A DNA stretch of 64,000 bases from an uncultured Erysipelotrichaceae bacterium (GTDB lineage Bacteria; Bacillota_I; Bacilli_A; Erysipelotrichales; Erysipelotrichaceae). The position numbers and the translations under genes are program-made. Positions within the stretch are counted from its first letter, which is position 1. The number at the start of each line of letters is the position of its first letter. The notes under the pieces were generated by a model. That model saw nothing but the letters and a program-made list of their open reading frames with translations. It searched no databases and was not told the origin of the DNA. Shown one piece after another: positions 1 to 64,000 of the stretch. The stretch covers positions 1-64,000 of the forward strand of contig CADBEA010000004.1 of assembly GCA_902793635.1 (NCBI GenBank), given 5' to 3'.

Positions 1-33
1 ATCCTTTGCATAATAAGTTGCTGCTGTACACAT
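1..33 (-). CDS. Choloylglycine hydrolase / penicillin V acylase family, first 11 codons only
   Basis: Only the start lies in the window; the gene runs off the left edge. The visible residues are MCTAATYYAKD. A Met-Cys-Thr start followed by a short stretch and Lys-Asp is characteristic of linear amide C-N hydrolases (bile salt hydrolases and penicillin V acylases), where Cys2 becomes the N-terminal nucleophile after Met removal. An AGGAG Shine-Dalgarno lies about 9 bases upstream. An in-frame ATG two codons earlier (39) would not leave Cys at position 2, so 33 is preferred. It follows the CPBP gene by 45 bases on the same strand and is probably co-transcribed. The assignment rests on 11 residues and is tentative. 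Confidence 0.5.
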   Translation of the reverse strand, partial: MCTAATYYAKD

Positions 34-78
34 CTTCATCTTCTCCTGTTTCTATAAATGCCGACACCATCTTCCAGT

Positions 79-849
79 TCAAACACTCTTGTCGGCTTTC
101 ATCAAAGCAATGCCATATATACCCAATAGCGTATATATAATAACAAGTCCGATTAGGCTTATTGTTTTATATCCGCTGAATGTAGTAAAGCAGTACGGCA
201 GGGCACATATATCAATAAATCCGTGCAGTATAATAGGCACCCACAGATTATTTGTCTTTTTGTATATTGTTCCAAAATACAAGCCCATTCCTATCGTTGA
301 GATCACTTTAAATATAATTACAAGCGGCTCCATCCCAACCATACCTGGGACATGTCCTAATCCGAAAACGATAGAAGATACCCAAATTGCAATGACCGCA
401 TGATGCTCCTTTTTGTGGGCAAGTCTATCAACAATGTTAAGGAACAAGCCTCTGACATATAGTTCCTCAATAAACGCCACTCCGAAATAATATAAAATGC
501 CTTCAATCAGGATTTTCCATACACTTGGCTTATAATCAAAAGGTGCTAGTCCAATGACAAATACAACGCAAGAAAAAACACCGGCTAGTACGCCTGCAAG
601 TGCGTACTTTTTTAATCCTGTCAGCATCCCCGAAGTATTAAGACCAAGATGCCAATCTTTTCCAAATATTCTTAGTACAATCCATGTCCCAAAACCCATA
701 ATCAAAAAATTTACCATAAGACTTATGATATATGGCGTCACGTCGGATAAATGACAGTTGATAAACAATACCGCAGGCAAGCCGGATATATCCATAAAAG
801 CTAAAATTAATGTTAGGATTGTCATAACAGTTATTTGTTTTTTATTCAT
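79..849 (-). CDS. CPBP family intramembrane glutamic-type metalloprotease
   Basis: 256-residue integral membrane protein with about eight hydrophobic segments. It carries the CPBP (Abi, Rce1-like) motifs in order: EELYVR around residues 128-133 (the EExxxR motif), a conserved His in GLGHVPG near 166, and LHGFID near 208-213. These residues form the membrane-embedded catalytic site of the family. Bacterial members are linked to bacteriocin self-immunity or maturation, but their substrates are mostly unknown. Base composition and codon use are visibly more A+T-rich than in the rlmCD-side neighbours, suggesting later acquisition. It lies 28 bases after the methyltransferase gene and just before the acylase start. 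The family call is strong; the role is not known. Confidence 0.85.
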   Translation of the reverse strand: MNKKQITVMTILTLILAFMDISGLPAVLFINCHLSDVTPYIISLMVNFLIMGFGTWIVLRIFGKDWHLGLNTSGMLTGLKKYALAGVLAGVFSCVVFVIGLAPFDYKPSVWKILIEGILYYFGVAFIEELYVRGLFLNIVDRLAHKKEHHAVIAIWVSSIVFGLGHVPGMVGMEPLVIIFKVISTIGMGLYFGTIYKKTNNLWVPIILHGFIDICALPYCFTTFSGYKTISLIGLVIIYTLLGIYGIALMKADKSV

Positions 850-877
850 GTTTGAATGCCTCTAACTATCGAGTTTC

Positions 878-2002
878 CTATTTATTTGACATCAACACCA
901 CGCACTCCACGTGTTTTGTGAACGGGAACATATCGACCGGTATGATCTTCTGAATCTTATATTTGCCGTTCAGGGTTTTCAGGTCTTCTGCCTGGGTAAC
1001 GGGATTGCAGGATACATAAACGATCTTATCCGGGGCAATGCCCGCGATGCTGCGCATGGCAGCCTCCCCCATTCCCGAACGCGGCGGATCGAGAATTACC
1101 GTATCAAAGTGCTGTCTGTTCTTTTTCAGGAACGCCGTGATGTCCGCGGCATAGAATGTCACGTTTTCAATATTGCTGTACCTGGCGTTGTTTTTTGCAT
1201 CACGGATGGCTTCCGGACTGATTTCCACACCGGTTACGTGCTTTGCCTGTTTCGCGGCCGCAAGGGAAATCGTGCCGATACCGCAGCAGGCGTCCAGGAC
1301 TGTTTCATTCTCCTTCAGATCAGCCAGCTGCAGTGCTGTCTGATACAGTACTTCCGTCTGTTTCGGGTTGACCTGATAGAAAGAACGTGAAGAGATCCGG
1401 TAGGAAATGCCGTTGATCTGATCCGTGATGTATCCCCTGCCGAAAAGTACCTTGTCACGGCGGCCGAGGATCATTGATGTCTTCTCGTGATTGTAGTTGA
1501 GAACGATAGTGCGGATCTCCGGATGGGCTTTGGTCAGAACCTGAACGAAATGCTTGGAACCAGGCAGTTCTCTGGAGCCGATGACAATGACGAGAAGAAC
1601 GTCACCGTTAAAGGAAGAAACCCGGATATAGGCGTGTCTCAGAACACCCATACCGCTGTCTTCGTGATACGCGGACAGTTTCATTTTGTCGGCTGTCTCA
1701 CAGATCGTCTTCAGGATCTGATTGGCTTTGACATGCTGGATCAGACATGCCGAGGAATCGATATGCCGGTGACTGTTTTCTTCATAGAGTCCGGCATGGA
1801 TATGATGGTATCTGTCCTGATAAAAGCTAGCATATACTTTATGCCGGTAATGGTATGGATCTTTCATACCCTTCACTTCCGAAACGTTCTGCTTCGGAAA
1901 AAGCCCAGCGACATAGTCATGCTTGATCTTCAGTTGTTCGGCATATTCTGTTTTCAGATAACTGCAGGCACCGCATTTACCCGCGACAGCACACTTTTTC
2001 AT
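878..2002 (-). CDS. rlmCD: 23S rRNA (uracil-5-)-methyltransferase, RumA/RlmCD family, short form
   Basis: Predicted SAM-dependent m5U methyltransferase of 23S rRNA, 374 residues. An iron-sulfur cysteine set is seen as C4-x5-C10-x2-C13 with a fourth Cys at 86. SAM motif I is at residues 235-248 (LDACCGIGTISLAAA). DPPRSG lies at 305-310 and the catalytic cysteine motif SCNP at 331-334. Family members are usually about 450 residues with an N-terminal TRAM domain; here the protein begins directly at the Fe-S motif, so the TRAM domain is absent. The start codon overlaps the stop of the upstream HAD gene (ATGA), implying translational coupling. Whether it modifies one or two uridines cannot be read from sequence. 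Confidence 0.9.
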   Translation of the reverse strand: MKKCAVAGKCGACSYLKTEYAEQLKIKHDYVAGLFPKQNVSEVKGMKDPYHYRHKVYASFYQDRYHHIHAGLYEENSHRHIDSSACLIQHVKANQILKTICETADKMKLSAYHEDSGMGVLRHAYIRVSSFNGDVLLVIVIGSRELPGSKHFVQVLTKAHPEIRTIVLNYNHEKTSMILGRRDKVLFGRGYITDQINGISYRISSRSFYQVNPKQTEVLYQTALQLADLKENETVLDACCGIGTISLAAAKQAKHVTGVEISPEAIRDAKNNARYSNIENVTFYAADITAFLKKNRQHFDTVILDPPRSGMGEAAMRSIAGIAPDKIVYVSCNPVTQAEDLKTLNGKYKIQKIIPVDMFPFTKHVECVVLMSNK

Positions 2003-2631
2003 AATTTCACATCCTTCAGGGTATGCACCACATTTGGTGTCTTCTTCCGCAGCACGTCATAACTCTGATGGCCGCAGGCGATCAGCGTGAAATTCTGAAT
2101 ACCGAGTGCCAGCGCTGTTTCCATATCATGCAGGGTATCGCCGATATAGCGGCAGTCATCGGGATGGACGTCAGCCGTTTCCATCCACCGCAGTGCCATA
2201 TCGATCTTCGAGCCGCCGAGATTGTTGTCAATACCAAGGATCTCGTCGAAAAGATGGTCGATACCCAGTCTGCGGCACTGCTCCTTCAGGAAATCTTCAT
2301 GGGTCGCGGAAAGAATGACGTTCTCATAGCCGGCCTGTTTCGCTTCCTGAATGAGTTCTTCAAATCCATCCATCAGTTTCAGTGTGTCAAAACCGGCGTT
2401 GTACATATCGTTGAACTCCACCGAGATATCCGCATAGCTTTCTTCTTCGAAGGTATAGCCGATCTTATAGTAATAATCGATGACCGGAAAGCAGAAATCA
2501 CGGCGGTACTGCTCATAGGTGGAGATGAAATCCATGTTTCTTTCCCGCAGCATCGTATTCTCAATTTCGATACAGTAATCGACATCATCGATGATGGTGC
2601 CGTTAAAATCCCAAATAAGTACTTTTTTCAT
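1999..2631 (-). CDS. HAD-superfamily phosphatase, phosphoglycolate phosphatase-like
   Basis: 210-residue HAD hydrolase with motif I DFNGTIIDD at the N-terminus (D8 nucleophile; the second Asp of DxD is replaced by Asn). Motif II lies in ILSATHED and a C-terminal acidic motif in YIGDTLHDMETA. An insertion between motif I and the core suggests a small cap domain of the Gph/YjjG kind. Longer reading is possible to 2691, but that would run into the end of the M48 gene. The ATG at 2631 is preceded by GGAGA at close spacing, and another ATG lies at 2640. The substrate is probably a small phosphate ester; it cannot be named. It overlaps the rlmCD start by four bases. Confidence 0.8.
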   Translation of the reverse strand: MKKVLIWDFNGTIIDDVDYCIEIENTMLRERNMDFISTYEQYRRDFCFPVIDYYYKIGYTFEEESYADISVEFNDMYNAGFDTLKLMDGFEELIQEAKQAGYENVILSATHEDFLKEQCRRLGIDHLFDEILGIDNNLGGSKIDMALRWMETADVHPDDCRYIGDTLHDMETALALGIQNFTLIACGHQSYDVLRKKTPNVVHTLKDVKL

Positions 2632-2683
2632 ATTCTCCATTCTACATGAAAAAGACCATTCTTTCGAATGATCTTGTTTCTGT

Positions 2684-3769
2684 TTATGCAACCTTTGTGC
2701 CGCACTTCGGACAGAATACTTCGTCGCCCTGCAGTTCCTCTCCGCAGCCTGGGCAGACTTTCTTCACCGGCTTCAGGGAAGCGCCGCACTTCATACAGAA
2801 GGCAGATCCCTCACGGTTTTTCGTGCCGCACTTCGGACAGACGATACCGTCCTCTCTCTTTTCCTCTTTCTTCACATTCTTCGGATCAAGGCTCTTGAAG
2901 AAATTATCAATGTCGAAGAGTGTTCTCTGTACCGGATCTTCCTGCGGTTCTTCCTTTGGTACATAGGTACCGGCCATGATTTCACTGAACTGATCTGTTT
3001 CAGTCCATTCATAGCATTCCAGTGCACGCAATGCCGCAAACGGATGGCTGGCGTTCATCAGCATCAGGCCTTCCATGGATTTGGAAGCGCCGTTTTCTTC
3101 AACGATCTTTCTGTATTCCTTCGCCTGCTTCAGGAAAGCGTCCATGTTCATCTCACCGGCGATCTTCTGATCGAAGCCGGCCAGACGCAGACATACTTCC
3201 GCCATCTTCTCACCCGAGCCGTCACACAGAACAGCCGCTCTGTCAGCTGAGAATTCGCTGCAGCGCATCCAGTGATAGTAAGCCATCTGCAGCGGCAGTG
3301 TGATGATCGGTCCAAGCGGGATGCCTCTCAGCGTGCCGCTGAGGGTGCCGAAGAGAATCGTCCCCATGGTTCTGTAAAGAACATGATGGCAGGCAATATG
3401 ACCGCACTCATGAGCCAGAACAGTCGGAATCAGTTCTTCCGGCAGAACTTCCAGAAGACCGGAAGTAATGACGATATGCGGATCATTTTCACCGGCGGTG
3501 AAGGCGTTTGGTCTCACATCCATCATCAGATACAGTTCCGGTACGGCAATGCCGAGCTTCTCACAGATCGGCTTCAGCATTTCCTTGTATTTCGGCAGCT
3601 GGTCTTCACCCAGTCTCACATAGGAAGACAGGCAGCGCAGCTGGATCTGCTTCTCACTCCATTCCCGCATGAATGTCCTCATCAAGGATGAGAAACCCGG
3701 GATGGCTTTCAGGGCCTGCAGAGCGGCCTTATCATCCGGATGAACGTAATGATTGCTGTTAAATGACAT
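2684..3769 (-). CDS. M48 family zinc metallopeptidase with two C-terminal zinc ribbons
   Basis: 361 residues. The peptidase core has HECGH at 120-124 (HExxH zinc site) and a probable third ligand in SEFSAD near residue 172, as in HtpX/Ste24-like M48 enzymes. The usual HtpX transmembrane pairs are weak: one hydrophobic Gly/Leu-rich segment sits near residues 137-165. The C-terminus carries two CxxC...CxxC ribbons, about residues 312-334 and 340-358. These are typical of Bacillota proteins with appended zinc ribbons. It sits 14 bases after nadE and appears to be read with the NAD operon. Function is unknown; protein quality control is the family expectation. Confidence 0.85.
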   Translation of the reverse strand: MSFNSNHYVHPDDKAALQALKAIPGFSSLMRTFMREWSEKQIQLRCLSSYVRLGEDQLPKYKEMLKPICEKLGIAVPELYLMMDVRPNAFTAGENDPHIVITSGLLEVLPEELIPTVLAHECGHIACHHVLYRTMGTILFGTLSGTLRGIPLGPIITLPLQMAYYHWMRCSEFSADRAAVLCDGSGEKMAEVCLRLAGFDQKIAGEMNMDAFLKQAKEYRKIVEENGASKSMEGLMLMNASHPFAALRALECYEWTETDQFSEIMAGTYVPKEEPQEDPVQRTLFDIDNFFKSLDPKNVKKEEKREDGIVCPKCGTKNREGSAFCMKCGASLKPVKKVCPGCGEELQGDEVFCPKCGTKVA

Positions 3770-3783
3770 GATAGATCTCCTTT

Positions 3784-5736
3784 TTATGAAAGTTTGCTGA
3801 CTTCATCAAGCCAGAGTCTGACACTGGCGTCACTTGGCATGCGCCAGTCACCGCGCGGCGAGAGAGTCAGGGAACCGACCTTCGGTCCGTCCGGCAGACA
3901 GCTGCGCTTGAACTGCTGGTGGAAGAAACGGTTGTAGAAACGCTGCAGCGACGTGCGGATCACTTCCGGATCGACGTCGTCATAGGCACAGCATGCAAAG
4001 GCATAGATCTTGGCCGGCGCGAAGCCGTATCTCAGCATGTAGAACAGGAAGAAGTCGTTCAGATCATATTTGCCGATCTTTTCTTCCGTCTTCTGGGCGA
4101 TCTGTCCATCCTGATTCGGTGTCAGTTCCGGTGAGATCGGTGTATCGACAATGCTGAGCAGTGTATTCTTCAGATCCTCACGGCCGCAGGTTTCCGCATA
4201 AGAGCGGCAGATATACTGCACCAGTGTCTTCGGCACGGAACCGTTTACGCCGTACATCGACATATGGTCGCCGTTGTAAGTGCACCAGCCGAGGGCCAGT
4301 TCCGACAGATCGCCGGTGCCGACGACCAATCCGTTATGCAGGTTAGCGGCGTCCATCAGGATATACGTGCGCATTCTTGCCTGGGCGTTTTCATAGGTTG
4401 TATCCCCTTCGCCCTGATATACGCCACTGTGGCCGATCTGCTTCAGATGATCTGTCACACCGCTGCCGATCGGCACTTCATGGATCTCAACATCCAGTGT
4501 CTTCATCAGATTCAGAGCGTTGTTGTAGGTCAGGGATGTCGTATTGCCTTCGGAAGGCATCGTATAGCCAATGATATGAATATCCTTTTCGATCTTCTGG
4601 GCTTCGTGGCACACCAGCAGAGCCAGCGTACTGTCAAGACCGCCCGAGATGCCAATGACAAGGTTTTTGATACCGGTGGCACGTACTCTTGTTGCCAGGC
4701 CGTTCGCCTGGATCTGCATGATCCGTCGGCAGCGGCGACCGCGTTCTTCGTCGTCTTTCGGAACAAAAGGATTGCGCGGGATCGGATATGCCTCTTTCCG
4801 CAGTGCTTCCTTGAGTTCCGATGATTTGATATTGGTTTTGCCGCCTAACGGCACCATGCTGATTTCCGCTTTTCTGTACCATGCGGAATCAGCAGATGGA
4901 AACGTATTCTGGTGGGCCCGGTTGAAGCGGATCGTTTCAACGTCGATCACGGCTGTGCTGACATGATTCTTTTGAGGGAAGACGACGTCGCTGAAGATCC
5001 TGCCGTTCTCGGCGATCATCGTATGACCGGAGAAAACCAGGTCTGTCGAGGATTCGTCGGTGCCGGCGGAAACATACAGATAACCGCAGTAGCAGCATGA
5101 GCTCTGCTGCTGAACCATCATCGTCCGGTATTCATGTTTGCCGATGATTTCATCGCTGGCCGAAAGATTGACAATGATATCCGCACCGGCCAGACACAGA
5201 TGCGTGCTCGGCTTGTCCGGCACCCAGAGATCCTCGCAGATCTCCGCACCGACCGTGACGTCGTTTTCGCTGTCAGAAACCAGAACATCGATGCCGAACG
5301 GCACTTCGTCATCACCAATCACGACAGTTCTGCCGATCACGTCCTTGCCGGAAGTAAACCACCTCTGTTCATAGAATTCACTGTAATTGGGAATATTGAC
5401 TTTCGGAACCAGCGCGCATACGTGTGTACCGCTGAGAAAGGCAGCGCAGTTATACAGCTGGTTTTCATAAGCAATCGGAACACCGACGCAGACGGTCTGT
5501 CCGTTCGGAACGGCGTTAGCGATCTCGATCAGGCATTCCTTCGCCTGTTCCAGCAGGACATCCTGCTGAAACAGATCGGCGCAGGTATAGCCGGTAATGC
5601 ACAGTTCAGGAAAAACGATCAGACCGCAGTCGGCATGTTCGCGGATGATCTGCATGATCTGACCGGCATTATAGACAGGATCAGCGACTCTCAGGGCCGG
5701 TACGGCAGCCGCTGTCTTAAACATTCTGTTTTTCAT
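3784..5736 (-). CDS. nadE: Glutamine-hydrolysing NAD+ synthetase
   Basis: Final step of NAD synthesis: amidation of deamido-NAD with ammonia taken from glutamine. At 650 residues it is the long, glutamine-dependent form. An N-terminal nitrilase-type amidase domain occupies roughly residues 1-290, with FPELCITG near 42-49 (catalytic Glu) and GAEICEDLW near 175 (catalytic Cys). A C-terminal ATP-pyrophosphatase domain follows, with the P-loop GISGGLDST near residue 363. It follows nadD by 12 bases in the NrtR-pncB-nadD-nadE order, so precursor flow from nicotinate to NAD is encoded in one unit. Confidence 0.96.
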   Translation of the reverse strand: MKNRMFKTAAAVPALRVADPVYNAGQIMQIIREHADCGLIVFPELCITGYTCADLFQQDVLLEQAKECLIEIANAVPNGQTVCVGVPIAYENQLYNCAAFLSGTHVCALVPKVNIPNYSEFYEQRWFTSGKDVIGRTVVIGDDEVPFGIDVLVSDSENDVTVGAEICEDLWVPDKPSTHLCLAGADIIVNLSASDEIIGKHEYRTMMVQQQSSCCYCGYLYVSAGTDESSTDLVFSGHTMIAENGRIFSDVVFPQKNHVSTAVIDVETIRFNRAHQNTFPSADSAWYRKAEISMVPLGGKTNIKSSELKEALRKEAYPIPRNPFVPKDDEERGRRCRRIMQIQANGLATRVRATGIKNLVIGISGGLDSTLALLVCHEAQKIEKDIHIIGYTMPSEGNTTSLTYNNALNLMKTLDVEIHEVPIGSGVTDHLKQIGHSGVYQGEGDTTYENAQARMRTYILMDAANLHNGLVVGTGDLSELALGWCTYNGDHMSMYGVNGSVPKTLVQYICRSYAETCGREDLKNTLLSIVDTPISPELTPNQDGQIAQKTEEKIGKYDLNDFFLFYMLRYGFAPAKIYAFACCAYDDVDPEVIRTSLQRFYNRFFHQQFKRSCLPDGPKVGSLTLSPRGDWRMPSDASVRLWLDEVSKLS

Positions 5737-5748
5737 AGTTTTCCTCTT

Positions 5749-6354
5749 TCAGGCTACCAGATCAAAGAGTTCCGGCGGCAGAAGACGCTTCAGTTCACCG
5801 ATATCAGGCTTTTCCGCTTTCAGCAGATGACGGATACGGCTGGACGAATACTTCTGATATTTTTCCGGTGTTTTCAGGACGGTGATGTGATCTGCGTGGG
5901 CACGCAGAAACGGATCGTCGGCAATGATTTGCTGGCAGTCTTCGTCCATCCGCTGCAGACAGACAATGCCGAATTCGTTGCAGATCTCGTTGACATATTT
6001 CCAGCCGTGCTCCAGTTCTTTCAGCTTGTCGCTGCCGAACAGCAGCTGGCAGTCGCATCCTTCCGTATCACGCAGATAGCACAGTGTCTCATAGGTGCGG
6101 GGCTGATGATCGGCTTTCAGTTCATAGTCACTGACATCCATCCAGTCTCTTTCATGGGCGATCCGCCACAGGAAATCCAGACGCTCTTCATCCGTGAAAA
6201 CAAAGTCCTTGCCCTGATCGTACTTGATATATGTTGATTTGGAAGGCACATAAATGACCTTGTCAGCGCCGGTTCTGCACATGGCATACTGAGCCAGATC
6301 GATATGTGCCCCGGTGGGAGGATTGAAGGCACCTACATAGACGAGGGCTTTCAT
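5749..6354 (-). CDS. nadD: Nicotinate-nucleotide adenylyltransferase
   Basis: Transfers AMP from ATP to nicotinate mononucleotide, giving deamido-NAD. 201 residues. The N-terminal nucleotidyltransferase signature is GAFNPPTGAH (the xxGH-type motif), and the C-terminal motif is YSSSRIRHLL (SSSxxR), both at the expected ends of the fold. Its start codon overlaps the pncB stop by four bases and nadE follows after 12 bases, giving a contiguous salvage pathway. Confidence 0.93.
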   Translation of the reverse strand: MKALVYVGAFNPPTGAHIDLAQYAMCRTGADKVIYVPSKSTYIKYDQGKDFVFTDEERLDFLWRIAHERDWMDVSDYELKADHQPRTYETLCYLRDTEGCDCQLLFGSDKLKELEHGWKYVNEICNEFGIVCLQRMDEDCQQIIADDPFLRAHADHITVLKTPEKYQKYSSSRIRHLLKAEKPDIGELKRLLPPELFDLVA

Positions 6355-7868
6355 ATTTTGCCACCGTGCAGTTTCTCATACATTTCTTCTCTTAACCGGG
6401 CGACTTTCGGTGTCAGGTCAACATAATGCTGGTGCGGCATTTCCGGACGCAGTTCACTTTCCCATACACGGTTGGTCAGTTGCTCGCGGATATAATCCTT
6501 TTTCTGCTGGATCGTCGGCAGATCAATGACCAGTTCACCCTTGATGATATGCGGAACCAGGATCCTTTCAATATGCATCGGACGGATCCTCTTGACCGGA
6601 TCGAAAGCATCCGGATCCAGATTGATCACTTCGATCTCCTGGCCGTCCTCGAACACTTCATCGTCCAGCGCGATGATATCGCACTGACCCTTACCTTCTT
6701 CATCAAACGCACGCCAGGCCATCAGCTTGCCGGGGATGATCGCTTTCGATACCGAGTCGGAGCACTTCATCTTCGGTGTGTAGCTGCCGTCTTTTTCCTT
6801 CACGGCAACCAGCTTGTAGACACCGCCGAAAACCGGGTCAGTCGCTGAGGTGATCAGTTTTTCACCGACGCCGTAGGAATCGAAGTGAGCGTCTTCGTAC
6901 AGTTCCATATTGGACATCTTCTTTTCGTCCAGGGAATTGGAAGCGACCAGTTTGATATACGGCTTGCCGGCTTTGTCGAGCGCCTTGCGCAGCTTCTTGT
7001 AGCCGCGGGCCAGGTCGCCGCTGTCAATTCTGGCACTCTTGACACGGCGGTTCGGATCGTTCGGATACTTGGCGATCAGATAATCGTCAAGCTTGATCAG
7101 ATTCGGCAGTCCTGATTCAAAGATGCTGTAGGTATCCAGCAGAAGTGAAACGTTCTCCGGATAGGTATTGGCATAAGCCTCAAAGGCTTCATATTCACTC
7201 GGGAAGAATTCAATGAAGGAATGGGCGATCGTGCCGACCGCCTTCACGTCCGGTCCGAATTTCATTTCCGCCAGGCAGTTGGCCGTTCCGATGCAGCCGC
7301 CGAGGACCGCCGCATAGGCACCGTCATTGCCGGCCGAAGCACCCTGGGCACGCCGGGTTCCGAATTCCATGACATTACGCGGTGTATGGGTATTCAGACC
7401 GGTGATGCGGGTAGCCTTGGTGGCGATCAGGGAATGGAAATTCATCGTCTGCAACAGATAGGTTTCGATCAGAATGGCACCGACCATGTCGCATTCGATC
7501 CGGACCATCGGCACCTGCGGATAGCAGACGGTTCCTTCTCTGAGCATGTAGACGTCACCTTTCCAGCGGTAGTCTTTCAGATAGGCAAGGAATTCCTCGC
7601 TCATACCCTTGGTGCGCAGCCAGATGATGTCACGTTCGGTGAAATGATAATTCTGCAGGAAGCGCACCAGTTTGTGCTGGCCGCAGCTGATGGCATAACC
7701 GAGATTATCAGGATTCTCACGGTAGAACATGTCAAATACCATGACAACGTCCTTGTAGCCGTGCAGGAATAGTGAATTCGCCATTGTGAATTCATAGAAG
7801 TCCGTTACCATCGCCGGATTGTCATAATCTTCATCGGGTACGTACGGTTCAACTTTGATTTCGCTCAT
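6351..7868 (-). CDS. pncB: Nicotinate phosphoribosyltransferase
   Basis: Converts nicotinate and PRPP to nicotinate mononucleotide, the entry step of the Preiss-Handler salvage route. 505 residues, usual for the long bacterial form. Recognisable stretches are the N-terminal MVTDFYEFTMANS, the GTRRAQGASAGNDGA segment near residue 170, and RIDSGDLARG near residue 280 in the phosphate-binding barrel. The AAAGGAG-type ribosome site sits 10 bases before the ATG. No nadA, nadB or nadC is seen in the window, so dependence on external nicotinate is plausible but not shown. Confidence 0.95.
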   Translation of the reverse strand: MSEIKVEPYVPDEDYDNPAMVTDFYEFTMANSLFLHGYKDVVMVFDMFYRENPDNLGYAISCGQHKLVRFLQNYHFTERDIIWLRTKGMSEEFLAYLKDYRWKGDVYMLREGTVCYPQVPMVRIECDMVGAILIETYLLQTMNFHSLIATKATRITGLNTHTPRNVMEFGTRRAQGASAGNDGAYAAVLGGCIGTANCLAEMKFGPDVKAVGTIAHSFIEFFPSEYEAFEAYANTYPENVSLLLDTYSIFESGLPNLIKLDDYLIAKYPNDPNRRVKSARIDSGDLARGYKKLRKALDKAGKPYIKLVASNSLDEKKMSNMELYEDAHFDSYGVGEKLITSATDPVFGGVYKLVAVKEKDGSYTPKMKCSDSVSKAIIPGKLMAWRAFDEEGKGQCDIIALDDEVFEDGQEIEVINLDPDAFDPVKRIRPMHIERILVPHIIKGELVIDLPTIQQKKDYIREQLTNRVWESELRPEMPHQHYVDLTPKVARLREEMYEKLHGGKI

Positions 7869-7890
7869 GTTTAGAAATCTCCTTTATGAT

Positions 7891-8751
7891 CTATATTTTT
7901 TCTTCCAGGAAGGAATACAGCGGATTGAAGCGGTACAGTTCGGCCGCCTTGCCGCCGGTTGCGCATTTTCTTCCTGTCTGCTTGAGCATCTTTTTGATAT
8001 CGCGGCGGAAATTGCCGGTATCTGTCTTGCGGCCGATAATGGCCTCATAGACTGTCTGTGCCTGCCGCAGAGTGAATTCTTCCGGCAGCATGTTAAACAG
8101 GATGCCGGTCGAAGCCGCTCGGTGCTGAATCTGATCCATGGCCATGTTGATGGCTTTGATATGGTCACAGGCAAGCTTGGCATTGCTCTGCGGATTCAGG
8201 GAGGATCTTGTCTCCACGTAATTGCTGCGGACACTGTCATTCACATCATAGATCATATGGATGTCTTTTTCATCCAGATCCATCCGCAGCACGGATTTAC
8301 GGCCGCTGTCATCGGTGTTTTCCGTGATCTTCGATATCGTGAACCAGCCTGTTTCCGCCGCGTCGTCACCGGCCGCGGTATTGCGGATGTTCTCTTCCGG
8401 TGTCATCGATAAATAAGCGGTGGTGATAATCCTGGTCCGCGGATCACGGTCAGCGTTGCCGAAGGTATACAGCTGCTTGAAGTACGTATGATCTTTTATG
8501 TTCGTTTCTTCCGCCAGCTCTCTTTCCACGGCCGCTTCCATATCCTCGTCAAAGTTTATGAAGCCGCCCGGCAGTGCCCAGTCATGAATGAACGGATGAT
8601 CACCTCTTTTGACCAGCAGGATCTTCAGAGAACCCTCACTGATCGTCATCAGGATCATGTCCACCGTATTGCTGGGACGGCGGTACAGAGTCTCATCATA
8701 AGCTGCCAGGAACTCCTCAAGCGTCTGTCCTCTGGCATTGACTTCTGTCAT
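7891..8751 (-). CDS. nrtR: NrtR-type transcriptional regulator (Nudix domain plus winged helix)
   Basis: Predicted ADP-ribose-sensing repressor of NAD metabolism. 286 residues. The N-terminal Nudix domain (about 25-160) has a Nudix box reading G-x5-E-x7-REL-x-EE with the usual late Gly replaced by Asn, so metal-binding glutamates are kept. The C-terminal part (about 215-286) has the EEFTLRQAQTVYEAIIGR and NFRRDIKK signatures of the NrtR winged helix. It is the first gene of the pncB-nadD-nadE run, with ribosome site AAGGAGG. A promoter and a perfect palindrome lie directly upstream, fitting autoregulation. Retained Nudix residues leave open an enzymatic activity. Confidence 0.9.
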   Translation of the reverse strand: MTEVNARGQTLEEFLAAYDETLYRRPSNTVDMILMTISEGSLKILLVKRGDHPFIHDWALPGGFINFDEDMEAAVERELAEETNIKDHTYFKQLYTFGNADRDPRTRIITTAYLSMTPEENIRNTAAGDDAAETGWFTISKITENTDDSGRKSVLRMDLDEKDIHMIYDVNDSVRSNYVETRSSLNPQSNAKLACDHIKAINMAMDQIQHRAASTGILFNMLPEEFTLRQAQTVYEAIIGRKTDTGNFRRDIKKMLKQTGRKCATGGKAAELYRFNPLYSFLEEKI

Positions 8752-8764
8752 TGAGCACCTCCTT

Positions 8765-8781
8765 ATAGTCTATTTGACTAT
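8765..8781. promoter_or_regulatory. Candidate NrtR operator (inverted repeat ATAGTC-N5-GACTAT)
   Basis: A perfect 6-bp inverted repeat with a 5-base A/T spacer lies between the -10 box of the nrtR promoter and the nrtR ribosome site, so it covers the predicted transcription start (about 8779). NrtR regulators are known to bind palindromes near promoters of NAD genes. That this is the site is inference from position and symmetry. Confidence 0.65.
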
Positions 8782-8785
8782 TTAA

Positions 8786-8814
8786 ATCATAATTCATGGC
8801 TGAATCACTGTCAA
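8786..8814 (-). promoter_or_regulatory. Sigma-A type promoter of the nrtR-pncB-nadD-nadE operon
   Basis: TTGACA (8809-8814) and TATGAT (8786-8791) are separated by exactly 17 bases on the minus strand. The -35 box overlaps the stop codon region of the upstream GNAT gene. Confidence 0.8.
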
Positions 8815-9284
8815 CCTTGCATCGGCTTCCTTTGCCAGATCAGCTGTCCGTTGTCCTCATAAACATCTTCTGTTTCCTGAAAACCGCAGCGTCGGTACAG
8901 GGACTTCGCCTTTTCGGAAGGAGTCAGACGGACTGTCTGATCAGGAAACAGACTTACCAGTTCGCCGAGAGCTCTTTCGCCAAGTCCTTTTCCCCTTGTC
9001 TCCTTACCGACAAACAGTTCAGCCAGCCGGATATGATCTGTTTCATGACAGATGATCATAAACCCGCTTCTTTCACCGATCCAGAACAGCTGACAGGGTC
9101 TTTCCTTGCGGCCCAGCGCTTCCGGAATATCGCGGTAAGCCTGACCGCTTTTCAGGTATTCGATGCGGCCGGGATCATTTTCTTCTTCAATATACCGCTC
9201 ATACATGGCAAAAAAGACACCTGCCTCTTCTTTTAAATCGGCTTCCCTCAGCACGGTCAGATGATTATTGTCCTTGTCTTTCAT
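8811..9284 (-). CDS. GNAT family N-acetyltransferase
   Basis: About 157 residues from the preferred start. The acetyl-CoA binding region is visible as LFVGKETRGKGLGERALGELV (an RGKGLG-type motif A), followed by a motif B stretch ending in SLYRRCGFQETEDVY, typical of RimI/PhnO-like acetyltransferases. Longer reading to 9314 would run through the terminator of the upstream gene, and ATGs at 9293 and 9290 lie in or next to a TATAAT box. The ATG at 9284 lies 7 bases after that TATAAT and has no Shine-Dalgarno, which would give a leaderless message. The substrate is unknown. Confidence 0.8.
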   Translation of the reverse strand: MKDKDNNHLTVLREADLKEEAGVFFAMYERYIEEENDPGRIEYLKSGQAYRDIPEALGRKERPCQLFWIGERSGFMIICHETDHIRLAELFVGKETRGKGLGERALGELVSLFPDQTVRLTPSEKAKSLYRRCGFQETEDVYEDNGQLIWQRKPMQG

Positions 9285-9296
9285 TGTCATCATTAT

Positions 9297-9324
9297 AAAA
9301 GAAAACCGCGTCACATCACGCGGT
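9297..9324 (-). terminator. Rho-independent terminator after the 9333-9842 gene
   Basis: ACCGCG, an 8-base loop, CGCGGT, then TTTCTTTT on the minus strand, starting eight bases after the stop codon. Confidence 0.8.
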
Positions 9325-9332
9325 CCTTTTCG

Positions 9333-9842
9333 TTATTTTGACTTTTTCTTCATTCTTGTGTATTTGCGGCCGACATTCATGTTCAGGAACTTTTTCAGAT
9401 ATTCCTGATCTTCCTTGGCGAAGTCAAGTTCCTTTGTCGTGTATTCGTCCGGTTTCTTTTCGTCTTCCGACTCAATGGTGAAATACGCGGCCACGTAGTT
9501 TTTTTCTTCCTTCAGGTCCCAGGATCTGACTTCTGACCACGGATAGAACTTGCCGGTTGCGACGATGCCCTCTTCACCGATGCCGTCATGGACAGACAGG
9601 AAAGCGGTGACAGCGACCATGGTGGCGGCGATCCGGAAGTAGTCAGTGATCGTATTGCTGGCAATATTCATTAACAGTGTCGCAATGCTCATCAGACCGA
9701 TGGCGAGGAAAAAGATCCTGAGGTATCCCCACTGCTGGTCCTTGATCATAATATACTTATGTACTCTGGCCCATCTGACCATCATGATGATACCGATGAT
9801 GACAAACAGTACACCGATTACAATGTTGAAAATATCTGACAT
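9333..9842 (-). CDS. Small membrane protein with cytosolic C-terminal domain, unknown function
   Basis: 169 residues. Three hydrophobic segments are visible (about 4-24, 43-63 and 68-85), then a soluble domain from about 90 containing GIVATGKFYPWSEVRSWDL and YVAAYFTIESE. This looks like the PH-like or DUF5673-type domain found after short membrane hairpins in Bacillota, but the match is by eye only. The C-terminus is basic (KYTRMKKKSK). It is monocistronic: a terminator follows. An A+T-rich region upstream separates it from a divergent HAD gene. No function is proposed. Confidence 0.65.
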   Translation of the reverse strand: MSDIFNIVIGVLFVIIGIIMMVRWARVHKYIMIKDQQWGYLRIFFLAIGLMSIATLLMNIASNTITDYFRIAATMVAVTAFLSVHDGIGEEGIVATGKFYPWSEVRSWDLKEEKNYVAAYFTIESEDEKKPDEYTTKELDFAKEDQEYLKKFLNMNVGRKYTRMKKKSK

Positions 9843-9888
9843 AGCAACTCCTTATAAATACAACATGCTTATTATAACACTGTCCATA

Positions 9889-9917
9889 TTGTTTTCCTAA
9901 AACAAACTTTATATAAT
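9889..9917 (+). promoter_or_regulatory. Promoter with start site at the cof ATG
   Basis: TTGTTT (9889-9894), a 17-base spacer and TATAAT (9912-9917). The ATG at 9925 lies seven bases after the -10 box and no Shine-Dalgarno fits between them. Confidence 0.65.
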
Positions 9918-9924
9918 TTCTGAA

Positions 9925-10755
9925 ATGGAAAAAGACAGAATCCGGATGTTTGTGACTGATCTCGACGGGACCTTGCTGTCCCGTTTTTCCACGCTGTCCG
10001 ACCGGGCCGCGGAAGATCTGAAAAAACTGAAGGAAAACGGCATCATCGTCGTCATCTGCACCGGCCGGCCATTCTACAGCGTGAACCGCATCATTCCCGA
10101 AGAACTGTATGACTATGCCATCTGCATGAACGGTCAGGACATTTATCTGCCCAACGGCAAACGGCATATCCGCCAGCCGTATCTGCGCAGGGAACAGGTC
10201 GAATATCTTCTATCCTTTCTGGAACGATATCCATTGGTCGCTGAATGCAACATCAATGAATCGTCCCACCACTATATCGCGAAAAAGTACCTGTATCTGA
10301 AACGCGGCATCGATCTGATCAAATACTTCATTGATATCCTGCAGCACGCACAGCGATATCCCATCAAACTTGATACGGATTACAGTGATGTCTCATCCCA
10401 TAAACTGGGCAAGCTCTGCTTCGCTGGTCTGCATATGACGCTGATGCAGGTCGTAAGACAGCTGCCGCTTGATCAGTACTCCGTCACATATGTTAATTCC
10501 CGCTGGATCGAGATCCAGACAGCCAATATATCCAAGGGTCTGGCACTCAGAAAAGTCATGTATCTGACCGGTGTGAACAAAGACGAAACGGTTGCCTGTG
10601 GGGATGGTGAAAACGATATTCCGATGCTGCAGGAAGTAACACACGCGGTCGTCATGAAAAATGCCATGGCAAAAGTCAGAAAATACGGAAAATATACGGC
10701 CGGAAACTGTTATGATGAAGGTCTTGCTGAATGGATCGAAAGGAATCTGTTATAA
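9925..10755 (+). CDS. Cof-type HAD-IIB sugar/nucleotide phosphatase
   Basis: 276 residues. Motif I FVTDLDGTLL (nucleophile Asp near residue 11) and the C-terminal motif IV GDGENDIPMLQEV near 232-244 are those of Cof/YidA-type HAD-IIB phosphatases, with an alpha/beta cap domain between. Such enzymes dephosphorylate sugar phosphates, FMN or pyridoxal phosphate; the substrate here is not predictable. The start at ATG 9925 begins where the promoter geometry predicts the transcript to begin, so the message may be leaderless. An internal ATG (9946) would remove seven residues but also lacks a ribosome site. Confidence 0.88.
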   Translation: MEKDRIRMFVTDLDGTLLSRFSTLSDRAAEDLKKLKENGIIVVICTGRPFYSVNRIIPEELYDYAICMNGQDIYLPNGKRHIRQPYLRREQVEYLLSFLERYPLVAECNINESSHHYIAKKYLYLKRGIDLIKYFIDILQHAQRYPIKLDTDYSDVSSHKLGKLCFAGLHMTLMQVVRQLPLDQYSVTYVNSRWIEIQTANISKGLALRKVMYLTGVNKDETVACGDGENDIPMLQEVTHAVVMKNAMAKVRKYGKYTAGNCYDEGLAEWIERNLL

Positions 10756-10762
10756 TACTTAT

Positions 10763-11278
10763 ATGAGCAGGGTTGATTTAAAACCATATCTGAATAAGTT
10801 CATCACTGTCACTCTGGATGACGGCAAGGAAGAATCCGGATTCATTTCCAATCCGGAAGACTTCAAGAACGATTCCAACGATGACGGCATTCTCGTTCTT
10901 CTCAACGGCCTGATGAACGCGGAAGTCAAGGTTTCCAGAATCGTGGCGGTCAGAGAATCGGTCCGCGAGGACACGGTCAAGATTCCGATCGTCGGTTATG
11001 ATGCGCCGCTTGTCAGACAGGACACGGAAGAACTTCCCATCAATGCCGGAGAACCTGCCAAAGAGGAACGGGAAGAAACCGATACGATCCAGCAGTTGCT
11101 GAAAGAAGACAGAGAAGAATCGGAAAGCATACGCGAGCTGCTCGGCGACGATCATTCAGCGGATGTTGACGCCGCGATCGACGAACTCTTTGACAAGAGT
11201 TTCTCAGACACGATGGACGTCGATGTCACGACGCTGCTGATGCCAACGGTCAAAGAGGATGACAGCACCGGTGAATGA
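10763..11278 (+). CDS. Acidic protein of unknown function
   Basis: 171 residues, not recognised. The N-terminal 75 residues read like a small beta-barrel (ITVTLDDGKEESGFISN followed by an AEVKVSRIVAV strand), reminiscent of Sm/SH3-like folds. The C-terminal half is a low-complexity acidic, probably helical segment rich in Glu and Asp (around 100-170). It starts eight bases after the cof stop. A TATAAT box (10751-10756) lies six bases before the ATG and no Shine-Dalgarno is visible, another possible leaderless start. A strong terminator follows. Function is unknown. Confidence 0.65.
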   Translation: MSRVDLKPYLNKFITVTLDDGKEESGFISNPEDFKNDSNDDGILVLLNGLMNAEVKVSRIVAVRESVREDTVKIPIVGYDAPLVRQDTEELPINAGEPAKEEREETDTIQQLLKEDREESESIRELLGDDHSADVDAAIDELFDKSFSDTMDVDVTTLLMPTVKEDDSTGE

Positions 11279-11304
11279 TCCTTTGTTGTGCATATAAATT
11301 AAAA

Positions 11305-11340
11305 TGCCGTCTGTACGATCCCGTACGGACGGCTTTCATT
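11305..11340 (+). terminator. Rho-independent terminator
   Basis: Hairpin GCCGTCTGTACG / CGTACGGACGGC (one mismatch) followed by TTTCATTT, 27 bases after the 10763-11278 gene. Confidence 0.8.
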
Positions 11341-11477
11341 TATCGTTCCTGTATTAAGGACGGTAATTCCCCCTCATGACAGAAGGCTTTCTGTTGAAAT
11401 ACGGCCGGGGATTTTTGTCCCCAGATTCCTGCCTTCATAACGGTCAATACGACTGCTCACGAACTGCTTTGCGGCAA
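11341..11477. other. Gene-free stretch
   Basis: No supportable gene. It contains a short GGGGA-N6-TCCCC hairpin near 11406-11421 that could weakly terminate the leftward double-glycine genes; no T-run follows. Confidence 0.5.
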
Positions 11478-11795
11478 TCAATGCCAGGTGTATGGGAACA
11501 TCTGTTCGTCAAAGTCACCGTCTTCGTGGATTTTTACGAGACCCATCTGGTTCAGTTCCGGATACAGGTTTACCTAAGATCCGCAGCTTGTGCAGATGCA
11601 GCTGTCCACAGCGATCCTTGTGCCGTCAGCATAGCCTTTGTAACCCTGAAGCTGCGAGCGCAGTGTTCCTTCCGCACCGCAGGCCGGACATTTGATTTTG
11701 GCTGCCCGCACCGCCATATCATATTCGACGCTGAAATTAAAGCGGCCGCCGGCGACCTGCTTTATTTCTTCTTCGTTCAGTTCATCTGATTTCAC
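11478..11795 (-). pseudogene. Double-glycine-leader zinc-ribbon protein interrupted by an in-frame TAG
   Basis: Starting from the GTG at 11795, 73 codons precede an amber codon at 11574-11576. They encode a bacteriocin-type leader (ELNEEEIKQVAGG) and a four-cysteine core: CPAC near 36-39 and ICTSC near 67-71. After the TAG the same frame continues for 31 codons (VNLYPELNQMGLVKIHEDGD onward) to a TGA at 11478. This continuation aligns with the C-terminus of the intact homologue at 29532-29840 (VALFPEQQQMCLVDKMGEF). The truncation is therefore recent, read through, or recoded. The start is also odd: an ATG with a GAGG site at about 11811 is one base out of frame across a run of six A. It lies 34 bases after the 11830-12132 gene. 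Confidence 0.7.
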
Positions 11796-11829
11796 TCTTT
11801 TTTACTGCCATTTTTTCCTCTTCTGTTTT

Positions 11830-12132
11830 TCAGGCTCCGTATTTATCAATCAGAAAATTCATTATCTCTTCATGTGTCATTATATTGACACCAAGATTTT
11901 TCACAAAATACGTTGTCGGGCCGTTGTGATCTCCCGGCTGGCAGGAACCGTCATATTCAGGAATATTCATATACAGCCAGCGGACAACACTGCCGTCGCC
12001 GATCGTGGAAGGATCTCTGTCTGCCCATTCGGGATTGTGGCGGACCGCCCATGCCTTAAGTTCATCCCATTCGGCATCATAACCGCCACTGACAGCATTC
12101 AGTTCCTCTTCATGAAGTTTTCTATTGTCCAT
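11830..12132 (-). CDS. Small secreted-type protein with double-glycine leader, unknown core
   Basis: 100 residues. The N-terminus LHEEELNAVSGG is a class II bacteriocin-type leader (L-x-x-x-E-L-x-x-V-x-GG) that would be cut after residue 17. The remaining 83 residues have a single Cys, several Trp and a net negative charge, and end in a helical-looking stretch (THEEIMNFLIDKYGA). They do not resemble a known bacteriocin. Ribosome site AAAAGGAG precedes the ATG. It leads a two-gene minus-strand unit with the interrupted zinc-ribbon gene. No ABC transporter with a C39 peptidase or modification enzyme is seen nearby, so export and role are open. Confidence 0.65.
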   Translation of the reverse strand: MDNRKLHEEELNAVSGGYDAEWDELKAWAVRHNPEWADRDPSTIGDGSVVRWLYMNIPEYDGSCQPGDHNGPTTYFVKNLGVNIMTHEEIMNFLIDKYGA

Positions 12133-12186
12133 AGGGCTGTACTCCTTTTGCTTTCACTCCGCAAGATACTGTTTTCGGAGCATTTC

Positions 12187-12215
12187 ATATTACCCTTCAG
12201 GGTATGCTTCTACAA
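12187..12215 (-). promoter_or_regulatory. Promoter of the double-glycine pair with a palindrome in the spacer
   Basis: TTGTAG (12210-12215), 17 bases, TAATAT (12187-12192) on the minus strand. The spacer holds the palindrome TACCCT-TC-AGGGTA (12191-12204), which abuts the -10 box and could be an operator. Confidence 0.5.
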
Positions 12216-12381
12216 GATGCAGTTACTGATTTACTCTATTTATATTATCGAAAAGGTCGGTCCGGCACGCAAGCGGATTTTACGGCGCGGCAGTCATCAG
12301 ATATCATGATACCGCTGAAACTGTATCCTGTCTCCTCTGCCTGCATCAACCTGATTACAGCAAAGCGTTTCCTTAAAACTG

Positions 12382-12415
12382 AAAAAGGCAAACCCTGTGT
12401 TTATTTACAGGATTT
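12382..12415 (-). terminator. Terminator of the argGH operon
   Basis: Minus-strand hairpin AAATCCTGT / ACAGGGTTT with an 8-base loop followed by GCCTTTTT, 14 bases after the argH stop. Confidence 0.75.
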
Positions 12416-12428
12416 ACCCTACGATCAT

Positions 12429-13826
12429 TCACACTGACGTTGATTCTTTGATTTTTAAAATCTGTTCTTTGACCCATACCGTCTGTTCAATGACCGACTG
12501 ACGGGATGTGCCGCCCTGTGACCGGCGGCTGTTGACAGCGGTCTTCAGATCGATCGCGTCATAAAGATCTTCTTCGAACAGTTCACTGTACTGACGATAG
12601 GTTTCCAGCGGCAGACTTTCCAGCACCTGCCCTTCTTCAATGCAGGCATGCACGATTTTACCGCTGATCTGATAGGCACTCCGAAACGGCATGCCTTTGC
12701 GCACCAGATAATCCGCCAGATCCGTCGCGTTGATAAAACCCTGCCGCGACGCTTTCAGCATTTCCGCTTCATTGACTTTCATCGTCGCGAGCATCCCCTT
12801 CAGGACATCCAGACACACGGCTGCGGTATCGAACGCGTCGAAGACAGGCTCCTTGTCCTCCTGCATGTCCTTGTTGTAGGCCAGCGGGATGCCTTTCATT
12901 ACCGTCAGCAACGACATCAGATCGCCGTACACCCGGCCGGTCTTGCCGCGGATCAGTTCCGCCATGTCGGGATTCTTCTTCTGCGGCATGATTGAAGATC
13001 CGGTCGTATACGCATCCGACAGTTCGATAAATCTGAATTCCCAGCTGGACCAGAGAATGATCTCCTCGGCAAACCGTGACATGTGCATCATCAGGATGGC
13101 AAGCGCGCTCAGCATCTCAAGACAGAAATCCCGGTCGCTGACCGCGTCCATACTGTTGAGGGCCAGTCCGTCAAAGCCAAGCAGCTCCGCTTCATATTCC
13201 CGGTCGGTATCGTAGGTCGTGCCGGCTAAGGCGCAGGCACCGATCGGTGACATGTTCATCCGCTTTGCGGCATCCTGCAGTCTGCCGATATCCCTGAGAA
13301 ACATCATTTCGTAAGCGAGCAGATGCTGGCCGAAGACGACCGGCTGGGCTCTCTGCAGATGGGTATAACCCGGCATGACCGTATCACTGTACTTTTCCGC
13401 CGCATCGTTCAGCACTTCGATCAGACTGACAATCTTCTTTTTCAGATCCGCGGTAAGTCCGCGCAGATACATTCTGGTATCGAGAGCCACCTGATCGTTG
13501 CGGCTTCTTGCCGTATGCAGCATCTTCCCTTCCGCGCCGATCCGTTCGGTCAGTATCTGCTCGACAAACATATGAATGTCTTCCGCCTGCGGATCGATCT
13601 TAAGATCGCCGTTTTCAAGATCCTGCAGGATACCCCGCAGTCCTTCGGTGATATGATCGGCTGCCGCAGGCGCAAGGATGCCCTGCTTCTTCAGCATCGC
13701 CGCATGGGCAATGGAACCGGCGATATCCTCACGGAACATCCGTGCATCGATCCGAATCGATGAATTGAAATCATCCGCGACGGAATCGGTGATACCGTCC
13801 GTTCTGCCTGCCCACATCTTTGCCAT
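12429..13826 (-). CDS. argH: Argininosuccinate lyase
   Basis: Splits argininosuccinate into arginine and fumarate, the last step of arginine synthesis. 465 residues, the usual length. The fumarase/aspartase superfamily signature GSSIMPQKKNPD is present near residue 274, with TARSRNDQVALD near 106 and GYTHLQRAQP near 153. It starts five bases after argG and ends just before a terminator, so argGH form a two-gene operon under the upstream T-box. Confidence 0.97.
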   Translation of the reverse strand: MAKMWAGRTDGITDSVADDFNSSIRIDARMFREDIAGSIAHAAMLKKQGILAPAAADHITEGLRGILQDLENGDLKIDPQAEDIHMFVEQILTERIGAEGKMLHTARSRNDQVALDTRMYLRGLTADLKKKIVSLIEVLNDAAEKYSDTVMPGYTHLQRAQPVVFGQHLLAYEMMFLRDIGRLQDAAKRMNMSPIGACALAGTTYDTDREYEAELLGFDGLALNSMDAVSDRDFCLEMLSALAILMMHMSRFAEEIILWSSWEFRFIELSDAYTTGSSIMPQKKNPDMAELIRGKTGRVYGDLMSLLTVMKGIPLAYNKDMQEDKEPVFDAFDTAAVCLDVLKGMLATMKVNEAEMLKASRQGFINATDLADYLVRKGMPFRSAYQISGKIVHACIEEGQVLESLPLETYRQYSELFEEDLYDAIDLKTAVNSRRSQGGTSRQSVIEQTVWVKEQILKIKESTSV

Positions 13827-13831
13827 ATGCT

Positions 13832-15055
13832 TTATCCTTTCATTTTCTGATCGAGAAGTGCCTGTACCCGGACAGGAAGTCCGTACAGGTTGATGAAGCC
13901 TCTGCTGTCTGTCTGATCGTAATCCGATTTGCCAAAGGACGCAAGTTCTTCGTTATACAGAGAATACGGACTCCAGACGCCTGCCTTGAGGATGTTGCCT
14001 TTATAGAGTTTCAGTTTCGTTTTGCCTGTGACACATTCCTGTGTCTTGTCCACGAAAGCGCTCAGCGCTTCTCTTAACGGCGTGTACCACTGGCCGTTGT
14101 ATACCAGATCGGCGAAGGTCAGAGCGATTTCCGCTTTTTTATGAGCGGTCATTTTATCCAGCGTGATGGTTTCCAGGTATTTATGCGCTTCATAGAGAAT
14201 CGTGCCGCCCGGTGTTTCGTAAATGCCTCTGCTCTTCATGCCGACCAGCCGGTTTTCAACCAGATCGAGAAGACCGATGCCGTTGCGGCCGCCGAGTTCG
14301 TTCAGTTTGAGAACGATTTCCTTCGGTGTCATCTTTTCGCCGTTGACCGATACCGGAACGCCCTGTTCAAATTCGATCGACACTTCTTCCGGAGTATCCG
14401 GCGCCTCGAGCGGACTGACGCACATTTCCAGAAAGCCGGGTTTCGTGATCGGCGCTTCGTTGCCAGGATCTTCGAGATCGAGTCCTTCGTGGGAGAGATG
14501 CCAGAGATTCTTGTCTTTCGAATAGTTCGTCTCACGGCTGATCTTCAGCGGAATATGATGCGCTTCGGCATAGTCGATCTCGTCCTCTCTGGATTTCAGA
14601 TCCCATTCCCGCCACGGCGCGATGACATGCATGCCCGGGGCGAAATGCTGAATGGCCAGTTCGAATCTGACCTGGTCATTTCCCTTGCCGGTGCAGCCGT
14701 GACAGATGGCATCGGCGTTTTCCTTCAGGGCCACTTCCACCAGACCCTTGGCAATCAAAGGCCGGGCATGGCTGGTGCCGAGCAGATAGTCTTCATAAGC
14801 GGCGCCAGCTTTCAGACATGGCATGATGAAGTCATTTACATATTCGTCCATCAGATCGAGAACATAAAGCTTCGACGCACCGGTTTTGATTGCTTTTTCT
14901 TCAAGACCTTCCAGTTCGTCGCCCTGGCCGACATTGCCGGAAACGGCGATGACTTCACAGTTGTTGTAGTTTTCCTTGAGCCACGGAATGATGACGGATG
15001 TATCCAGTCCGCCGCTGTATGCCAGAACGACCTTTTTGATATCTTCTTTTTTCAT
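13832..15055 (-). CDS. argG: Argininosuccinate synthase
   Basis: ATP-dependent condensation of citrulline and aspartate. 407 residues from the ATG at 15055, which has the ribosome site AGGAGGAGA. The P-loop [13 protein letters not shown] lies near residues 8-20, and [15 protein letters not shown] near residue 120. The frame stays open upstream to 15217, but that part is inside the T-box leader and is not coding. No carbamoyl-phosphate or ornithine carbamoyltransferase gene is nearby, so citrulline may come from elsewhere. Confidence 0.97.
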
Positions 15056-15070
15056 TGTCTCCTCCTGAAT

Positions 15071-15307
15071 GAAAAACGTCCTTTGCGTTATCAACCCAAA
15101 GGACGTATACGTGCGCGGTGCCACCTCTGTTCCCGAAGACATATTCTCCGGACACTCTTTTCCCTTAACGCGGTCTCTACGTGATCTGCTCAGTATCCTT
15201 CGCAGACCCTGCTCCATGGCACGTTCCTTCCGTTTCCTCCGCCCCCTTGCACCAGACGGGGCTCGCTTGGGAGTTCATCATGAAGTACTACTCCACTTCT
15301 TAGCTTT
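15071..15307 (-). ncRNA. T-box leader, arginine specifier, upstream of argGH
   Basis: On the minus strand the leader shows the stem I elements AGCGAGC...GGTGCAAG, and then GGAACGTGCCATGGAGC. In that segment the specifier triplet is CGT (15221-15223), an arginine codon. Next comes the T-box signature AGGTGGCACCGCG (15114-15126) whose TGGC bulge pairs with a tRNA acceptor end of GCCA type. A terminator with ACGTCCTTTG / CAAAGGACGT arms and a TTTTT tail (15071-15106) comes last. Uncharged tRNA-Arg is expected to stabilise the antiterminator and allow argGH transcription. Confidence 0.92.
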
Positions 15308-15313
15308 AGGGTT

Positions 15314-15342
15314 ATGATAAATGGTTTTCTGAAAATATGCAA
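15314..15342 (-). promoter_or_regulatory. Promoter of the argGH T-box transcript
   Basis: TTGCAT (15337-15342), 17-base spacer, TATCAT (15314-15319), placing the start near 15307 just before stem I. Confidence 0.6.
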
Positions 15343-15421
15343 TCAATTTGAAAGATTTTACGTACGATACCAGAATTTTTCATTTTTGTTTCATTTCTTT
15401 TGATCGTCACGTCGTTTCTCT

Positions 15422-15456
15422 CAAAAAAAAAAGAAAAACCGTGTTATACACACGGA
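15422..15456 (-). terminator. Terminator of the heat-shock operon
   Basis: Hairpin CCGTGT-GTATA-ACACGG followed by TTTTTCTTTTTTTTT on the minus strand, 15 bases after the clpB stop. Confidence 0.9.
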
Positions 15457-15470
15457 TTTTCTGATGTCTG

Positions 15471-18035
15471 TCAGTTCAGTTTTTCCTTCACCTTGACAAT
15501 ATAGGCGTCGTTTTCCTCATCGACTATCAGTGTCTTGCCCTGCACGTCCGGGTTTTCCAGGATGGCTTTGGCGACTGCTGTTTCGATTTCTCTCTGGATA
15601 TGACGCTTCATCGGCCGGGCGCCATAGAGCGGATCGACACCGTATTCCAGGATCCTTCCCTTGGCTGCCGGCGTGACTTCAAGCAGGATATCCTTATCCT
15701 GAAGTCTTGCTCTGAGCTGGTTGAGGAACTTGTCGGCGATCTTCTCGAGCACAGCGTCATCAAGGCTGTTGAAGACGATGATCTCGTCGACACGGTTGAT
15801 GAATTCCGGCTTGAAGAACTTCTGCACTTCAGCAAGATAAGCATCTTCCCTTCTGACCGGATCTGTATCAAAGGCAAACTGTGAACCGAGGTTGCTGGTC
15901 ATGATAATGATCGTGTTCTTGAAGTCGACCGTCACACCCTTGGAATCAGTGATGCGGCCGTCATCAAGGATCTGCAGCAGGATGTTGAACACATCCGGAT
16001 GTGCCTTTTCGATCTCATCAAGCAGGACGATGCTGTAAGGCGAACGTCTGACTGCTTCGGTCAGTTGACCGCCTTCCTCGTAGCCGACATAGCCCGGAGG
16101 CGCGCCGATCAGACGGCTGACTGAGAATTTCTCCATGTACTCGGACATGTCGATTCTGACGATCTTGCCTTCGTCATCAAACAGCTGCTGGGCAAGAGCC
16201 TTCGCGACTTCCGTCTTACCGACACCGGTCGGGCCAAGGAACATGAAGGAGCCGAGCGGTCTGTTTTCGTCCTGGATATTCGCCTTGGAACGCATGATGG
16301 CATCGGTGACGAGCTTCAGAGCGTGGTCCTGACCCATGACTCTCTCACGCAGATAATCGCTCAGATGGAGGATCTTCTGACGTTCGGTGCTCATCAGTCG
16401 GGCAACTTCGATATGGGTCCAGCGGGAGACGATCTTGGCGATCATGTCTTCATCCACGACCTGCTGGATCATCTTCGCTTCATGGCTGTTTTCACTTTCA
16501 TAGATCAGCTTTTCAAGCGCCGGGATCGTATCATATTTCAGCCGGGCCGCTCTCTCGTAATCGGCGTCATTCTGCGCCTGGGTCAGATCAAGCTTGGCTT
16601 TTTCCAGCTGTTCCTTGGATGCTTTGACAGCATCCATCTGTTCTTTTTCTTTTTTCCACTGGGAGAACTTGGCCTCTTTGACCTCGTTGAGATCAGCCAG
16701 TTCCTTCTGGATCTCCTCCAGACGTTCCTTCGCCTTCTCGTCGAGTTCGTCTTTCAGTGACGTCTCTTCGATCTGCAAGGTCATGATCTTGCGGGAGAGT
16801 TCATCCAGTTCCGCCGGCATGGAGTCCATTTCGACACGGATGGAAGCGCACGCTTCATCGATCAGGTCAATGGCCTTGTCCGGCAGGAAACGGTCCGTGA
16901 TGTAACGGTTGGACAGGGTCGCCGCGGCAATGATCGCCTCATCCTTGATTTCCACGCCATGGTGGCTTTCAAAACGGTCTTTCAGACCGCGCAGGATGGA
17001 AATCGTATCTTCGACTGTCGGTTCGGCAACCATGATCTTCTGGAATCTTCTTTCCAGAGCTCTGTCTTTTTCAATGTATTTGCGGTATTCGTCAAAAGTC
17101 GTCGCACCGATGCACTTAAGCTCGCCTCTTGCCAGCATTGGCTTCAGCAGGTTGGCCGCGTCCATGGAGCCTTCCGTCTTGCCGGCTCCGACGAGATTGT
17201 GCAGCTCGTCGATAAACAGGATAATTCCGCCGTCGGCTTTCTGTACCTGTTTGAGAACGCCCTTGAGACGCTCTTCGAATTCACCGCGGTATTTCGCGCC
17301 GGCAATCAGGGCACCCATATCCAGTTCGATCAGGCGCTTGTCCTTGAGGCCGAGCGGTACGTCACCGTTCATGATACGCCAGGCCAGACCCTCCACGATG
17401 GCGGTCTTGCCGACACCCGGTTCACCGATCAGAACCGGATTGTTTTTCGTTTTACGGGAAAGGATCTCGATAACCCGGCGGATCTCATCATCTCTGCCGA
17501 TGACCGGATCGATCTTTCCGTCTTTGACATCCTGTACCAGGTCATGTCCATATTTACTTAATGCATCGAGCTGGCTTTCATTGGTCTTTTCATCCATGGT
17601 CATACCTCCCCTCCGATCTTCTTCTGCTTTCCGGATATCATCCGTACTGAAGTGAAATCTCTTCTTCAGTGTCTGGATGATGCCGGCATTGGTGTCAGAC
17701 AGTCCGATCAGCAGTGCGGCGGTACTCATATAGGTATCGCCCTTCTGCTTCATGTACTGCAGCGCATTCGTATATCCCTGCGACAGATCACGGGAAACAG
17801 TCGGTTCGCTGCTTCCGCTGACGGAAGGCAGACGGTTCACGGCATCTTCCGTGAGGGCGCTAAGATCATCCTTATCGATGTTCAGGCGCTGCCAGATACC
17901 GTCCAGACTGTCATTCTCGCACATCGCGCTAAGGATATGCTCAGCGGTGATTTCACTGTTCAGTTTCTCCCGGGCCATGCTTACAGCCCTCATCAGGATT
18001 TCCTGAAGCTGTTCAGTCATTTGTTCTATATTCAT
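15471..18035 (-). CDS. clpB: Disaggregase ClpB (Hsp100)
   Basis: AAA+ protein-disaggregating chaperone that works with DnaK. 854 residues. The N-domain occupies about 1-145, AAA-1 has Walker A GEPGVGKT near 205, and the middle coiled-coil domain (charged, about 405-525) distinguishes ClpB from ClpC. AAA-2 has [15 protein letters not shown] near 605. The last gene of the hrcA-grpE-dnaK-dnaJ-clpB run, 32 bases after dnaJ and followed by the operon terminator. In many Bacillota clpB is under CtsR; here its position puts it under HrcA. Confidence 0.97.
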
Positions 18036-18067
18036 CTCACACCTCCTTCTGCAGAAGGCTTACAGGA

Positions 18068-19213
18068 TCAGGAGAAGTTTTTCTTAAAGCGTTCCCATAC
18101 ACTCTCACCCTGTCTTGTGCCCTGCAGTTCCTGAAGCTGTTTGTATAATTCTTTTTCCTTGCGGGAAAGATTGTCATCAACTCTTATATTCACCGTGCAG
18201 ATCTGATCACCCTCTTTGCCGCTGCGGATATCCTTGACACCCTTGCCTTTCAGGCGGAACTGTTTGCCGTTCTGGGTGCCGGCGGGAATTTTCATCATAA
18301 CGTCACCGTGAATGGTCGGAACGTCGATGGAACATCCCAGTGTCGCATCGACAGCCGAAACCGGAATATCAAGATAGATATTCTTTCCGTCACGTTCAAA
18401 TCTCTCATGTGGTTCAACATAGATCTCAATATAGAGATCGCCGTTCGGGCCGCCGTTATAACCGCGTTCGCCCTTGCCGGCTACCCGCAGCTGCTGACCG
18501 CTGCTGATTCCGGCCGGAATGTTGACTTCCACTTCGCTGGTTTTGCGCTCGTAGCCCTTGCCTTTGCAGCGGGGGCAGACCTTGCGGATCTTCTTGCCGG
18601 TTCCCTGGCAGTCCGGACATGCCCCCTGGGTCTGGAAGACACCGAAGGCAGTACGCTGCTGCTGGATCACGGTACCGGTGCCGCGGCAGGTCGAACACGT
18701 TTCAATATCGGAAGCACTGGCGGCGCCGCTGCCTTTACAGTCCGGACACTGTTCGTCGACAGTCAGACTGATCGTCTCTTTTTTGCCGAAGCAGGCATCC
18801 ATAAAAGAGATATTCATCCGCATCAGCTTGTCGTCGCCCTTGCGCGGTGCGTTCGACGCACGGCCTCTGCCGGACGAGCCGAAGCCGCCCATACTGCCGC
18901 CGAAGAACGATGAGAAGATATCGTTCAGATCATCGAAGCCGCCGCTTGAAAAGCCCTGTGAGAAGCCGCCGAAACCACCGGTGGAACCATCCACGCCGGA
19001 AAATCCGAACTGGTCGTAATTGGCACGCTTGGTCGCGTCACTGAGCACCTCGTATGCCTCATTGACTTCCTTGAACTTTTCTTCCGCGCCTGGTTCCTTG
19101 TTGACATCGGGGTGGTATTTCTTGGCCAGTTTCCGGTATGCTTTTTTGATCTCATCATCCGAGGCGTTCTTGGCTACGCCAAGGACCTCATAATAGTCTC
19201 TTTTATCTGCCAT
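18068..19213 (-). CDS. dnaJ: Co-chaperone DnaJ (Hsp40, type I)
   Basis: 381 residues. The J domain (1-70) includes the HPD tripeptide in [10 protein letters not shown], then a Gly/Phe-rich linker (about 75-125). Four CxxCxGxG zinc motifs follow ([32 protein letters not shown]), then the C-terminal substrate-binding domains. It stimulates DnaK ATPase. It is separated from dnaK by 67 bases that contain a stable hairpin. Confidence 0.97.
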
Positions 19214-19234
19214 ATTCCAATACTCCTAACATAC

Positions 19235-19266
19235 AGAATGCGGAATTCTGTTCAATCCCGCATTCT
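19235..19266 (-). other. Intercistronic hairpin between dnaK and dnaJ
   Basis: A perfect 9-bp stem, AGAATGCGG / CCGCATTCT on the plus strand, with a 14-base loop. No T-run follows on either side, so it is more likely an mRNA processing or stability element, or a weak attenuator, than a full terminator. Confidence 0.55.
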
Positions 19267-19280
19267 TCTGAATCTTCTGC

Positions 19281-21125
<1,845 letters not shown>

Positions 21126-21680
21126 TTATTCACTCACCTTGACCATTGCGGCCCTTAAGATGCGGTCTTTCAGTTTATATCCCTTCTGCAGCACCTGCAG
21201 CACCATGCCGGCCTCGACGCCATCCTGATGTTCCGTCATCAGTGCCTGATGCCAGTTGGCGTCAAACGGCTGGCCTTCCGCCTCGATTTCCTTCACACCT
21301 TCCTTTTCAAGTGCCATCTTGAGCTGTCCGTAGATCATCTCGACGCCCTTGCGGTATGTCTCGTCGGTTGTCTCGTGAGCCAGGGCTCTTTCACAGTTGT
21401 CCAGCACCGGCAGGATCTCGAGAGCGAAACTCTGCATCATGTATTTGCTGCGCTGTTCGAATTCGTTCTGCAGACGCTTGCGGGTATTCTCTGTGTCGGC
21501 GTATGCTTTCGCGTATTCGTTTTTCAGTACGGCCACCTTTTTCTGCAGATCTTCATTCTCCGCTTTCAGGGCAGCGACCTCATCGACTTCTTCAACAGCC
21601 TCGGCTGTTTCCGCCGTATCTTCACTGACGGTTTCCTCAATGTTTTCGTCTGCTGTATCCAAAATCTTTTCTTCACTCAT
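21126..21680 (-). CDS. grpE: Nucleotide exchange factor GrpE
   Basis: Releases ADP from DnaK. About 184 residues from the ATG at 21680, chosen because AGGAGG lies nine bases upstream; the frame is open to 21713, but that would overlap hrcA further. Acidic N-terminal tail (1-50), then a long helical dimerisation region (EVAALKAENEDLQKKVAVLK) and the beta domain with QKGYKLKDRILRAAMVKV at the end, the GrpE signature. It overlaps the end of hrcA by eight bases. Confidence 0.95.
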   Translation of the reverse strand: MSEEKILDTADENIEETVSEDTAETAEAVEEVDEVAALKAENEDLQKKVAVLKNEYAKAYADTENTRKRLQNEFEQRSKYMMQSFALEILPVLDNCERALAHETTDETYRKGVEMIYGQLKMALEKEGVKEIEAEGQPFDANWHQALMTEHQDGVEAGMVLQVLQKGYKLKDRILRAAMVKVSE

Positions 21681-22701
21681 TGTCTCTGCCTCCTGCGTTG
21701 TACATCTTTTCAATCATTCTAGCGGCATATTCGATCATCGCGATGATGCGGTCGTAATTCATGCGGCTCGGTCCGACGACCATCAGCTCACCCGTCTCTC
21801 TGTCATTGACATGAAACTTTGAGCGGACAATGGCCAGATCGTTGTACCAGGTCAGCTGCGCACCGCGCTTGGTGGTCACCGCCAGAGCGTTCTGGCTGTT
21901 TTCCATCTGTTTCCAGACACTCACGTCGTCAAACATGCTCATCAGCTGCTTCAGTTTGTTAATGTCCTCAAATTCCGGCTGATACAGCATTCTGTCCTTG
22001 CCGGAAAAATAGACATTGTCGGAAGCGAATCTGACAAACGCTTTGACAAAGGCGGTAAACAGCAGATCATGACGCTGAACCACGGAACTGAGCTCCGGTT
22101 TCAGATGATCCATCGCCGCTGCCAGGTCACAGATCCTGACCCCTCTCAGCCGCTGATTGAGGATGTCCGTGCAGGTCTCAAGATCAGAGAACGGCACGTC
22201 TTCATCAAAACGGAAGCTGCGGGTTTCCGTGTGACCGGTGTTGGTAATGAACACACATACACAATGGCGGCTGTCGATCGGAAACAGTTTGATATGCTCA
22301 AGTGTCTGTTCCGATGAATCCGGACCGATTGCGCCGGTCGTCATATTCGTCATTTCAGACAGGATCGCACAACTCTGTCTGACCGCTTCCTCTATATTCA
22401 TATTGGAAGCTTCAAACGCGTCGCGGATCGCCAGTTCCATACGCTTGTCGATGCCGGAATTCTCCAGCAGATTCTCGCAGTAGAACTTATAACCCAGTGT
22501 GCTGGGCACACGGCCGCTGGAAGTATGCGTCTTTTCCAGATATCCCATGTCCTCCAGAACCATCATGTCATTGCGGATCGTGGCACTGGAGTAGGAAAGG
22601 TTGTATTTCTGCTGCAGGGTTTTGGAACCTACCGGTTCAGCTGTTTTGATGAACTCGTCGACGATTGCTTTAAAAATCTCAATTCTTCTCGGCGTCAGCA
22701 T
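21673..22701 (-). CDS. hrcA: Heat-inducible repressor HrcA
   Basis: Repressor that binds CIRCE elements, with folding assisted by GroEL. 342 residues. The N-terminal winged helix has LTPRRIEIFKAIVDEFIKT and SYSSATIRNDMMVLEDMGYL. GxVPSTLGYKFY near residues 63-74 is the family hallmark. It is the first gene of the operon and two CIRCE-like repeats flank its promoter, so autoregulation is expected. Confidence 0.97.
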   Translation of the reverse strand: MLTPRRIEIFKAIVDEFIKTAEPVGSKTLQQKYNLSYSSATIRNDMMVLEDMGYLEKTHTSSGRVPSTLGYKFYCENLLENSGIDKRMELAIRDAFEASNMNIEEAVRQSCAILSEMTNMTTGAIGPDSSEQTLEHIKLFPIDSRHCVCVFITNTGHTETRSFRFDEDVPFSDLETCTDILNQRLRGVRICDLAAAMDHLKPELSSVVQRHDLLFTAFVKAFVRFASDNVYFSGKDRMLYQPEFEDINKLKQLMSMFDDVSVWKQMENSQNALAVTTKRGAQLTWYNDLAIVRSKFHVNDRETGELMVVGPSRMNYDRIIAMIEYAARMIEKMYNAGGRDNE

Positions 22702-22714
22702 TCAACACCTCCTT

Positions 22715-22741
22715 TTAGCACTCCATCCTTATGCCTGCTAA
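22715..22741. promoter_or_regulatory. CIRCE element 1 (degenerate right arm)
   Basis: TTAGCACTC-N9-GCCTGCTAA: the left arm is perfect and the right arm differs from GAGTGCTAA at two positions. It lies between the -10 box and the hrcA ribosome site. Confidence 0.75.
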
Positions 22742-22742
22742 T

Positions 22743-22771
22743 ATCTTACGTCAGGCTTTTAGCACTGTCAA
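22743..22771 (-). promoter_or_regulatory. Promoter of hrcA-grpE-dnaK-dnaJ-clpB
   Basis: TTGACA (22766-22771), a 17-base spacer and TAAGAT (22743-22748), with the -35 box inside CIRCE element 2. Confidence 0.85.
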
Positions 22772-22785
22772 TGGAAAAGTGCTAA
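22759..22785. promoter_or_regulatory. CIRCE element 2
   Basis: TTAGCACTG-N9-AAGTGCTAA, one mismatch in each arm relative to the CIRCE consensus TTAGCACTC-N9-GAGTGCTAA, overlapping the -35 box. Confidence 0.9.
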
Positions 22786-22807
22786 ATTGTGAAAAGAATA
22801 CGGTAAT

Positions 22808-22831
22808 TAAAAAAACAGGCATTCTGCCTGT
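22808..22831 (-). terminator. Terminator after coaD
   Basis: ACAGGCA-GAA-TGCCTGT followed by seven T on the minus strand. The hairpin begins directly after the coaD stop codon. Confidence 0.85.
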
Positions 22832-22832
22832 T

Positions 22833-23318
22833 TTACTGTCTCAGCTTTTCCGCCACCTTCTGTTCGATGGCATGCGGCACCAGATTTTCGATACTGCCGT
22901 TGTTCAGAGCAATTTCCTTGATCACCGAAGAACTCAGGAAAGAGAACAGAGGCCGGGCGATCAGGAACAGCGTTTCGATTTCCTCAGCCAGCACCATGTT
23001 GGCGGTTGCCTGCTGAAGTTCATATTCATAATCGGATACCGCACGGATCCCGCGTATGATAACACCGCAGTCAAGCTTGCGGGCGTATTCGACGGTCAGG
23101 CCGGTGCCGATGTTCACTCTGACATTGTCACATCCGCCTGCTTCCTTCAGACAGTCCTCGATCATCTGTTTTCTTTCCTCGGCACTGAACGTGCATTTCT
23201 TGCGGGGATTTTCCATGATCAGAACTTCGACTTCCTCAAACATCCGGGCGCTTCTGGTGATGATGTCCATATGACCGATGGTGATCGGATCAAAGGTACC
23301 TGGATAACATGCTTTCAT
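22833..23318 (-). CDS. coaD: Phosphopantetheine adenylyltransferase
   Basis: Fourth step of coenzyme A synthesis: 4'-phosphopantetheine plus ATP gives dephospho-CoA. 161 residues, standard length. The N-terminal YPGTFDPITIGHMDII contains the xxGH nucleotidyltransferase motif, and the C-terminal FLSSSVIKEIA the SSxxxK/R motif. The start overlaps the rsmD stop (ATGA). The last gene of ftsW-rsmD-coaD, followed by a terminator. CoaE, the next enzyme, is encoded at 33805-34419. Confidence 0.96.
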   Translation of the reverse strand: MKACYPGTFDPITIGHMDIITRSARMFEEVEVLIMENPRKKCTFSAEERKQMIEDCLKEAGGCDNVRVNIGTGLTVEYARKLDCGVIIRGIRAVSDYEYELQQATANMVLAEEIETLFLIARPLFSFLSSSVIKEIALNNGSIENLVPHAIEQKVAEKLRQ

Positions 23319-23878
23319 TTTTGATCTCCTTCGTTTTTCAGATAGGTAATGCGGCTGATTCCGTAGACAGCTTCCTTATAATATTTTATATGTCCAAAAT
23401 CCTTTGTGAAACTGTCTTCCTTTAATGATTCTATCACGATACGGCCGTCCGGATTCATCATATTGTTTTCTGACAGCCAGCGGATGACACGGTCGTTCTC
23501 CTGTCTGGCATATGGCGGATCAAGATAGACGAGATCAAACGTGATTCCCTCTTCCTTCAGCAAATGCAGCGCTTTGTCAGCCCGCATCGGCAGAACGCGG
23601 CATTTATCCTGACAGCCAAGCGAAGCGATATTGCGGCGGATGACGCTGACGGCATCCCGGCTGTTATCGACAAAGACTGCCTGATTAAATCCCCGTGAGA
23701 TCGCCTCCAGACCATTGGCGCCGCTGCCGGCATACAGATCAAGGAACACACCGCCCTCAAAGAAACCGCCCAGGGAAGAAAAGACCGCTTCCCTCACTTT
23801 GTCGAGGGTCGGTCTTGTCGTATTGCCTTTAGGAGCTTCGATTTTTCTTGAGGAGTATTCTCCTGCGACGATTCTCAT
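23315..23878 (-). CDS. rsmD: 16S rRNA (guanine966-N2)-methyltransferase
   Basis: 187 residues. Begins MRIVAGEYSSRKIEAPKGN, with the TRPTLDKVREAVFSSL segment typical of RsmD. SAM motif I is FLDLYAGSGANGLEAISRG and the catalytic motif IV is YLDPPYA. Methylates G966 of 16S rRNA in the family's characterised members. The rsmD-coaD order is common in bacteria. Coupled by four-base overlaps to both neighbours. Confidence 0.94.
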   Translation of the reverse strand: MRIVAGEYSSRKIEAPKGNTTRPTLDKVREAVFSSLGGFFEGGVFLDLYAGSGANGLEAISRGFNQAVFVDNSRDAVSVIRRNIASLGCQDKCRVLPMRADKALHLLKEEGITFDLVYLDPPYARQENDRVIRWLSENNMMNPDGRIVIESLKEDSFTKDFGHIKYYKEAVYGISRITYLKNEGDQK

Positions 23879-25098
23879 CGGATCTCTCCGTTCTGATAGC
23901 GGATAATGACAGCCTGGCAGATACCGATCGCGGCCATGAAGGACATGGTCGAGGAACCGCCGGCGGAAATCATCAGCAGCGGAACGCCGGTCAGCGGAAT
24001 CAGACCGGTCACGCCACCGATATTGAAGAACATATGGATCAAAAGATACATCGCGGTTCCGATCAGGATAATCCGCGCCTTTTCACTCTGTATCTCCTTC
24101 GCATATGTCAATAAACGGAAGATAACGATGCCGTAAAGAACCATCAGCACCATGAAACCGACAAAGCCGAGTTCTTCGACCAGCACGGCAAGAATATAGT
24201 CGGTATTGGCAGCCGGGAAGTTCATATATTTACGGACGGAATGACCGTAGCCAAGACCGAACCAGCCGCCGGTCGCAAACGATACCAGACCATTAACCAG
24301 CTGATAGCCTTCGCCATAACGATCCGAGAACGGGTCAATGGCGGAAATGATACGGGCTTTCTGATACGGCTCCAGGAACTTCAGGGAGTCAATGAATTTT
24401 TCACCTGCCGGTGACAGCAGCATGATGACCAGAATGACCGTCACCCAGAACAGCAGCTTGAGCCAGAACTGGAACCTGCGCATCTGCGGATGAGACGGTA
24501 TCAGGAACGAGATACAGGTCAGCAGGAAAAGAACGACCGCCGAGCCAAGGTCATGCTGGAGAACAAGGACGATAAAGACGATCAGACCGCAGAAGAAAAC
24601 CGGTTTCTTGATCACGTCGAAGTTCGTTTTGAACCGCGCTTTCAGATCACCGCAGTAAGCGGCGACGATCAGCAGGACGACGATCTTCGCGAATTCCGAA
24701 GGCTGTACAGACACCTCGGTAATACCGATCGGCAGATAGATCCAGGCACGCGATCCGGTATTGTTCGGGAACAGCAGACAGACCATCAGAATAATAAAGG
24801 TAAAGAATACCAGCGAGGGAAACGCGTCACTCTTCAGGAATTTCAGAGAAAAGTAACGGGCAAAGCGGTTCATGGCGTAATAACCGATTGCCGCGTAAAG
24901 GATCTGCTTGATCACAGTGATCAGAAGCTGGGTCGTTTTGCCGATATAAATGCCCATCGAGGCACTTCCGACCATGATGACACCATAAAGCACCAGCGCA
25001 AGCACGCAGCCGGTGATCCATCTGTCATGGCCGGCCGGCATCAGAATTCTCAGAAAATCAAGATGTTTTTCACTGTCAGATTTCGTAAACACACTCAT
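23875..25098 (-). CDS. FtsW/RodA/SpoVE family peptidoglycan glycosyltransferase (SEDS)
   Basis: 407 residues with about ten transmembrane segments. SEDS hallmarks: LPIGITEVSVQPSEFAKI near 130-147, NTDYILAVLVEELGF near 290-305, and the C-terminal GLIPLTGVPLLMISAGGSS. SEDS proteins polymerise lipid II together with a class B PBP, at the division site (FtsW) or along the wall (RodA). Neither a partner PBP nor another cell-shape gene is adjacent, so which of the two it is cannot be decided here. It precedes rsmD with an ATGA overlap. Confidence 0.93.
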   Translation of the reverse strand: MSVFTKSDSEKHLDFLRILMPAGHDRWITGCVLALVLYGVIMVGSASMGIYIGKTTQLLITVIKQILYAAIGYYAMNRFARYFSLKFLKSDAFPSLVFFTFIILMVCLLFPNNTGSRAWIYLPIGITEVSVQPSEFAKIVVLLIVAAYCGDLKARFKTNFDVIKKPVFFCGLIVFIVLVLQHDLGSAVVLFLLTCISFLIPSHPQMRRFQFWLKLLFWVTVILVIMLLSPAGEKFIDSLKFLEPYQKARIISAIDPFSDRYGEGYQLVNGLVSFATGGWFGLGYGHSVRKYMNFPAANTDYILAVLVEELGFVGFMVLMVLYGIVIFRLLTYAKEIQSEKARIILIGTAMYLLIHMFFNIGGVTGLIPLTGVPLLMISAGGSSTMSFMAAIGICQAVIIRYQNGEIR

Positions 25099-25196
25099 AA
25101 CAGATGTATTTTAGCATTGATCTTTATAAATTCACAGTTGTTTCCGGTCCGAATTCCCCGCCGGACGGATCCGGTGGCTGTAAACAGGCCGTTTCT

Positions 25197-25224
25197 TTGA
25201 CAATACGGATAATCCTGCTAGAAT
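25197..25224 (+). promoter_or_regulatory. Promoter of def
   Basis: TTGACA (25197-25202), 16-base spacer, TAGAAT (25219-25224), 18 bases before the def ATG. Confidence 0.75.
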
Positions 25225-25242
25225 ACTTACGAGGTTATTTTT

Positions 25243-25809
25243 ATGCTGATCAATAATGACACGATTATTAAAGATACAAATCCTCTGATCCGTCAGAAAT
25301 CCGAGGATGTTCCCCTGCCGCTTTCATCTGAAGACGAACAGCTGCTCAGGGATATGATGAAATATGTTGTTGACTCCACCGATCCCGAGATCGCCGAGCG
25401 GGAAAACCTGCGGCCGGCGGTCGGCATCAGTGCCATCCAGGTCGGAGTGCCGAAAAAGATGACGGCTGTCGTCGTTGACGATAAAGACAAAGACGGCAAC
25501 GATGTCCGCTACCAGTTCATGCTGGTGAATCCGCGCATTGTCTCCTCTTCCGTGCAGCCTGCCTATCTGGATGGCGGTGAAGGATGCCTTTCGGTAGTCA
25601 ACGAACACGAAGGCCATGTCATCCGCTCCGCCCGCATCAAGGTCAGAGCCTTTGACCTGTGCACGAACCAGAATATCGAGATCCGTGCCAGAGGCTATCT
25701 GGCAATCGTTCTCCAGCACGAACTGGACCACTTCAAGGGCATTCTGTTCTACGATCACATCGATCCCGCAGACCCCATGAAAAGTCCCGAGAACGCCCTT
25801 GTTCTCTGA
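25243..25809 (+). CDS. def: Peptide deformylase
   Basis: Removes the formyl group from nascent N-termini. 188 residues, close to the type 2 forms of Gram-positive bacteria. Motif 1 is GISAIQVG (a variant of GxGxAAxQ), motif 2 EGCLSV (metal-ligand Cys) and motif 3 QHELDH (HExxH). All three metal ligands are present. Its own promoter lies upstream; RNase J follows with a separate promoter after 90 bases. Confidence 0.96.
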   Translation: MLINNDTIIKDTNPLIRQKSEDVPLPLSSEDEQLLRDMMKYVVDSTDPEIAERENLRPAVGISAIQVGVPKKMTAVVVDDKDKDGNDVRYQFMLVNPRIVSSSVQPAYLDGGEGCLSVVNEHEGHVIRSARIKVRAFDLCTNQNIEIRARGYLAIVLQHELDHFKGILFYDHIDPADPMKSPENALVL

Positions 25810-25819
25810 GATTTTATCG

Positions 25820-25849
25820 TTGTCTTAAGCAACTCTGTTAGGCTATAAT
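25820..25849 (+). promoter_or_regulatory. Promoter of rnj
   Basis: TTGTCT (25820-25825), 18-base spacer, TATAAT (25844-25849). Confidence 0.6.
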
Positions 25850-25899
25850 ATAGTAAATACAGAGAGTAATCTCATGCTTTCAAAGTGAGGAATAATAAT

Positions 25900-27717
25900 A
25901 TGACAGAGAGAACAAACGGTGCCAGACCAGGTCGGTCTGCCCGCTTCTCTCAGATTGCCGAACAGGAATATAATGAACACGCAATTAACCGAGCGACCGA
26001 TACGCTCGTTTATGCGATGGGCGGCCTGGGAGAAGTAGGAAAGAACATGTACTGCATCGAGCATGATGACGAGATCATCATTATCGACTGCGGTGTCAAG
26101 TTTCCGGAAGATGAACTGCTGGGAGTGGATTACGTCATTCCCGATTATTCATATCTGGTCAAGAACAAAGACAAGATCAAGGCACTGATCATAACCCATG
26201 GTCATGAAGACCATATCGGCGGCATTCCCTTTTTCCTGCAGTCCGTGCGGCTGAAGGAACTGTACGCGCCGCGTTTCGCCAAAGCATTGATTGAAAAGAA
26301 GCTGGAAGAACACCGTCTTTCCCGCTCCTGCAAGGTCATTGAAATAGATTCCGACAGTCGGGTACGCACGAAATACTTCAGCGTCGGCTTCGTCGATACC
26401 GTCCACTCGATTCCGGACTCCCTCGGTATTCTGGTCAACACACCGAACGGCCGTATCTTCGAGACCGGTGACTTCAAATTCGACCTGACACCGGTCGGCA
26501 CCAATTCTGACTACCAGAAGATGGCTTTCATGGGTCAGGCGGGAATCACACTGCTGATGAGTGATTCCACCAACTCCAGTGTTCCCGGTTCTTCCATTTC
26601 GGAAAGAAAAGTCGCGCTGGCCATCATGGAACAGATGAAGAAAACTCCGGGCCGTCTGCTCGTTTCGACATTTGCCTCAAACGTCCTGCGTCTGAATCAG
26701 ATCCTTGAAGCAGCCGTGTCCTGCGGCCGTAAGGTAGCCGTCTTCGGACGCTCCATGGAAAACGTATGCGAGATCGGCAAACGTCTCGGCGTTATCAAGA
26801 TTCCGGAAAGCAGCTTCATCAGCGGCAATGAGCTGAATACCCTGCCGCCGAACAGGATCTGCATTGTCTGCACCGGTTCCCAGGGTGAACCGATGGCGGC
26901 ACTGAGCAGGATCGCCAACGGCACGCATAAATTCATTCGCATCATTCCAGGTGACACGGTCCTCTTCTCCAGTAATCCGATTCCCGGCAACGGCGTATCA
27001 GTCGGCGGCGTCATCAACCAGCTGACCCGCGTCGGTGCCAATGTCGTCACCAATTCACCGCTTACATCCTTCCATACGACCGGCCATGCGCCGAAGGAAG
27101 AACAGCTGCTGATGCTGAACCTGATCCGGCCGAAATTCTTCATGCCGAATCATGGTGAATACAAGATGTTAGTCCAGCATTCCGCCACCGCCCAGGAAAC
27201 CGGCATTGCCGAGGATCACTGCCTGATCTGTTCCAACGGCGACATCGTCGTCATGCGCAACGAGGAATGCTTCATCGCCAACGAAAGAATTCAGACCGAT
27301 GCGATCTACGTCGACGGCAATGACACATCCGGTCTGTCTACCAACGTGATCAAGGACCGCAAGATCCTTGCTGAAAACGGTCTGGTGGCTGTCATCGTCA
27401 CCATCGACTCCCGTTACAACAAGATCCTGTGCCGGCCTTCCATCGTATCGCGCGGCTTTGTCTTCATCAAAGACTCCCAGACCCTTCTGAAAGAAGCGGA
27501 ACTGATCGTCTACGACGCCCTGAAGAAGACGATGCAGCAGAGAACCACCTTCGGTGAACTGAAAAACTGCATCCGTTCTTCTCTGGAGCCCTTCCTCTTC
27601 AAGAAGACGAACCGCAATCCGATCGTCATTCCGGTCATTCTGAACCAGAAAGCGGCGATTGCCGAGATTCAGTCAAAGACCGGCCAGCGTCCGACACGCC
27701 GGAAAACAGCAGAATAA
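25900..27717 (+). CDS. rnj: Ribonuclease J
   Basis: Metallo-beta-lactamase/beta-CASP ribonuclease with 5'-3' exonuclease and endonuclease activity in mRNA decay and rRNA maturation. About 605 residues. Zinc motif HGHEDHIGG near residue 90, GDFKFDLTP near 188, beta-CASP region with SDSTNSSVPGSS and FASNVLRLNQ, and the C-terminal oligomerisation domain (about 460-590). ATG at 25900 is chosen over the GTG at 25885 because GTGAGG, the likely ribosome site, would otherwise be inside the gene. A terminator follows. Confidence 0.96.
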   Translation: MTERTNGARPGRSARFSQIAEQEYNEHAINRATDTLVYAMGGLGEVGKNMYCIEHDDEIIIIDCGVKFPEDELLGVDYVIPDYSYLVKNKDKIKALIITHGHEDHIGGIPFFLQSVRLKELYAPRFAKALIEKKLEEHRLSRSCKVIEIDSDSRVRTKYFSVGFVDTVHSIPDSLGILVNTPNGRIFETGDFKFDLTPVGTNSDYQKMAFMGQAGITLLMSDSTNSSVPGSSISERKVALAIMEQMKKTPGRLLVSTFASNVLRLNQILEAAVSCGRKVAVFGRSMENVCEIGKRLGVIKIPESSFISGNELNTLPPNRICIVCTGSQGEPMAALSRIANGTHKFIRIIPGDTVLFSSNPIPGNGVSVGGVINQLTRVGANVVTNSPLTSFHTTGHAPKEEQLLMLNLIRPKFFMPNHGEYKMLVQHSATAQETGIAEDHCLICSNGDIVVMRNEECFIANERIQTDAIYVDGNDTSGLSTNVIKDRKILAENGLVAVIVTIDSRYNKILCRPSIVSRGFVFIKDSQTLLKEAELIVYDALKKTMQQRTTFGELKNCIRSSLEPFLFKKTNRNPIVIPVILNQKAAIAEIQSKTGQRPTRRKTAE

Positions 27718-27732
27718 ACACATACGATAAAA

Positions 27733-27766
27733 GGCAGTGCCGCTCATCGGCGGTACTGCCTATTTT
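27733..27766 (+). terminator. Terminator of rnj, its T-tract shared with the IS target duplication
   Basis: GGCAGTGCCGC-N6-GCGGTACTGCC followed by TATTTT. The last eight bases CCTATTTT are the target copied on insertion of the adjacent element. Confidence 0.85.
27759..27766. repeat. Left copy of the 8-bp target-site duplication CCTATTTT
   Basis: Identical to 29454-29461 on the other side of the element. Confidence 0.85.
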
Positions 27767-27790
27767 AGGACCATAAACAACTTTGTTGTA

Positions 27791-27890
27791 TGGATGACCT
27801 GTAAACAGTTTGTGTTTATAGGGTGGCTGTCAAACTTGTGTTGACAGTCTTTTATTATTGTGTGGATGACCTATAAACGTTGTGTGTTTC
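27791..27890 (+). repeat. Left-end subterminal repeats of the IS
   Basis: Three related motifs: CTGTAAACAGTTTGTGTT (27799), CTGTCAAACTTGTGTTGAC (27828) and CTATAAACGTTGTGTGTT (27871). The first and third are preceded by TGGATGAC. The middle one also forms a CTGTCAA/TTGACAG hairpin followed by T-rich sequence. Confidence 0.65.
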
Positions 27891-27958
27891 AACCCAGAAA
27901 AAAAACTCCTGTCTTACAATGGTTCTACCACAAGCCACTGAAGAAAGGAGCGACTTAA

Positions 27959-29257
27959 TTGTCTATAGAAAAGTTTATCACGGATACACTCAATATCGAT
28001 CCTAATACGATCGATTCCATTGAATCTATTCGTTCTACTGATGAGTCAGTAGCTGTTCGTATCAAGCTAAAACCTGATCCTGATCCCAAATGCCCTTACT
28101 GCGGCACTCAATTGGTCTGTAATGGTTTTTACAACAAGAAGCTCATTCATTCTATTCTCATCAACAGGCCTTGTACTGTCTTCTTCGCCAGGAGGAGATA
28201 TATCTGCCGGCATTGTGAATGCACTTTTTCTGAGTCGAACCGTTTTGCCGGCAAAGGAGAAAATGTGACTTATGAGACAAAGATCAATGTTTTAAAAGAT
28301 CTTAAAGAGCCGTCAATGACTTATACATCAACAGCACGCAGAAACAACCTCTCTACCACTAAAGTGCTGCAGATCTTTGACAAGCATGTCTCCATCTCCA
28401 GGAAACCTTTGCCGGAAGTTCTGGCGATCGATGAGCACTACTTCCCGGCATCCGATTTCGATTCACTTTATATATGTGTCCTCATGGATTTCAAAGATGG
28501 CACGATCATTGATATCCTTCCTGACAGGAAGAAAGATTATCTGATCTCCTACTTCGGGAATATCAGAAACGAAACCTTGAACAAGAAGAATGGTAGAAGT
28601 GAATTGTCTAATGTCAAATATGTCTCTATCGATCTATATGACACGTACAAAGACATTGCCCGGACATATTTCAGAAAAGCCATTATCTGTGCAGACAGCT
28701 TCCATGTCATAGAACATCTTACTAAAGGTTTTCGTGCCGTCCGTCTGCGCTGCCGCAGAAACACACAGGACGAAGACTTACAATACCTCCTGACCAAATT
28801 CAAATACATATTTGATCATGATCACTTTCTTGATAATGAGCCTAAATACAACAAACGCTTTAAAAGATACATGAATTACAGAGACATGATGAATATCCTG
28901 TTTGAGCGCTTTCCCGATTTAAAGAAAGCATATTATCTGAAAGAATCATATCTCCTCTTCAATGAGACCTGTACTCTGAAAGATGCACCGGAAAGACTGG
29001 CTGATCAGATCGGTGCCTTTGCGGACTCCGGCATCGATGAATACATTGAGTTCTATAACCTGCTTATCAACTGGTCCCAGGAAATCATCAACTCATTCAC
29101 AGTTGTTTACTCCCGTCGCATAAACAACAGTTACATCGAATCCAGAAACAGGCAGATAGAGAGCCTTTTCTTTAACGCCAATGGATTTACAAATTTCCAC
29201 AGGACCCGCACCAGGATCCTGTACTGCCTCAACAAGAAAGACACCTACAAAATCTGA
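27959..29257 (+). CDS. ISL3-family transposase
   Basis: 432 residues. An N-terminal zinc finger (CPYCGTQL at about 43-50 and CRHCECTF at about 82-89) is followed by a helix-turn-helix-like region. The DDE domain begins with VLAIDEHYF near residue 157; the second Asp lies in ICADSFHVIEHL near 243 and the C-terminal Glu in NNSYIESRNRQIE near 400. The start is TTG with AAAGGAG eight bases upstream. Full length, so the element could be active. Codon use is more A+T-rich than the host genes around it. Confidence 0.93.
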   Translation: MSIEKFITDTLNIDPNTIDSIESIRSTDESVAVRIKLKPDPDPKCPYCGTQLVCNGFYNKKLIHSILINRPCTVFFARRRYICRHCECTFSESNRFAGKGENVTYETKINVLKDLKEPSMTYTSTARRNNLSTTKVLQIFDKHVSISRKPLPEVLAIDEHYFPASDFDSLYICVLMDFKDGTIIDILPDRKKDYLISYFGNIRNETLNKKNGRSELSNVKYVSIDLYDTYKDIARTYFRKAIICADSFHVIEHLTKGFRAVRLRCRRNTQDEDLQYLLTKFKYIFDHDHFLDNEPKYNKRFKRYMNYRDMMNILFERFPDLKKAYYLKESYLLFNETCTLKDAPERLADQIGAFADSGIDEYIEFYNLLINWSQEIINSFTVVYSRRINNSYIESRNRQIESLFFNANGFTNFHRTRTRILYCLNKKDTYKI

Positions 29258-29268
29258 ATAATACAAAA

Positions 29269-29326
29269 GACCAGTGGCTGGGTACAGAAGGCGCGTTTAG
29301 CGCTTTTTCTGTTTCAACCACTGGTC
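29269..29326. terminator. Long hairpin after the transposase gene
   Basis: GACCAGTGG / CCACTGGTC form the outer stem, with inner ACAGAA...TTCTGT and CGC...GCG pairing, 11 bases after the transposase stop. It probably terminates or insulates transcription through the element. Confidence 0.65.
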
Positions 29327-29363
29327 CATTTGGTTCCTAAATAAACATTTCGTTTAGAGTCTG

Positions 29364-29434
29364 TCAACACTATGTTTACAGCACATCAACATATTGTGTA
29401 CAGGTCGATCAACACAGTGTTTACAGCTCATCCA
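29364..29434 (-). repeat. Right-end subterminal repeats of the IS
   Basis: Three direct copies at about 22-23 base spacing (29364, 29386, 29409) of TCAACA-N3-TGT-TACAG. Read on the minus strand they match the left-end CTGTAAACA motif; the outermost also carries TGGATGA. Confidence 0.65.
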
Positions 29435-29453
29435 CACGTTTTTTTACGAACCC

Positions 29454-29461
29454 CCTATTTT
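29454..29461. repeat. Right copy of the 8-bp target-site duplication CCTATTTT
   Basis: Identical to 27759-27766. Confidence 0.85.
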
Positions 29462-29487
29462 GATTGTATTTCGGACGTTAAAGATTG

Positions 29488-29523
29488 ATTGTCTCCGGAA
29501 ACATTGTTTTTAACAGAGACAAT
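29488..29523 (-). terminator. Hairpin after the intact double-glycine zinc-ribbon gene
   Basis: ATTGTCTC / GAGACAAT outer stem with a 20-base interior, nine bases after the stop codon. Only a short T-run (CTTT) follows, so termination may be weak. Confidence 0.5.
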
Positions 29524-29531
29524 ACCGGCTC

Positions 29532-29840
29532 TCAGAATACTGCCGGGAACATTTCATCCTGGAACTCGCCCATTTTATCGACAAGACACATCTGCTGCTG
29601 TTCCGGGAACAGGGCGACAAAAGCGCCGCAGTTGGAACAGATCATATGGTCTACAGCAACCTTTCTTCCGTCAGAGTAGCCTTCCCATATATGACCTACC
29701 GAGTTCAGCGTGCCGGTCGCATGGCATGCCGGGCATTCCAGATTAGCATTGATTATTCTTATTTCGTATTCTGTATCGAATGTGAAAGCTCCGCCGGTTA
29801 CTTTTTCAATATCTTTCATTGTCAGTTTTTTTTCTTCCAT
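29532..29840 (-). CDS. Double-glycine-leader zinc-ribbon protein, intact
   Basis: 102 residues from the ATG at 29840, chosen because AAGGT lies seven bases upstream; ATG 29855 is in frame and sits just after a TATAAT box. The leader is KKLTMKDIEKVTGG, cut expected after Gly17. The core has CPAC near 36-39 and CSNC near 68-71, a zinc-ribbon pattern, with the conserved link WEGYSDGRKVAVD. It then ends in an acidic tail (GEFQDEMFP). It aligns along its whole length with the interrupted gene at 11478-11795, including the part behind that gene's stop. Role unknown: could be an exported peptide or an intracellular zinc protein with a leader-like N-terminus. Confidence 0.75.
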   Translation of the reverse strand: MEEKKLTMKDIEKVTGGAFTFDTEYEIRIINANLECPACHATGTLNSVGHIWEGYSDGRKVAVDHMICSNCGAFVALFPEQQQMCLVDKMGEFQDEMFPAVF

Positions 29841-29863
29841 TTTTCTTACCTTCATGACAGATC

Positions 29864-29890
29864 ATTATAACTGTATACAGTGTTGTTCAA
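29864..29890 (-). promoter_or_regulatory. Promoter of the intact zinc-ribbon gene with a palindrome
   Basis: TATAAT (29864-29869) and TTGAAC (29885-29890) with a short 15-base spacer containing the perfect palindrome ACTGTATACAGT (29870-29881). The short spacer and palindrome suggest activator or repressor control. Confidence 0.5.
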
Positions 29891-30009
29891 TCAGATGATA
29901 TAGCATCATGCGCCGGAATGCTGCATGGCATTTTGTTTTTCTGGAGCAGCACATAATACATAACCGCAGATTCTTTTTCAAGATATATTTTTATATTTGC
30001 AGAATAAAT

Positions 30010-30639
30010 TCATTCCTGTACCGGCTTAAGTGTCACGACACGGTTCTTTTCTTCACCGGTAAACGTCACTTCGCTGTCCGGCAGCTGTTCCATATCCGGA
30101 AATTCTTTTCTGACGTCGTCAATATGTGACAGCACGTCATAACCGAAGGTGTCGGTCCTGTAATGCATCAGAACAGTGAGTTTCGGATGCAGACGGCGGA
30201 CAATGGCAGCCGCCTGGGCGGCATCGATCGTATAGAAGCCGCCAACCGGAATCAGGACGACATCCGCACCTTTCAGCTGTCCGTATTCATCATCACTCGG
30301 CAGCCGGCCGATGTCCCCGAAATGAATGACTTTCGCACCATGGACATCCAGGATCGTAATGTCGCTGAAGCCGCGTTTCGCACCGCCGCAGTCATCATGG
30401 GGAACACTCAGAAATACTGCATTGAACGGATCCGACAGTGTCGCGGTCTCGCTGATCAGATCCCGGGCGTTATGATCGCTGTGCGAATGCGAACAGTAAA
30501 CTTTTGATGCTGAAATTCCTTCCGGAAGTTTCAGTCCCGGAACACTCCCGTTGGCATAAGGATCAAACAGAACGCTTTCACTGCCGCAGGTGACTTTATA
30601 GCAGGCATGTCCGTAGGAAGTGATGACAACAGGTTTCAT
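30010..30639 (-). CDS. Metallo-beta-lactamase-fold metal-dependent hydrolase, UlaG-like
   Basis: 209 residues. The zinc motif HSHSDH (HxHxDH) lies in VYCSHSHSDHNARDL near 48-62, with further ligands in IHFGDIGRLP near 132 and VLMHYRTD near 177. The layout fits the UlaG/YtkL-like single-domain hydrolases that act on small molecules or remain uncharacterised. The ribosome site is AGGAGG. It is separated from pfkA by a terminator, so it is likely monocistronic. Substrate unknown. Confidence 0.88.
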   Translation of the reverse strand: MKPVVITSYGHACYKVTCGSESVLFDPYANGSVPGLKLPEGISASKVYCSHSHSDHNARDLISETATLSDPFNAVFLSVPHDDCGGAKRGFSDITILDVHGAKVIHFGDIGRLPSDDEYGQLKGADVVLIPVGGFYTIDAAQAAAIVRRLHPKLTVLMHYRTDTFGYDVLSHIDDVRKEFPDMEQLPDSEVTFTGEEKNRVVTLKPVQE

Positions 30640-30655
30640 TCTCTTTCCTCCTTCA

Positions 30656-30685
30656 AAAAGGAGAAAGAATTCTCTTTCCCTTTTT
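30656..30685. terminator. Symmetric terminator between pfkA and the hydrolase gene
   Basis: AAAAAGG-GAAAGA / TCTTTC-CTTTTT near-palindrome around GAATTC with A- and T-runs on both sides, so it can work for leftward transcription from pfkA. Confidence 0.7.
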
Positions 30686-30713
30686 GGCTGATTTGTTTCA
30701 ATAATACGGATTC

Positions 30714-31676
30714 TTAAACCAGACGGTCGAACAGACGGTAAAGATGCTTGCGGCTCTTACGCGGTCTCTCGAGAGCTTCCTGGATCGGCATGGATGTGAT
30801 TTCATTTTCAATGATACCGACACAGTGGCCGCCGATACCTTCCATCAGCAGGTCGACTGCCTTTTCACCCATACGGCTGGCAAGCATACGGTCGGTGGCA
30901 GTTGGCGTGCCGCCTCTCTGAATATGACCGAGAACGGTTGCTCTGCCGCTGAAGTTTGTATTCAGGGATACCTTCTTGGCCAGTGCGTTGACATCACAGA
31001 TCTTTTCGGAAATGATGACCAGAGCGTGATTCTTGCGTACGGCATCCGACAGATAACGAAGTCTTTCCAGTGTTTCGAGTTCGTTATAGCCTGTCTCCGG
31101 GGAAATAACCATTTCAGCACCGCAGGAAATCGCGGTATACAGAGCCAGGTCGCCGCAGCGGTTACCCATAACTTCTACCAGTGAGCAGCGGTGATGGGAA
31201 CTGGAAGTATCTCTCAGTTTATCGACATTCTCCACGCAGGTACGCAGGGCGGTATCGAAACCGATCGTGAAGTCGGTACCCGGAATATCATTATCAATTG
31301 TTCCAGGCAGACCGATGCAGTTGATTCCCTTGTTGGTAAGAGCCAGAGCGCCGCGGTAGGAACCGTCGCCGCCGACGACAACAAGAGCTTCAATGCCCTC
31401 ACGTCTCATGTTCTTGATACATTCATCCTGAATCGCTTCTTCACGGAATTCCGGCAGACGGGCCGAACCGAGTTTGGTTCCGCCGCGGTCCTGAATATCC
31501 GATACGGAAGAACGATCCATGACCTCAAATGTGCCTTCCAGAAGTCCGCGGTAGCCGTTCTTGACACCCACGACTTCGACACCGTTGTTCAAAGCGATTC
31601 TTGTGACAGCACGAATTGCGGAATTCATGCCCGGCGCATCGCCGCCTGAAGTTAAAACACCAATCTTTCTGACCAT
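30714..31676 (-). CDS. pfkA: ATP-dependent 6-phosphofructokinase
   Basis: Phosphorylates fructose 6-phosphate, the committed step of glycolysis. 320 residues from the ATG at 31676, which has GGAGG seven bases upstream; the frame stays open to 31769, but that part overlaps the end of dnaI. KIGVLTSGGDAPGMNSAIRA at the N-terminus, ATP-binding GGDGSYRGA near 103, catalytic PGTIDNDIPGTD near 124 and MGNRCGDLALY near 170. Bacterial PfkA length and motifs are normal. It lies 44 bases after dnaI, an uncommon neighbour, and may be read with the replication genes. Confidence 0.96.
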   Translation of the reverse strand: MVRKIGVLTSGGDAPGMNSAIRAVTRIALNNGVEVVGVKNGYRGLLEGTFEVMDRSSVSDIQDRGGTKLGSARLPEFREEAIQDECIKNMRREGIEALVVVGGDGSYRGALALTNKGINCIGLPGTIDNDIPGTDFTIGFDTALRTCVENVDKLRDTSSSHHRCSLVEVMGNRCGDLALYTAISCGAEMVISPETGYNELETLERLRYLSDAVRKNHALVIISEKICDVNALAKKVSLNTNFSGRATVLGHIQRGGTPTATDRMLASRMGEKAVDLLMEGIGGHCVGIIENEITSMPIQEALERPRKSRKHLYRLFDRLV

Positions 31677-31720
31677 TTTTTTCCTCCGGACCATGTCAGT
31701 CTCCAACATCGTCAATTGTT

Positions 31721-32629
31721 TTAAAGCGGCTTCCGGCGGTCTCTGCCAGTCAGCGCGGCAACTTTGCACATATGCCGGATCCGCTCAATAATACGTTCTG
31801 CTTTCAGCACATCCTCGCGGTTTTTCGAAGCGAATGTAAAGTGCTGCTGCAGACTTGCCAGATCACAGTTGGATGTGAACCATGTGGCAAGACCTTCTTC
31901 ATAGCGATGATTCAGAAGTGTCATCAGGATCGTATCACGGTTAAACTCCGTGCAGCTCTCCGCGCCGATATCGTCAATGACGATAAAATCGGCATACATC
32001 AGCCTCTTCAGTTCTGTCCGGTACTCATCGGTGCGCAGCAGCGAAGCCATCCGCTGGGTAAAAGCAGGATAATGAATAAAAGCAACTTTTTCTCCGCGGG
32101 AAGCATGTTCGTTGCATGCGCATGCGGCAAGATATGTCTTGCCCGAGCCAAGCGTTCCGTACAGATACAGACCTTCTGAATGATGGGAAGCCTCAATTGC
32201 TTCCTGCAATACCTTTAAATATTCCTTACTCTCATTATCCGCCAAAATCTGTTTAAATGAAACAGTTTTTAACGGTTTTGGCAGATCAGATACAAGATAA
32301 TTTTCCAGATGCTTTTCCTTCTGCAGTTTCTGCCGCATATAAACGCACGGCATCAGCACATTCTGCAGCAGTCCGTCATAGACAAGGGCCTGATAATACC
32401 CTTCTTTATTCTGACCGCACCGCGAAAGACCCTGACAGCCGACACACGGCGCGTACTGTTTCCGCCAGTCGTCGATCTTCCAGGGTGAGATCTCAAGATA
32501 TTTCTCAGGAATGGCGGATGTGCGGAACAGCTTCATGACGACTTCGTCATTCCTCAGTTCCTTTTTCAGTTCTTCCGTATCCCTGATCTGTTTTTCCGTC
32601 TGTCTGACAGTAAAATCCGCTTTTTGCAT
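31721..32629 (-). CDS. dnaI: Primosomal helicase loader DnaI
   Basis: 302 residues. N-terminal region with a zinc-binding cysteine set (CVGCQGLSRC near 67-76) and then an AAA+ ATPase with Walker A YGTLGSGKT near 160 and Walker B FIVIDDIGAES near 220. In Bacillus DnaI loads the replicative helicase during initiation and restart, working with DnaB and DnaD. It follows dnaB after one base. The last Arg-rich residues overlap no other gene. Confidence 0.92.
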   Translation of the reverse strand: MQKADFTVRQTEKQIRDTEELKKELRNDEVVMKLFRTSAIPEKYLEISPWKIDDWRKQYAPCVGCQGLSRCGQNKEGYYQALVYDGLLQNVLMPCVYMRQKLQKEKHLENYLVSDLPKPLKTVSFKQILADNESKEYLKVLQEAIEASHHSEGLYLYGTLGSGKTYLAACACNEHASRGEKVAFIHYPAFTQRMASLLRTDEYRTELKRLMYADFIVIDDIGAESCTEFNRDTILMTLLNHRYEEGLATWFTSNCDLASLQQHFTFASKNREDVLKAERIIERIRHMCKVAALTGRDRRKPL

Positions 32630-32630
32630 A

Positions 32631-33824
32631 TCAGTCCTTCATCTTTGCCTGCAGTTCCCTGATTCTTTCGATATCTTCCCTGCTGGCTTTTGTCTCTTCC
32701 GGCAGTTCGTCATGCATCTGCTGCACGATATACTCCGGTGCGTCTATGCGGACACGTCCGCCTCTGCCGCCGCTGTACTGCGGCCGCTTTTTCGCCTGCA
32801 TCAATGCCTGTTCCCGGGTATCGATGCCGTTTCTGGCCCATTCACCGGCCACCATTTCCACAAAGCGGCTGTTCAGCCGGTTGTCGGAAACGTTGAGTAT
32901 ATATTCGATCATGATGTTGATGACTTCGTTGCTGAAGTGCATGTCCAGTGCGAGATGATCGAGGATACGCCGATCGCTCAGGGTCACCGCCCTGCCGTTC
33001 TGTTTTGACTGCAGGAAGGAAACCGGCGGCAGACTGTAGACATCCTTTCCGCCGGTGACATCCGGCGTGCTCTTTTCCGCCAGGATCCTGAGCCTGTCTC
33101 CGTCAAACGTCATCGTATTCAGATTGACACATTTGCGGACAAGGATTCGCATTCGATCAACAGACAACCCATGCACCGTCGCCAGTTTGCCGATCAGCCT
33201 CAGATTTTCCTCGGTCCGCAGTTCGATGGGAAACACCAGGTCGCTGGTGGAAGCGATGAAACGTTCATAATCAAAGACGATCGTCGAGTCATCGATGGCG
33301 AAGCGGTAACGCGGCTGAATGGTCGTGAAGGCCGAGGGCTGATTTGCTTCCTCGGAACTGTAACGCACCATGCGGGTAATGTCCTGATACCCCTGGGTGC
33401 TGATACCGTTATCCTTCAGATTGGCCACGGTCGTTTCCAGATTTTTCTGACCGAGGACTTTCTGAAGACGGTTCATATATACACCCGACTGCATGAACGC
33501 TCCGGCATTCATCGGTGTGTTGAGATGGTATATATAAGCATCGCGGTTTTCGCCCTTGCGGCAGTAAACCCGCAGCAGCATATATTCTTCCAGTTTTGCA
33601 CAGGCCCGATCAAACACATCCGGTCCGAATCCGCATAAAGCGAACAGCCGGCTGTGGCTTTCCAGGGTATGCTGGCGCAGACCTTCCGCCGCCATCGTCA
33701 GAAACAGACTGCAGGCTTCCGGACCGGTCAGCGGCTGGTACAGCTGCATCAGTGACAGAAGGATCTCTTCACTGATACCGCCGCTGTATTCGATACGGTA
33801 TGTATCACGTGTTCTGACTTCCAT
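32631..33824 (-). CDS. dnaB: Replication initiation and membrane attachment protein DnaB (Bacillus type)
   Basis: 397 residues from ATG 33824, six bases after AAGGAGG; the preceding GTG is too close. The protein has a winged-helix-like N-terminal half beginning YRIEYSGGISEEILLSL and a C-terminal DnaB/DnaD-type helical domain (about 285-350) with FSNEVINIMIEYIL and WARNGIDT. This is the helicase co-loader of low-G+C Gram-positives, not the E. coli helicase of the same name. Located between coaE (23-base overlap) and dnaI. Confidence 0.9.
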   Translation of the reverse strand: MEVRTRDTYRIEYSGGISEEILLSLMQLYQPLTGPEACSLFLTMAAEGLRQHTLESHSRLFALCGFGPDVFDRACAKLEEYMLLRVYCRKGENRDAYIYHLNTPMNAGAFMQSGVYMNRLQKVLGQKNLETTVANLKDNGISTQGYQDITRMVRYSSEEANQPSAFTTIQPRYRFAIDDSTIVFDYERFIASTSDLVFPIELRTEENLRLIGKLATVHGLSVDRMRILVRKCVNLNTMTFDGDRLRILAEKSTPDVTGGKDVYSLPPVSFLQSKQNGRAVTLSDRRILDHLALDMHFSNEVINIMIEYILNVSDNRLNSRFVEMVAGEWARNGIDTREQALMQAKKRPQYSGGRGGRVRIDAPEYIVQQMHDELPEETKASREDIERIRELQAKMKD

Positions 33825-34419
33825 CACGCGCCTCCTTCCGCAGTTCCCTCATCCACCGGTTGATCGTCTGATCCAGAGCCTGCAGATCAGAACTGTTATC
33901 GAATACGATATCCGCTTTTGTTTTCTGAATTTCCGGATCGATCTGACTTTCATAGCGGGCAATCGCTTCTTCCCGGCTGTAGTCACGGTATTCCATCAAT
34001 CTCTGTATGGCTGTTTCCTTATTGCAATAGACCAGAATGATCTGATCAAAATCTTCTTCCCAGCCGGCTTCAAACAGCAGCGGCACTTCCGCGCAGGCTG
34101 CCATATCTTCGGCATGCCGTTCGAAGAATTTGTGCATGCCTTCCCGGACATAGGGATGGATCACGGCATTGACCGCAAGACGCTTTTCTTCTTCATTAAA
34201 AATGATATCCGCCATTCTGGCCGGGACTATATCCCCGTTCTCGTCAAGAACGTCACTGCCGATAATGGCAATGATTTTTTCCTGGCATGGATTGCCTCTG
34301 TGCAGCGCCATCTTGGCATAGTTATCACTGTTGAAAACCGCCAGTCCCCTTCTTCTCAGAAGGATCGAGACGGTGGTTTTACCGGATGCGATCGTGCCTG
34401 TAATACCAATTCTTTTCAT
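33805..34419 (-). CDS. coaE: Dephospho-CoA kinase
   Basis: Last step of coenzyme A synthesis. 204 residues, usual length. P-loop GITGTIASGKTTVS at the N-terminus, the VIHPYVRE segment near 82 and PLLFEAGWEEDFDQIILVY near 110. The family normally shows D-x-P-LLFE; here AEVPLLFEAG lacks the Asp. It sits 16 bases after mutM, as in the polA-mutM-coaE order common in Bacillota. Confidence 0.95.
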   Translation of the reverse strand: MKRIGITGTIASGKTTVSILLRRRGLAVFNSDNYAKMALHRGNPCQEKIIAIIGSDVLDENGDIVPARMADIIFNEEEKRLAVNAVIHPYVREGMHKFFERHAEDMAACAEVPLLFEAGWEEDFDQIILVYCNKETAIQRLMEYRDYSREEAIARYESQIDPEIQKTKADIVFDNSSDLQALDQTINRWMRELRKEARDGSQNT

Positions 34420-34435
34420 AGCTACCTTTATTTGT

Positions 34436-35242
34436 TTATTTCTGACAATGCGGACAGTAATAGGAGGATCTGCCGCCGATCCGCTTCATGTGGATGTCAC
34501 CGCCGCAGCGGCCGCATGTCTTCATCATATGGACCGTGCATTCGGTCTGAAACAGACCAGTGATGCCGAGCGAAGACGTATAGGAACGGATCGTTGTTCC
34601 GCCGGCGGCGATCGCCGCCTTCAGGATCCGCTGTGTTTCCTGTACCAGGTTTTCCTCATCCTTCCGGGTGATCCTTTGACAGGAGCGGCCCGGCCTGAGA
34701 TTGCACGCGGCAAGTATCTCATCCGCATAGATATTACCAATACCGGCGACGAAGCGTTGATCGAGCAGCAGGGACTTCAGAGGCATGTCATGCCTGATGC
34801 GGTACGCGTGCACATAGGCGTGGCTGAATTCTTCCGAAAACGGCTCGGGCCCCAGTTCATGGAATGTCCTGAGATCCGTATCCAGCGGCAGAATCTCCAT
34901 CCGGCCGAATTTGCGGGTATCGTGATAACGCAGCTGCATGCCGTAATCAAGATCAAAGAGAACATGCATGTGCCGGTTCAAAGGTTCCGTTGGCTTCTGC
35001 AGCCAGAACTTTCCTTCCATGCGCAGATGCACGCACAGAAGAATATCGTCCAGGTAAAACAGCAGATATTTGCCGCGTCTAGCGAAAGTGCGGAAATGCT
35101 GGTGAATCAGTTGTTTCCGGAATTCCTCCGGATCACCGTTTATCGTTTTGGCAAAGCGGACTGTAACGTCCGTGATCATACGGTCTTTGATCTGATGCTC
35201 AAGCGTCCTGACGACCGTTTCCACTTCCGGCAGTTCCGGCAT
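34436..35242 (-). CDS. mutM: Formamidopyrimidine-DNA glycosylase
   Basis: Excises 8-oxoguanine and Fapy lesions. 268 residues. N-terminal PELPEVETV with catalytic Pro2 and Glu3, a lysine in FARRGKYLLF near residue 58, the H2TH region around VAGIGNIYADEIL near 170, and a C-terminal zinc finger with four Cys (CGRCGG and YYCPHC). One base separates it from polA, with which it shares base excision repair. Confidence 0.96.
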   Translation of the reverse strand: MPELPEVETVVRTLEHQIKDRMITDVTVRFAKTINGDPEEFRKQLIHQHFRTFARRGKYLLFYLDDILLCVHLRMEGKFWLQKPTEPLNRHMHVLFDLDYGMQLRYHDTRKFGRMEILPLDTDLRTFHELGPEPFSEEFSHAYVHAYRIRHDMPLKSLLLDQRFVAGIGNIYADEILAACNLRPGRSCQRITRKDEENLVQETQRILKAAIAAGGTTIRSYTSSLGITGLFQTECTVHMMKTCGRCGGDIHMKRIGGRSSYYCPHCQK

Positions 35243-35243
35243 T

Positions 35244-37868
35244 TTACTTCGCCTCGTACCAGGTGTGACCGATCGAGCACTCAGCTGTCAGAGGAACCTT
35301 CAGTTTCATGGCATTGACCATACCCTTGTCGATCAAAGCTGTCATCGTATCGATCTCGTCTTCAAATACATTGAAGATCAGTTCGTCATGGACCTGCAGG
35401 ATCATTCTGCTTCTGACACCGGCTTCCTTCATGGCTTTGTCGATATCGATCATGGCCAGTTTGATCAGGTCGGCAGCGGAGCCCTGAATCGGCGCGTTCA
35501 TGGCCGCCCGTTTGCCGAATTCACGGACCATGTAATTGCGGTCCCTGATCTCGGGAATCTCACGGCGGCGGTGGCAAAGCGTCTCCACATAACCCTTTTC
35601 TTCACATGATTTCACGATGCCGTCCATATAGGCACGGATGCCCGGATACTTCCGGTAATATGTCTCAATGAATTCCGCGGCTTCTCTCCGGCTGACACCC
35701 AGCTGCTGGGCGAGACCGAAATCACTGATGCCGTAAACGATACCGAAGTTGACTGTCTTTGCCTGCCGGCGGTCGGCCGGTGTGACTTCCTCAGCACTCT
35801 TTTCAAAGACGTCCATCGCTGTTTTGGTATGAATGTCTATGCCATCGTTGAAGGCCTGGATCAGTGCTTTCTCATCCGCCATATGCGCCAGCATACGCAG
35901 TTCGATCTGATGATAGTCAGAAGAGATCAGCACACATCCCTCTTCAGGAACAAACGCCTTGCGGATCTCGCGGCCCAGTTCATCTCGGACGGAAATATTC
36001 TGCAGATTCGGTTCACTGGAAGAAAGCCGTCCGGTCTGGGTGGCGCACTGGTTGTAGATCGTATGGATACGTCCGTCGCTGAAAATATATTTTTTAAGAC
36101 CTTCCGCATAAGTGCTGTAGATCTTGGACAGTTTGCGGTAAGTGAGAATGTGGTCGATAATCGGATGAATGCCGGCCAGCTTTTCCAGCACGTCGGCACC
36201 GGTGCTGCGCTTCTTGCCGGAAGGCAGATGCAGATCGTCATACAGTACTTCAGCCAGCTGTTTCGGTGAATTGATATTGAATTCCCGGCCGGCCAGTTTC
36301 CAGATCTCATCCTGTTCGGCAGTGATGCTGGCATAGGTATCACGGGCAATCTGATCAAGAACATTCACATCACAGCGGATGCCTTCATTTTCCATCCGGA
36401 AAAGGATCTCGCTGAGCGGCAGTTCCATCTTCCGGTACAGATCTTCCATCTGATACGATTTGAGAACCGGTTCATTTTCTTTCTTTAACTGAAAGATGAA
36501 ACGGGCCCATTCACAGCCGTAGGTCATCTGATCGTTTTCATCCGGCAGAAGCACCGGCTTGTTCGCTTTGCCGTAGATCTCGTCATATTTCTTCGACGTG
36601 GCAAAGCCATACTTCTCCATGATCTTTTCCACGCTGGTCAGTGTTGAATCAGCCAGTGAAGCCATGATCATCGCATCATCGCTCCACTTAACTACGAAGC
36701 CTTCCCTTTCGCACAGATGCATGCATCGTTTGATATCAAAACCGCAGATCGGCTGCGCACCGCTCTTCAGCACTTCACGGAATGCCTCGTCATTGCGGGC
36801 GTCATCGAGAGAAATATAATAGCCATTACTCCCGTCATAGACCGCGAAGCCATGGATGGATGCGGTCATGAAGCTGGCATGATCGTCGTCCACAAACAGT
36901 GCAAAATCATGCGCATATGCTTCCGCCGGTATTCTGTCCGTCCTGACGAACGTTTCCGTTTTCTTTTCTTCCGCCGGTCCCTTTGCCTCTTCTGTCTGGA
37001 CTTTGTCAGCGAAGCGCTGAGCCAGCTGGACCATATCAAGGGATTTAAGAAAACGGATCAGTGATTCGTAATCCGGTGTGAATGCCACTTCATCAGCACT
37101 CAGATCCAGCTCCACATCACGGCGGATCGTCGCCAGTGTCTTGGACAGCATGGCAGATTCATGACCGGCCATGATCTTCTTCTGCAGTGCCCCTTTTAAT
37201 TCATCTTCATGAGCCAGGACATTCTCCACGGTACCGTATTCCTGCAGCAGCTTCAGGGCTGTCTTTTCACCGATACCGGCAATGCCGGGAATGTTGTCGC
37301 TCTTATCACCCATCAGACCCTTCATGTCAATGATCTGCGCAGGTGTGATACCCATTGTTTCCTTCAGTGCTTCCGGTGTCATGTCATCCATTTCGGAAAG
37401 ACCCTTCTTCATCAGAAGGACATGCGTCGTATCGTCGATCAGCTGCAGCATGTCATGGTCGCTGGTCAGAATATATGTTTCATAATCCGGTGACTGTTTT
37501 GAAATCGTTCCGATCAGGTCGTCAGCTTCGATATCGGTCATTTCCACCCACTTAATGCCGAAAGCGTCAAGCAGATCTCTGGCCATGGAAAACTGCGGCA
37601 CCAGATCATCCGGTGCCGGTTTGCGTCCGCCTTTATAATCCGCATAGAGTTCATGCCGGAACGTGTGCTTGCCGGCATCAAATGCCACCAGCATCGCATC
37701 CGGCTTAACGATCTCAACAGCTTTCTGCAGCATCGAGGCAAAGCCGAAAACAGCATTGGTCGGAAGACCGCTGGCGGTTGTCATCGGTTTGCCGTAGGCT
37801 GTCGCATAATATGCCCTGAACAGCATCGAGTTGCCGTCTGTCAGCAATAATCTTTTTCTGTCGCTCAT
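35244..37868 (-). CDS. polA: DNA polymerase I
   Basis: 874 residues. 5'-nuclease domain (1-290) with GNSMLFRAYYAT and GIKWVEMTDIEADDLIG. A middle domain (about 310-470) follows in which the acidic residues of the 3'-5' exonuclease cannot be found, as in other Bacillota PolA. The polymerase domain has DYHQIELRMLAH (motif A), RRQAKTVNFGIVYG (motif B) and QVHDELIF (motif C). It functions in Okazaki fragment processing and repair. First gene of polA-mutM-coaE-dnaB-dnaI. Confidence 0.97.
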   Translation of the reverse strand: MSDRKRLLLTDGNSMLFRAYYATAYGKPMTTASGLPTNAVFGFASMLQKAVEIVKPDAMLVAFDAGKHTFRHELYADYKGGRKPAPDDLVPQFSMARDLLDAFGIKWVEMTDIEADDLIGTISKQSPDYETYILTSDHDMLQLIDDTTHVLLMKKGLSEMDDMTPEALKETMGITPAQIIDMKGLMGDKSDNIPGIAGIGEKTALKLLQEYGTVENVLAHEDELKGALQKKIMAGHESAMLSKTLATIRRDVELDLSADEVAFTPDYESLIRFLKSLDMVQLAQRFADKVQTEEAKGPAEEKKTETFVRTDRIPAEAYAHDFALFVDDDHASFMTASIHGFAVYDGSNGYYISLDDARNDEAFREVLKSGAQPICGFDIKRCMHLCEREGFVVKWSDDAMIMASLADSTLTSVEKIMEKYGFATSKKYDEIYGKANKPVLLPDENDQMTYGCEWARFIFQLKKENEPVLKSYQMEDLYRKMELPLSEILFRMENEGIRCDVNVLDQIARDTYASITAEQDEIWKLAGREFNINSPKQLAEVLYDDLHLPSGKKRSTGADVLEKLAGIHPIIDHILTYRKLSKIYSTYAEGLKKYIFSDGRIHTIYNQCATQTGRLSSSEPNLQNISVRDELGREIRKAFVPEEGCVLISSDYHQIELRMLAHMADEKALIQAFNDGIDIHTKTAMDVFEKSAEEVTPADRRQAKTVNFGIVYGISDFGLAQQLGVSRREAAEFIETYYRKYPGIRAYMDGIVKSCEEKGYVETLCHRRREIPEIRDRNYMVREFGKRAAMNAPIQGSAADLIKLAMIDIDKAMKEAGVRSRMILQVHDELIFNVFEDEIDTMTALIDKGMVNAMKLKVPLTAECSIGHTWYEAK

Positions 37869-37881
37869 AGACTTTCTCTTA

Positions 37882-38880
37882 TCAGTTCTGCAGACTGACG
37901 ATATCCTTTCTCATCGTATCCAGGACACTCAGATTCTCATACATCAATGAGATATAATCCTTGCCCATGCTCTCTTCCGTTTCGGTCAGAGATGACAGAT
38001 TGTGCATCTCCACCCTAACGAGTCCGAGTTCTTCCTCAAGCTGGGCAAAAAGCATCTTCATGTCATCCGTCATATTCGGTTCATAGACGATGTACTGCAC
38101 ATTGTCGGAAATGATCCGCTGTTTGATCAGATTCAGCTGTTCGGCATTCGGCAATACGCCGTATTTTGAAAGAACGATCGGATATACCTGGAAGCCGTAG
38201 GTCTTCTGCCAGTTGCCGAAACTGGCGGTCATCGAGACGAATTTGATTTCCTGATAGTTATTGATCAGATTGGTCGCCAGTGACTGATACTGGGCATCCA
38301 TGTCGATCAGATCCTTTTCGAGATCCTTCAGGTTTTCCAGATACATATCTTTCTGATCCGGATAATTGCGGCAGAGCCAGTCACAGATATTCTTCGCCAT
38401 CGACAGCATCGCGATCGGATCGTTCCACAGGCAGAGATCCAGATTGTCGGTATCGATCGAAGTGAAAGCATCACCTTTGTAGTATTCACTCTTTTCATAG
38501 CGCACACCTTCTTCGGTAATGATCTGGGTGTAGCGGCCGAAATCATAAATGGCATTCAGGGTGGAAAGATCCATGTCGGTCACACCGCTGCTTTTGACAT
38601 CCTGGGTGCAGACTGACAGATACGGTTCCAGATCGCCGATATGGAGAAACAGTTCCGAACCGTTCAGCAGATCACGGTAATTGTCCTTCAGCTGGGCGCG
38701 CTGCACCAGACAGAAATCCTTCTGAATGGACTGGGCGTTGAAATTCGTGCCGGCCAGACGTTCAATCAGAAATCCGATCGGATAGACGGTATAGAGAATG
38801 CCGCTGCGCACGGTTCCGCAGCCGTTCAGCGGCAGTAAAAGCAGAGCGGCACAGAGAAGACTGATCAGTTTTCTTTTCAT
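37882..38880 (-). CDS. ZnuA-like lipoprotein lacking the usual metal ligands
   Basis: About 332 residues. Lipoprotein signal (basic start, hydrophobic core, LNGC lipobox) and a fold pattern of cluster A-I metal-binding proteins: VYPIGFLIERLAG, LFLHIGDLEPYL, LWNDPIAML, a long charged helix, FVSMTASFGNW and an IVYEPN segment. In ZnuA/TroA the metal is held by His in equivalents of the DPHxWLDP and HxAFGY segments; here LWNDP and TASFGNW have no His. The ATG at 38880 gives the lipobox and overlaps the upstream stop (ATGA). No ABC partner is adjacent. Function may differ from zinc uptake. Confidence 0.75.
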   Translation of the reverse strand: MKRKLISLLCAALLLLPLNGCGTVRSGILYTVYPIGFLIERLAGTNFNAQSIQKDFCLVQRAQLKDNYRDLLNGSELFLHIGDLEPYLSVCTQDVKSSGVTDMDLSTLNAIYDFGRYTQIITEEGVRYEKSEYYKGDAFTSIDTDNLDLCLWNDPIAMLSMAKNICDWLCRNYPDQKDMYLENLKDLEKDLIDMDAQYQSLATNLINNYQEIKFVSMTASFGNWQKTYGFQVYPIVLSKYGVLPNAEQLNLIKQRIISDNVQYIVYEPNMTDDMKMLFAQLEEELGLVRVEMHNLSSLTETEESMGKDYISLMYENLSVLDTMRKDIVSLQN

Positions 38881-40031
38881 TCTTTGGCCTCCTTTCCTGC
38901 CGTATCTTCCGTTTCCGGAAGTTCTTCTTTGATATAGATGCGATATAATACCCGGCAGCTGAGGAATACCGGCAGAGCGATGATGATACCGGGGATGCCG
39001 AGAAAAGTACCACCGGCGAAAATCGAGAACAATGTCCACAGCGGTGAAATGTGTGTGTTACGGGCATGAATCATCGGAGCTACAACGTATTCGTCCACCT
39101 GGGAGAGGATGACGATTGCGGCGATCAGGATCAGACACTGGGTTCCGGAAAGTGTCAGTGTAGTCAGAATACCGATCGTGCTGATGATGATCGGACCGAT
39201 ATACGGAATGAAAATGGAGATTGCCGTCAGCAGTCCGAGGATCAGCCAGTCCGGATGACCGATAAAGAAATAAAGCAGTGAGTATTCTGCGAAACGGATC
39301 AGCATCAGCGTCAGCATCGACTTCAGATATTCGTCGATCTCCTCATCGATTGCGAAGACAGCCCGGTTGAACCGGCGGCCGATACGCAGCGATAAGTAAA
39401 CGACATAATAACGGATCTTATCCCAGCCGAAACTCATCAGGATGGAGATAACAGTGGAAAAGACGATCATCGTCATCGTGCTGATCGTCGCGTTGACGAA
39501 CTCCGGCAGTGAGCCGGTCAGATTCGGTATCAGACTGCGGAAGTCGCTCAGAGCCGCGACGCCGGCATCGACCAGACCAATGATCCATGGCGGCATGTCA
39601 CCTGATGTCAGGCTTTCAACATGCGTCGTGACCCAGTTGATACCGTTGATCATGGACTCGATCAGACTGGATGTCCGGTTCAGAACCATCGGAAACAGCG
39701 TGGAGATCAGCAGCAACAGCAATGCGATGATAATGACGTATACCACCGGTATACTGATCTTTCTGGATACACCTGCTTTTTCCAGACGGGTGAAGGCACG
39801 GCGCAGAATATAGGCAATGATAAAACCGTACATAAACGGCTTGAACACATTGAAAAGCCGGCTGAAAAGACCCTGCCATACGCCGGCTGTTGCCTGAAAC
39901 AGTAAAACGATCAGCAGCAGAAGCACGATTTTGACAAGTCCCTGCACGGAAAAATCTTCCTTCAGTTTTGCAATAATCTTCTCTCCGACATTCATAATCT
40001 CCAAATATTTTACCATGGACAGGCTGATCAT
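38877..40031 (-). CDS. AI-2E family transporter / PerM-YtvI-like permease
   Basis: 384 residues with eight or so transmembrane segments: an N-terminal pair, a central amphipathic and loop region (about 115-180), then TM segments with the family stretch GLLTAISIFIPYIGPII and ISPLWTLFSIFAGGTFLGIPGIIIALP. Members have been linked to export of autoinducer-2 or to Na+/H+ exchange; the present role is unknown. ATG 40031 overlaps the radC stop; ATG 39995, with GGAG nearby, is an alternative. Confidence 0.88.
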   Translation of the reverse strand: MISLSMVKYLEIMNVGEKIIAKLKEDFSVQGLVKIVLLLLIVLLFQATAGVWQGLFSRLFNVFKPFMYGFIIAYILRRAFTRLEKAGVSRKISIPVVYVIIIALLLLLISTLFPMVLNRTSSLIESMINGINWVTTHVESLTSGDMPPWIIGLVDAGVAALSDFRSLIPNLTGSLPEFVNATISTMTMIVFSTVISILMSFGWDKIRYYVVYLSLRIGRRFNRAVFAIDEEIDEYLKSMLTLMLIRFAEYSLLYFFIGHPDWLILGLLTAISIFIPYIGPIIISTIGILTTLTLSGTQCLILIAAIVILSQVDEYVVAPMIHARNTHISPLWTLFSIFAGGTFLGIPGIIIALPVFLSCRVLYRIYIKEELPETEDTAGKEAKE

Positions 40032-40720
40032 TCCATCTGTTCTTCCAGGAAACCCCGCTCCTTCAATGACAGACAGCGGCTGCCGGTGACGATCAGATGG
40101 TCAAGGATGCGCACCCCCATCATCCGCCCCGCTTTCTGCAGTTTTCTGGTCAGGGCAAGATCGGCCTGGGATGGCGTCGGGTCATTGCCGGGATGATTGT
40201 GCACCAGCATCAGATCGGTGCAGCTGTGCAGCAAGGCTTCCCTAAAGATTTCGCGCGGATAGACATTGCTGGCGTTGATCGTTCCGACAAACAGCACCCG
40301 ATAAAACAGGATCCTGTGATGCTGGTCAAGATAAATGACGAGAAACTGTTCCTGCAGACTGCTGCCGATTTCCTTCTGCAGCCAGTTCACCGCCTTCTCC
40401 GGCTCATCGATAATATCGACCCGCATCGCTTCCTCCAGAGCACAGCGGCGGGCAATCTCAAAACAGGCCTGCAGTTCCAGTGCCTTGATATCGGACACCC
40501 CATGGATTTTGTTCAGTTCGGGAATGCTCATACGGGCGATGCCGCTGATGCCGCCGGCTTTTTCCAGCACCTCATCCGCTACCTCCAATACGCTTTTCCC
40601 CTTCTGGCCGCTGCGCAGAACGATCGCCAGCAGTTCTCTGGAACTGAGTGAACGGATCCCGTAACGCAGGGCTTTCTCCCGCGGTTTTTCACTGACGGGC
40701 ATTTCTCTGATCATTGGCAT
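40028..40720 (-). CDS. radC: RadC family JAB domain protein
   Basis: 230 residues. N-terminal helix-hairpin-helix-like region, with GIARMSIPELNKIHGVSDIKA near 58-78. The C-terminal JAMM/MPN domain has the metal motif VHNHPGNDPTPSQAD near 175-190 (HxHP...S...D). Despite the name, a repair role is doubtful for the family. It is separated from the PTS genes by a terminator and leads radC-permease-lipoprotein, joined by four-base overlaps. Confidence 0.93.
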   Translation of the reverse strand: MPMIREMPVSEKPREKALRYGIRSLSSRELLAIVLRSGQKGKSVLEVADEVLEKAGGISGIARMSIPELNKIHGVSDIKALELQACFEIARRCALEEAMRVDIIDEPEKAVNWLQKEIGSSLQEQFLVIYLDQHHRILFYRVLFVGTINASNVYPREIFREALLHSCTDLMLVHNHPGNDPTPSQADLALTRKLQKAGRMMGVRILDHLIVTGSRCLSLKERGFLEEQME

Positions 40721-40771
40721 ATTTGATTCCTCCTTACGGAAGTAATATTGTTATCCCGCTGCCGAATCCAT

Positions 40772-40794
40772 AAAAAAACCGCACATATGTGCGG
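40772..40794 (-). terminator. Terminator of the PTS operon
   Basis: CCGCACATATGTGCGG palindrome followed by seven T on the minus strand, eight bases after the IID stop. Confidence 0.9.
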
Positions 40795-40801
40795 TCAGTG
40801 C

Positions 40802-41671
40802 TTACAGATTCAGCCAGGGCAGCGGCAGCGGTGAGGAGAAGAAGCCACCGAAAAGACCAAGCAGCGCTCCTGCCATGCCAACGGCCAGCAGCAGCAATAC
40901 ACACATCAGCAGTGAACGGTTCTTCTTCGTCAGCATGTGCCAGATGATACCTAAAAGACCAAGCGGCACGATGCCGGGCAGAACCTTCTTCAGACCGTCA
41001 GCGAAACTGATGCTCTGATAATTGCTCTGCAGGTACATATCCGGCTGCAGACCTCTGACAAACAGGAAGGTCATAGCACCGAGCATGAAGATGCCGGCCA
41101 TTCTCGCTCCCTGCTTCAATGCTTCCTTATGACGGCAGAGACTCTCAGCCGCTCTTGTGCCCTTGCTGTAGCCATAGTACAGCATGGCATAACGCAGCAG
41201 AACGGACAGAACCGCGACGACGGCGAAGTACAGCAGCACGCCGAGAATACTGCCGGCGGAAGCCAGCGCACAGCAGCCGACTGCGGTTACCGGAATGACG
41301 ACATATTCAAACAGCGCCGTTCCGAATGAATCAGCGGCGGCGGATGCGACAGTGCGGGCCGAACGGATCGTTTCCAGATCGCACTTCTGCTGTTCAAGAG
41401 CAAGTGTCACGCCCATGGCCAGGGTCGACATCGGACTTGCCGCGCTGACGTATTCCAGTTCATGGCCCATCGAAAGAGCCAGATCTTCTTCATTTTTATG
41501 GATCTGTTTCAGACCTGGCATCAGCGCCCAGCACCAGCCGGCTGATGATGCGGTTTCTCCGTTATGAGAAGCATCCGCGAAGAAGGAACGGACAAAAATC
41601 TGATTAAGTGTCTTTCTGTCCAGCGGGAATGCTTCGTTCGTATTTGTATATTTACCGGTTCCTACCACCAT
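40802..41671 (-). CDS. PTS mannose/sorbose/N-acetylgalactosamine family EIID component
   Basis: 289 residues. N-terminal domain with LNQIFVRSFFADASHNGETASSAGW and ALMPGLKQIHKNEEDLALSMGHELEYV, the conserved opening of EIID proteins, then three to four hydrophobic segments in the C-terminal half. EIIC and EIID together form the sugar channel. Its start overlaps the EIIC stop by ten bases. Typical EIID size is about 270-300 residues. The substrate is probably an amino sugar given divergent nagA. Confidence 0.93.
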   Translation of the reverse strand: MVVGTGKYTNTNEAFPLDRKTLNQIFVRSFFADASHNGETASSAGWCWALMPGLKQIHKNEEDLALSMGHELEYVSAASPMSTLAMGVTLALEQQKCDLETIRSARTVASAAADSFGTALFEYVVIPVTAVGCCALASAGSILGVLLYFAVVAVLSVLLRYAMLYYGYSKGTRAAESLCRHKEALKQGARMAGIFMLGAMTFLFVRGLQPDMYLQSNYQSISFADGLKKVLPGIVPLGLLGIIWHMLTKKNRSLLMCVLLLLAVGMAGALLGLFGGFFSSPLPLPWLNL

Positions 41672-42462
41672 TTCCCGCTGTCTCCTTTCTTGCTCTTCTC
41701 CGCTGCAGCGGAAGAAGCTTCCTTCAGATTCAGATGATACGCGAAGGCACCCAGGCCGAACGCCAGCATGGCGCAGACCGCGGCCGCTGCCTCAAAGGAC
41801 AGCACGCTGCCGGCCAGAACCGCACAGGCAAAACCGGCGAAGAAAGCACCCGGCATATCCTTGGCGGACAGATTGCGCAGCAGGACGGCAAAACCGACCA
41901 GCGGCAGCAATGCGCCGACCGCCGAGAAACCTTCCAGGATCCAGCCGAAGCCGTCACCGAACGATTCCACCGCAGCTGTGAAGTTTTCTGCCTGTGACAC
42001 ACCCACAAAAGCAATCACGGCAAAGACCAGCGCTTTGAGGACAAGCGGCAGGAAGTTGGCCACAGCCAGTTTCTTCTCGTCTCTTGTCTCAGCTGCTTTT
42101 CTTGCCTGCTGCAGGAAAAACAGATTACCGGTATCAAACAGATGGGCAATACCGCTGCCGATGCCTAAAAAGACCAGAGCGGCACCGGCTGCTTCCGCCG
42201 CATTCATACCGGCTTTGACAGCCAGAAGCACCGCGAAGCAGCTGTATAACACACTGCCGGTACGGTGCAAGAAATAACGTGATGTATCAAAGCTGAGCAG
42301 TGTCATCTCCAGACTGGCGCCGACTGCCATACCGATGGCGGTATTAGACAGCAGCATTCCGAAGATGGTGCATGCAATCAGCGGACGGTGCAGTGAGCGG
42401 GTCAGGATCTGCTGATCCATGGCCAGCAGAAACACCGCCAGTGCAATTAATATTCCTTCCAT
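41662..42462 (-). CDS. PTS mannose/sorbose family EIIC component
   Basis: 266 residues, strongly hydrophobic. Conserved opening LIALAVFLLAMDQQILTRSLHRPLI (a D-Q region) and AIGMAVGASLEM near 45, followed by several transmembrane segments. Membrane channel subunit of the mannose-class PTS. It follows EIIA by 15 bases and overlaps EIID. The C-terminus ends in a charged tail (EKSKKGDSGKWW). Confidence 0.9.
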   Translation of the reverse strand: MEGILIALAVFLLAMDQQILTRSLHRPLIACTIFGMLLSNTAIGMAVGASLEMTLLSFDTSRYFLHRTGSVLYSCFAVLLAVKAGMNAAEAAGAALVFLGIGSGIAHLFDTGNLFFLQQARKAAETRDEKKLAVANFLPLVLKALVFAVIAFVGVSQAENFTAAVESFGDGFGWILEGFSAVGALLPLVGFAVLLRNLSAKDMPGAFFAGFACAVLAGSVLSFEAAAAVCAMLAFGLGAFAYHLNLKEASSAAAEKSKKGDSGKWW

Positions 42463-42477
42463 GAAACCTCCGTTCAG

Positions 42478-42888
42478 TTATTCATTTTCATCCTCATACC
42501 GGATGATATGATGACGGCCTTCCTCGACCGCCAGATCAGCAAGGTCGCGGACATTTGAAACATAACCGCGTGCCAGATTGACCTGCATTAACATGCCGAG
42601 GTTGACACCCGCGACGATCTCGATGCGGCGGGAATCAATGACCTTGCGGCGTATATCCGCACAAACTTTATATGGTGCCGCTTCCAGCATGTCCGCCAGG
42701 ATCAGCACACCCGTGCAGCCGCGCAGAGCGCCGAGTGCCGCCCGCATTTTCGCCTCATAGTCATCCGTTGAGTCTTCCTGCAGATAATCGACCGCTTCAA
42801 ACGATTCCGGCCGGCCGGCCAGAAGTCTGACTGCTTCCTTCATGCCCGAAGCGAAGGTACCGTGTCCTGTAACAATCACACCAATCAT
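42478..42888 (-). CDS. PTS mannose-family EIIA component
   Basis: 136 residues. The phosphorylated His9 lies in VTGHGTFASGMKEAV, followed by the alpha/beta EIIA-Man fold with GVLILADMLEAAPYKV near 80. Accepts phosphate from HPr and passes it to EIIB. No EIIB gene is found in this operon (IIA-IIC-IID), so EIIB must be encoded elsewhere. Divergent from nagA, with about 100 bases between the two genes. Confidence 0.92.
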   Translation of the reverse strand: MIGVIVTGHGTFASGMKEAVRLLAGRPESFEAVDYLQEDSTDDYEAKMRAALGALRGCTGVLILADMLEAAPYKVCADIRRKVIDSRRIEIVAGVNLGMLMQVNLARGYVSNVRDLADLAVEEGRHHIIRYEDENE

Positions 42889-42913
42889 AAATTTTCCTCA
42901 CTCATTGCAATAT

Positions 42914-42963
42914 ATTATAACAACTCATTCTCACTTGCGCACGTTATTCGCGGCTGTGATAAA
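42914..42963. promoter_or_regulatory. Divergent promoters of the PTS operon and nagA
   Basis: Minus strand: TATAAT at 42914-42919 with a weak GTGCGC 17 bases upstream. Plus strand: TTGCGC (42935-42940), 17 bases, GATAAA (42958-42963). The two -35 boxes overlap around TTGCGCAC, allowing shared control. Confidence 0.5.
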
Positions 42964-42987
42964 GTAGTAATTAAGGAGGTACTGTAT

Positions 42988-44133
42988 ATGCGTATCCGCA
43001 GTACACGCGTATGGATCGTCAGTTCCTTTATGCCTGCCGATATCATCATTGAAAATCAGATCATCACATCCATTGAACCTTACCGGTCTGTTCCGGAAGC
43101 CGATATAGACTACGGCGAACGCCGGATCGTTCCCGGTTTTATCGACGTGCATACCCATGGAGCCTATGGCTTTGACACCAACTACGCAGATCCCGAAGGT
43201 CTGAAAAAATGGACAGCCGGCGTTGTTTCGGAAGGTGTCACCGGCCTGCTTGCCACAACCGTCACCGACAGTAAAGACACCCTTCTGAAAGCACTGGCCA
43301 ATGTCAACGCCGTCGCTTCCGGTTCCTACGACGGTGCCCGCATTCTCGGCGTCCATCTCGAAGGTCCCTATCTCGACAGCAAATACAAAGGCGCTCAGCC
43401 GCCGGAAGCCATCGTTCCCCCTTCTGTTGAAGAATTCCGCCAGTACCAGGCAGCTTCCGGTGACCGGATCCGTATCATTACTCTGGCGCCGGAACATGAC
43501 GAAAACTTTGCCCTGACCCACTACTGCGTCAGTCAGGGAATCGTCGTCTCGATGGGACACAGTGACGCGACCTATGAACAGGCCCAGCTGGCCGTCGCCA
43601 ACGGCGCCCGTTCCATCACTCATACCTACAATGCCATGCGGCCTCTCAAACACCGCGAAAACGGCATGGTCGGCATCGCCCTGCGCATGCATGATCTCTA
43701 CAGTGAGATCATCTGTGACTGCAACCACAGCACACCGGAAGCCCTGCATATCTTCTTCCAGGCCAAGGATGCCGATAAAGCGCTGATGATCTCCGACTCA
43801 CTCATGTGCAAAGGCTCCGCCCCGGGTGAAAGATTCCTGTTCGGCGGCCATTGGATTGAGATCTATCCGGACGGTTCCGCCCACCTGGTGGAAGAAAAGA
43901 ATCTGGCCGGCTCCACGATGCGGATGAACGAAGGCCTGCGCAATCTGGTCGAAAGAGCCATGGTGCCCTTTGACAAAGCCATCAACGCCTGCACGATCAA
44001 CCCGGCCCGGATGCTGAGAATGGATGACCATATCGGCCGTATCACCGCCGGCTATGACGCAGACATTGTCGTGCTGAATGACGACTATTCCGTTCTTCAG
44101 ACCTACGTCAAGGGCAGCCCGCAGCTCCCCTGA
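42988..44133 (+). CDS. nagA: N-acetylglucosamine-6-phosphate deacetylase
   Basis: Produces glucosamine 6-phosphate and acetate. 381 residues from ATG 42988, preceded by AAGGAGG. Amidohydrolase motifs: PGFIDVHTHGAYG near 55, HLEGPYLDSKYKGAQ near 125, MGHSDATYEQA near 190, THTYNAMRPL near 210 and the catalytic Asp in MISDSLMCKG near 268. The expected metal His residues are present. nagB is not in the window. Divergence from the mannose-class PTS suggests import and deacetylation of an N-acetyl hexosamine phosphate. Confidence 0.94.
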   Translation: MRIRSTRVWIVSSFMPADIIIENQIITSIEPYRSVPEADIDYGERRIVPGFIDVHTHGAYGFDTNYADPEGLKKWTAGVVSEGVTGLLATTVTDSKDTLLKALANVNAVASGSYDGARILGVHLEGPYLDSKYKGAQPPEAIVPPSVEEFRQYQAASGDRIRIITLAPEHDENFALTHYCVSQGIVVSMGHSDATYEQAQLAVANGARSITHTYNAMRPLKHRENGMVGIALRMHDLYSEIICDCNHSTPEALHIFFQAKDADKALMISDSLMCKGSAPGERFLFGGHWIEIYPDGSAHLVEEKNLAGSTMRMNEGLRNLVERAMVPFDKAINACTINPARMLRMDDHIGRITAGYDADIVVLNDDYSVLQTYVKGSPQLP

Positions 44134-44147
44134 AGACATCAATAAAA

Positions 44148-44194
44148 GGACAGTATCACACGGAGCAACAAACCGTGCGGTACTGCCTTTTTTT
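44148..44194 (+). terminator. Terminator after nagA
   Basis: Imperfect 15-bp stem GGACAGTATCACACGG / CCGTGCGGTACTGCC followed by seven T. Confidence 0.8.
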
Positions 44195-44200
44195 CGTGTA

Positions 44201-45142
44201 TTATTCGCCTTTGTGAACAACGACCTGCGGGAAAGGAATCTCGACGTTCTTTTCCGCGAACAGGACTCTGATATCACGGGTCAGCTGACGCTGGGCAGCG
44301 AAGACATTTTCTTCCTTGCAGTCGACGACGAACTTCAGATTGACGCCGCTGTCAGCCAGTGATGAGGTACCCAGATACCTCGGTGCGGCCAGATAGAGAT
44401 CCTTATGCGGTGCATACATGGCCGGCAGGTTTGCCGCCAGCATCTTTTCCAGAGCGGGAAGATCCGTGTCATAGGAAACACTGACTTCGCAGATTGCCAA
44501 AGACGCGTTGCGCGAACGGTTCTGGAAATTGCGGATATCGGAGTTGTTGACGACTTTCAGGTTGTAGCCGGCATCTTCAATGGTCGTCGTTCTGACACCG
44601 ATATCACGGACCGTGCCGCGGAAATCATCAAGAACGATGATATCGCCGATCGAATACTTGCCCTCAAAGATAATGAACAATCCGGTCAGTACGTCCTCGA
44701 TCAGACTCTGGGCACCAAAGCCGAGAATCAGACCGATGATGCCGACACCTGCCAAAACGGCGGTGGAATTGACACCGAGAATGCTGAGACCCCATACCAG
44801 GGCGATGATCGCCGCCAGATACTTCAGGGCGTTGACGAGCAGTGTCGCGATCGTGCGAGCCCTCTCACTCTTCTTTCCCAACGCATTCAGCGCCAGTTTG
44901 ATCAGTGTGTAGATCAGCCATACCACACAGAGTGCCAGCACCAGCGTGATGATGTGGGCAATCGTAATGCGACTGCTTCTTTCGATGAGAAAATGCGTTT
45001 TCTCCAGCTCGGTCAGTTTTTCTTTCATTTCGCCGGAAAGCGGCAGCCATGCCGGATTCACCAGAAGAAGGATCAGGATCACGGATACGGCCAGCCCGAT
45101 GTAAGTGCCGGTCCCTGCTGTTTTTCTTTTTGATTCGTTCAT
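44201..45142 (-). CDS. Small-conductance mechanosensitive channel, MscS family
   Basis: 313 residues: three hydrophobic N-terminal segments (about 15-33, 60-85 and 105-150). The pore helix and following beta domain carry GFGAQSLIEDVLTGLFIIFEG near 140-160 and YSIGDIIVLDDFRGTVRDIGVRTT near 162-185. A C-terminal alpha/beta domain ends in IPFPQVVVHKG. Releases solutes on hypo-osmotic shock. It lies 18 bases downstream of the surface-protein gene and converges with nagA. Confidence 0.93.
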   Translation of the reverse strand: MNESKRKTAGTGTYIGLAVSVILILLLVNPAWLPLSGEMKEKLTELEKTHFLIERSSRITIAHIITLVLALCVVWLIYTLIKLALNALGKKSERARTIATLLVNALKYLAAIIALVWGLSILGVNSTAVLAGVGIIGLILGFGAQSLIEDVLTGLFIIFEGKYSIGDIIVLDDFRGTVRDIGVRTTTIEDAGYNLKVVNNSDIRNFQNRSRNASLAICEVSVSYDTDLPALEKMLAANLPAMYAPHKDLYLAAPRYLGTSSLADSGVNLKFVVDCKEENVFAAQRQLTRDIRVLFAEKNVEIPFPQVVVHKGE

Positions 45143-45160
45143 AATGTTTAACCTCCGGTT

Positions 45161-48100
45161 TTAATCGCCCACATCAGTGAAGTCACCCCAGGACACAAGG
45201 CCGCCCTTCCATTCGTAGATCTGGCCGTCAAGCGGATCTTCCGCTGATGCGGTAGCCTTGAATTCCACGATCATGCAGTTGCCATCGGCTGGTTTCAGTT
45301 CACTGATATCGATGTTTTCATAATTCAGTGTGTATTCGTAATATGTGACACCATCGCCGGCCGTTTCACCGGACGGTCCGCTGAGGACGGCGGGATTGTC
45401 ACTGCTGGTGCGGTTCCATATCTCGCTCTCACCGATATACGTGTAAGAGTATTCGCCTTCCTTCTGATACCAGCTGATCACCGATGTTTCGATGGCAATG
45501 TCGTATTGATAGCGGTCGTCATTATCCACTTCGACCCTGAGGACGGTATTTGTCAAATTGGTCTCTGTTTCCAGGGTTGGCCGGAATACCCGATCAGGCC
45601 GCTGAGCCGCAAATGTCACCGTCTTTTCCCTGACGCTGCCGTTGAGCGTGTAATGCAGGGTGATCTTCGGTTCCCAGGTGTCAGCGCTGTTGAAGGAAAT
45701 GACGCTGTTTGTATTGATATTGGCTGCCAGCGGGCCGCTGCCGGCCACACCATTCAGGGAAACGCTGCTTTCCGGCATCAGTACGGAAGTCAGCGTGACG
45801 TCGGAAGTGATGTCAGCCGCGTCGTTGGCGGTTACCGTATATGCGACTTCGACTCTTTCCAGTCCTGCGGGATCACCGGCCGGAACGTTGAATTCGCCCC
45901 AGTACCAGATATGATCCAGACTGACATCCGGTTCCGTGGCGGATACCGTGAAAGACACTTCTTCCTTGTCCGGCCAGTCGATGCGGCCGCGTGCTTCCAT
46001 ATAGTCAACTGCCATGGTCACTTTGTTTTCGGCGGATGGATCCAGCTCTTCACCGTTCAGCGTATAGGTGACGGTAAGGATGCCGTTCTCGTCGACTTCT
46101 GACACTTCAGCAGTGCTGCTGATATCCCAGCTGCGGCTGCCGCTGCTCAGTTTCAGTTCTGTGACCTTCAGATTTTCCGGCTCAAGGTTAAGCAGCAGAT
46201 CCGTATTCACTCTGAATTTCGCTGTCAGAACACCGCTATTCAGTTCAGCGGATTCAGGGCTCAGGTAGCTTCCTTTATATGACCATAATGTGCCGAACTT
46301 CTGATAATTGTAGTAGATGTCCGAGGAAAGTGTATTCTCGTCACCGTTAGCCAGGGTATACTCCAGGTCGAGTCCCATTTCCCTCAGCATGCCTTCGGTG
46401 GTGCCCATGCCCACGCTGTACATGTCATAGACGATATCACCTTCCCAGATGCCGCCCGAGCCGCTGTAAGTCATGGTATATTCGTCATCCGTGACCCAAT
46501 CCCACACACTGTCGTCATAATGCTTCAGTTTAAGGGTGATCGGCTTGGTGGTATCGGCATCCTTGAGATCGATGGCGAAGTGGTAAATGAAGTTGTCATC
46601 GTCTTCCTGCGGTGCCGGATGAGACTGATCGATGTCCGTGAATTCCGGCTCATAGATCGAACTGTCATTGCTCTTGATGAATTGCAGATAGACTTCCGGA
46701 TCCCATTCGTTGACTTCATCTTCATGGTAGACCGGATCCGGCGAGAAGCCATAGTCGCCATTCGGGAACGGCGCGTCAGAGACAAACGTGAAGAACATAT
46801 GATGCGTGCCGTCGGCGGCTGCCTGATATTCGATTTCCGGATCGTTATACCAGATCCAATCGTAATCGCCGCTTTCATCCTGATAGAAAACACTCATTGA
46901 AGATCCGTCATCTTTGGTTTCCACTTCCGCCGCGTTGACCAGATCATTGTCGATGATCATATCCAGAGTCATCGTATACTGCGTGCTGCCGGAAGCCGGA
47001 TCTGTCCTTTCGGCTATCTTCCAGCCTTTTCCTTCGTAGTTTTCATTGCACTTCGCGAAAGTGCCGTTGTGAACCGGTCTTGTATCTGTCTCAATCGTAT
47101 CCGTCGTACCATCCGGATAGACAATATCGAAAACGATCTTCGCAGGACCGGCAATACCGCCGTTCAGCGGTGGTTCTATGAAGCAATCTGCTTCTTCTTC
47201 CCAGATGTCTCCGGTAGTTACGGACGGATCGTAGTCCGGGATGCCCCAGCTTGCGTACGGCGGCGTGATTTCTTCGAAACCATTGCCGGTATCTGCATAG
47301 ACCTTCGCCGAGGCGGAACCTCCCTTCAGGTCATTCAGAGTCATCGTGAACGTCAGGACCGGATACGGTGATCCTTCCGGATTGGGACCGTCAACATATG
47401 GATCCAGTTCAACGGTCGGCGCGATACGGACACTGCATTCGTCCTGCGACTGCCAGTCATCGATGGCACCGTCTTTGTCACTGTAGGAATATGTCATGCT
47501 GAGACGGTTATCCAGAGCAGGATCGATTTCGATACCGTCCAGTTCATATGCCACGCTGATCGTTCCATCAGCTGCCGGTGCGGATATCGTCGCTTTGTCG
47601 GTCAGATTCCATGATTCACTGCCGCTTCGCAGCGTCAGATCCCGGACGGTCAGTTTACCCGTATCCATGACGAGATCCGTATCGGCTTTGAATTCAGCGG
47701 CGAGCTGATTGCCTTTCAGCACGGCGGACTGAGCGTCCAGATAATTTCCTTTATATGCGTAAAGCTCCCGGATTCCAGTGGAATCAAGCGTTCCGCTGGT
47801 TCCGTCTTTGAGCGTGTAATCGAAAACGATGCGTATTTGCTGTACGATGCCGGAGTCTTCTGCCACTTCCAGCGGATCCACATCATAGAGCATCTCACCT
47901 TCCCAGGTGCTTCCCGAGCCGCTGTAGGAAAGCGAACTGACGGTAGCACCGGAAGCAGTGACATCCTGCCAGCCGCTGCCGTTTTTATCAGCGGACTGCA
48001 GTCTCACGGTCAGCGGTTTCGCTGTATCCGCATCCTTCAGATCGATCGTGAAACTGTAATGGAACTGATCACGGTATTCCGCAGAGGATGACGGTTCGTA

Positions 48101-48586
48101 ATCATGACTCATGCCGGCGGCCGTAAAAGCCGGGTTTGTGTATGCGACCGGCGGGTCGGGAATCGGCACCGGCGGATCGGGGATCGGCACCGGTGGATCC
48201 GGAATCGGTACCGGCGGGTCAGGAATCGGTACCGGCGGGTCGGGAATCGGTACTGGCGGATCCGGGATCGGAACCGGTGGATCCGGAGTCGGCTGCGGCG
48301 GATCGGGAGTCGGCAAAGGCGGTTCAGGAACCGGCACCGGTGTTGTCTCCGGTTTCTGCGGCGGTGTGACAGCTGCTGTCGGCGGCTCACCCGGTACAAC
48401 AGGTTCACCGGCGGGTGGCGCGAAAAAAAGACTTCCCAGTATGAAAAGAAGTCCTGCCACTGCCAAAAACGGACCTTTGAATGTCAATCCGCTGTGATGC
48501 TTCCCGCCTCTGACCGGTTCATACGGCTCAGCAAATTCGGGATAGCGATTGTCTATCTCCCTTGGTTCCAAGATCCTGCTCCCCAT
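45161..48586 (-). CDS. Large membrane-anchored extracellular protein with proline heptad stalk and duplicated beta domains
   Basis: 1,141 residues, not recognised as a named family. A cytosolic basic N-terminus (1-36) precedes one transmembrane anchor (about 38-57). A Pro-rich stalk (60-149) has nine heptads, six being exactly PDPPVPI. The rest is acidic and beta-rich. Residues about 150-395 and 660-900 are clearly related (HYSFTIDLKDADTAKP against YHFAIDLKDADTTKP; YSGSGSTWEGEMLYD against YSGSGGIWEGDIVYD; AYKGNYLDAQSA against SYKGSYLSPESA), so the ectodomain holds an internal duplication. No LPxTG sorting signal is present. The ATG has no Shine-Dalgarno; a TTG five codons later follows GGGGAG. 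Confidence 0.75.
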   Translation of the reverse strand: MGSRILEPREIDNRYPEFAEPYEPVRGGKHHSGLTFKGPFLAVAGLLFILGSLFFAPPAGEPVVPGEPPTAAVTPPQKPETTPVPVPEPPLPTPDPPQPTPDPPVPIPDPPVPIPDPPVPIPDPPVPIPDPPVPIPDPPVPIPDPPVAYTNPAFTAAGMSHDYEPSSSAEYRDQFHYSFTIDLKDADTAKPLTVRLQSADKNGSGWQDVTASGATVSSLSYSGSGSTWEGEMLYDVDPLEVAEDSGIVQQIRIVFDYTLKDGTSGTLDSTGIRELYAYKGNYLDAQSAVLKGNQLAAEFKADTDLVMDTGKLTVRDLTLRSGSESWNLTDKATISAPAADGTISVAYELDGIEIDPALDNRLSMTYSYSDKDGAIDDWQSQDECSVRIAPTVELDPYVDGPNPEGSPYPVLTFTMTLNDLKGGSASAKVYADTGNGFEEITPPYASWGIPDYDPSVTTGDIWEEEADCFIEPPLNGGIAGPAKIVFDIVYPDGTTDTIETDTRPVHNGTFAKCNENYEGKGWKIAERTDPASGSTQYTMTLDMIIDNDLVNAAEVETKDDGSSMSVFYQDESGDYDWIWYNDPEIEYQAAADGTHHMFFTFVSDAPFPNGDYGFSPDPVYHEDEVNEWDPEVYLQFIKSNDSSIYEPEFTDIDQSHPAPQEDDDNFIYHFAIDLKDADTTKPITLKLKHYDDSVWDWVTDDEYTMTYSGSGGIWEGDIVYDMYSVGMGTTEGMLREMGLDLEYTLANGDENTLSSDIYYNYQKFGTLWSYKGSYLSPESAELNSGVLTAKFRVNTDLLLNLEPENLKVTELKLSSGSRSWDISSTAEVSEVDENGILTVTYTLNGEELDPSAENKVTMAVDYMEARGRIDWPDKEEVSFTVSATEPDVSLDHIWYWGEFNVPAGDPAGLERVEVAYTVTANDAADITSDVTLTSVLMPESSVSLNGVAGSGPLAANINTNSVISFNSADTWEPKITLHYTLNGSVREKTVTFAAQRPDRVFRPTLETETNLTNTVLRVEVDNDDRYQYDIAIETSVISWYQKEGEYSYTYIGESEIWNRTSSDNPAVLSGPSGETAGDGVTYYEYTLNYENIDISELKPADGNCMIVEFKATASAEDPLDGQIYEWKGGLVSWGDFTDVGD
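48140..48328 (-). repeat. 21-bp tandem repeat encoding proline heptads
   Basis: Nine 21-base units encoding PEPPLPT, PDPPQPT, six PDPPVPI and PDPPVAY; the six central units (48161-48286) are nearly identical at DNA level with synonymous changes. Copy number may vary by slippage. Confidence 0.9.
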
Positions 48587-48615
48587 GCATGCCGTGCATG
48601 CATACCAGTAATCCC

Positions 48616-48645
48616 ATTATACGGAGAACCATGCTTGCCTGACAA
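48616..48645 (-). promoter_or_regulatory. Promoter of the surface-protein gene
   Basis: TTGTCA (48640-48645), 18-base spacer, TATAAT (48616-48621), start about 23 bases before the ATG. Confidence 0.65.
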
Positions 48646-48670
48646 GTGACATCCCCCGCCAGACTGTCAG

Positions 48671-48703
48671 AAAAAAACACAGTACCCGCAAAGGATACCG
48701 TGT
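48671..48703 (-). terminator. Terminator after rseP
   Basis: ACACGGTATCC / GGGTACTGTGT stem with a 5-base loop followed by seven T on the minus strand. Confidence 0.85.
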
Positions 48704-48715
48704 TTATCAGTCATT

Positions 48716-49786
48716 TCAGAAGCCGAACAGACGGCTGATATCGTTCCAGGTCGCAAACAGCATCAGGGCGATCAGAGCCACCCAGCATACCGCGAACAGA
48801 CCCATCTTGAATTTATCGTTGATCTTTTTCCCGGTGACTGTTTCAGCCAGTGTCAGGATCACCTGGCCGCCGTCGAGAACCGGCAGCGGCAGCAGATTGA
48901 AAATGCCAATGTTCAGTGAGAGTTCCGCCATCAGAAACAGCAGGCTCATCAGGCCCATCGACGCATAGGTCTCGGTTGCCTGATAGATGCCGACCGGTCC
49001 GGACAGCTGGTTGAGGCCGATGCCGCGGAACAGGTTGCGGATCGTCCTGAGCATCAAGGTCGTGATCTCACCCATTTCCCGGGCGCCGTAATACCAGCAG
49101 TTCAGAATATTGACTTCGTGAACGACGACGTCACCGCTGCTGATACCGATCAGATAGGTGCCGTCCTCTTCGCTGTATTCGGGAACGACATCCAGCTGCA
49201 GGACATCTTCCCCGCGTCTGACCGTATAGGTAACAGTCTGCGTGTCGTCCGTGAAGAATGTCTGCATGTCCATGAAGGTCTTCGGCTTGACGGAAGAACC
49301 GTCTTCCTTGGAAATCTCAAGAATGACATCACCCGGCTGGAAACCGGCCGCTTCAGCCGGAGAATTCTCCCGGACGCTGCCGACGACTGCCGGCGGTGAT
49401 TCCGCGAAGGCTCCCTGGGCAAGAATAATCAGTGAGAAAAGAACCCAGGCCAGCAGGAAATTCATCGTCACACCGGCCAGCAGAATAATGATGCGCTGCC
49501 ACCACGGTCGGTTGATCAATCTTCTGTCGTCCGGCACTTCCACGTCCGGATACATCTCGTCACCGTCCGTCTCACCGGCCATGGATACATAGCCGCCGAT
49601 CGGAATGGCACGGATACTGTACTGGGTTTCCCTGGTTTTCTTATGCCACAGCAGCGGACCCATACCGAACGAGAATTCATAGCAGTAAACATTGAACTTC
49701 TTCGCCGCCAGCAGATGACCGGCTTCATGGATCGTGATGATCACTGACAGCAGAAGCAGAAAGTATATGATCGTCATGACTGGCAA
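48716..49786 (-). CDS. rseP: Site-2 intramembrane zinc protease RseP/RasP
   Basis: 356 residues. HEAGH near 20-24 (HExxH) in the first membrane segment, a PDZ domain (about 130-220, GFQPGDVILEISKEDG) and NLLPLPVLDGGQ near 300 supplying the Asp ligand; four hydrophobic segments. Cleaves anti-sigma factors and leftover signal peptides in characterised relatives. Last gene of uppS-cdsA-dxr-rseP, overlapping dxr by 13 bases. Confidence 0.95.
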   Translation of the reverse strand: MPVMTIIYFLLLLSVIITIHEAGHLLAAKKFNVYCYEFSFGMGPLLWHKKTRETQYSIRAIPIGGYVSMAGETDGDEMYPDVEVPDDRRLINRPWWQRIIILLAGVTMNFLLAWVLFSLIILAQGAFAESPPAVVGSVRENSPAEAAGFQPGDVILEISKEDGSSVKPKTFMDMQTFFTDDTQTVTYTVRRGEDVLQLDVVPEYSEEDGTYLIGISSGDVVVHEVNILNCWYYGAREMGEITTLMLRTIRNLFRGIGLNQLSGPVGIYQATETYASMGLMSLLFLMAELSLNIGIFNLLPLPVLDGGQVILTLAETVTGKKINDKFKMGLFAVCWVALIALMLFATWNDISRLFGF

Positions 49787-50931
49787 CTCCTGATCTTCGC
49801 CATCGCGAATTCTCTTCCCCAGGCATCCGCGTCAATCAGATCCTGTACGGTTTCCAGTTCTCTGAAGGTGCAGCTGTGCACCGCTTCAATGACGATGTCC
49901 TCGATCATCAGAAACGGGATCTTTCCATCCCGGAAGGCCTGGTTGGCCGCTTCGTTGGCGGCGTTCATGACCGCTCCAAGATTGCCTCCTTTGCGGCCCG
50001 CTTCATATGCGAGAGCGAGCAGCGGGAAACGTTCGAAATCAGGAGCGCTGAAATGCAGAGCCTGCAGACTGGCAAGATCCAGCGGTTTATCGAGCTGATA
50101 GTATAAACGGTCCGGCCAGGTCAGAGCGTACTGGATCGGCAGTCGCATATCCGGTGCGCCGAGCTGGGCGATGATGCTGTGGTCGACATATTCGACCATG
50201 GAATGAACAACAGATTCCGGATGCATGATGACATCGATATGATCATAGTCGATATCAAACAACCAGTGCGCTTCCGTGACTTCAAAGCCCTTGTTCATCA
50301 TCGTCGCGCTGTCGATCGTGATCTTGGCACCCATCGACCAGTTGGGATGGGCCAGTGCCTCTTCCACCGTCACGTCCTTCAGTTCTTCGCGGCTGCGGTT
50401 ACGGAACGAGCCGCCGGAAGCGGTGATGATCAGTCGTTTCAGCTGGTCTTTGCGGTTGCCCTGCAGACACTGGAAAATGGCGCTGTGCTCACTGTCGATC
50501 GGATAGAGAACACGATTGTGCTTTTTCAGCGCCTTATCGATCAGCGCGCCGCCGCAGACAAGTGTCTCCTTGTTGGCCAGAGCGACGTCATGTCCGCTTT
50601 CAATCGCTTTCAGCGTCGGCATGAATCCGACAAACCCGACCAGGGCATTGACCAGAACGTCATATTCACATTCACCGGCCAGAAAGGAAAGTCCTTCATC
50701 ACCAGAGACGAAGTGAATGTCCGGGTACTCTTTTCTGAGTTCAACTGCGTCGCTTTCTTCCGCAACACAAACAGTCCCGGCATGGACATCTGCCAGGATC
50801 GTTTTTAATCTTGCAATGTTATGCCCCGCACTCAGGGCGCATATGGAAAACTGATCAGGATGCTGAAGGACAATATCGACCGTCTGGGTGCCGATACTGC
50901 CGGTCGCACCGAGCAGCACTAAACGTTTCAT
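49774..50931 (-). CDS. dxr: 1-deoxy-D-xylulose 5-phosphate reductoisomerase
   Basis: Makes 2-C-methyl-D-erythritol 4-phosphate in the MEP isoprenoid pathway. 385 residues. NADPH site LLGATGSIGTQTVDI at the N-terminus, ALANKETLVCGG near 120, IDSEHSAIFQCL near 146 with metal-binding acids, and NWSMGAKITIDSATMMNKGFE near 200. Places the organism among those using the MEP route, feeding UppS next door. Confidence 0.97.
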   Translation of the reverse strand: MKRLVLLGATGSIGTQTVDIVLQHPDQFSICALSAGHNIARLKTILADVHAGTVCVAEESDAVELRKEYPDIHFVSGDEGLSFLAGECEYDVLVNALVGFVGFMPTLKAIESGHDVALANKETLVCGGALIDKALKKHNRVLYPIDSEHSAIFQCLQGNRKDQLKRLIITASGGSFRNRSREELKDVTVEEALAHPNWSMGAKITIDSATMMNKGFEVTEAHWLFDIDYDHIDVIMHPESVVHSMVEYVDHSIIAQLGAPDMRLPIQYALTWPDRLYYQLDKPLDLASLQALHFSAPDFERFPLLALAYEAGRKGGNLGAVMNAANEAANQAFRDGKIPFLMIEDIVIEAVHSCTFRELETVQDLIDADAWGREFAMAKIRSCQS

Positions 50932-50935
50932 AAAT

Positions 50936-51727
50936 TCAGATCCCCCAAAGTATCATCAGGCCGTTGAAGACGACCAGACAGAAAATAATACTGTCCACTC
51001 TGTCCAGTACGCCGCCGTGGCCCGGGAAAAGATTGCCGAAGTCCTTGATGTCGAAATGGCGCTTGATGGAGGAGAAACTCAGATCCCCTACCTGTGCCAC
51101 AAACGGCAGTACCAAGGAAGCTGTGATGACCAGCGAAGCCGGCAGTGTCGTCAGCACCTTGAGACCAAAGACAGCGGAAACCGCTGCCGCGATCAGATAG
51201 CCGCCGATTGCCCCTTCCCATGTCTTGTTCGGCGAAATATGCGGAATCAGCTTGTGCTTTCCCATGAAGCTGCCGACAAAGTAAGCGGCGGTGTCACAGC
51301 CGAAAGCGGTCAGTCCGATATAGAAGATATACCAGATGCAGCGGATTCCTTCGAATGTATACAGGTGAAAGATGCAGCGGATGGCCGCCGCGATCAGAAC
51401 AGTGATCGCATAGGTATACACGACAAAATCAGAATTGATCTTGCCGTCCACCAGTTCGATGAAAAACAGCAGTGTCAGCCACAGCATCATGATGGCCGGC
51501 AAAAAGTTCATCGGCACATACATCATGCCGACTGTCGCCGCATAGGCAATGCCGCACTGCAGCCAGCTGTTGTCAGAACGGTTCAGTGACACCGCTTCCC
51601 AGCAGGCAATGGCAGCCAGGGCATTCAGCAGAACGTGCATGGGGATGCCGCCGAACCAGAATACCGGTACGGCAACCGCCACCATGGCAACGCCAACCAG
51701 CGATTTTATAAGCATCTTCTTACTCAT
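50936..51727 (-). CDS. cdsA: Phosphatidate cytidylyltransferase
   Basis: Makes CDP-diacylglycerol from phosphatidate and CTP. About 263 residues from ATG 51727, which has GGAGGTG nine bases upstream; the frame is open to 51769 within uppS. Some eight transmembrane segments and the signature S-P-N-K-T-W-E-G-A-I-G-G-Y near 185, plus a C-terminal GHGGVLDRVDSIIF. Start overlaps the uppS stop by eight bases. Confidence 0.95.
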   Translation of the reverse strand: MSKKMLIKSLVGVAMVAVAVPVFWFGGIPMHVLLNALAAIACWEAVSLNRSDNSWLQCGIAYAATVGMMYVPMNFLPAIMMLWLTLLFFIELVDGKINSDFVVYTYAITVLIAAAIRCIFHLYTFEGIRCIWYIFYIGLTAFGCDTAAYFVGSFMGKHKLIPHISPNKTWEGAIGGYLIAAAVSAVFGLKVLTTLPASLVITASLVLPFVAQVGDLSFSSIKRHFDIKDFGNLFPGHGGVLDRVDSIIFCLVVFNGLMILWGI

Positions 51728-52421
51728 TTTTGACACCTCCGAAACGGCGGTCGCGGCTGCCGAATTCATCCAGACAGCGCTTCAGCACTTCCGGTGTGAA
51801 CTCCGGCCAGGATTCCGGCACAAAAGCGAGTTCGGCATAGGCGATCTGCCAGAGCAGATAATTGGATATACGCAGTTCCCCGCTCGTGCGGATCAGCAGA
51901 TCGACCGGCGGAAAGTCCTTTGTCATCAGATACTGCTCAAATTCGTCAGTGTCGATGCCAAGTTCCTTCTTCCCTTCCAGAACATCCTTCGCATAGGCGT
52001 TGGCCGCCAGAACAATTTCCCGCTGGGAACCGTAGTTCATGCAGATGTTCAGGTTGAGACCGGTATTGTTGCGTGACTCATCCATCGCATCACGCAGTAC
52101 TTTTTCCGTGCTCTTCGGCAGTTTGTCCAGCTCACCGATGATATTCATACGGTAGCCGCGGTCGAGAAATTCCTGCATGTATTTCTTAAAGAAGACAGCC
52201 GGCAGTTTCATGATGTAATTGACTTCATCTGCCGAACGCTTCCAGTTTTCAGTGGAAAAAGCATATAAGGTCAGATATTTCACACCCAGTTCATTGGCGG
52301 CGATGGCAATGGTACGGACATTGTCAGCCCCGACCAGATGACCGGCCGTACGCGGCTTGCCCTGTGCTTTCGCCCAGCGGCCGTTGCCGTCCATAATGAT
52401 CGCTACATGTTCACACCCCAT
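51720..52421 (-). CDS. uppS: Undecaprenyl diphosphate synthase
   Basis: cis-prenyltransferase that makes the C55 carrier for cell wall precursors. 233 residues. HVAIIMDGNGRWAKAQG near residues 5-21 with the catalytic Asp, YAFSTENWKRS near 70, and RTSGELRISNYLLWQ near 190. First gene of the uppS-cdsA-dxr-rseP block; a TATAAT box upstream and GGAGG ribosome site suggest its own promoter, which would be needed since the giant ABC gene separates it from frr. Confidence 0.96.
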   Translation of the reverse strand: MGCEHVAIIMDGNGRWAKAQGKPRTAGHLVGADNVRTIAIAANELGVKYLTLYAFSTENWKRSADEVNYIMKLPAVFFKKYMQEFLDRGYRMNIIGELDKLPKSTEKVLRDAMDESRNNTGLNLNICMNYGSQREIVLAANAYAKDVLEGKKELGIDTDEFEQYLMTKDFPPVDLLIRTSGELRISNYLLWQIAYAELAFVPESWPEFTPEVLKRCLDEFGSRDRRFGGVKNE

Positions 52422-52478
52422 AGTGCACCTCCCTGAATCCTTTTTATTATAGCCTGTTTCTTGTCTTTACACATCCTG

Positions 52479-55400
52479 TTATTCAGAGCGCAGAGCTTCC
52501 ACCGGGTCTTTGTTGGCGGCACTGCGGGCCGGGATCAGGCCGCCAATCAGCGTCAGGACGACACTGATGATGACCAGGATGACACCTGCTTCAAACGGCA
52601 GGAACGCATTGATGTTCGGGTTGCCGGATACGTGGTGGATCACCGCGTTGATCGGCACCAGAAGCAGTAATGTGATGCCGACACCGAGCAGACCTGCCAG
52701 CAGACCGATGATAAAGGTTTCGGCATTGAAGACTTCCGAGATATTGCGCTTGGAGGCGCCGATTGCCCGCAGAATACCGATTTCCTTGATTCTTTCCAGA
52801 ACGGAAATATAGGTGATGATGCCGATCATGATCGAGGATACGATCAGGGAAACAGCCACAAACGCGATCAGTACATAGGAAATCGTATCAATGATCGTCG
52901 TGACGGAAGACATCAGGGTGCCGACAATGTCCGTATAGGATACGATTTTGTCTTCCTCACCGCTGTCTTCCATATCCTGATTGTACTCATCCAGAATGCG
53001 CAGCACTTCCGCCTTGGCGTCAAAGTCACGCGGGTAGATGGAAACGGTATACGGCTCGCTGAGATCGGCATAGCCGAGCTTGCGCAGGTTGCCGTCATAG
53101 GTCGCCCGCTCCGTTGACATCATGGACATCATCAGATCACGCATCGATTCTTCGTTCATGCCGAAGGAAACAGCGTTTTCAAAAACGTCGGTATTGACTG
53201 TGAAAGCTGAGGCGAGGCCGTCAGAGAACTGGGTCATTTTGCTGGTGAGCGCGGAGGCGAGACCATTCGACATCTGTTCCATCATGCGCTGTACACCATT
53301 GGCGATCGAACTCTCCAATGCCGAAGCATAGCCCGACATGGCAGCCGAGAGATTGGCGGCCAGTCTTGCCTGGATATCATTCAGGTTGGTAATGGAACCA
53401 AGGATCCCCTCTCTCACCATCGTCTGGGTCTCGCTCTTGTTCAGATATTCCGAGAACGTCTCAGCCAGCCGGGAAGGATCCGGTTTGTTGTTATCCCGGG
53501 CGTAATCGACATAGCCGTTATACAGAGCTTCGGAAAGATCCTGAATGTCTTCTTCCTGGATTTCTATGGGTCTCACAAGTCCGGGCAGTCCCTCTTCAAT
53601 CAGTGCGCGGGCTTCCTCGGTGGCCAGATACGCCGCGAAATCACGGAACGGATCCTCCGGGTCGGGAACAATGCCCTGATCAATCAGATACTGCGTATAA
53701 CCGCTGTTGAGAGCGGCGATCAGTTCGGTCACCTTATCGCGGTCGATCAGATCTTCTTCACCGATGATCTTCCGCAGCTGTTCTTCGAGCACCGCCGTGC
53801 CTTCCGGGGTACGCAGATAATCGGCAAACGAATCAGCCAGATGGCTGTAGTCACGGCTCGGATCGAGCGTCTTTGTATACTCGTTAAAACCGGTCATGAT
53901 CTTTTCAGCCGTCTCCTGCACCTTCGTAAAATCCATCTTGATTTCCACGCCCTGCAGCAGTGCGGCAATATCGATGTTTTTCATTTCCGGCAGGTCCATT
54001 GAGAAACCTGACATATCGACCGCCCCAGCCAGATTCAGGTCGGAGAAGTCAATGTTCAGCTTCGATGTATCGAAATTGAAAGCCGACTCAAAAGCATTCG
54101 CGTCGACGCTGAACATTTTGCTCATGTCAAAGCCGGAAGAAGCCGGATCGTCAAAGGATTTGCCGGTGAAGACATTGGTATCCTTATGATCCTTCTGCTG
54201 TTTCAGCACCTCGCTGCCGGAAGCTGTATTGACAACATGGGAGATCAGTTCCTGCGGATAGCAGATACCCTGATACAGCATCGCGGCAGTCGCCCCTTCC
54301 TTAGGCTTGACGACGCCGACGACCTTCAGATCCTCGCCCGCTTCCACAACGGAACGGATATAGTTTTCATCATTCTGCTTGTCGACCCAGACATCGTATT
54401 CACTGTCATAGGTGTAATACGATGAACTGCTGACCAGCTTGAAGGTAACATCGAGGAAATCCTCATAGTCGAGAACCATGCGCTCATGCGTCTTGGCGTC
54501 ATAGGTCTCTTCGGCGAACGAACGGATCACTTCGTCCAGTTCGGCGGGATCACGGAAGCCCATGGCATAGAGAACGAAGTCGCTGACACCGCCGGAAGAA
54601 GTCAGAACGACGATGCATTCGTCATACTTTTCCGGCCATTTGCCGGCCAGCACTTCATACTGGTTTTTATACAGATCCTCGTTGACCGGGATCGGATAGA
54701 AGATATTGGTGCTCATGGCAGTGGCCATCAGGGAATTGGATGAACCTCCCGAGCCGATGCCGATCGAGGCAAAGGAATCATCCGGATTAACACGGCGGAC
54801 CTTCCCCTTATAGATCTGCCAGACCTGCGGCTCGACGCTGTAGGCATATTCCACCGCCTTGGCATAATCGAGAATATGACTCTCCGGTGAATCAAGGAAC
54901 CGTTTCAGGGAACCAAGATCATTGTTGGTGAAGCCGGCGAACATCCGTGTCACCATCTGCAGCTCCCTTGCCTTGTCGGTGACTTCCTCCTGGGCGTCAT
55001 CCTCCGAGACACTGCTGTTGCGGGCAATCATCGAAGTAAAGTCGAGCGCCATGCCGGTGATCTGTACAGGATACTCCGACATTGTCTCCTCTTCGATACT
55101 TCGGATATAGGCATTGACACCGTTGGAAAGCGACAGGATCAGGGCAATGCCGATAATGCCGATCGAGCCGGCAAAAGCAACCAGAAAAGTCCTGCCCTTC
55201 TTGGTGCGCAGGTTGTTGAAGCTCAGTGACAGAGCGGTCAGAAGTGACATCGAGGCTTTGCCGAGATTGCGGCTGATCGTTTCCGCTTCTTCCACTTCAA
55301 AAGGATCGCTGTCCGATATGATGACACCGTCCTTGAGACGGACGATACGGGTGGCATACTGTTCGGCCAGTTCGGGGTTATGGGTGACCATCACGACCAG

Positions 55401-55973
55401 CCGGTCTTTGGCGACTTCCTTCAGCAGATCCATGACCTGAATGGATGTTTCGGAATCCAGGGCGCCGGTCGGTTCGTCAGCCAGCAGAATATCCGGATCG
55501 TTGACCAGGGCTCTTGCCAGAGCCACACGCTGCATCTGACCGCCTGACATCTGATTCGGCTTCTTGTGCAGCTGATCGCCGAGTCCGACTTTCTCCAGTG
55601 CCTCGGCAGCCCGCTTCGTGCGTTCGCCTTTCGATACGCCGGAAATGGTCAGGGCCAGTTCGACATTGGCCAGGATCGTCTGATGGGGAATCAGGTTATA
55701 GGACTGAAACACAAAACCGACCGAATGGTTTCGATACGAATCCCAGTCCCGGTCTGTATAGTCTTTCGTTGATATATCATTGATGATCAGATCACCGCTG
55801 TCATAGCGGTCGAGACCACCGATAATATTGAGCATCGTGGTTTTGCCAGAGCCGGAAGGTCCCAGCACGGCCACGAATTCGTTTTCTCTCAGATTCAGGG
55901 ATACATGGTTCAGGGCGGTCTGCTTCAGATCACCGGTGATATATGTCTTGCAGATGTCTTTCAGTTTCAGCAT
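52479..55973 (-). CDS. MacB/FtsX-type ABC transporter, ATPase and permease fused, with very large ectodomain
   Basis: 1,164 residues. ATPase domain 1-230: Walker A GPSGSGKTTM near 40, signature MSGGQMQRVALARAL near 142, Walker B ILLADEPTGALDS near 160. One transmembrane segment (about 262-285), an extracellular region of some 740 residues, and three C-terminal segments (about 1030-1150) with the FtsX motif ISVLERIKEIGILRAIGAS. Three ~62-residue repeats lie at about 692-878 (GFNEY, GYTQY, GYVDY followed by F-x-x-YL). MacB-type systems move no substrate through the pore but work on extracellular proteins, peptides or wall enzymes. Monocistronic, between frr and uppS. Confidence 0.9.
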   Translation of the reverse strand: MLKLKDICKTYITGDLKQTALNHVSLNLRENEFVAVLGPSGSGKTTMLNIIGGLDRYDSGDLIINDISTKDYTDRDWDSYRNHSVGFVFQSYNLIPHQTILANVELALTISGVSKGERTKRAAEALEKVGLGDQLHKKPNQMSGGQMQRVALARALVNDPDILLADEPTGALDSETSIQVMDLLKEVAKDRLVVMVTHNPELAEQYATRIVRLKDGVIISDSDPFEVEEAETISRNLGKASMSLLTALSLSFNNLRTKKGRTFLVAFAGSIGIIGIALILSLSNGVNAYIRSIEEETMSEYPVQITGMALDFTSMIARNSSVSEDDAQEEVTDKARELQMVTRMFAGFTNNDLGSLKRFLDSPESHILDYAKAVEYAYSVEPQVWQIYKGKVRRVNPDDSFASIGIGSGGSSNSLMATAMSTNIFYPIPVNEDLYKNQYEVLAGKWPEKYDECIVVLTSSGGVSDFVLYAMGFRDPAELDEVIRSFAEETYDAKTHERMVLDYEDFLDVTFKLVSSSSYYTYDSEYDVWVDKQNDENYIRSVVEAGEDLKVVGVVKPKEGATAAMLYQGICYPQELISHVVNTASGSEVLKQQKDHKDTNVFTGKSFDDPASSGFDMSKMFSVDANAFESAFNFDTSKLNIDFSDLNLAGAVDMSGFSMDLPEMKNIDIAALLQGVEIKMDFTKVQETAEKIMTGFNEYTKTLDPSRDYSHLADSFADYLRTPEGTAVLEEQLRKIIGEEDLIDRDKVTELIAALNSGYTQYLIDQGIVPDPEDPFRDFAAYLATEEARALIEEGLPGLVRPIEIQEEDIQDLSEALYNGYVDYARDNNKPDPSRLAETFSEYLNKSETQTMVREGILGSITNLNDIQARLAANLSAAMSGYASALESSIANGVQRMMEQMSNGLASALTSKMTQFSDGLASAFTVNTDVFENAVSFGMNEESMRDLMMSMMSTERATYDGNLRKLGYADLSEPYTVSIYPRDFDAKAEVLRILDEYNQDMEDSGEEDKIVSYTDIVGTLMSSVTTIIDTISYVLIAFVAVSLIVSSIMIGIITYISVLERIKEIGILRAIGASKRNISEVFNAETFIIGLLAGLLGVGITLLLLVPINAVIHHVSGNPNINAFLPFEAGVILVIISVVLTLIGGLIPARSAANKDPVEALRSE

Positions 55974-56040
55974 ATTTTTAACAGTAACATTTTACCGTCA
56001 CGGACTGATGCCGTCCATTGTTTTCATTCTGCCTGCCGAC

Positions 56041-56073
56041 AAAAAGAAAGGAATGTCTTACGGCATTCCCTTT
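56041..56073 (-). terminator. Terminator after frr
   Basis: AAGGGAATG-N8-CATTCCTTT stem followed by CTTTTT on the minus strand. Confidence 0.75.
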
Positions 56074-56080
56074 CGATTCA

Positions 56081-56629
56081 TTATACTGTCAGAACTTCCT
56101 TGCTCTTGGCGTCAGCGATCTGATCGATCTTCTTGACGTATTTGTCAGTCAGCTTCTGAACTTCCTTTTCCGCATCCTTCTGGGTGTCTTCGTCCATTGT
56201 CTCGTCTTTCTTGACGGCTGTCATGGCATCACGGCGGATGTTGCGGATCTGAACCTTCGCTTCTTCAGCAAGCTTGGAAACCTTCTTGGTCATTTCCTTA
56301 CGGGTGTCACCGGTCAGCTTCGGAACCGTCAGACGGATCACGGAACCGTCGTTCTGCGGAGCGATGCCCAGGTCAGCCTGGTTGCATGCTTTTTCGATAT
56401 CACGCAGGGAAGACGGATCGTACGGCTTGATGACAAGCGTTCTTCCTTCGACAACGGAAATACCGGCGATCTGGTTCAGCGGTGTCGGAGATCCGTAATA
56501 GTCGACTTTGACTTTGTTCAGCATGTTGGCATTGGCCATGCCGGTACGTACTGAATTCAGTTCAGACTGTAAATGTTCAATAGCTTTGTCCATGCGTTTG
56601 CTGCTGGTGTCAATGATTTCGTAACTCAT
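56081..56629 (-). CDS. frr: Ribosome recycling factor
   Basis: 182 residues, standard length. Opening helix EHLQSELNSVRTGMANANML, then YYGSPTPLNQIAGISVVEGRTLVI and the C-terminal RRDAMTAVKKDE and KEVQKLTDKYVKKID helices. With EF-G splits post-termination ribosomes. Three bases separate it from pyrH; a terminator follows. Confidence 0.97.
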   Translation of the reverse strand: MSYEIIDTSSKRMDKAIEHLQSELNSVRTGMANANMLNKVKVDYYGSPTPLNQIAGISVVEGRTLVIKPYDPSSLRDIEKACNQADLGIAPQNDGSVIRLTVPKLTGDTRKEMTKKVSKLAEEAKVQIRNIRRDAMTAVKKDETMDEDTQKDAEKEVQKLTDKYVKKIDQIADAKSKEVLTV

Positions 56630-56632
56630 CTT

Positions 56633-57343
56633 TTATTCCTCCCTGGAGATCACTGTACCGATTTTTTCGCCTTTGATGGCTCTGAGAATATTGCCGCTTT
56701 CATTCATATTGAAAACGAGAAGTTCAACATTGTTGTCCATGCACATACTGGCTGCCGTGCTGTCAATGACCTGCAGGCCTTCGTTCAGCATGTCCATGAA
56801 GGAAAGATGTTCATATTTCTTCGCATTCGGGTCAACTTTCGGATCGGCGGAATAGACACCGTCAACACCGTTCTTGGCCATCAGGATAACTTCCGCTTTG
56901 ATTTCACTTGCCCTTAAAGCCGCCGTTGTATCAGTTGAGAAGTATGGACTTCCGGTACCGCCGCCGAAGATCACGACCCGGCCCTTCTCCAGATGTCTGT
57001 CAGCTCTTCTGACGATGAACGGCTCTGCCACTTTCGGCATGTCGATGGATGTCTGCACCCGGGTATCCACTCCGACTGCCTCCAGAGCCGCCTGAATGGC
57101 CAGAGCATTGATGATCGTCGCCAGCATGCCCATATAGTCACCCTGTACGCGGTCGATACCGATTTCCGATACCGTCTTGCCGCGGATGAAATTGCCGCCG
57201 CCGACAACGATGGCGATCTCGACACCCAGCGCCTGGGCTTCCTTGATCTCCATTGCCAGATTATGCAGTACTTCCGGATCAAAATTCTTTTCTTTTCCGG
57301 CCAGCGCTTCGCCGCTCAGTTTCAACAGAACGCGTTTATACAT
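56633..57343 (-). CDS. pyrH: UMP kinase
   Basis: Phosphorylates UMP to UDP; bacterial hexameric amino-acid-kinase fold. 236 residues. [14 protein letters not shown] at the N-terminus, [11 protein letters not shown] near 46, [14 protein letters not shown] near 70 and [17 protein letters not shown] near 130. A TATAAT box and GGAGG lie upstream, so pyrH-frr are read from their own promoter here rather than from tsf as in many genomes. Confidence 0.97.
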
Positions 57344-57407
57344 GATCGTTTAGCCTCCAATTTTTCACTGTTACCATTATAGCAAACCATGACAGTGTTT
57401 TCATTTT

Positions 57408-58013
57408 TTATTTCCGCAGCCTGTCAGATCCGTTTTTTCCATACAGTTTTCCCAGCAGCACCGCCAGTGAATACATCTTTTCCCTGATTGGTACTTTCGC
57501 CATGTAGGATTCGTCCCACTGTGGTTCCAGAACGATGATTTCCCCTTTCAGGCCGGCGTTTTGCAATGCGTTTTCGATATCCTCGATGTTGTTCTCATAG
57601 CTTTCGCGGGGCAGCTGGATCTGCAGGATACGCAGCACATCAGCGACAAAGCTCATGCAGTTGTAGCCGTTGGGATTCTTATGACCGCGGCTGATCGGCA
57701 TCAGAATCATGTCAGCCACATCGAACGGACATTCACTGACCGATGCGGCAAATGCCGTGATCTTATCCTTTTCTTCCTCACTGATCGGCATCCGGTAGAT
57801 TTTGACTTCGACTTTCTCATAAGCGAAATAAGCCAGTTTTTCCTCGGTGAAGCCGGCATCGAAAGGATCATGAAACTTACGTCTGGAAAAGGAAAAATAG
57901 TTTTCCCCGTCAAAACTGACGGTCACATGGGTATACGGATACGGCATCAGCAATCTTCCCAGCCGGCCGATCGCTGAATTTGATTTTTCAAACAATATAA
58001 ACAGTTCAGGCAT
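57408..58013 (-). CDS. Permuted NlpC/P60-like (papain-fold) protein
   Basis: 201 residues from ATG 58013. A His in PYPYTHVTVSFDG near 28-32 precedes a Cys in NPNGYNCMSFVADVL near 125-130. This His-before-Cys order with FSFSRRKFHDPFDAGF between them is that of permuted papain-like (YiiX/LRAT-like) proteins that act on lipids or peptides. The call is by motif geometry only. It overlaps the radical SAM gene by eight bases and is the third gene of a coupled trio with an acyltransferase. No signal peptide. Confidence 0.65.
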   Translation of the reverse strand: MPELFILFEKSNSAIGRLGRLLMPYPYTHVTVSFDGENYFSFSRRKFHDPFDAGFTEEKLAYFAYEKVEVKIYRMPISEEEKDKITAFAASVSECPFDVADMILMPISRGHKNPNGYNCMSFVADVLRILQIQLPRESYENNIEDIENALQNAGLKGEIIVLEPQWDESYMAKVPIREKMYSLAVLLGKLYGKNGSDRLRK

Positions 58014-59325
58014 CGTCTTCACCCCGTCGCAGGATCGTTCTGATAAAGGAACGGATATAACTGCCGTAATCAAGGAAATCATAGATACCGTCCCGCTGTG
58101 CTTTCAGGAAAAGACGGATCAGAAGAACGTAATAATGGAAATACCACTGGCGCACGCTGAGATGGACAGGTCTTGCGACCAGGTGCAGATAGTCAAAATG
58201 CGTCAGGTCGTCGGTAATGTATTCAGCCTCACTGATGCCGATCTCCGGTGTATAGATGGAAACCGCGACATGTTTCAGATCATTCTGCCTGATATAGCGG
58301 TACAGTTTATGGAAATCCTTTCCGCGCCAGTCCAGACCTAGGATGAACATCGCCATCAGCCGCACATCATATTTTTTACATACGGCTATGCATCGTTCGT
58401 TATTGGCGACTGTATTGCGCTTGTCATAGGAAATCAGCCGCTCGTCACTGATGTCCTCCAGACCGCTCAGCACATAGACCAGACCGATATCCTTGAAATC
58501 ACGGATGATGTCTTCATGGGCGGCAATGAAGTCAGCCCGGCCGTAGCAGATATATTTCCGGTGAATGCCTCTTTCTTTAATCGTGTGGATGAATGTCCGG
58601 ACATAGTTCTCGTCAAAGAGAAAATCGTCATCGACCAGATAGACGTTCTCATTGTCATTTTCTTCGATTTCATCGACCAGATCATTCACGTCCCGGCGTG
58701 AATACACACCGCCGTTCATATGACTGCGCACGCAGAAACGGCAGCGGTAAGGACAGGAAAAGGCACTGCGTACCCACATTGCATGTTTCATATCCAGATA
58801 CTGATAGCGCTCCGGATGGGCATAGAAATAAGAGCGGTTGGGCCGCGGCATCTTTCTGATGTCGACCGGCTGCTTTGCCGTGCTGTGCCACTCTCCTGCT
58901 TCCTGCCAGGACAGATTGGCAGCTGTTCTTTCACCGGCGATGATGGCCGGCAGGTCGTAATAGTTAAAACCGCTGAGCACGATATCAATATAGTCTTTGT
59001 ACAGTCTTTCCGGACAGATCTGGGCATGGATACCGCCGGCGATCACCAGACCGCCGCACTGTTTCTTGAACAGTTCAGCATATTCCAGCAGGAACGGTTC
59101 CTGAAAACAGCGGCATTCCCCGTAGAACACATCGAATTCCTGTCCAGTGAGAAAAGCCGCAAACGTTTTGCGTTCCACCTGTCTGTCAAAGATCGTGACT
59201 TCATATCCTTCTGCTTCCAGGATCGCCATGATCCATTCCAGTTCCAGACATTCGTTTTCAATGACACCCTGAAAATCATATTTTGAGCGGGATTCTTCCG
59301 GACGCACCAGCAACACTCTGCTCAT
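58006..59325 (-). CDS. B12-binding-domain radical SAM protein
   Basis: 439 residues. An N-terminal Rossmann-like cobalamin-binding type domain (about 1-140; GYEVTIFDRQ, GGLVIAGGIHAQICPE) is followed by a radical SAM domain with SCPYRCRFC (CxxxCxxC, near 198). Then come YLVDDDFLFDE and the GLEDISDERL segment. The DxHxxG cobalamin motif is not evident, so the domain may not bind B12. Such proteins carry out methylations or C-C bond chemistry on lipids and other unreactive molecules. Coupled to the acyltransferase (ATGA overlap) and to the papain-like gene. Substrate unknown. Confidence 0.85.
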   Translation of the reverse strand: MSRVLLVRPEESRSKYDFQGVIENECLELEWIMAILEAEGYEVTIFDRQVERKTFAAFLTGQEFDVFYGECRCFQEPFLLEYAELFKKQCGGLVIAGGIHAQICPERLYKDYIDIVLSGFNYYDLPAIIAGERTAANLSWQEAGEWHSTAKQPVDIRKMPRPNRSYFYAHPERYQYLDMKHAMWVRSAFSCPYRCRFCVRSHMNGGVYSRRDVNDLVDEIEENDNENVYLVDDDFLFDENYVRTFIHTIKERGIHRKYICYGRADFIAAHEDIIRDFKDIGLVYVLSGLEDISDERLISYDKRNTVANNERCIAVCKKYDVRLMAMFILGLDWRGKDFHKLYRYIRQNDLKHVAVSIYTPEIGISEAEYITDDLTHFDYLHLVARPVHLSVRQWYFHYYVLLIRLFLKAQRDGIYDFLDYGSYIRSFIRTILRRGEDDA

Positions 59326-59909
59326 GGCTGATTCTCCTTCAGCAGTTCTTCCACTGCCTGATAGAGCTTCTGATTCGCGGCTTTCACATCATCTTCATCG
59401 ATGGCAAGCGGTGTTCCGAAAACAATCTTCAGGTTCTTTGAAAGGAAGCGGTAATCACCGACGATGCAGTACGGCAGGATCAGGGTATCTGTTTCCCTGG
59501 CCAGCCGGACAGCACCGGTCTTGAACGGCAGCAGAATCTGATCCGTGTAGTTGCGGGCCGCTTCCGGTGAAATGTTGACTGCTTCCTCATTCTGCAGAAC
59601 TTTGCGGGCGCTGGCATAGGCAGCCGGATTGCCTGGCGCTTCCAGATATACCGGAATGGCCTTGATCATCCGGAAGAAAAAGCCGAACGGCCCTTCGAAC
59701 AATTCGCTTTTGGCCAGTGTATGAACAGTCCGCCGGGTGCTGCAGTCAACCAGGATGGGATCGAGGGCGTGTTTATGATTGCCGGCCAGGATCACCCTGC
59801 CTTTTTCCGGGATCCTCTCATTGTTGACAATGACAGGTTGAAAATACATCCGGAAGACGGGTGCGAACAGAAACCGGCAGATCTGATAGGCGGCATTTTC
59901 AAGCATCAT
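59322..59909 (-). CDS. Lysophospholipid acyltransferase (PlsC family), divergent motif III
   Basis: 195 residues. Motif I H-x4-D is present in GNHKHALDPILVD near 44-56, and the helix-turn region ELFEGPFGFFFRMIKAIPV is typical of PlsC. The usual FPEGTR block reads ISPEAARNYTD, with the Gly missing, and is followed by the normal LPFKTGAVRLA. Transfers acyl groups to lysophosphatidate in the family; here the substrate may differ. No Shine-Dalgarno: TAGAAT lies 4 bases before ATG 59909 and 7 before ATG 59906. First gene of the acyltransferase/radical SAM/papain-like trio. Confidence 0.85.
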   Translation of the reverse strand: MMLENAAYQICRFLFAPVFRMYFQPVIVNNERIPEKGRVILAGNHKHALDPILVDCSTRRTVHTLAKSELFEGPFGFFFRMIKAIPVYLEAPGNPAAYASARKVLQNEEAVNISPEAARNYTDQILLPFKTGAVRLARETDTLILPYCIVGDYRFLSKNLKIVFGTPLAIDEDDVKAANQKLYQAVEELLKENQP

Positions 59910-60016
59910 TATTATTCTACATGATATTACTGCTGATCAGCCACGTTATTCAGCAATGATATCTTTCTGGCTTTTTCATATGCTTTCGCCTATGATGGAT
60001 AGGCAGGAGGATGACT

Positions 60017-60898
60017 ATGGAACGTTTCGGCATCGTTGATATCGGCTCCAACACCATTGTGCTTCTCGTATATGAAATCAGGGACGGCAAGCCTGTCACC
60101 GTCAGACACATTTCCGAACCGGCGCATCTGATCGACCATGTCCGGGAAGGAATCATGGATCAGGAAGGAATCAGAAAAGCACAGACTGTCCTTCAGGAAT
60201 ACTCGCAGGTCATGGACGAAATGGAAGTCCGTTACCGCTTTGCGGATATCACTGAGCCCTGCCGCATTGAAAACCAGGACGAACTGGTAAACGCATTACA
60301 GGGATACGGCATTGAGATCCATCCGCTGAGCGGCTATGAAGAAGCTTATTATGACTGGTGCGGCATGCGCCTGTCCTGGCCTGATCAAGATAAGGGCATC
60401 GCTTTCGACGTCGGCGGCGGCTCCACGGAAATCATATATTTTAACAATGACATGTGTGTCGAAGCCCTCAGCTTTCCGCTTGGCTGCGTCAGACTGTTCC
60501 ATCAGCCTCTCGATACGGAAGAATGCCGCAAGGCACTGATCAAGGCGCAGACTGATTTTCCCGCCCTGCGCCGCACCTGTAAGGAAATTGTCGGCATCGG
60601 CGGTACGATGCGGGCAGCCGGACTGGTTCTGAAGGAACTCTACGGAACCGATCTGATTGTCAGCGTGGCACAGTTAAAGGAAATGTTCGCACGGGTGCGT
60701 GATGAAGATCCCTCAGCCGTTGCGGCGGTAAAGAACAATGTCAAGAAATCCCGTCAGCCGCTTTTCCTGCCGGGTGTCCATATGATCCTGGAAATCGCCG
60801 GCATCTATCAGGCGGAAACGATCCTCATCAGCAAGACGAATATCCGTGAAGGATTCCTCCTTCACTGCCTGCAGAAGACGCCGTACAATTTGTATTGA
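60017..60898 (+). CDS. Ppx/GppA family phosphatase, catalytic core only
   Basis: 293 residues from ATG 60017, six bases after AGGAGG (ATG 60011 abuts the site). N-terminal FGIVDIGSNTIVLLVYE and the second phosphate motif IAFDVGGGSTEII near 130 are those of exopolyphosphatase/guanosine pentaphosphatase. Only the two-lobed ASKHA core is present; the C-terminal HD-like domain of E. coli Ppx is missing, as in many short bacterial members. Degrades polyphosphate or pppGpp in relatives. Divergent from the acyltransferase trio. Confidence 0.9.
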   Translation: MERFGIVDIGSNTIVLLVYEIRDGKPVTVRHISEPAHLIDHVREGIMDQEGIRKAQTVLQEYSQVMDEMEVRYRFADITEPCRIENQDELVNALQGYGIEIHPLSGYEEAYYDWCGMRLSWPDQDKGIAFDVGGGSTEIIYFNNDMCVEALSFPLGCVRLFHQPLDTEECRKALIKAQTDFPALRRTCKEIVGIGGTMRAAGLVLKELYGTDLIVSVAQLKEMFARVRDEDPSAVAAVKNNVKKSRQPLFLPGVHMILEIAGIYQAETILISKTNIREGFLLHCLQKTPYNLY

Positions 60899-60922
60899 CT
60901 GGCGGTCAGTCATGTGTATAAT
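60895..60922 (+). promoter_or_regulatory. Promoter of the GlsB-type gene with inverted repeat
   Basis: TTGACT (60895-60900), 16-base spacer, TATAAT (60917-60922). The inverted repeat TGACTG-N5-CAGTCA (60896-60912) covers the -35 box and half of the spacer, a possible operator. The -35 box overlaps the end of the ppx gene. Confidence 0.7.
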
Positions 60923-60951
60923 AAGTATGGAATCCAAAGGAGGATATGAAA

Positions 60952-61203
60952 ATGATTAATCTTATTGTTTCTCTCGTCATTGGTGCCTTAAGCGGCTGGG
61001 TCGTTACCATTCTGATGAAGCTGGACAGTTCAAATATTATCTACAACTGCATTCTCGGTATCGTCGGCGGACTGGTCGGCGGCATTGCCGCAAGCCTGCT
61101 TGGCTTCAGCGCTCACGGCCCGATCGCATCTGCCATTCTGGCAGTTCTCGGCGGCTGCCTGTTTGTCTGGGGCTACCGCAAATTCACAGGCAAAGATCTT
61201 TAA
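60952..61203 (+). CDS. GlsB/YeaQ/YmgE family membrane protein
   Basis: 83 residues from ATG 60952, eight bases after AAAGGAGG. Three hydrophobic segments and the Gly-rich GIVGGLVGGIAASLLG stretch are typical of this transglycosylase-associated/stress-response family. Members are small envelope proteins whose biochemistry is unknown; Gram-positive GlsB is tied to general stress. A very strong terminator follows, so it is a single-gene unit with its own promoter. Confidence 0.85.
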   Translation: MINLIVSLVIGALSGWVVTILMKLDSSNIIYNCILGIVGGLVGGIAASLLGFSAHGPIASAILAVLGGCLFVWGYRKFTGKDL

Positions 61204-61215
61204 TCAAAAACGACA

Positions 61216-61250
61216 GATATGCCGGTCATCTGACCGGCATATCCTTTTTT
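61216..61250 (+). terminator. Strong terminator after the GlsB-type gene
   Basis: Perfect 13-bp stem GATATGCCGGTCA / TGACCGGCATATC with a 2-base loop followed by CTTTTTTT. Confidence 0.95.
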
Positions 61251-61275
61251 TATTCTGAATGATATGGAATATCTT

Positions 61276-61680
61276 CTATTCAGCCAGCAGATATTTCTCT
61301 CTGCCGCCTTTTTCAGCTTCCGCAAAAACCGCACAGAAACTATCGCCGATGATGATCACGGCATCGGGACTGAACGCGGCAATACTGACTGCCTCGTTGA
61401 AAGGCATTCTTTTTCCGTCAATGGCGGGATCTTCTGACAGAATGGCGCAGACTTCCGGATGAGCCATGACAAATTCCCGGAAAGTATTCCGGTTTTCCAG
61501 ATTGTCATCCTTCATCCTGATCCTGGCTGGATTCAGCAGTTCCCCGCTTTGATGAGCGAACCGGCTGAGACCTCTTGATCTCTTTTTTTCTGATGTCAGT
61601 TCATGCCGGAGCCTTTCCCGGTGAGCCTTCTTAATATAAATACTGACAAAGTATTCTTCTGTCTGATATTCGGAATTCAT
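61276..61680 (-). CDS. Small protein of unknown function
   Basis: 134 residues from ATG 61680 (Met-Asn-Ser). The N-terminal half is basic and Arg/Lys/Glu-rich (IYIKKAHRERLRHELTSEKK). The C-terminal half has a hydrophobic strand pattern ending VIIIGDSFCAVFAEAEKG. A TATAAT box stands about 18 bases upstream of a weak GAGAGAT site, supporting a real gene. It converges on the GlsB-type gene. No family recognised; it could be a regulator or a remnant. Confidence 0.5.
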   Translation of the reverse strand: MNSEYQTEEYFVSIYIKKAHRERLRHELTSEKKRSRGLSRFAHQSGELLNPARIRMKDDNLENRNTFREFVMAHPEVCAILSEDPAIDGKRMPFNEAVSIAAFSPDAVIIIGDSFCAVFAEAEKGGREKYLLAE

Positions 61681-61734
61681 AAACAAATCATCTCTCTGTC
61701 AGTATTATATCCGCATTGCGGCACGAAAGGCGTT

Positions 61735-62484
61735 TTATTTGCCGGCTGAACCCTGTTTGGCGACAGCGTCCATTTTCGCTTTCAGTTTCGCTTCACTCAT
61801 GCCCAGATAATAATGGTTCAGGACATGGAAATCGTCATCGAATTCGTAGACGAGCGGCGAACCGGTCGGAATGTTAACACCGATGATCTCTTCATCGGAA
61901 AGCCCGTCAAAGTATTTGACAAGAGCCCGCAGGGAATTGCCGTGGGCGGCGATCAGCACCCGTTTGCTGGCCTTCATGTCTTCTTTGATCACGGATTCAA
62001 AATACGGAACGACTCTTTCAATTGTTGTTTCAAGGGATTCATGCAGAGGCAGTTCGTCTTTCGGCACTTCCCGGAACATCGCCTGATTCTGCGGTGCTCT
62101 TTCATCTTCCGGATCAAGCGCCGGCGGTTTGACGTCAAAGGAACGCCGCCAGATCTTCACCTGTTCCTCGCCGTACTTTTCAGCGGTTTCAGCCTTGTTC
62201 AGACCCTGCAGAGCACCGTAGTGTCTTTCATTCAGATGATAATCCTTGATCACCGGCAGCCATACACGGTCCATTTCATCAAGCACGTGATTCAGCGTAT
62301 GGATCGCCCTTTTCAGGATCGATGTATAGCAGACATCAAAGTCAAAGCCTTCCTGTTTCAGCAGTTTGCCGGCGTTTTTTGCTTCCTCATGACCTTTTTC
62401 ACTCAGGTCAACGTCTGTCCATCCGGTAAACAGATTCAGTTTGTTCCACTCACTTTCACCATGCCTTATCAGCACTAATTTCAT
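61735..62484 (-). CDS. gpmA: 2,3-bisphosphoglycerate-dependent phosphoglycerate mutase
   Basis: Interconverts 3- and 2-phosphoglycerate. 249 residues from ATG 62484, giving the usual [21 protein letters not shown] start with phosphorylated His; ATG 62493 is too close to AGGAGG. Later [19 protein letters not shown] near 90 and the second catalytic His in [13 protein letters not shown] near 180. Its promoter region carries an inverted repeat. It sits between tsf and the pyrH side, an insertion into the usual translation gene cluster. Confidence 0.96.
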
Positions 62485-62531
62485 TATGATCATTACCTCC
62501 TGATCTTTTCTGCCTGCATCCTAGCACACAA

Positions 62532-62549
62532 GGTTAGTTAGGTCTAACC
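62532..62549. promoter_or_regulatory. Inverted repeat upstream of gpmA
   Basis: GGTTAG-N6-CTAACC, with a further GTTAGA half-site at 62554-62559. It overlaps a weak promoter for gpmA (TTAGAC, 18 bases, TAGGAT on the minus strand). A regulator site is possible; none is known for this gene. Confidence 0.4.
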
Positions 62550-62565
62550 GAATGTTAGACAAAAT

Positions 62566-62597
62566 GAAAAACTTCATACCTTTTTCAGATATGAAGT
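62566..62597 (-). terminator. Terminator after tsf
   Basis: ACTTCAT-N13-ATGAAGT followed by TTTTC on the minus strand, 35 bases past the tsf stop. It explains why pyrH has its own promoter. Confidence 0.75.
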
Positions 62598-62631
62598 CTT
62601 TTCTGTTATGAATCTGTTTTCTGTCGGATGC

Positions 62632-63519
62632 TTATTTAGCCATGGCAGCAACTTCAGCAGCGAAATTTTCTTCCTTCTTTTCGATGCCTTCGCCTACTGT
62701 GTACTTTTCAAAACGCAGTACTTCGGCGTTGTTGCTCTTGAGATACTGACCGCACTTCTGATCGGTATCCAGGAAGAATTCCTGGTCAACCAGGCACATG
62801 TCCTGCAGAAGCTTGGAGAGACGGCCTTCAACGATGCCTGCTTTTACCTTGTCTGGTTTGGAAGAAAGGTTCGGATCGTTGGCGACAACGCCTTCCTGAA
62901 CGCTTCTTTCATGCTCGACGACATCCTGCGGCATATCTTTTCTGGAAACATATGTCGGGTTCATGGATGCGACCTGCATGGCCATGTTCTTGGCAACCTG
63001 GCCGTCCTGGGTTCCCTTGACAACTGTGACAGCAGTGATTCTGCCGCCCTGGTGTGTGTAGGAACCGAAGATTTCGTCATCGTTCTTGTCGATCGTGACG
63101 AATCTTCTCAGTGTGATCTTTTCACCGATGGTGGCAACAGCATTGACGAAGGCATCGTTCAGTGTGCCTTCACCGCATGTCAGAGCCAGCGCTTCTTCAA
63201 CTGTCTTGGCATCAGAAGCGAGGATCGTGCGGGCTGTTTCATCAAGCAGAGCCAGGAACTGGTCGTTCTTGGCGACGAAGTCTGTCTCGGAGTTGATTTC
63301 AACCATAACAGCGCGGTTGCCGTCGATCAGGATCTTTGCCAGACCTTCAGCCGCGATACGGCCTTCCTTCTTGGCAGCTTTGGCCAGACCGTTTTCACGG
63401 AGCCAGTCGATTGCTTTTTTGACATCGCCGTCGGTTGCTGTAAGAGCCTTCTTGCAGTCCATCATGCCGGCGCCTGTCAGATCACGTAATTCCTTAACCT
63501 GTGCAGCTGTAATTGCCAT
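62632..63519 (-). CDS. tsf: Elongation factor Ts
   Basis: Guanine nucleotide exchange factor for EF-Tu. 295 residues. N-terminal UBA-like domain AAQVKELRDLTGAGMMDCKKAL, then AIDWLRENGLAKAAKKEGRIAAEG (an EF-Ts signature region) and VEINSETDFVAKNDQF. The core and coiled-coil domains are complete. The start codon shares one base with the rpsB stop (TAATG), and GGAGG lies within the end of rpsB. Confidence 0.98.
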   Translation of the reverse strand: MAITAAQVKELRDLTGAGMMDCKKALTATDGDVKKAIDWLRENGLAKAAKKEGRIAAEGLAKILIDGNRAVMVEINSETDFVAKNDQFLALLDETARTILASDAKTVEEALALTCGEGTLNDAFVNAVATIGEKITLRRFVTIDKNDDEIFGSYTHQGGRITAVTVVKGTQDGQVAKNMAMQVASMNPTYVSRKDMPQDVVEHERSVQEGVVANDPNLSSKPDKVKAGIVEGRLSKLLQDMCLVDQEFFLDTDQKCGQYLKSNNAEVLRFEKYTVGEGIEKKEENFAAEVAAMAK

Positions 63520-64000
63520 TATGCGTTTTCCTCCTTAGCCGGAGCTTCAGCCGGTTTCTCTTCCTTCACTTCTGCCGGTGCGGCCTCTGTCTTGGCCGGA
63601 CGGGCATTGTTGGCGTCTCTGCGGAAGACACGGCGTTCGCCGTTGTATCTTCTCTGCTGCATCTGCTGGCGGCGCTCTTCGTACTTCTGTCTTCTCTTGC
63701 GCTCGTATTCAGCAGCCTGCTGTTCGACGTTGATGATTACATCTTCCATCGTGATGTCAGCTTCTGTTTCGTCTTCCTGGTAAGCATTCTCCAGAACGCC
63801 GCCCTTAGCCTCAACGATGGCATCGGCGATCAGGCTGACCATCAGCTTGACGGAACGTACCGCGTCATCATTGGAAGGAATCGGGAAATCTACAGAGTTC
63901 GGATCAGCATTCGTATCGATCAGAGCGAAGACCGGGATACCCAGTTTTCTTGCTTCAGCAACTGCGTTGTGCTCTTCGAGCGGGTCAACAACAAACAGTG
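63519..64000 (-). CDS. rpsB: 30S ribosomal protein S2, C-terminal part
   Basis: Open at the window's right edge; about 160 residues visible. The in-frame segment starts [19 protein letters not shown] and continues [13 protein letters not shown] and [11 protein letters not shown], highly conserved in S2. After the usual end of the fold ([12 protein letters not shown]) there is an extra tail of about 90 residues: a Glu/Arg/Gln-rich helix, then an Ala/Pro/Lys/Glu-rich end. Co-transcribed with tsf. The tail is not part of the core S2 fold. Confidence 0.97.

Follow-up and report, generated by a model that had tools for sequence, protein, structure and literature searches.

Leader peptides recognised by C39-peptidase exporters of the AMS/PCAT type follow a rule of L(-12), E(-8), a hydrophobic residue at (-7) and GG (eLife 2019;8:e42305, PMC6363468). 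In-frame stop codons in conserved bacterial genes are a separate subject, and many of them have been argued to be read through, with orthologous stop positions used as the criterion for genuine cases (Belinky et al. 2021, PMC7918605). In this study, both subjects met in a disrupted double-glycine gene for a probable zinc-ribbon protein (11478..11811, minus strand) lying within the window, i.e. the 64,000-nucleotide stretch (contig CADBEA010000004.1, positions 1 to 64,000) of an uncultured Erysipelotrichaceae bacterium that was analysed here. The gene resembles the in-frame stops described by Belinky et al. in having a single nonsense change within a reading frame on which purifying selection is still evident, and in being evolutionarily short-lived. 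It differs from them in that its start is damaged too, by a lesion that breaks the frame, and the stops of its family are non-orthologous, which fits repeated loss better than a maintained stop. The gene is very probably a very young pseudogene, silenced by two ordinary mutations.

The leader of the window copy (LNEEEIKQVAGG), located near the N-terminus, exactly fits the pattern L(-12)-x3-E(-8)-hydrophobic(-7)-x4-GG, and the genome (G000) contains an intact exporter of the NHLP type (TIGR03796/TIGR03797). This comprises one intact NHLM_micro_ABC1 (936 bits; cut-off 853) adjoining NHLM_micro_ABC2 (718 bits; cut-off 709), and the C39-peptidase exporter at G000:C30:16371-16763 exceeded the cut-off of the TIGR03796 equivalog. 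Such an exporter was present in all three genomes that hold the family (see below), while strong matches occurred in a minority of the genus. Judging from its sequence, a precursor of ~110 aa would be cut and exported by a peptidase-C39 ABC exporter. In contrast to described AMS/PCAT and NHLP substrates, the putative cargo does not match any recognised bacteriocin or modified peptide (Bacteriocin class II, PF10439, scored about 15 bits against a gathering cut-off of 27.1); it consists of a two-CxxC domain whose tail is conserved. The gene and the exporter are far apart, and no modifying enzyme was found next to the gene.

The two-CxxC core is probably a zinc ribbon, and the proteins of this family are predicted to bind zinc. 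The two CxxC pairs, ~30 residues apart, recall Lar_restr_allev (PF14354) and the YgiT-type finger (TIGR03831), but the family falls below these curated cut-offs and has neither a solved relative nor a fold match. The Pfam and NCBIfam families gave no match over threshold for the two-CxxC domain, all scores against zinc-ribbon Pfam families were below the gathering cut-off, and neither the PDB sequence search nor Foldseek (E<=0.001) returned a match. The AlphaFold model of an intact 111-aa homologue had a moderate mean pLDDT of 77.5, and its last three strands (79-83, 88-95 and 100-107, in the numbering of that homologue) lie beyond the position of the amber codon in the window gene.

The gene extends from its original ATG (11811) to its original TGA terminator (11478-11480) and shows full-length homology to an intact 111-aa paralogue carried on a separate contig of this genome (G000:C47:7842-8177) and to copies on contig C90 of Erysipelotrichaceae MAG RUG12361 (G056). 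The first-pass annotation had placed a TAG closing the frame at 11574-11576 (minus strand) and an ATG one base out of frame across six A, and both were located as described. The TAG stands just after the second CxxC pair. The ATG at 11811-11809, the sole ATG with a Shine-Dalgarno-like element (GAGG, 11817..11820, minus strand, five bases 5' of the ATG, recognised by sequence), is separated from the body frame by the A6 run (11798..11803, minus strand) and is one base out of phase with it, while the ATG of the homologues is in phase with the body. Its own frame reads MAVKKSEIR and then meets TGA after 9 codons (11782-11811). The body frame is opened only by a GTG at 11795, for which no ribosome-binding site is evident, and what remains open (11574..11795, minus strand) is a 73-aa frame that includes the leader and both CxxC pairs but lacks the last 31 residues of the C-terminus. 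Just upstream, a second small double-glycine-leader gene (11830..12132, minus strand) ends 18 bases before the ATG. Since the start is phase-shifted and the frame is closed by TAG, the gene has two independent lesions. The intact state would have been a ~110-aa precursor composed of a double-glycine leader, a two-CxxC core and a conserved C-terminal tail. Silencing would have come about by a one-base shift of phase within the A6 run that closely follows the start codon and by mutation of a codon shortly past the second CxxC to TAG, and the gene would thereby have lost its function.

Beyond the TAG, 31 codons (11481..11573, minus strand) encode VNLYPELNQMGLVKIHEDGDFDEQMFPYTWH and are followed by the TGA at 11478-11480. 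Homology of this tail to the C-terminus of the window copy at 29532-29840, proposed in the first-pass annotation, held up in BLAST (13/27 residues identical, 48%; E=1e-6 for one comparison); the alignment is indeed colinear, although the gap is of two residues and not of one. The paralogue at G000:C47:7842-8177 is far closer, with 22 of 32 residues identical (69%; E=5e-16). When the tail was shuffled 5000 times, the best score was 24, compared with the observed 43 and 125.

The same locus was then compared with that of a sister species, represented by Solobacterium sp. MAG RGIG2362 from goat ileum (G013). Its copy (G013:C8:59579) occupies the same place, between a HAD-hydrolase gene and argH, with flanks 89% and 93% identical. 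At the amber position it has CAG, and the frame runs on past this codon to a TAA fourteen codons downstream of the window's amber position. As the codon is a sense codon in an orthologue with such similar flanks, the TAG is private to the window lineage. Across the shared sense codons, all 74 of 74 encode the same residue, with 6 synonymous and 0 non-synonymous changes, of which 4 synonymous and 0 non-synonymous fall after the TAG. The absence of non-synonymous changes over 74 codons indicates that purifying selection acted during most of the period after the species split, and therefore that both breakages are recent. A zero count is, however, also expected of a protein that is still made, and so the count alone cannot separate decay from readthrough. 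The orthologue in the sister species is itself broken, not only by the TAA but also by a deletion matching window positions 11702..12345: 635 bp were lost between the imperfect 9-base repeats CTGCCCGCA (11702-11710) and CTGCCTGCA (12337-12345), which removed its leader together with the whole counterpart of the neighbouring double-glycine gene (11830..12132).

Clear family members were found in 3 of the 70 genomes of the genus (G000, G013 and G056), with only marginal matches in two more. Extending the search to the taxonomic family (272 genomes) and the order (315 genomes) yielded no clear members outside these three, the latter adding two weak matches with internal stops, and no relatives were found in viral contigs. 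The double-glycine leader and the two CxxC pairs are the hallmark of the family, and the C-terminal tail is conserved in every intact copy. Nine copies were identified in total. Five of them are intact (G000:C47, the window copy at 29532, G013:C8:75308 and two on G056:C90). The other four are broken, no two in the same way: the window gene by the phase change and TAG, G013:C8:59579 by the 5' deletion and TAA, G013:C10:115955-116284 by a TAG where relatives have Trp, and G013:C5:49459-49722 by a frame break (phase change) directly after GG. In consequence, no stop is conserved at an orthologous position, the four damaged copies having four different sets of lesion positions. Because the relatives are broken at other positions, ordinary gene decay explains the window gene, and not a special reading of its stop codon. 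Of the three options raised in the first-pass annotation, a young nonsense mutation is thus favoured by the CAG and the other lesions of the sister species' orthologue, while recoding is not supported, given the lack of a shared stop, the tRNA and RF1 content of the genome (see below) and the broken start. Assignment as a pseudogene is based on lesions relative to intact homologues and on the sense codon in the relative's orthologue.

The intact distant paralogue in the window (29532..29855, minus strand, 107 aa) is also intact, and 99% identical, in the sister species. Only 2 synonymous sites differ between 29532-29855 and G013:C8:75305-75628 (dS 0.03), compared with dS of 0.3-0.5 for argH and the HAD gene; this low divergence may reflect recent exchange or strong local conservation. 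Together with the G000:C47 copy, this paralogue could cover the function of the lost gene.

The same double-glycine leader also precedes unrelated cores in small genes scattered over the genome, on contigs C14 (L077, another two-CxxC protein), C42 (L075), C37 (L076) and C6 (L078) and at window 11830-12132, none of them near the genome's only NHLP-type exporter, which lies on C30. In addition, tandem double-glycine-leader genes with 2[4Fe-4S]-ferredoxin-like cores were found at G000:C10:21419-22066 (L004:1111-1407 and 1471-1758). The second of these (G000:C10:21779-22048) has GD in place of GG and an in-frame TGA for the Cys codon of the first (CTM*GSC versus CIRCGSC); selenocysteine was rejected at this position, as no tRNA-Sec exceeded the cut-off in the genome. 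Both genes of the pair are intact in G056:C70, and the sister species gave only a partial match. The in-frame TGA shows that loss recurs among the double-glycine genes.

Among the alternatives, the one that survives best, though improbable, is that a 73-aa product is still made from the GTG at 11795 and exported, the TAG being tolerated because it comes after the leader and the two CxxC pairs. The second CxxC does lie shortly before the stop, no lesion interrupts the reading frame between GTG and TAG, which includes the leader motif, and the remnant, with all four Cys, might work if the GTG were used. Against this, no Shine-Dalgarno sequence fits the GTG, the one present serving the out-of-phase ATG; the missing tail is conserved in every intact copy and supplies the final three strands of the modelled structure; and the orthologue in the sister species has lost the leader entirely.

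A sequencing or assembly error is very unlikely. The genome is a fragmented draft (79 contigs, 95.4% complete, 3.6% contamination), the relatives are metagenome-assembled and one lesion falls in a homopolymer, all of which would suit such an explanation, but two separate errors within 330 bp would be required, while ~50 neighbouring genes compared with the sister species show none. When the window and the 62 kb of G013 syntenic with it were compared reciprocally (~50 comparable genes), no internal stops were found in other shared window genes, the flagged cases being read as antisense frames or upstream start extensions. Nor could errors in the window assembly explain the independent lesions of the orthologue, including its 635-bp deletion. 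A gene that is intact in the window (42862-44133), which we take to be nagA-like from recognition of its sequence, has a broken counterpart in the sister species, with two in-frame TAA codons.

It is equally doubtful that the double-glycine genes of this lineage form a contingency set, in which individual exported zinc-ribbon proteins would be switched off and on within populations by reversible small lesions (homopolymer phase, single stops) and broken copies would be a maintained polymorphic state.

Least credible of all is a full-length protein made by programmed readthrough or amber suppression, for which speak the stop-free tail with its unchanged protein sequence between the species and the argument of PMC7918605 that readthrough occurs at many in-frame stops of bacteria, but against which stand the lack of any relative with a stop at the same place (the criterion of that very study), the out-of-phase start codon, and the results of a search for the machinery. 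An amber suppressor, pyrrolysine and loss of RF1 were all rejected: the search for a suppressor tRNA, suggested in the first-pass annotation, found none with a CUA anticodon among 41 tRNAs, all typed (in a draft ~95% complete), RF1 is present above its cut-off, and the best match to pyrrolysyl-tRNA synthetase (PylS) scored 29 bits, far short of the cut-off of 178. Suppressing the TAG would in any case not suffice for a full-length protein, since the ATG does not share the phase of the body, and programmed -1 frameshifting at A_AAA_AAG (the A6 run in the classic phase) was likewise rejected, as the -1 frame hits TGA immediately and the body lies in the +1 frame. Nor did the relatives' orthologues all end at this TAG, a pattern that the first-pass annotation had named as a refutation, since no copy shares the stop position. 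Programmed readthrough of the TAG is therefore not supported, and decay is preferred because the lesions do not match among the copies and the start is broken.

If the gene is read as a very young pseudogene, what looked like stop-codon recoding in a bacterium falls away, and a way to settle such cases is illustrated, namely a sister species' sense codon at the site combined with lesions of its own in that gene. The case also draws attention to a little-known family of apparently exported two-CxxC proteins of narrow distribution, which is redundant and whose copies are repeatedly and independently lost in a small group of ruminant-gut Erysipelotrichaceae, as is expected of redundant or conditionally useful secreted cargo.

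Follow-up and report, generated by a model that had tools for sequence, protein, structure and literature searches.

The window, by which we mean the whole analysed stretch of 64,000 nucleotides, belongs to contig C4 of the source genome and contains gene A, its decayed homologue copy B and gene D, while a further relative, gene C, resides on contig C47. These genes are situated among housekeeping genes. The following features are relevant:

29532..29840, reverse strand: gene A, intact, 102 aa, encoding a predicted precursor of leader plus zinc ribbon, ATG at 29840
29790..29840, reverse strand: double-glycine leader of gene A, MEEKKLTMKDIEKVTGG, 17 aa, with L-12, I-7, V-4, G-2 and G-1 and predicted cleavage after GG
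29535..29789, reverse strand: core of gene A, 85 aa, predicted four-cysteine zinc ribbon
29733-29735, 29724-29726, 29637-29639 and 29628-29630, reverse strand: cysteine codons of gene A
27766..29448, forward strand: insertion sequence adjoining gene A, with a transposase ORF at 27959-29257
11478..11811, reverse strand: copy B, decayed homologue of gene A, with the ATG at 11811 out of frame, an in-frame TAG at 11574-11576 and the original stop codon at 11478-11480
11830..12132, reverse strand: gene D, leader protein of 100 aa with an alpha/beta core unrelated to that of gene A
12082-12132, reverse strand: leader of gene D, MDNRKLHEEELNAVSGG, with L-12, L-7, V-4 and GG

For gene A, the ATG at 29840 is preferred as the start over an in-frame ATG at 29855 because AAGG is located upstream of the former and the orthologues in genomes G156 and G188 begin there; no ribosome-binding site is present at the upstream codon. 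The G188 orthologue shows no amino-acid difference but two synonymous changes, and comparison with the G156 orthologue yields a dN/dS of 0.33, both identifying gene A as a real gene. With dN/dS values of 0.14-0.34 in the selection tests, purifying selection is evident. The insertion sequence ends about 80 bp past the stop codon of gene A, its transposase contains a zinc ribbon and its ends carry several imperfect inverted repeats. In G188 the same site is empty.

The core of gene A features the motifs CPAC...CSNC, i.e. two conserved CxxC knuckles, and in an alignment of five relatives all four cysteines, G-x-x-DG and A-x-D are invariant. The best-fitting description is a zinc ribbon, although the score against the YgiT-type finger model TIGR03831 (E 0.0012, 19.0 bits) stays below the cut-off of 20.2 and no Pfam zinc-ribbon model exceeds its curated cut-off. 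The AF2 model is a beta ribbon of mean pLDDT 69, which over residues 39-86 resembles the zinc ribbons of NrdR (Z 3.3-4.0, rmsd 2.2-2.4 over 44-45 residues), whereas Foldseek returned no match for the models of genes A and D in the PDB at E<=0.001. The conserved cysteines and the modelled ribbon thus suggest that the core binds zinc.

The sequence-only reading of the window had postulated two homologous proteins that join a leader to a zinc ribbon. This is correct for gene A, while the second one (11574-11795) is broken by a frameshift and a TAG codon. In copy B, the ATG at 11811 is out of register by a single base, leaving GTG at 11795 as the sole in-frame start, and replacement of CAG by TAG at 11574-11576 removes the conserved C-terminal end PELNQMG...MFPYTWH. 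Reassignment of TAG was considered and rejected: TAG, TGA and TAA all terminate long frames (3, 30 and 18 of 51, respectively), and leader genes are interrupted in frame by stops of more than one kind, at sites occupied by Q, W, R or C in relatives. Decay of copies is a repeated event, since G188 lost copy B independently through a deletion that took its leader together with gene D and through other stops. An intact relative is encoded by gene C on contig C47 (111 aa, 40% identical to gene A). In G156, the orthologues of gene D, of the C/B gene and of gene A are arranged in tandem and adjoin the same neighbour gene that flanks gene A. Gene D had been described as sharing only the leader with gene A, and its unrelated core bears this out.

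The leaders of genes A and D combine hydrophobic residues at -12, -7 and -4 with GG, the pattern of C39 substrates. In an NCBIfam scan at E<=10, TIGR03793 (NHLP leader) matched neither A, B nor D. TIGR03798 (Nif11 leader) remains unmatched in the source genome at E<=0.01 and is above cut-off in G160, G167 and G177. Among class II bacteriocin models, copy B scored 14.3 against cut-offs of 27.1 (PF10439) and 21.5 (TIGR03949), and A and D gave no match. The layout had been called non-standard for a bacteriocin, and indeed no bacteriocin model reaches its cut-off.

The source genome encodes exactly one C39 domain. It lies within an operon on contig C30, in which the gene for a short HlyD-like protein is followed by those for TIGR03796 (ABC1) and TIGR03797 (ABC2) proteins. 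The ABC subunits exceed the curated equivalog cut-offs (936.2 vs 853.3 and 717.9 vs 709.4, respectively), while the short HlyD partner stays under that of TIGR03794 (23.8 vs 156.2). Judged by these assignments, the operon encodes an NHLM exporter. The closest solved relative of the peptidase is LahT150 (6MPZ; E 2e-72), with 107 of 146 residues identical (73%), and the catalytic set Gln20, Cys26, His100 and Asp116 (aligned-domain numbering) is conserved. The idea that the leader proteins are substrates of a C39-type transporter encoded elsewhere has consequently withstood the refuting condition set for it: the transporter is present with its catalytic residues intact, and all intact homologues keep the GG motif. 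A homologue without leader was not found, decayed copies excepted. Substrate genes usually, though not necessarily, adjoin their exporter. In the source genome the exporter adjoins none of genes A, B, D and C; in G146 a gene for a leader-bearing zinc ribbon is located next to an NHLM-like exporter. G146 also encodes an NHLM ABC1 paralogue (C43; L037 1438-3621) whose peptidase domain lacks the catalytic cysteine (ENG for ECG) and histidine. Similar paralogues are found at L038, L039, L040 and L175, with leader genes adjoining in G146 and G155, and possibly serve as recruiting C39-like domains.

Exporter and leaders co-occur across the genus, which belongs to the Erysipelotrichaceae. ABC1 is above cut-off in 14 of 60 genomes, and leader matches at E<=0.02 are present in 13 of these compared with 3 of the 46 others (Fisher's p=1.4e-9, a value that ignores kinship and overstates independence). 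The three exceptions among the exporter-negative genomes are G155, which has a 167-aa C39 fragment and a paralogue, G172, which is 70% complete and contains an ABC2-like frame, and G176 with one marginal match (0.0104) and no C39. In G160, the exporter is present and the best leader match has an E value of 0.024. The B-type subunit of a type II topoisomerase from exporter-positive genomes is 99% to 74% identical to that of the source genome, with negatives interleaved, and a tree built from 30 of these genomes requires just three changes of exporter state. The association is hence not that of a single clade.

The leader profile comprises 21 columns and was applied with a lax (E<=10) and a strict threshold (E<=0.02), yielding 17 and eight candidates in the source genome, respectively. 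As the same profile finds nothing at the strict threshold in 44 of the 60 genomes, the signal is beyond chance. Genus-wide, we collected 107 distinct leader proteins with a median leader of 18 and a median core of 69 residues. L, I or V occupies position -12 in all 107, L, M, I or V position -7 in 103, V, I or A position -4 in 106, G-2 is present in 107 and G-1 in 105, counts that are partly circular because the proteins were retrieved by the leader profile. At the level of sequence this is the same rule as that measured for LahT (PMC6363468) and PCAT1 (PMC6959990).

The cores behind this one leader type are diverse: they include several zinc-ribbon families, 4Fe-4S ferredoxins, a thioredoxin, a paralogue of IF-1 and others, with at least two CxxC motifs in 25 of the 107 and no cysteine in 30. 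The system is therefore wider than the sequence-only reading saw, zinc ribbons being one of many core types, and zinc-ribbon cores of differing sequence recur across many genomes of the set. On contig C10 of the source genome, two leader-bearing 2x[4Fe-4S] ferredoxins are encoded in tandem (21.4-22.0 kb; L008 7420-8060). In the second, an in-frame TGA takes a cluster-cysteine position and GD replaces GG; selenocysteine is unlikely here, since ordinary nonsense changes occur in other leader genes, too. A thioredoxin core with a WCGPC active site (PF00085, 5e-16) follows a GG leader in G177:C284 (L108 1488-1868). In G148 (C63, 60.1 kb; L049/L210 1557-1835), a leader-bearing IF-1 scores over the infA equivalog cut-off (67.5 vs 61.15) and is encoded 10 kb from the normal infA. 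Members of another family of the class (G347, G355, G508) contain zinc ribbons behind Nif11-like leaders that stay below the TIGR03798 cut-off; four such genes reside within 9 kb of the exporter in G347. Since zinc ribbons follow leaders of two types, and a single leader type precedes many cores, leaders and cores recombine; this answers in the affirmative the question, raised at the outset, of whether the two vary independently.

Some further arrangements were noted. Leader proteins from G156 (L091, L094, L095, L098, L099, L100) and from contig C37 of the source genome (L075) carry the repeated motif CAATVExGSxC...DAC, followed in some of them by a zinc ribbon. Leader proteins of G167 and G156 (L114, L096, L115) harbour an additional Nif11-like leader in their interior, which terminates in GG. 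In G347 and G508 (L170 1320-2717; L172 7824-9218), a radical SAM/SPASM protein is encoded between the exporter and a short Nif11-like peptide.

The zinc-ribbon family of gene A itself is narrow in distribution. Clear copies of the core occur in 3 of 70 genomes of the genus (the source genome, designated G000, G188 and G156), and the genus-wide core search gave scraps in G162 and G208. Among named genomes, the core alone matched Solobacterium sp. RGIG2362 from goat ileum, which is G188, and Erysipelotrichaceae bacterium RUG12361, while a search with a three-sequence family returned the source genome as sole match among 146 genomes. A contig profile search with the full-length alignment, in which the patterns fell in the leader, was without match; the core alone found close relatives and nothing else. 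The family was absent from phages and plasmids, and in IMG/VR two weak 26-residue matches, which were disregarded, were the sole result.

Taken together, we consider it likely that the NHLM exporter acts in trans, processing and exporting small folded proteins whose genes are dispersed and turn over fast. Precursors of such proteins would be encoded by genes A and D and, prior to its decay, by B. An N-terminal leader of 17-22 aa would dock in helical form onto the C39 domain of the ABC1/ABC2/HlyD exporter encoded on C30 and be cut after GG, and the core of roughly 9.5 kDa would be moved across the membrane. Cleavage and export of the cores are read from the known relatives. LahT accepts many leaders and cores and needs Leu-12, Leu-7 and Val-4 in the last 13 leader residues (PMC6363468), and PCAT1 reads its cargo via the leader only and provides a cavity of about 15,000 cubic angstroms (PMC6959990). 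The mature core of gene A (computed as ~9.5 kDa and about 11,700 cubic angstroms) is smaller, which we count in favour of export. The cryo-EM map of PCAT1 shows no structure for the cargo, so that metal sites would need to form outside or to survive transport. An exporter that recognises the tag and not the cargo would leave cores free to be swapped, duplicated and lost.

Once exported, the cores would most likely interact or compete with other gut microbes, considering how diverse and patchy the cargo set is and how quickly it is lost. In the anaerobic habitat, metal sites may confer the stability otherwise provided by disulfides. With more reserve, and rather doubting than believing it, we put forward that in this lineage the bacteriocin-type leader is a general export tag that can be moved freely onto duplicates of housekeeping-type folds (zinc ribbon, 4Fe-4S ferredoxin, thioredoxin, IF-1), such that folded metal/redox proteins and decoys encoded throughout the genome leave the cell via one NHLM exporter, possibly into competitors.

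Several other explanations have to be weighed. The proteins could belong with class II-like bacteriocins or be RiPP precursors, their cysteines carrying modifications or forming disulfides instead of binding zinc. Leader and exporter are of that kind, the NHLM family has been linked to RiPPs (PMC2887384), a radical SAM/SPASM gene adjoins the exporter in relatives of another family and other cores of the set are rich in cysteine without being ribbons. Still, we regard this as rather unlikely: in the source genome, the surroundings of the exporter and of A, B, C and D showed no modification enzyme, cysteines spaced as CPxC...CxxC typify a metal site, and bacteriocin models stay under their cut-offs. 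Plain bacteriocins are further disfavoured by the lack of an immunity gene evident upon inspection of the gene neighbourhood and by the ordinary folds of the ferredoxin, thioredoxin and IF-1 cores. As to location, the main alternative is that the proteins, once exported, stay at the envelope and form a coat with a structural or redox function. This has been proposed for MAM of Faecalibacterium, a protein that comes with a neighbouring PCAT, bears a V-4/GG leader and exceeds all other envelope proteins of a gut anaerobe in abundance (PMC12184118). Ferredoxin and thioredoxin cores would fit redox roles; many differing cores and their frequent decay are unlike a single structural lattice, making a coat an unlikely explanation.

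Secreted signals or metal-scavenging peptides, for which the export of quorum-signalling peptides by C39 exporters could be cited (PMC6363468), appear very unlikely. Conserved, acidic folded cores of 85 aa do not resemble short pheromones, one structural zinc site per 9.5 kDa makes a poor scavenger and neither a receptor nor an uptake gene is evident beside the genes. It is more improbable still that we are dealing with intracellular zinc-ribbon regulators like YgiT or NrdR, whose leader-like N-terminus arose by chance or reflects common descent of one domain. The near-threshold YgiT-type finger score, the resemblance to NrdR ribbons and the position among housekeeping genes agree with this, as does the fact that export is only predicted. 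Yet the same leader precedes cores that are no zinc ribbons, tracks the exporter across the genus and keeps its recognition positions, and leaderless homologues are restricted to decayed copies.

C39/NHLM exporters are currently read as machines for bacteriocins, pheromones or RiPPs. If export of the small folded proteins in trans proves true, small genes of housekeeping-like appearance that encode a GG leader represent an overlooked secretome in gut anaerobes, and annotation of GG-leader proteins as intracellular enzymes or regulators is wrong. The host group comprises gut bacteria related to Solobacterium that encode dozens of tagged small folded proteins, whose export we infer from genomes. 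A testable question is raised, namely whether a peptidase-containing ABC exporter delivers folded or metal-binding proteins and what their role outside the cell is, and natural core swapping offers ready-made cargo sets for one exporter.

Exporter and leader are of known kinds. A limited literature search retrieved no description of zinc ribbons, ferredoxin, thioredoxin or IF-1 preceded by a GG leader, which is weak evidence for the novelty of the cargo set. The nearest system is LahT AMS/PCAT with nine LahA precursors from Lachnospiraceae C6A11 (PMC6363468). It shares a C39 domain with 73% identity and the same catalytic residues, double-glycine leaders with Leu-12, Leu-7 and Val-4, and many cores behind a conserved leader. 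The LahA leaders, however, are of the Nif11 type and belong to one lanthipeptide cluster, whereas here leaders are short, genes scattered and cores predicted folded domains, and no synthetase was seen. NHLP/Nif11 systems with TIGR03796/03797/03794 exporters (PMC2887384) feature the same exporter equivalogs, and one system exports multiple precursors with hypervariable cores. In contrast, no TIGR03798 leader was found in the source genome and the cores are not short modified peptides; ferredoxin and thioredoxin are not mentioned in that work. MAM of Faecalibacterium duncaniae and its PCAT (PMC12184118) are likewise from a gut anaerobe and combine cargo of protein size with a canonical PCAT leader, yet with one dominant cargo encoded beside its PCAT instead of many at a distance. 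EbfG1-4 and PteB from Synechococcus elongatus (PMC4997328) likewise involve small GG-motif proteins, and secretion of EbfG, which serves biofilm formation, needs the C39 cysteine. These are four biofilm proteins from one operon, for which metal-binding or housekeeping folds have not been described. Finally, experiments with the microcin V exporter (PMC10231218) show export of very different sequences, limited by length. In that case the cargos were engineered and the bacteria Gram-negative, while the mixture encountered here appears to be natural.
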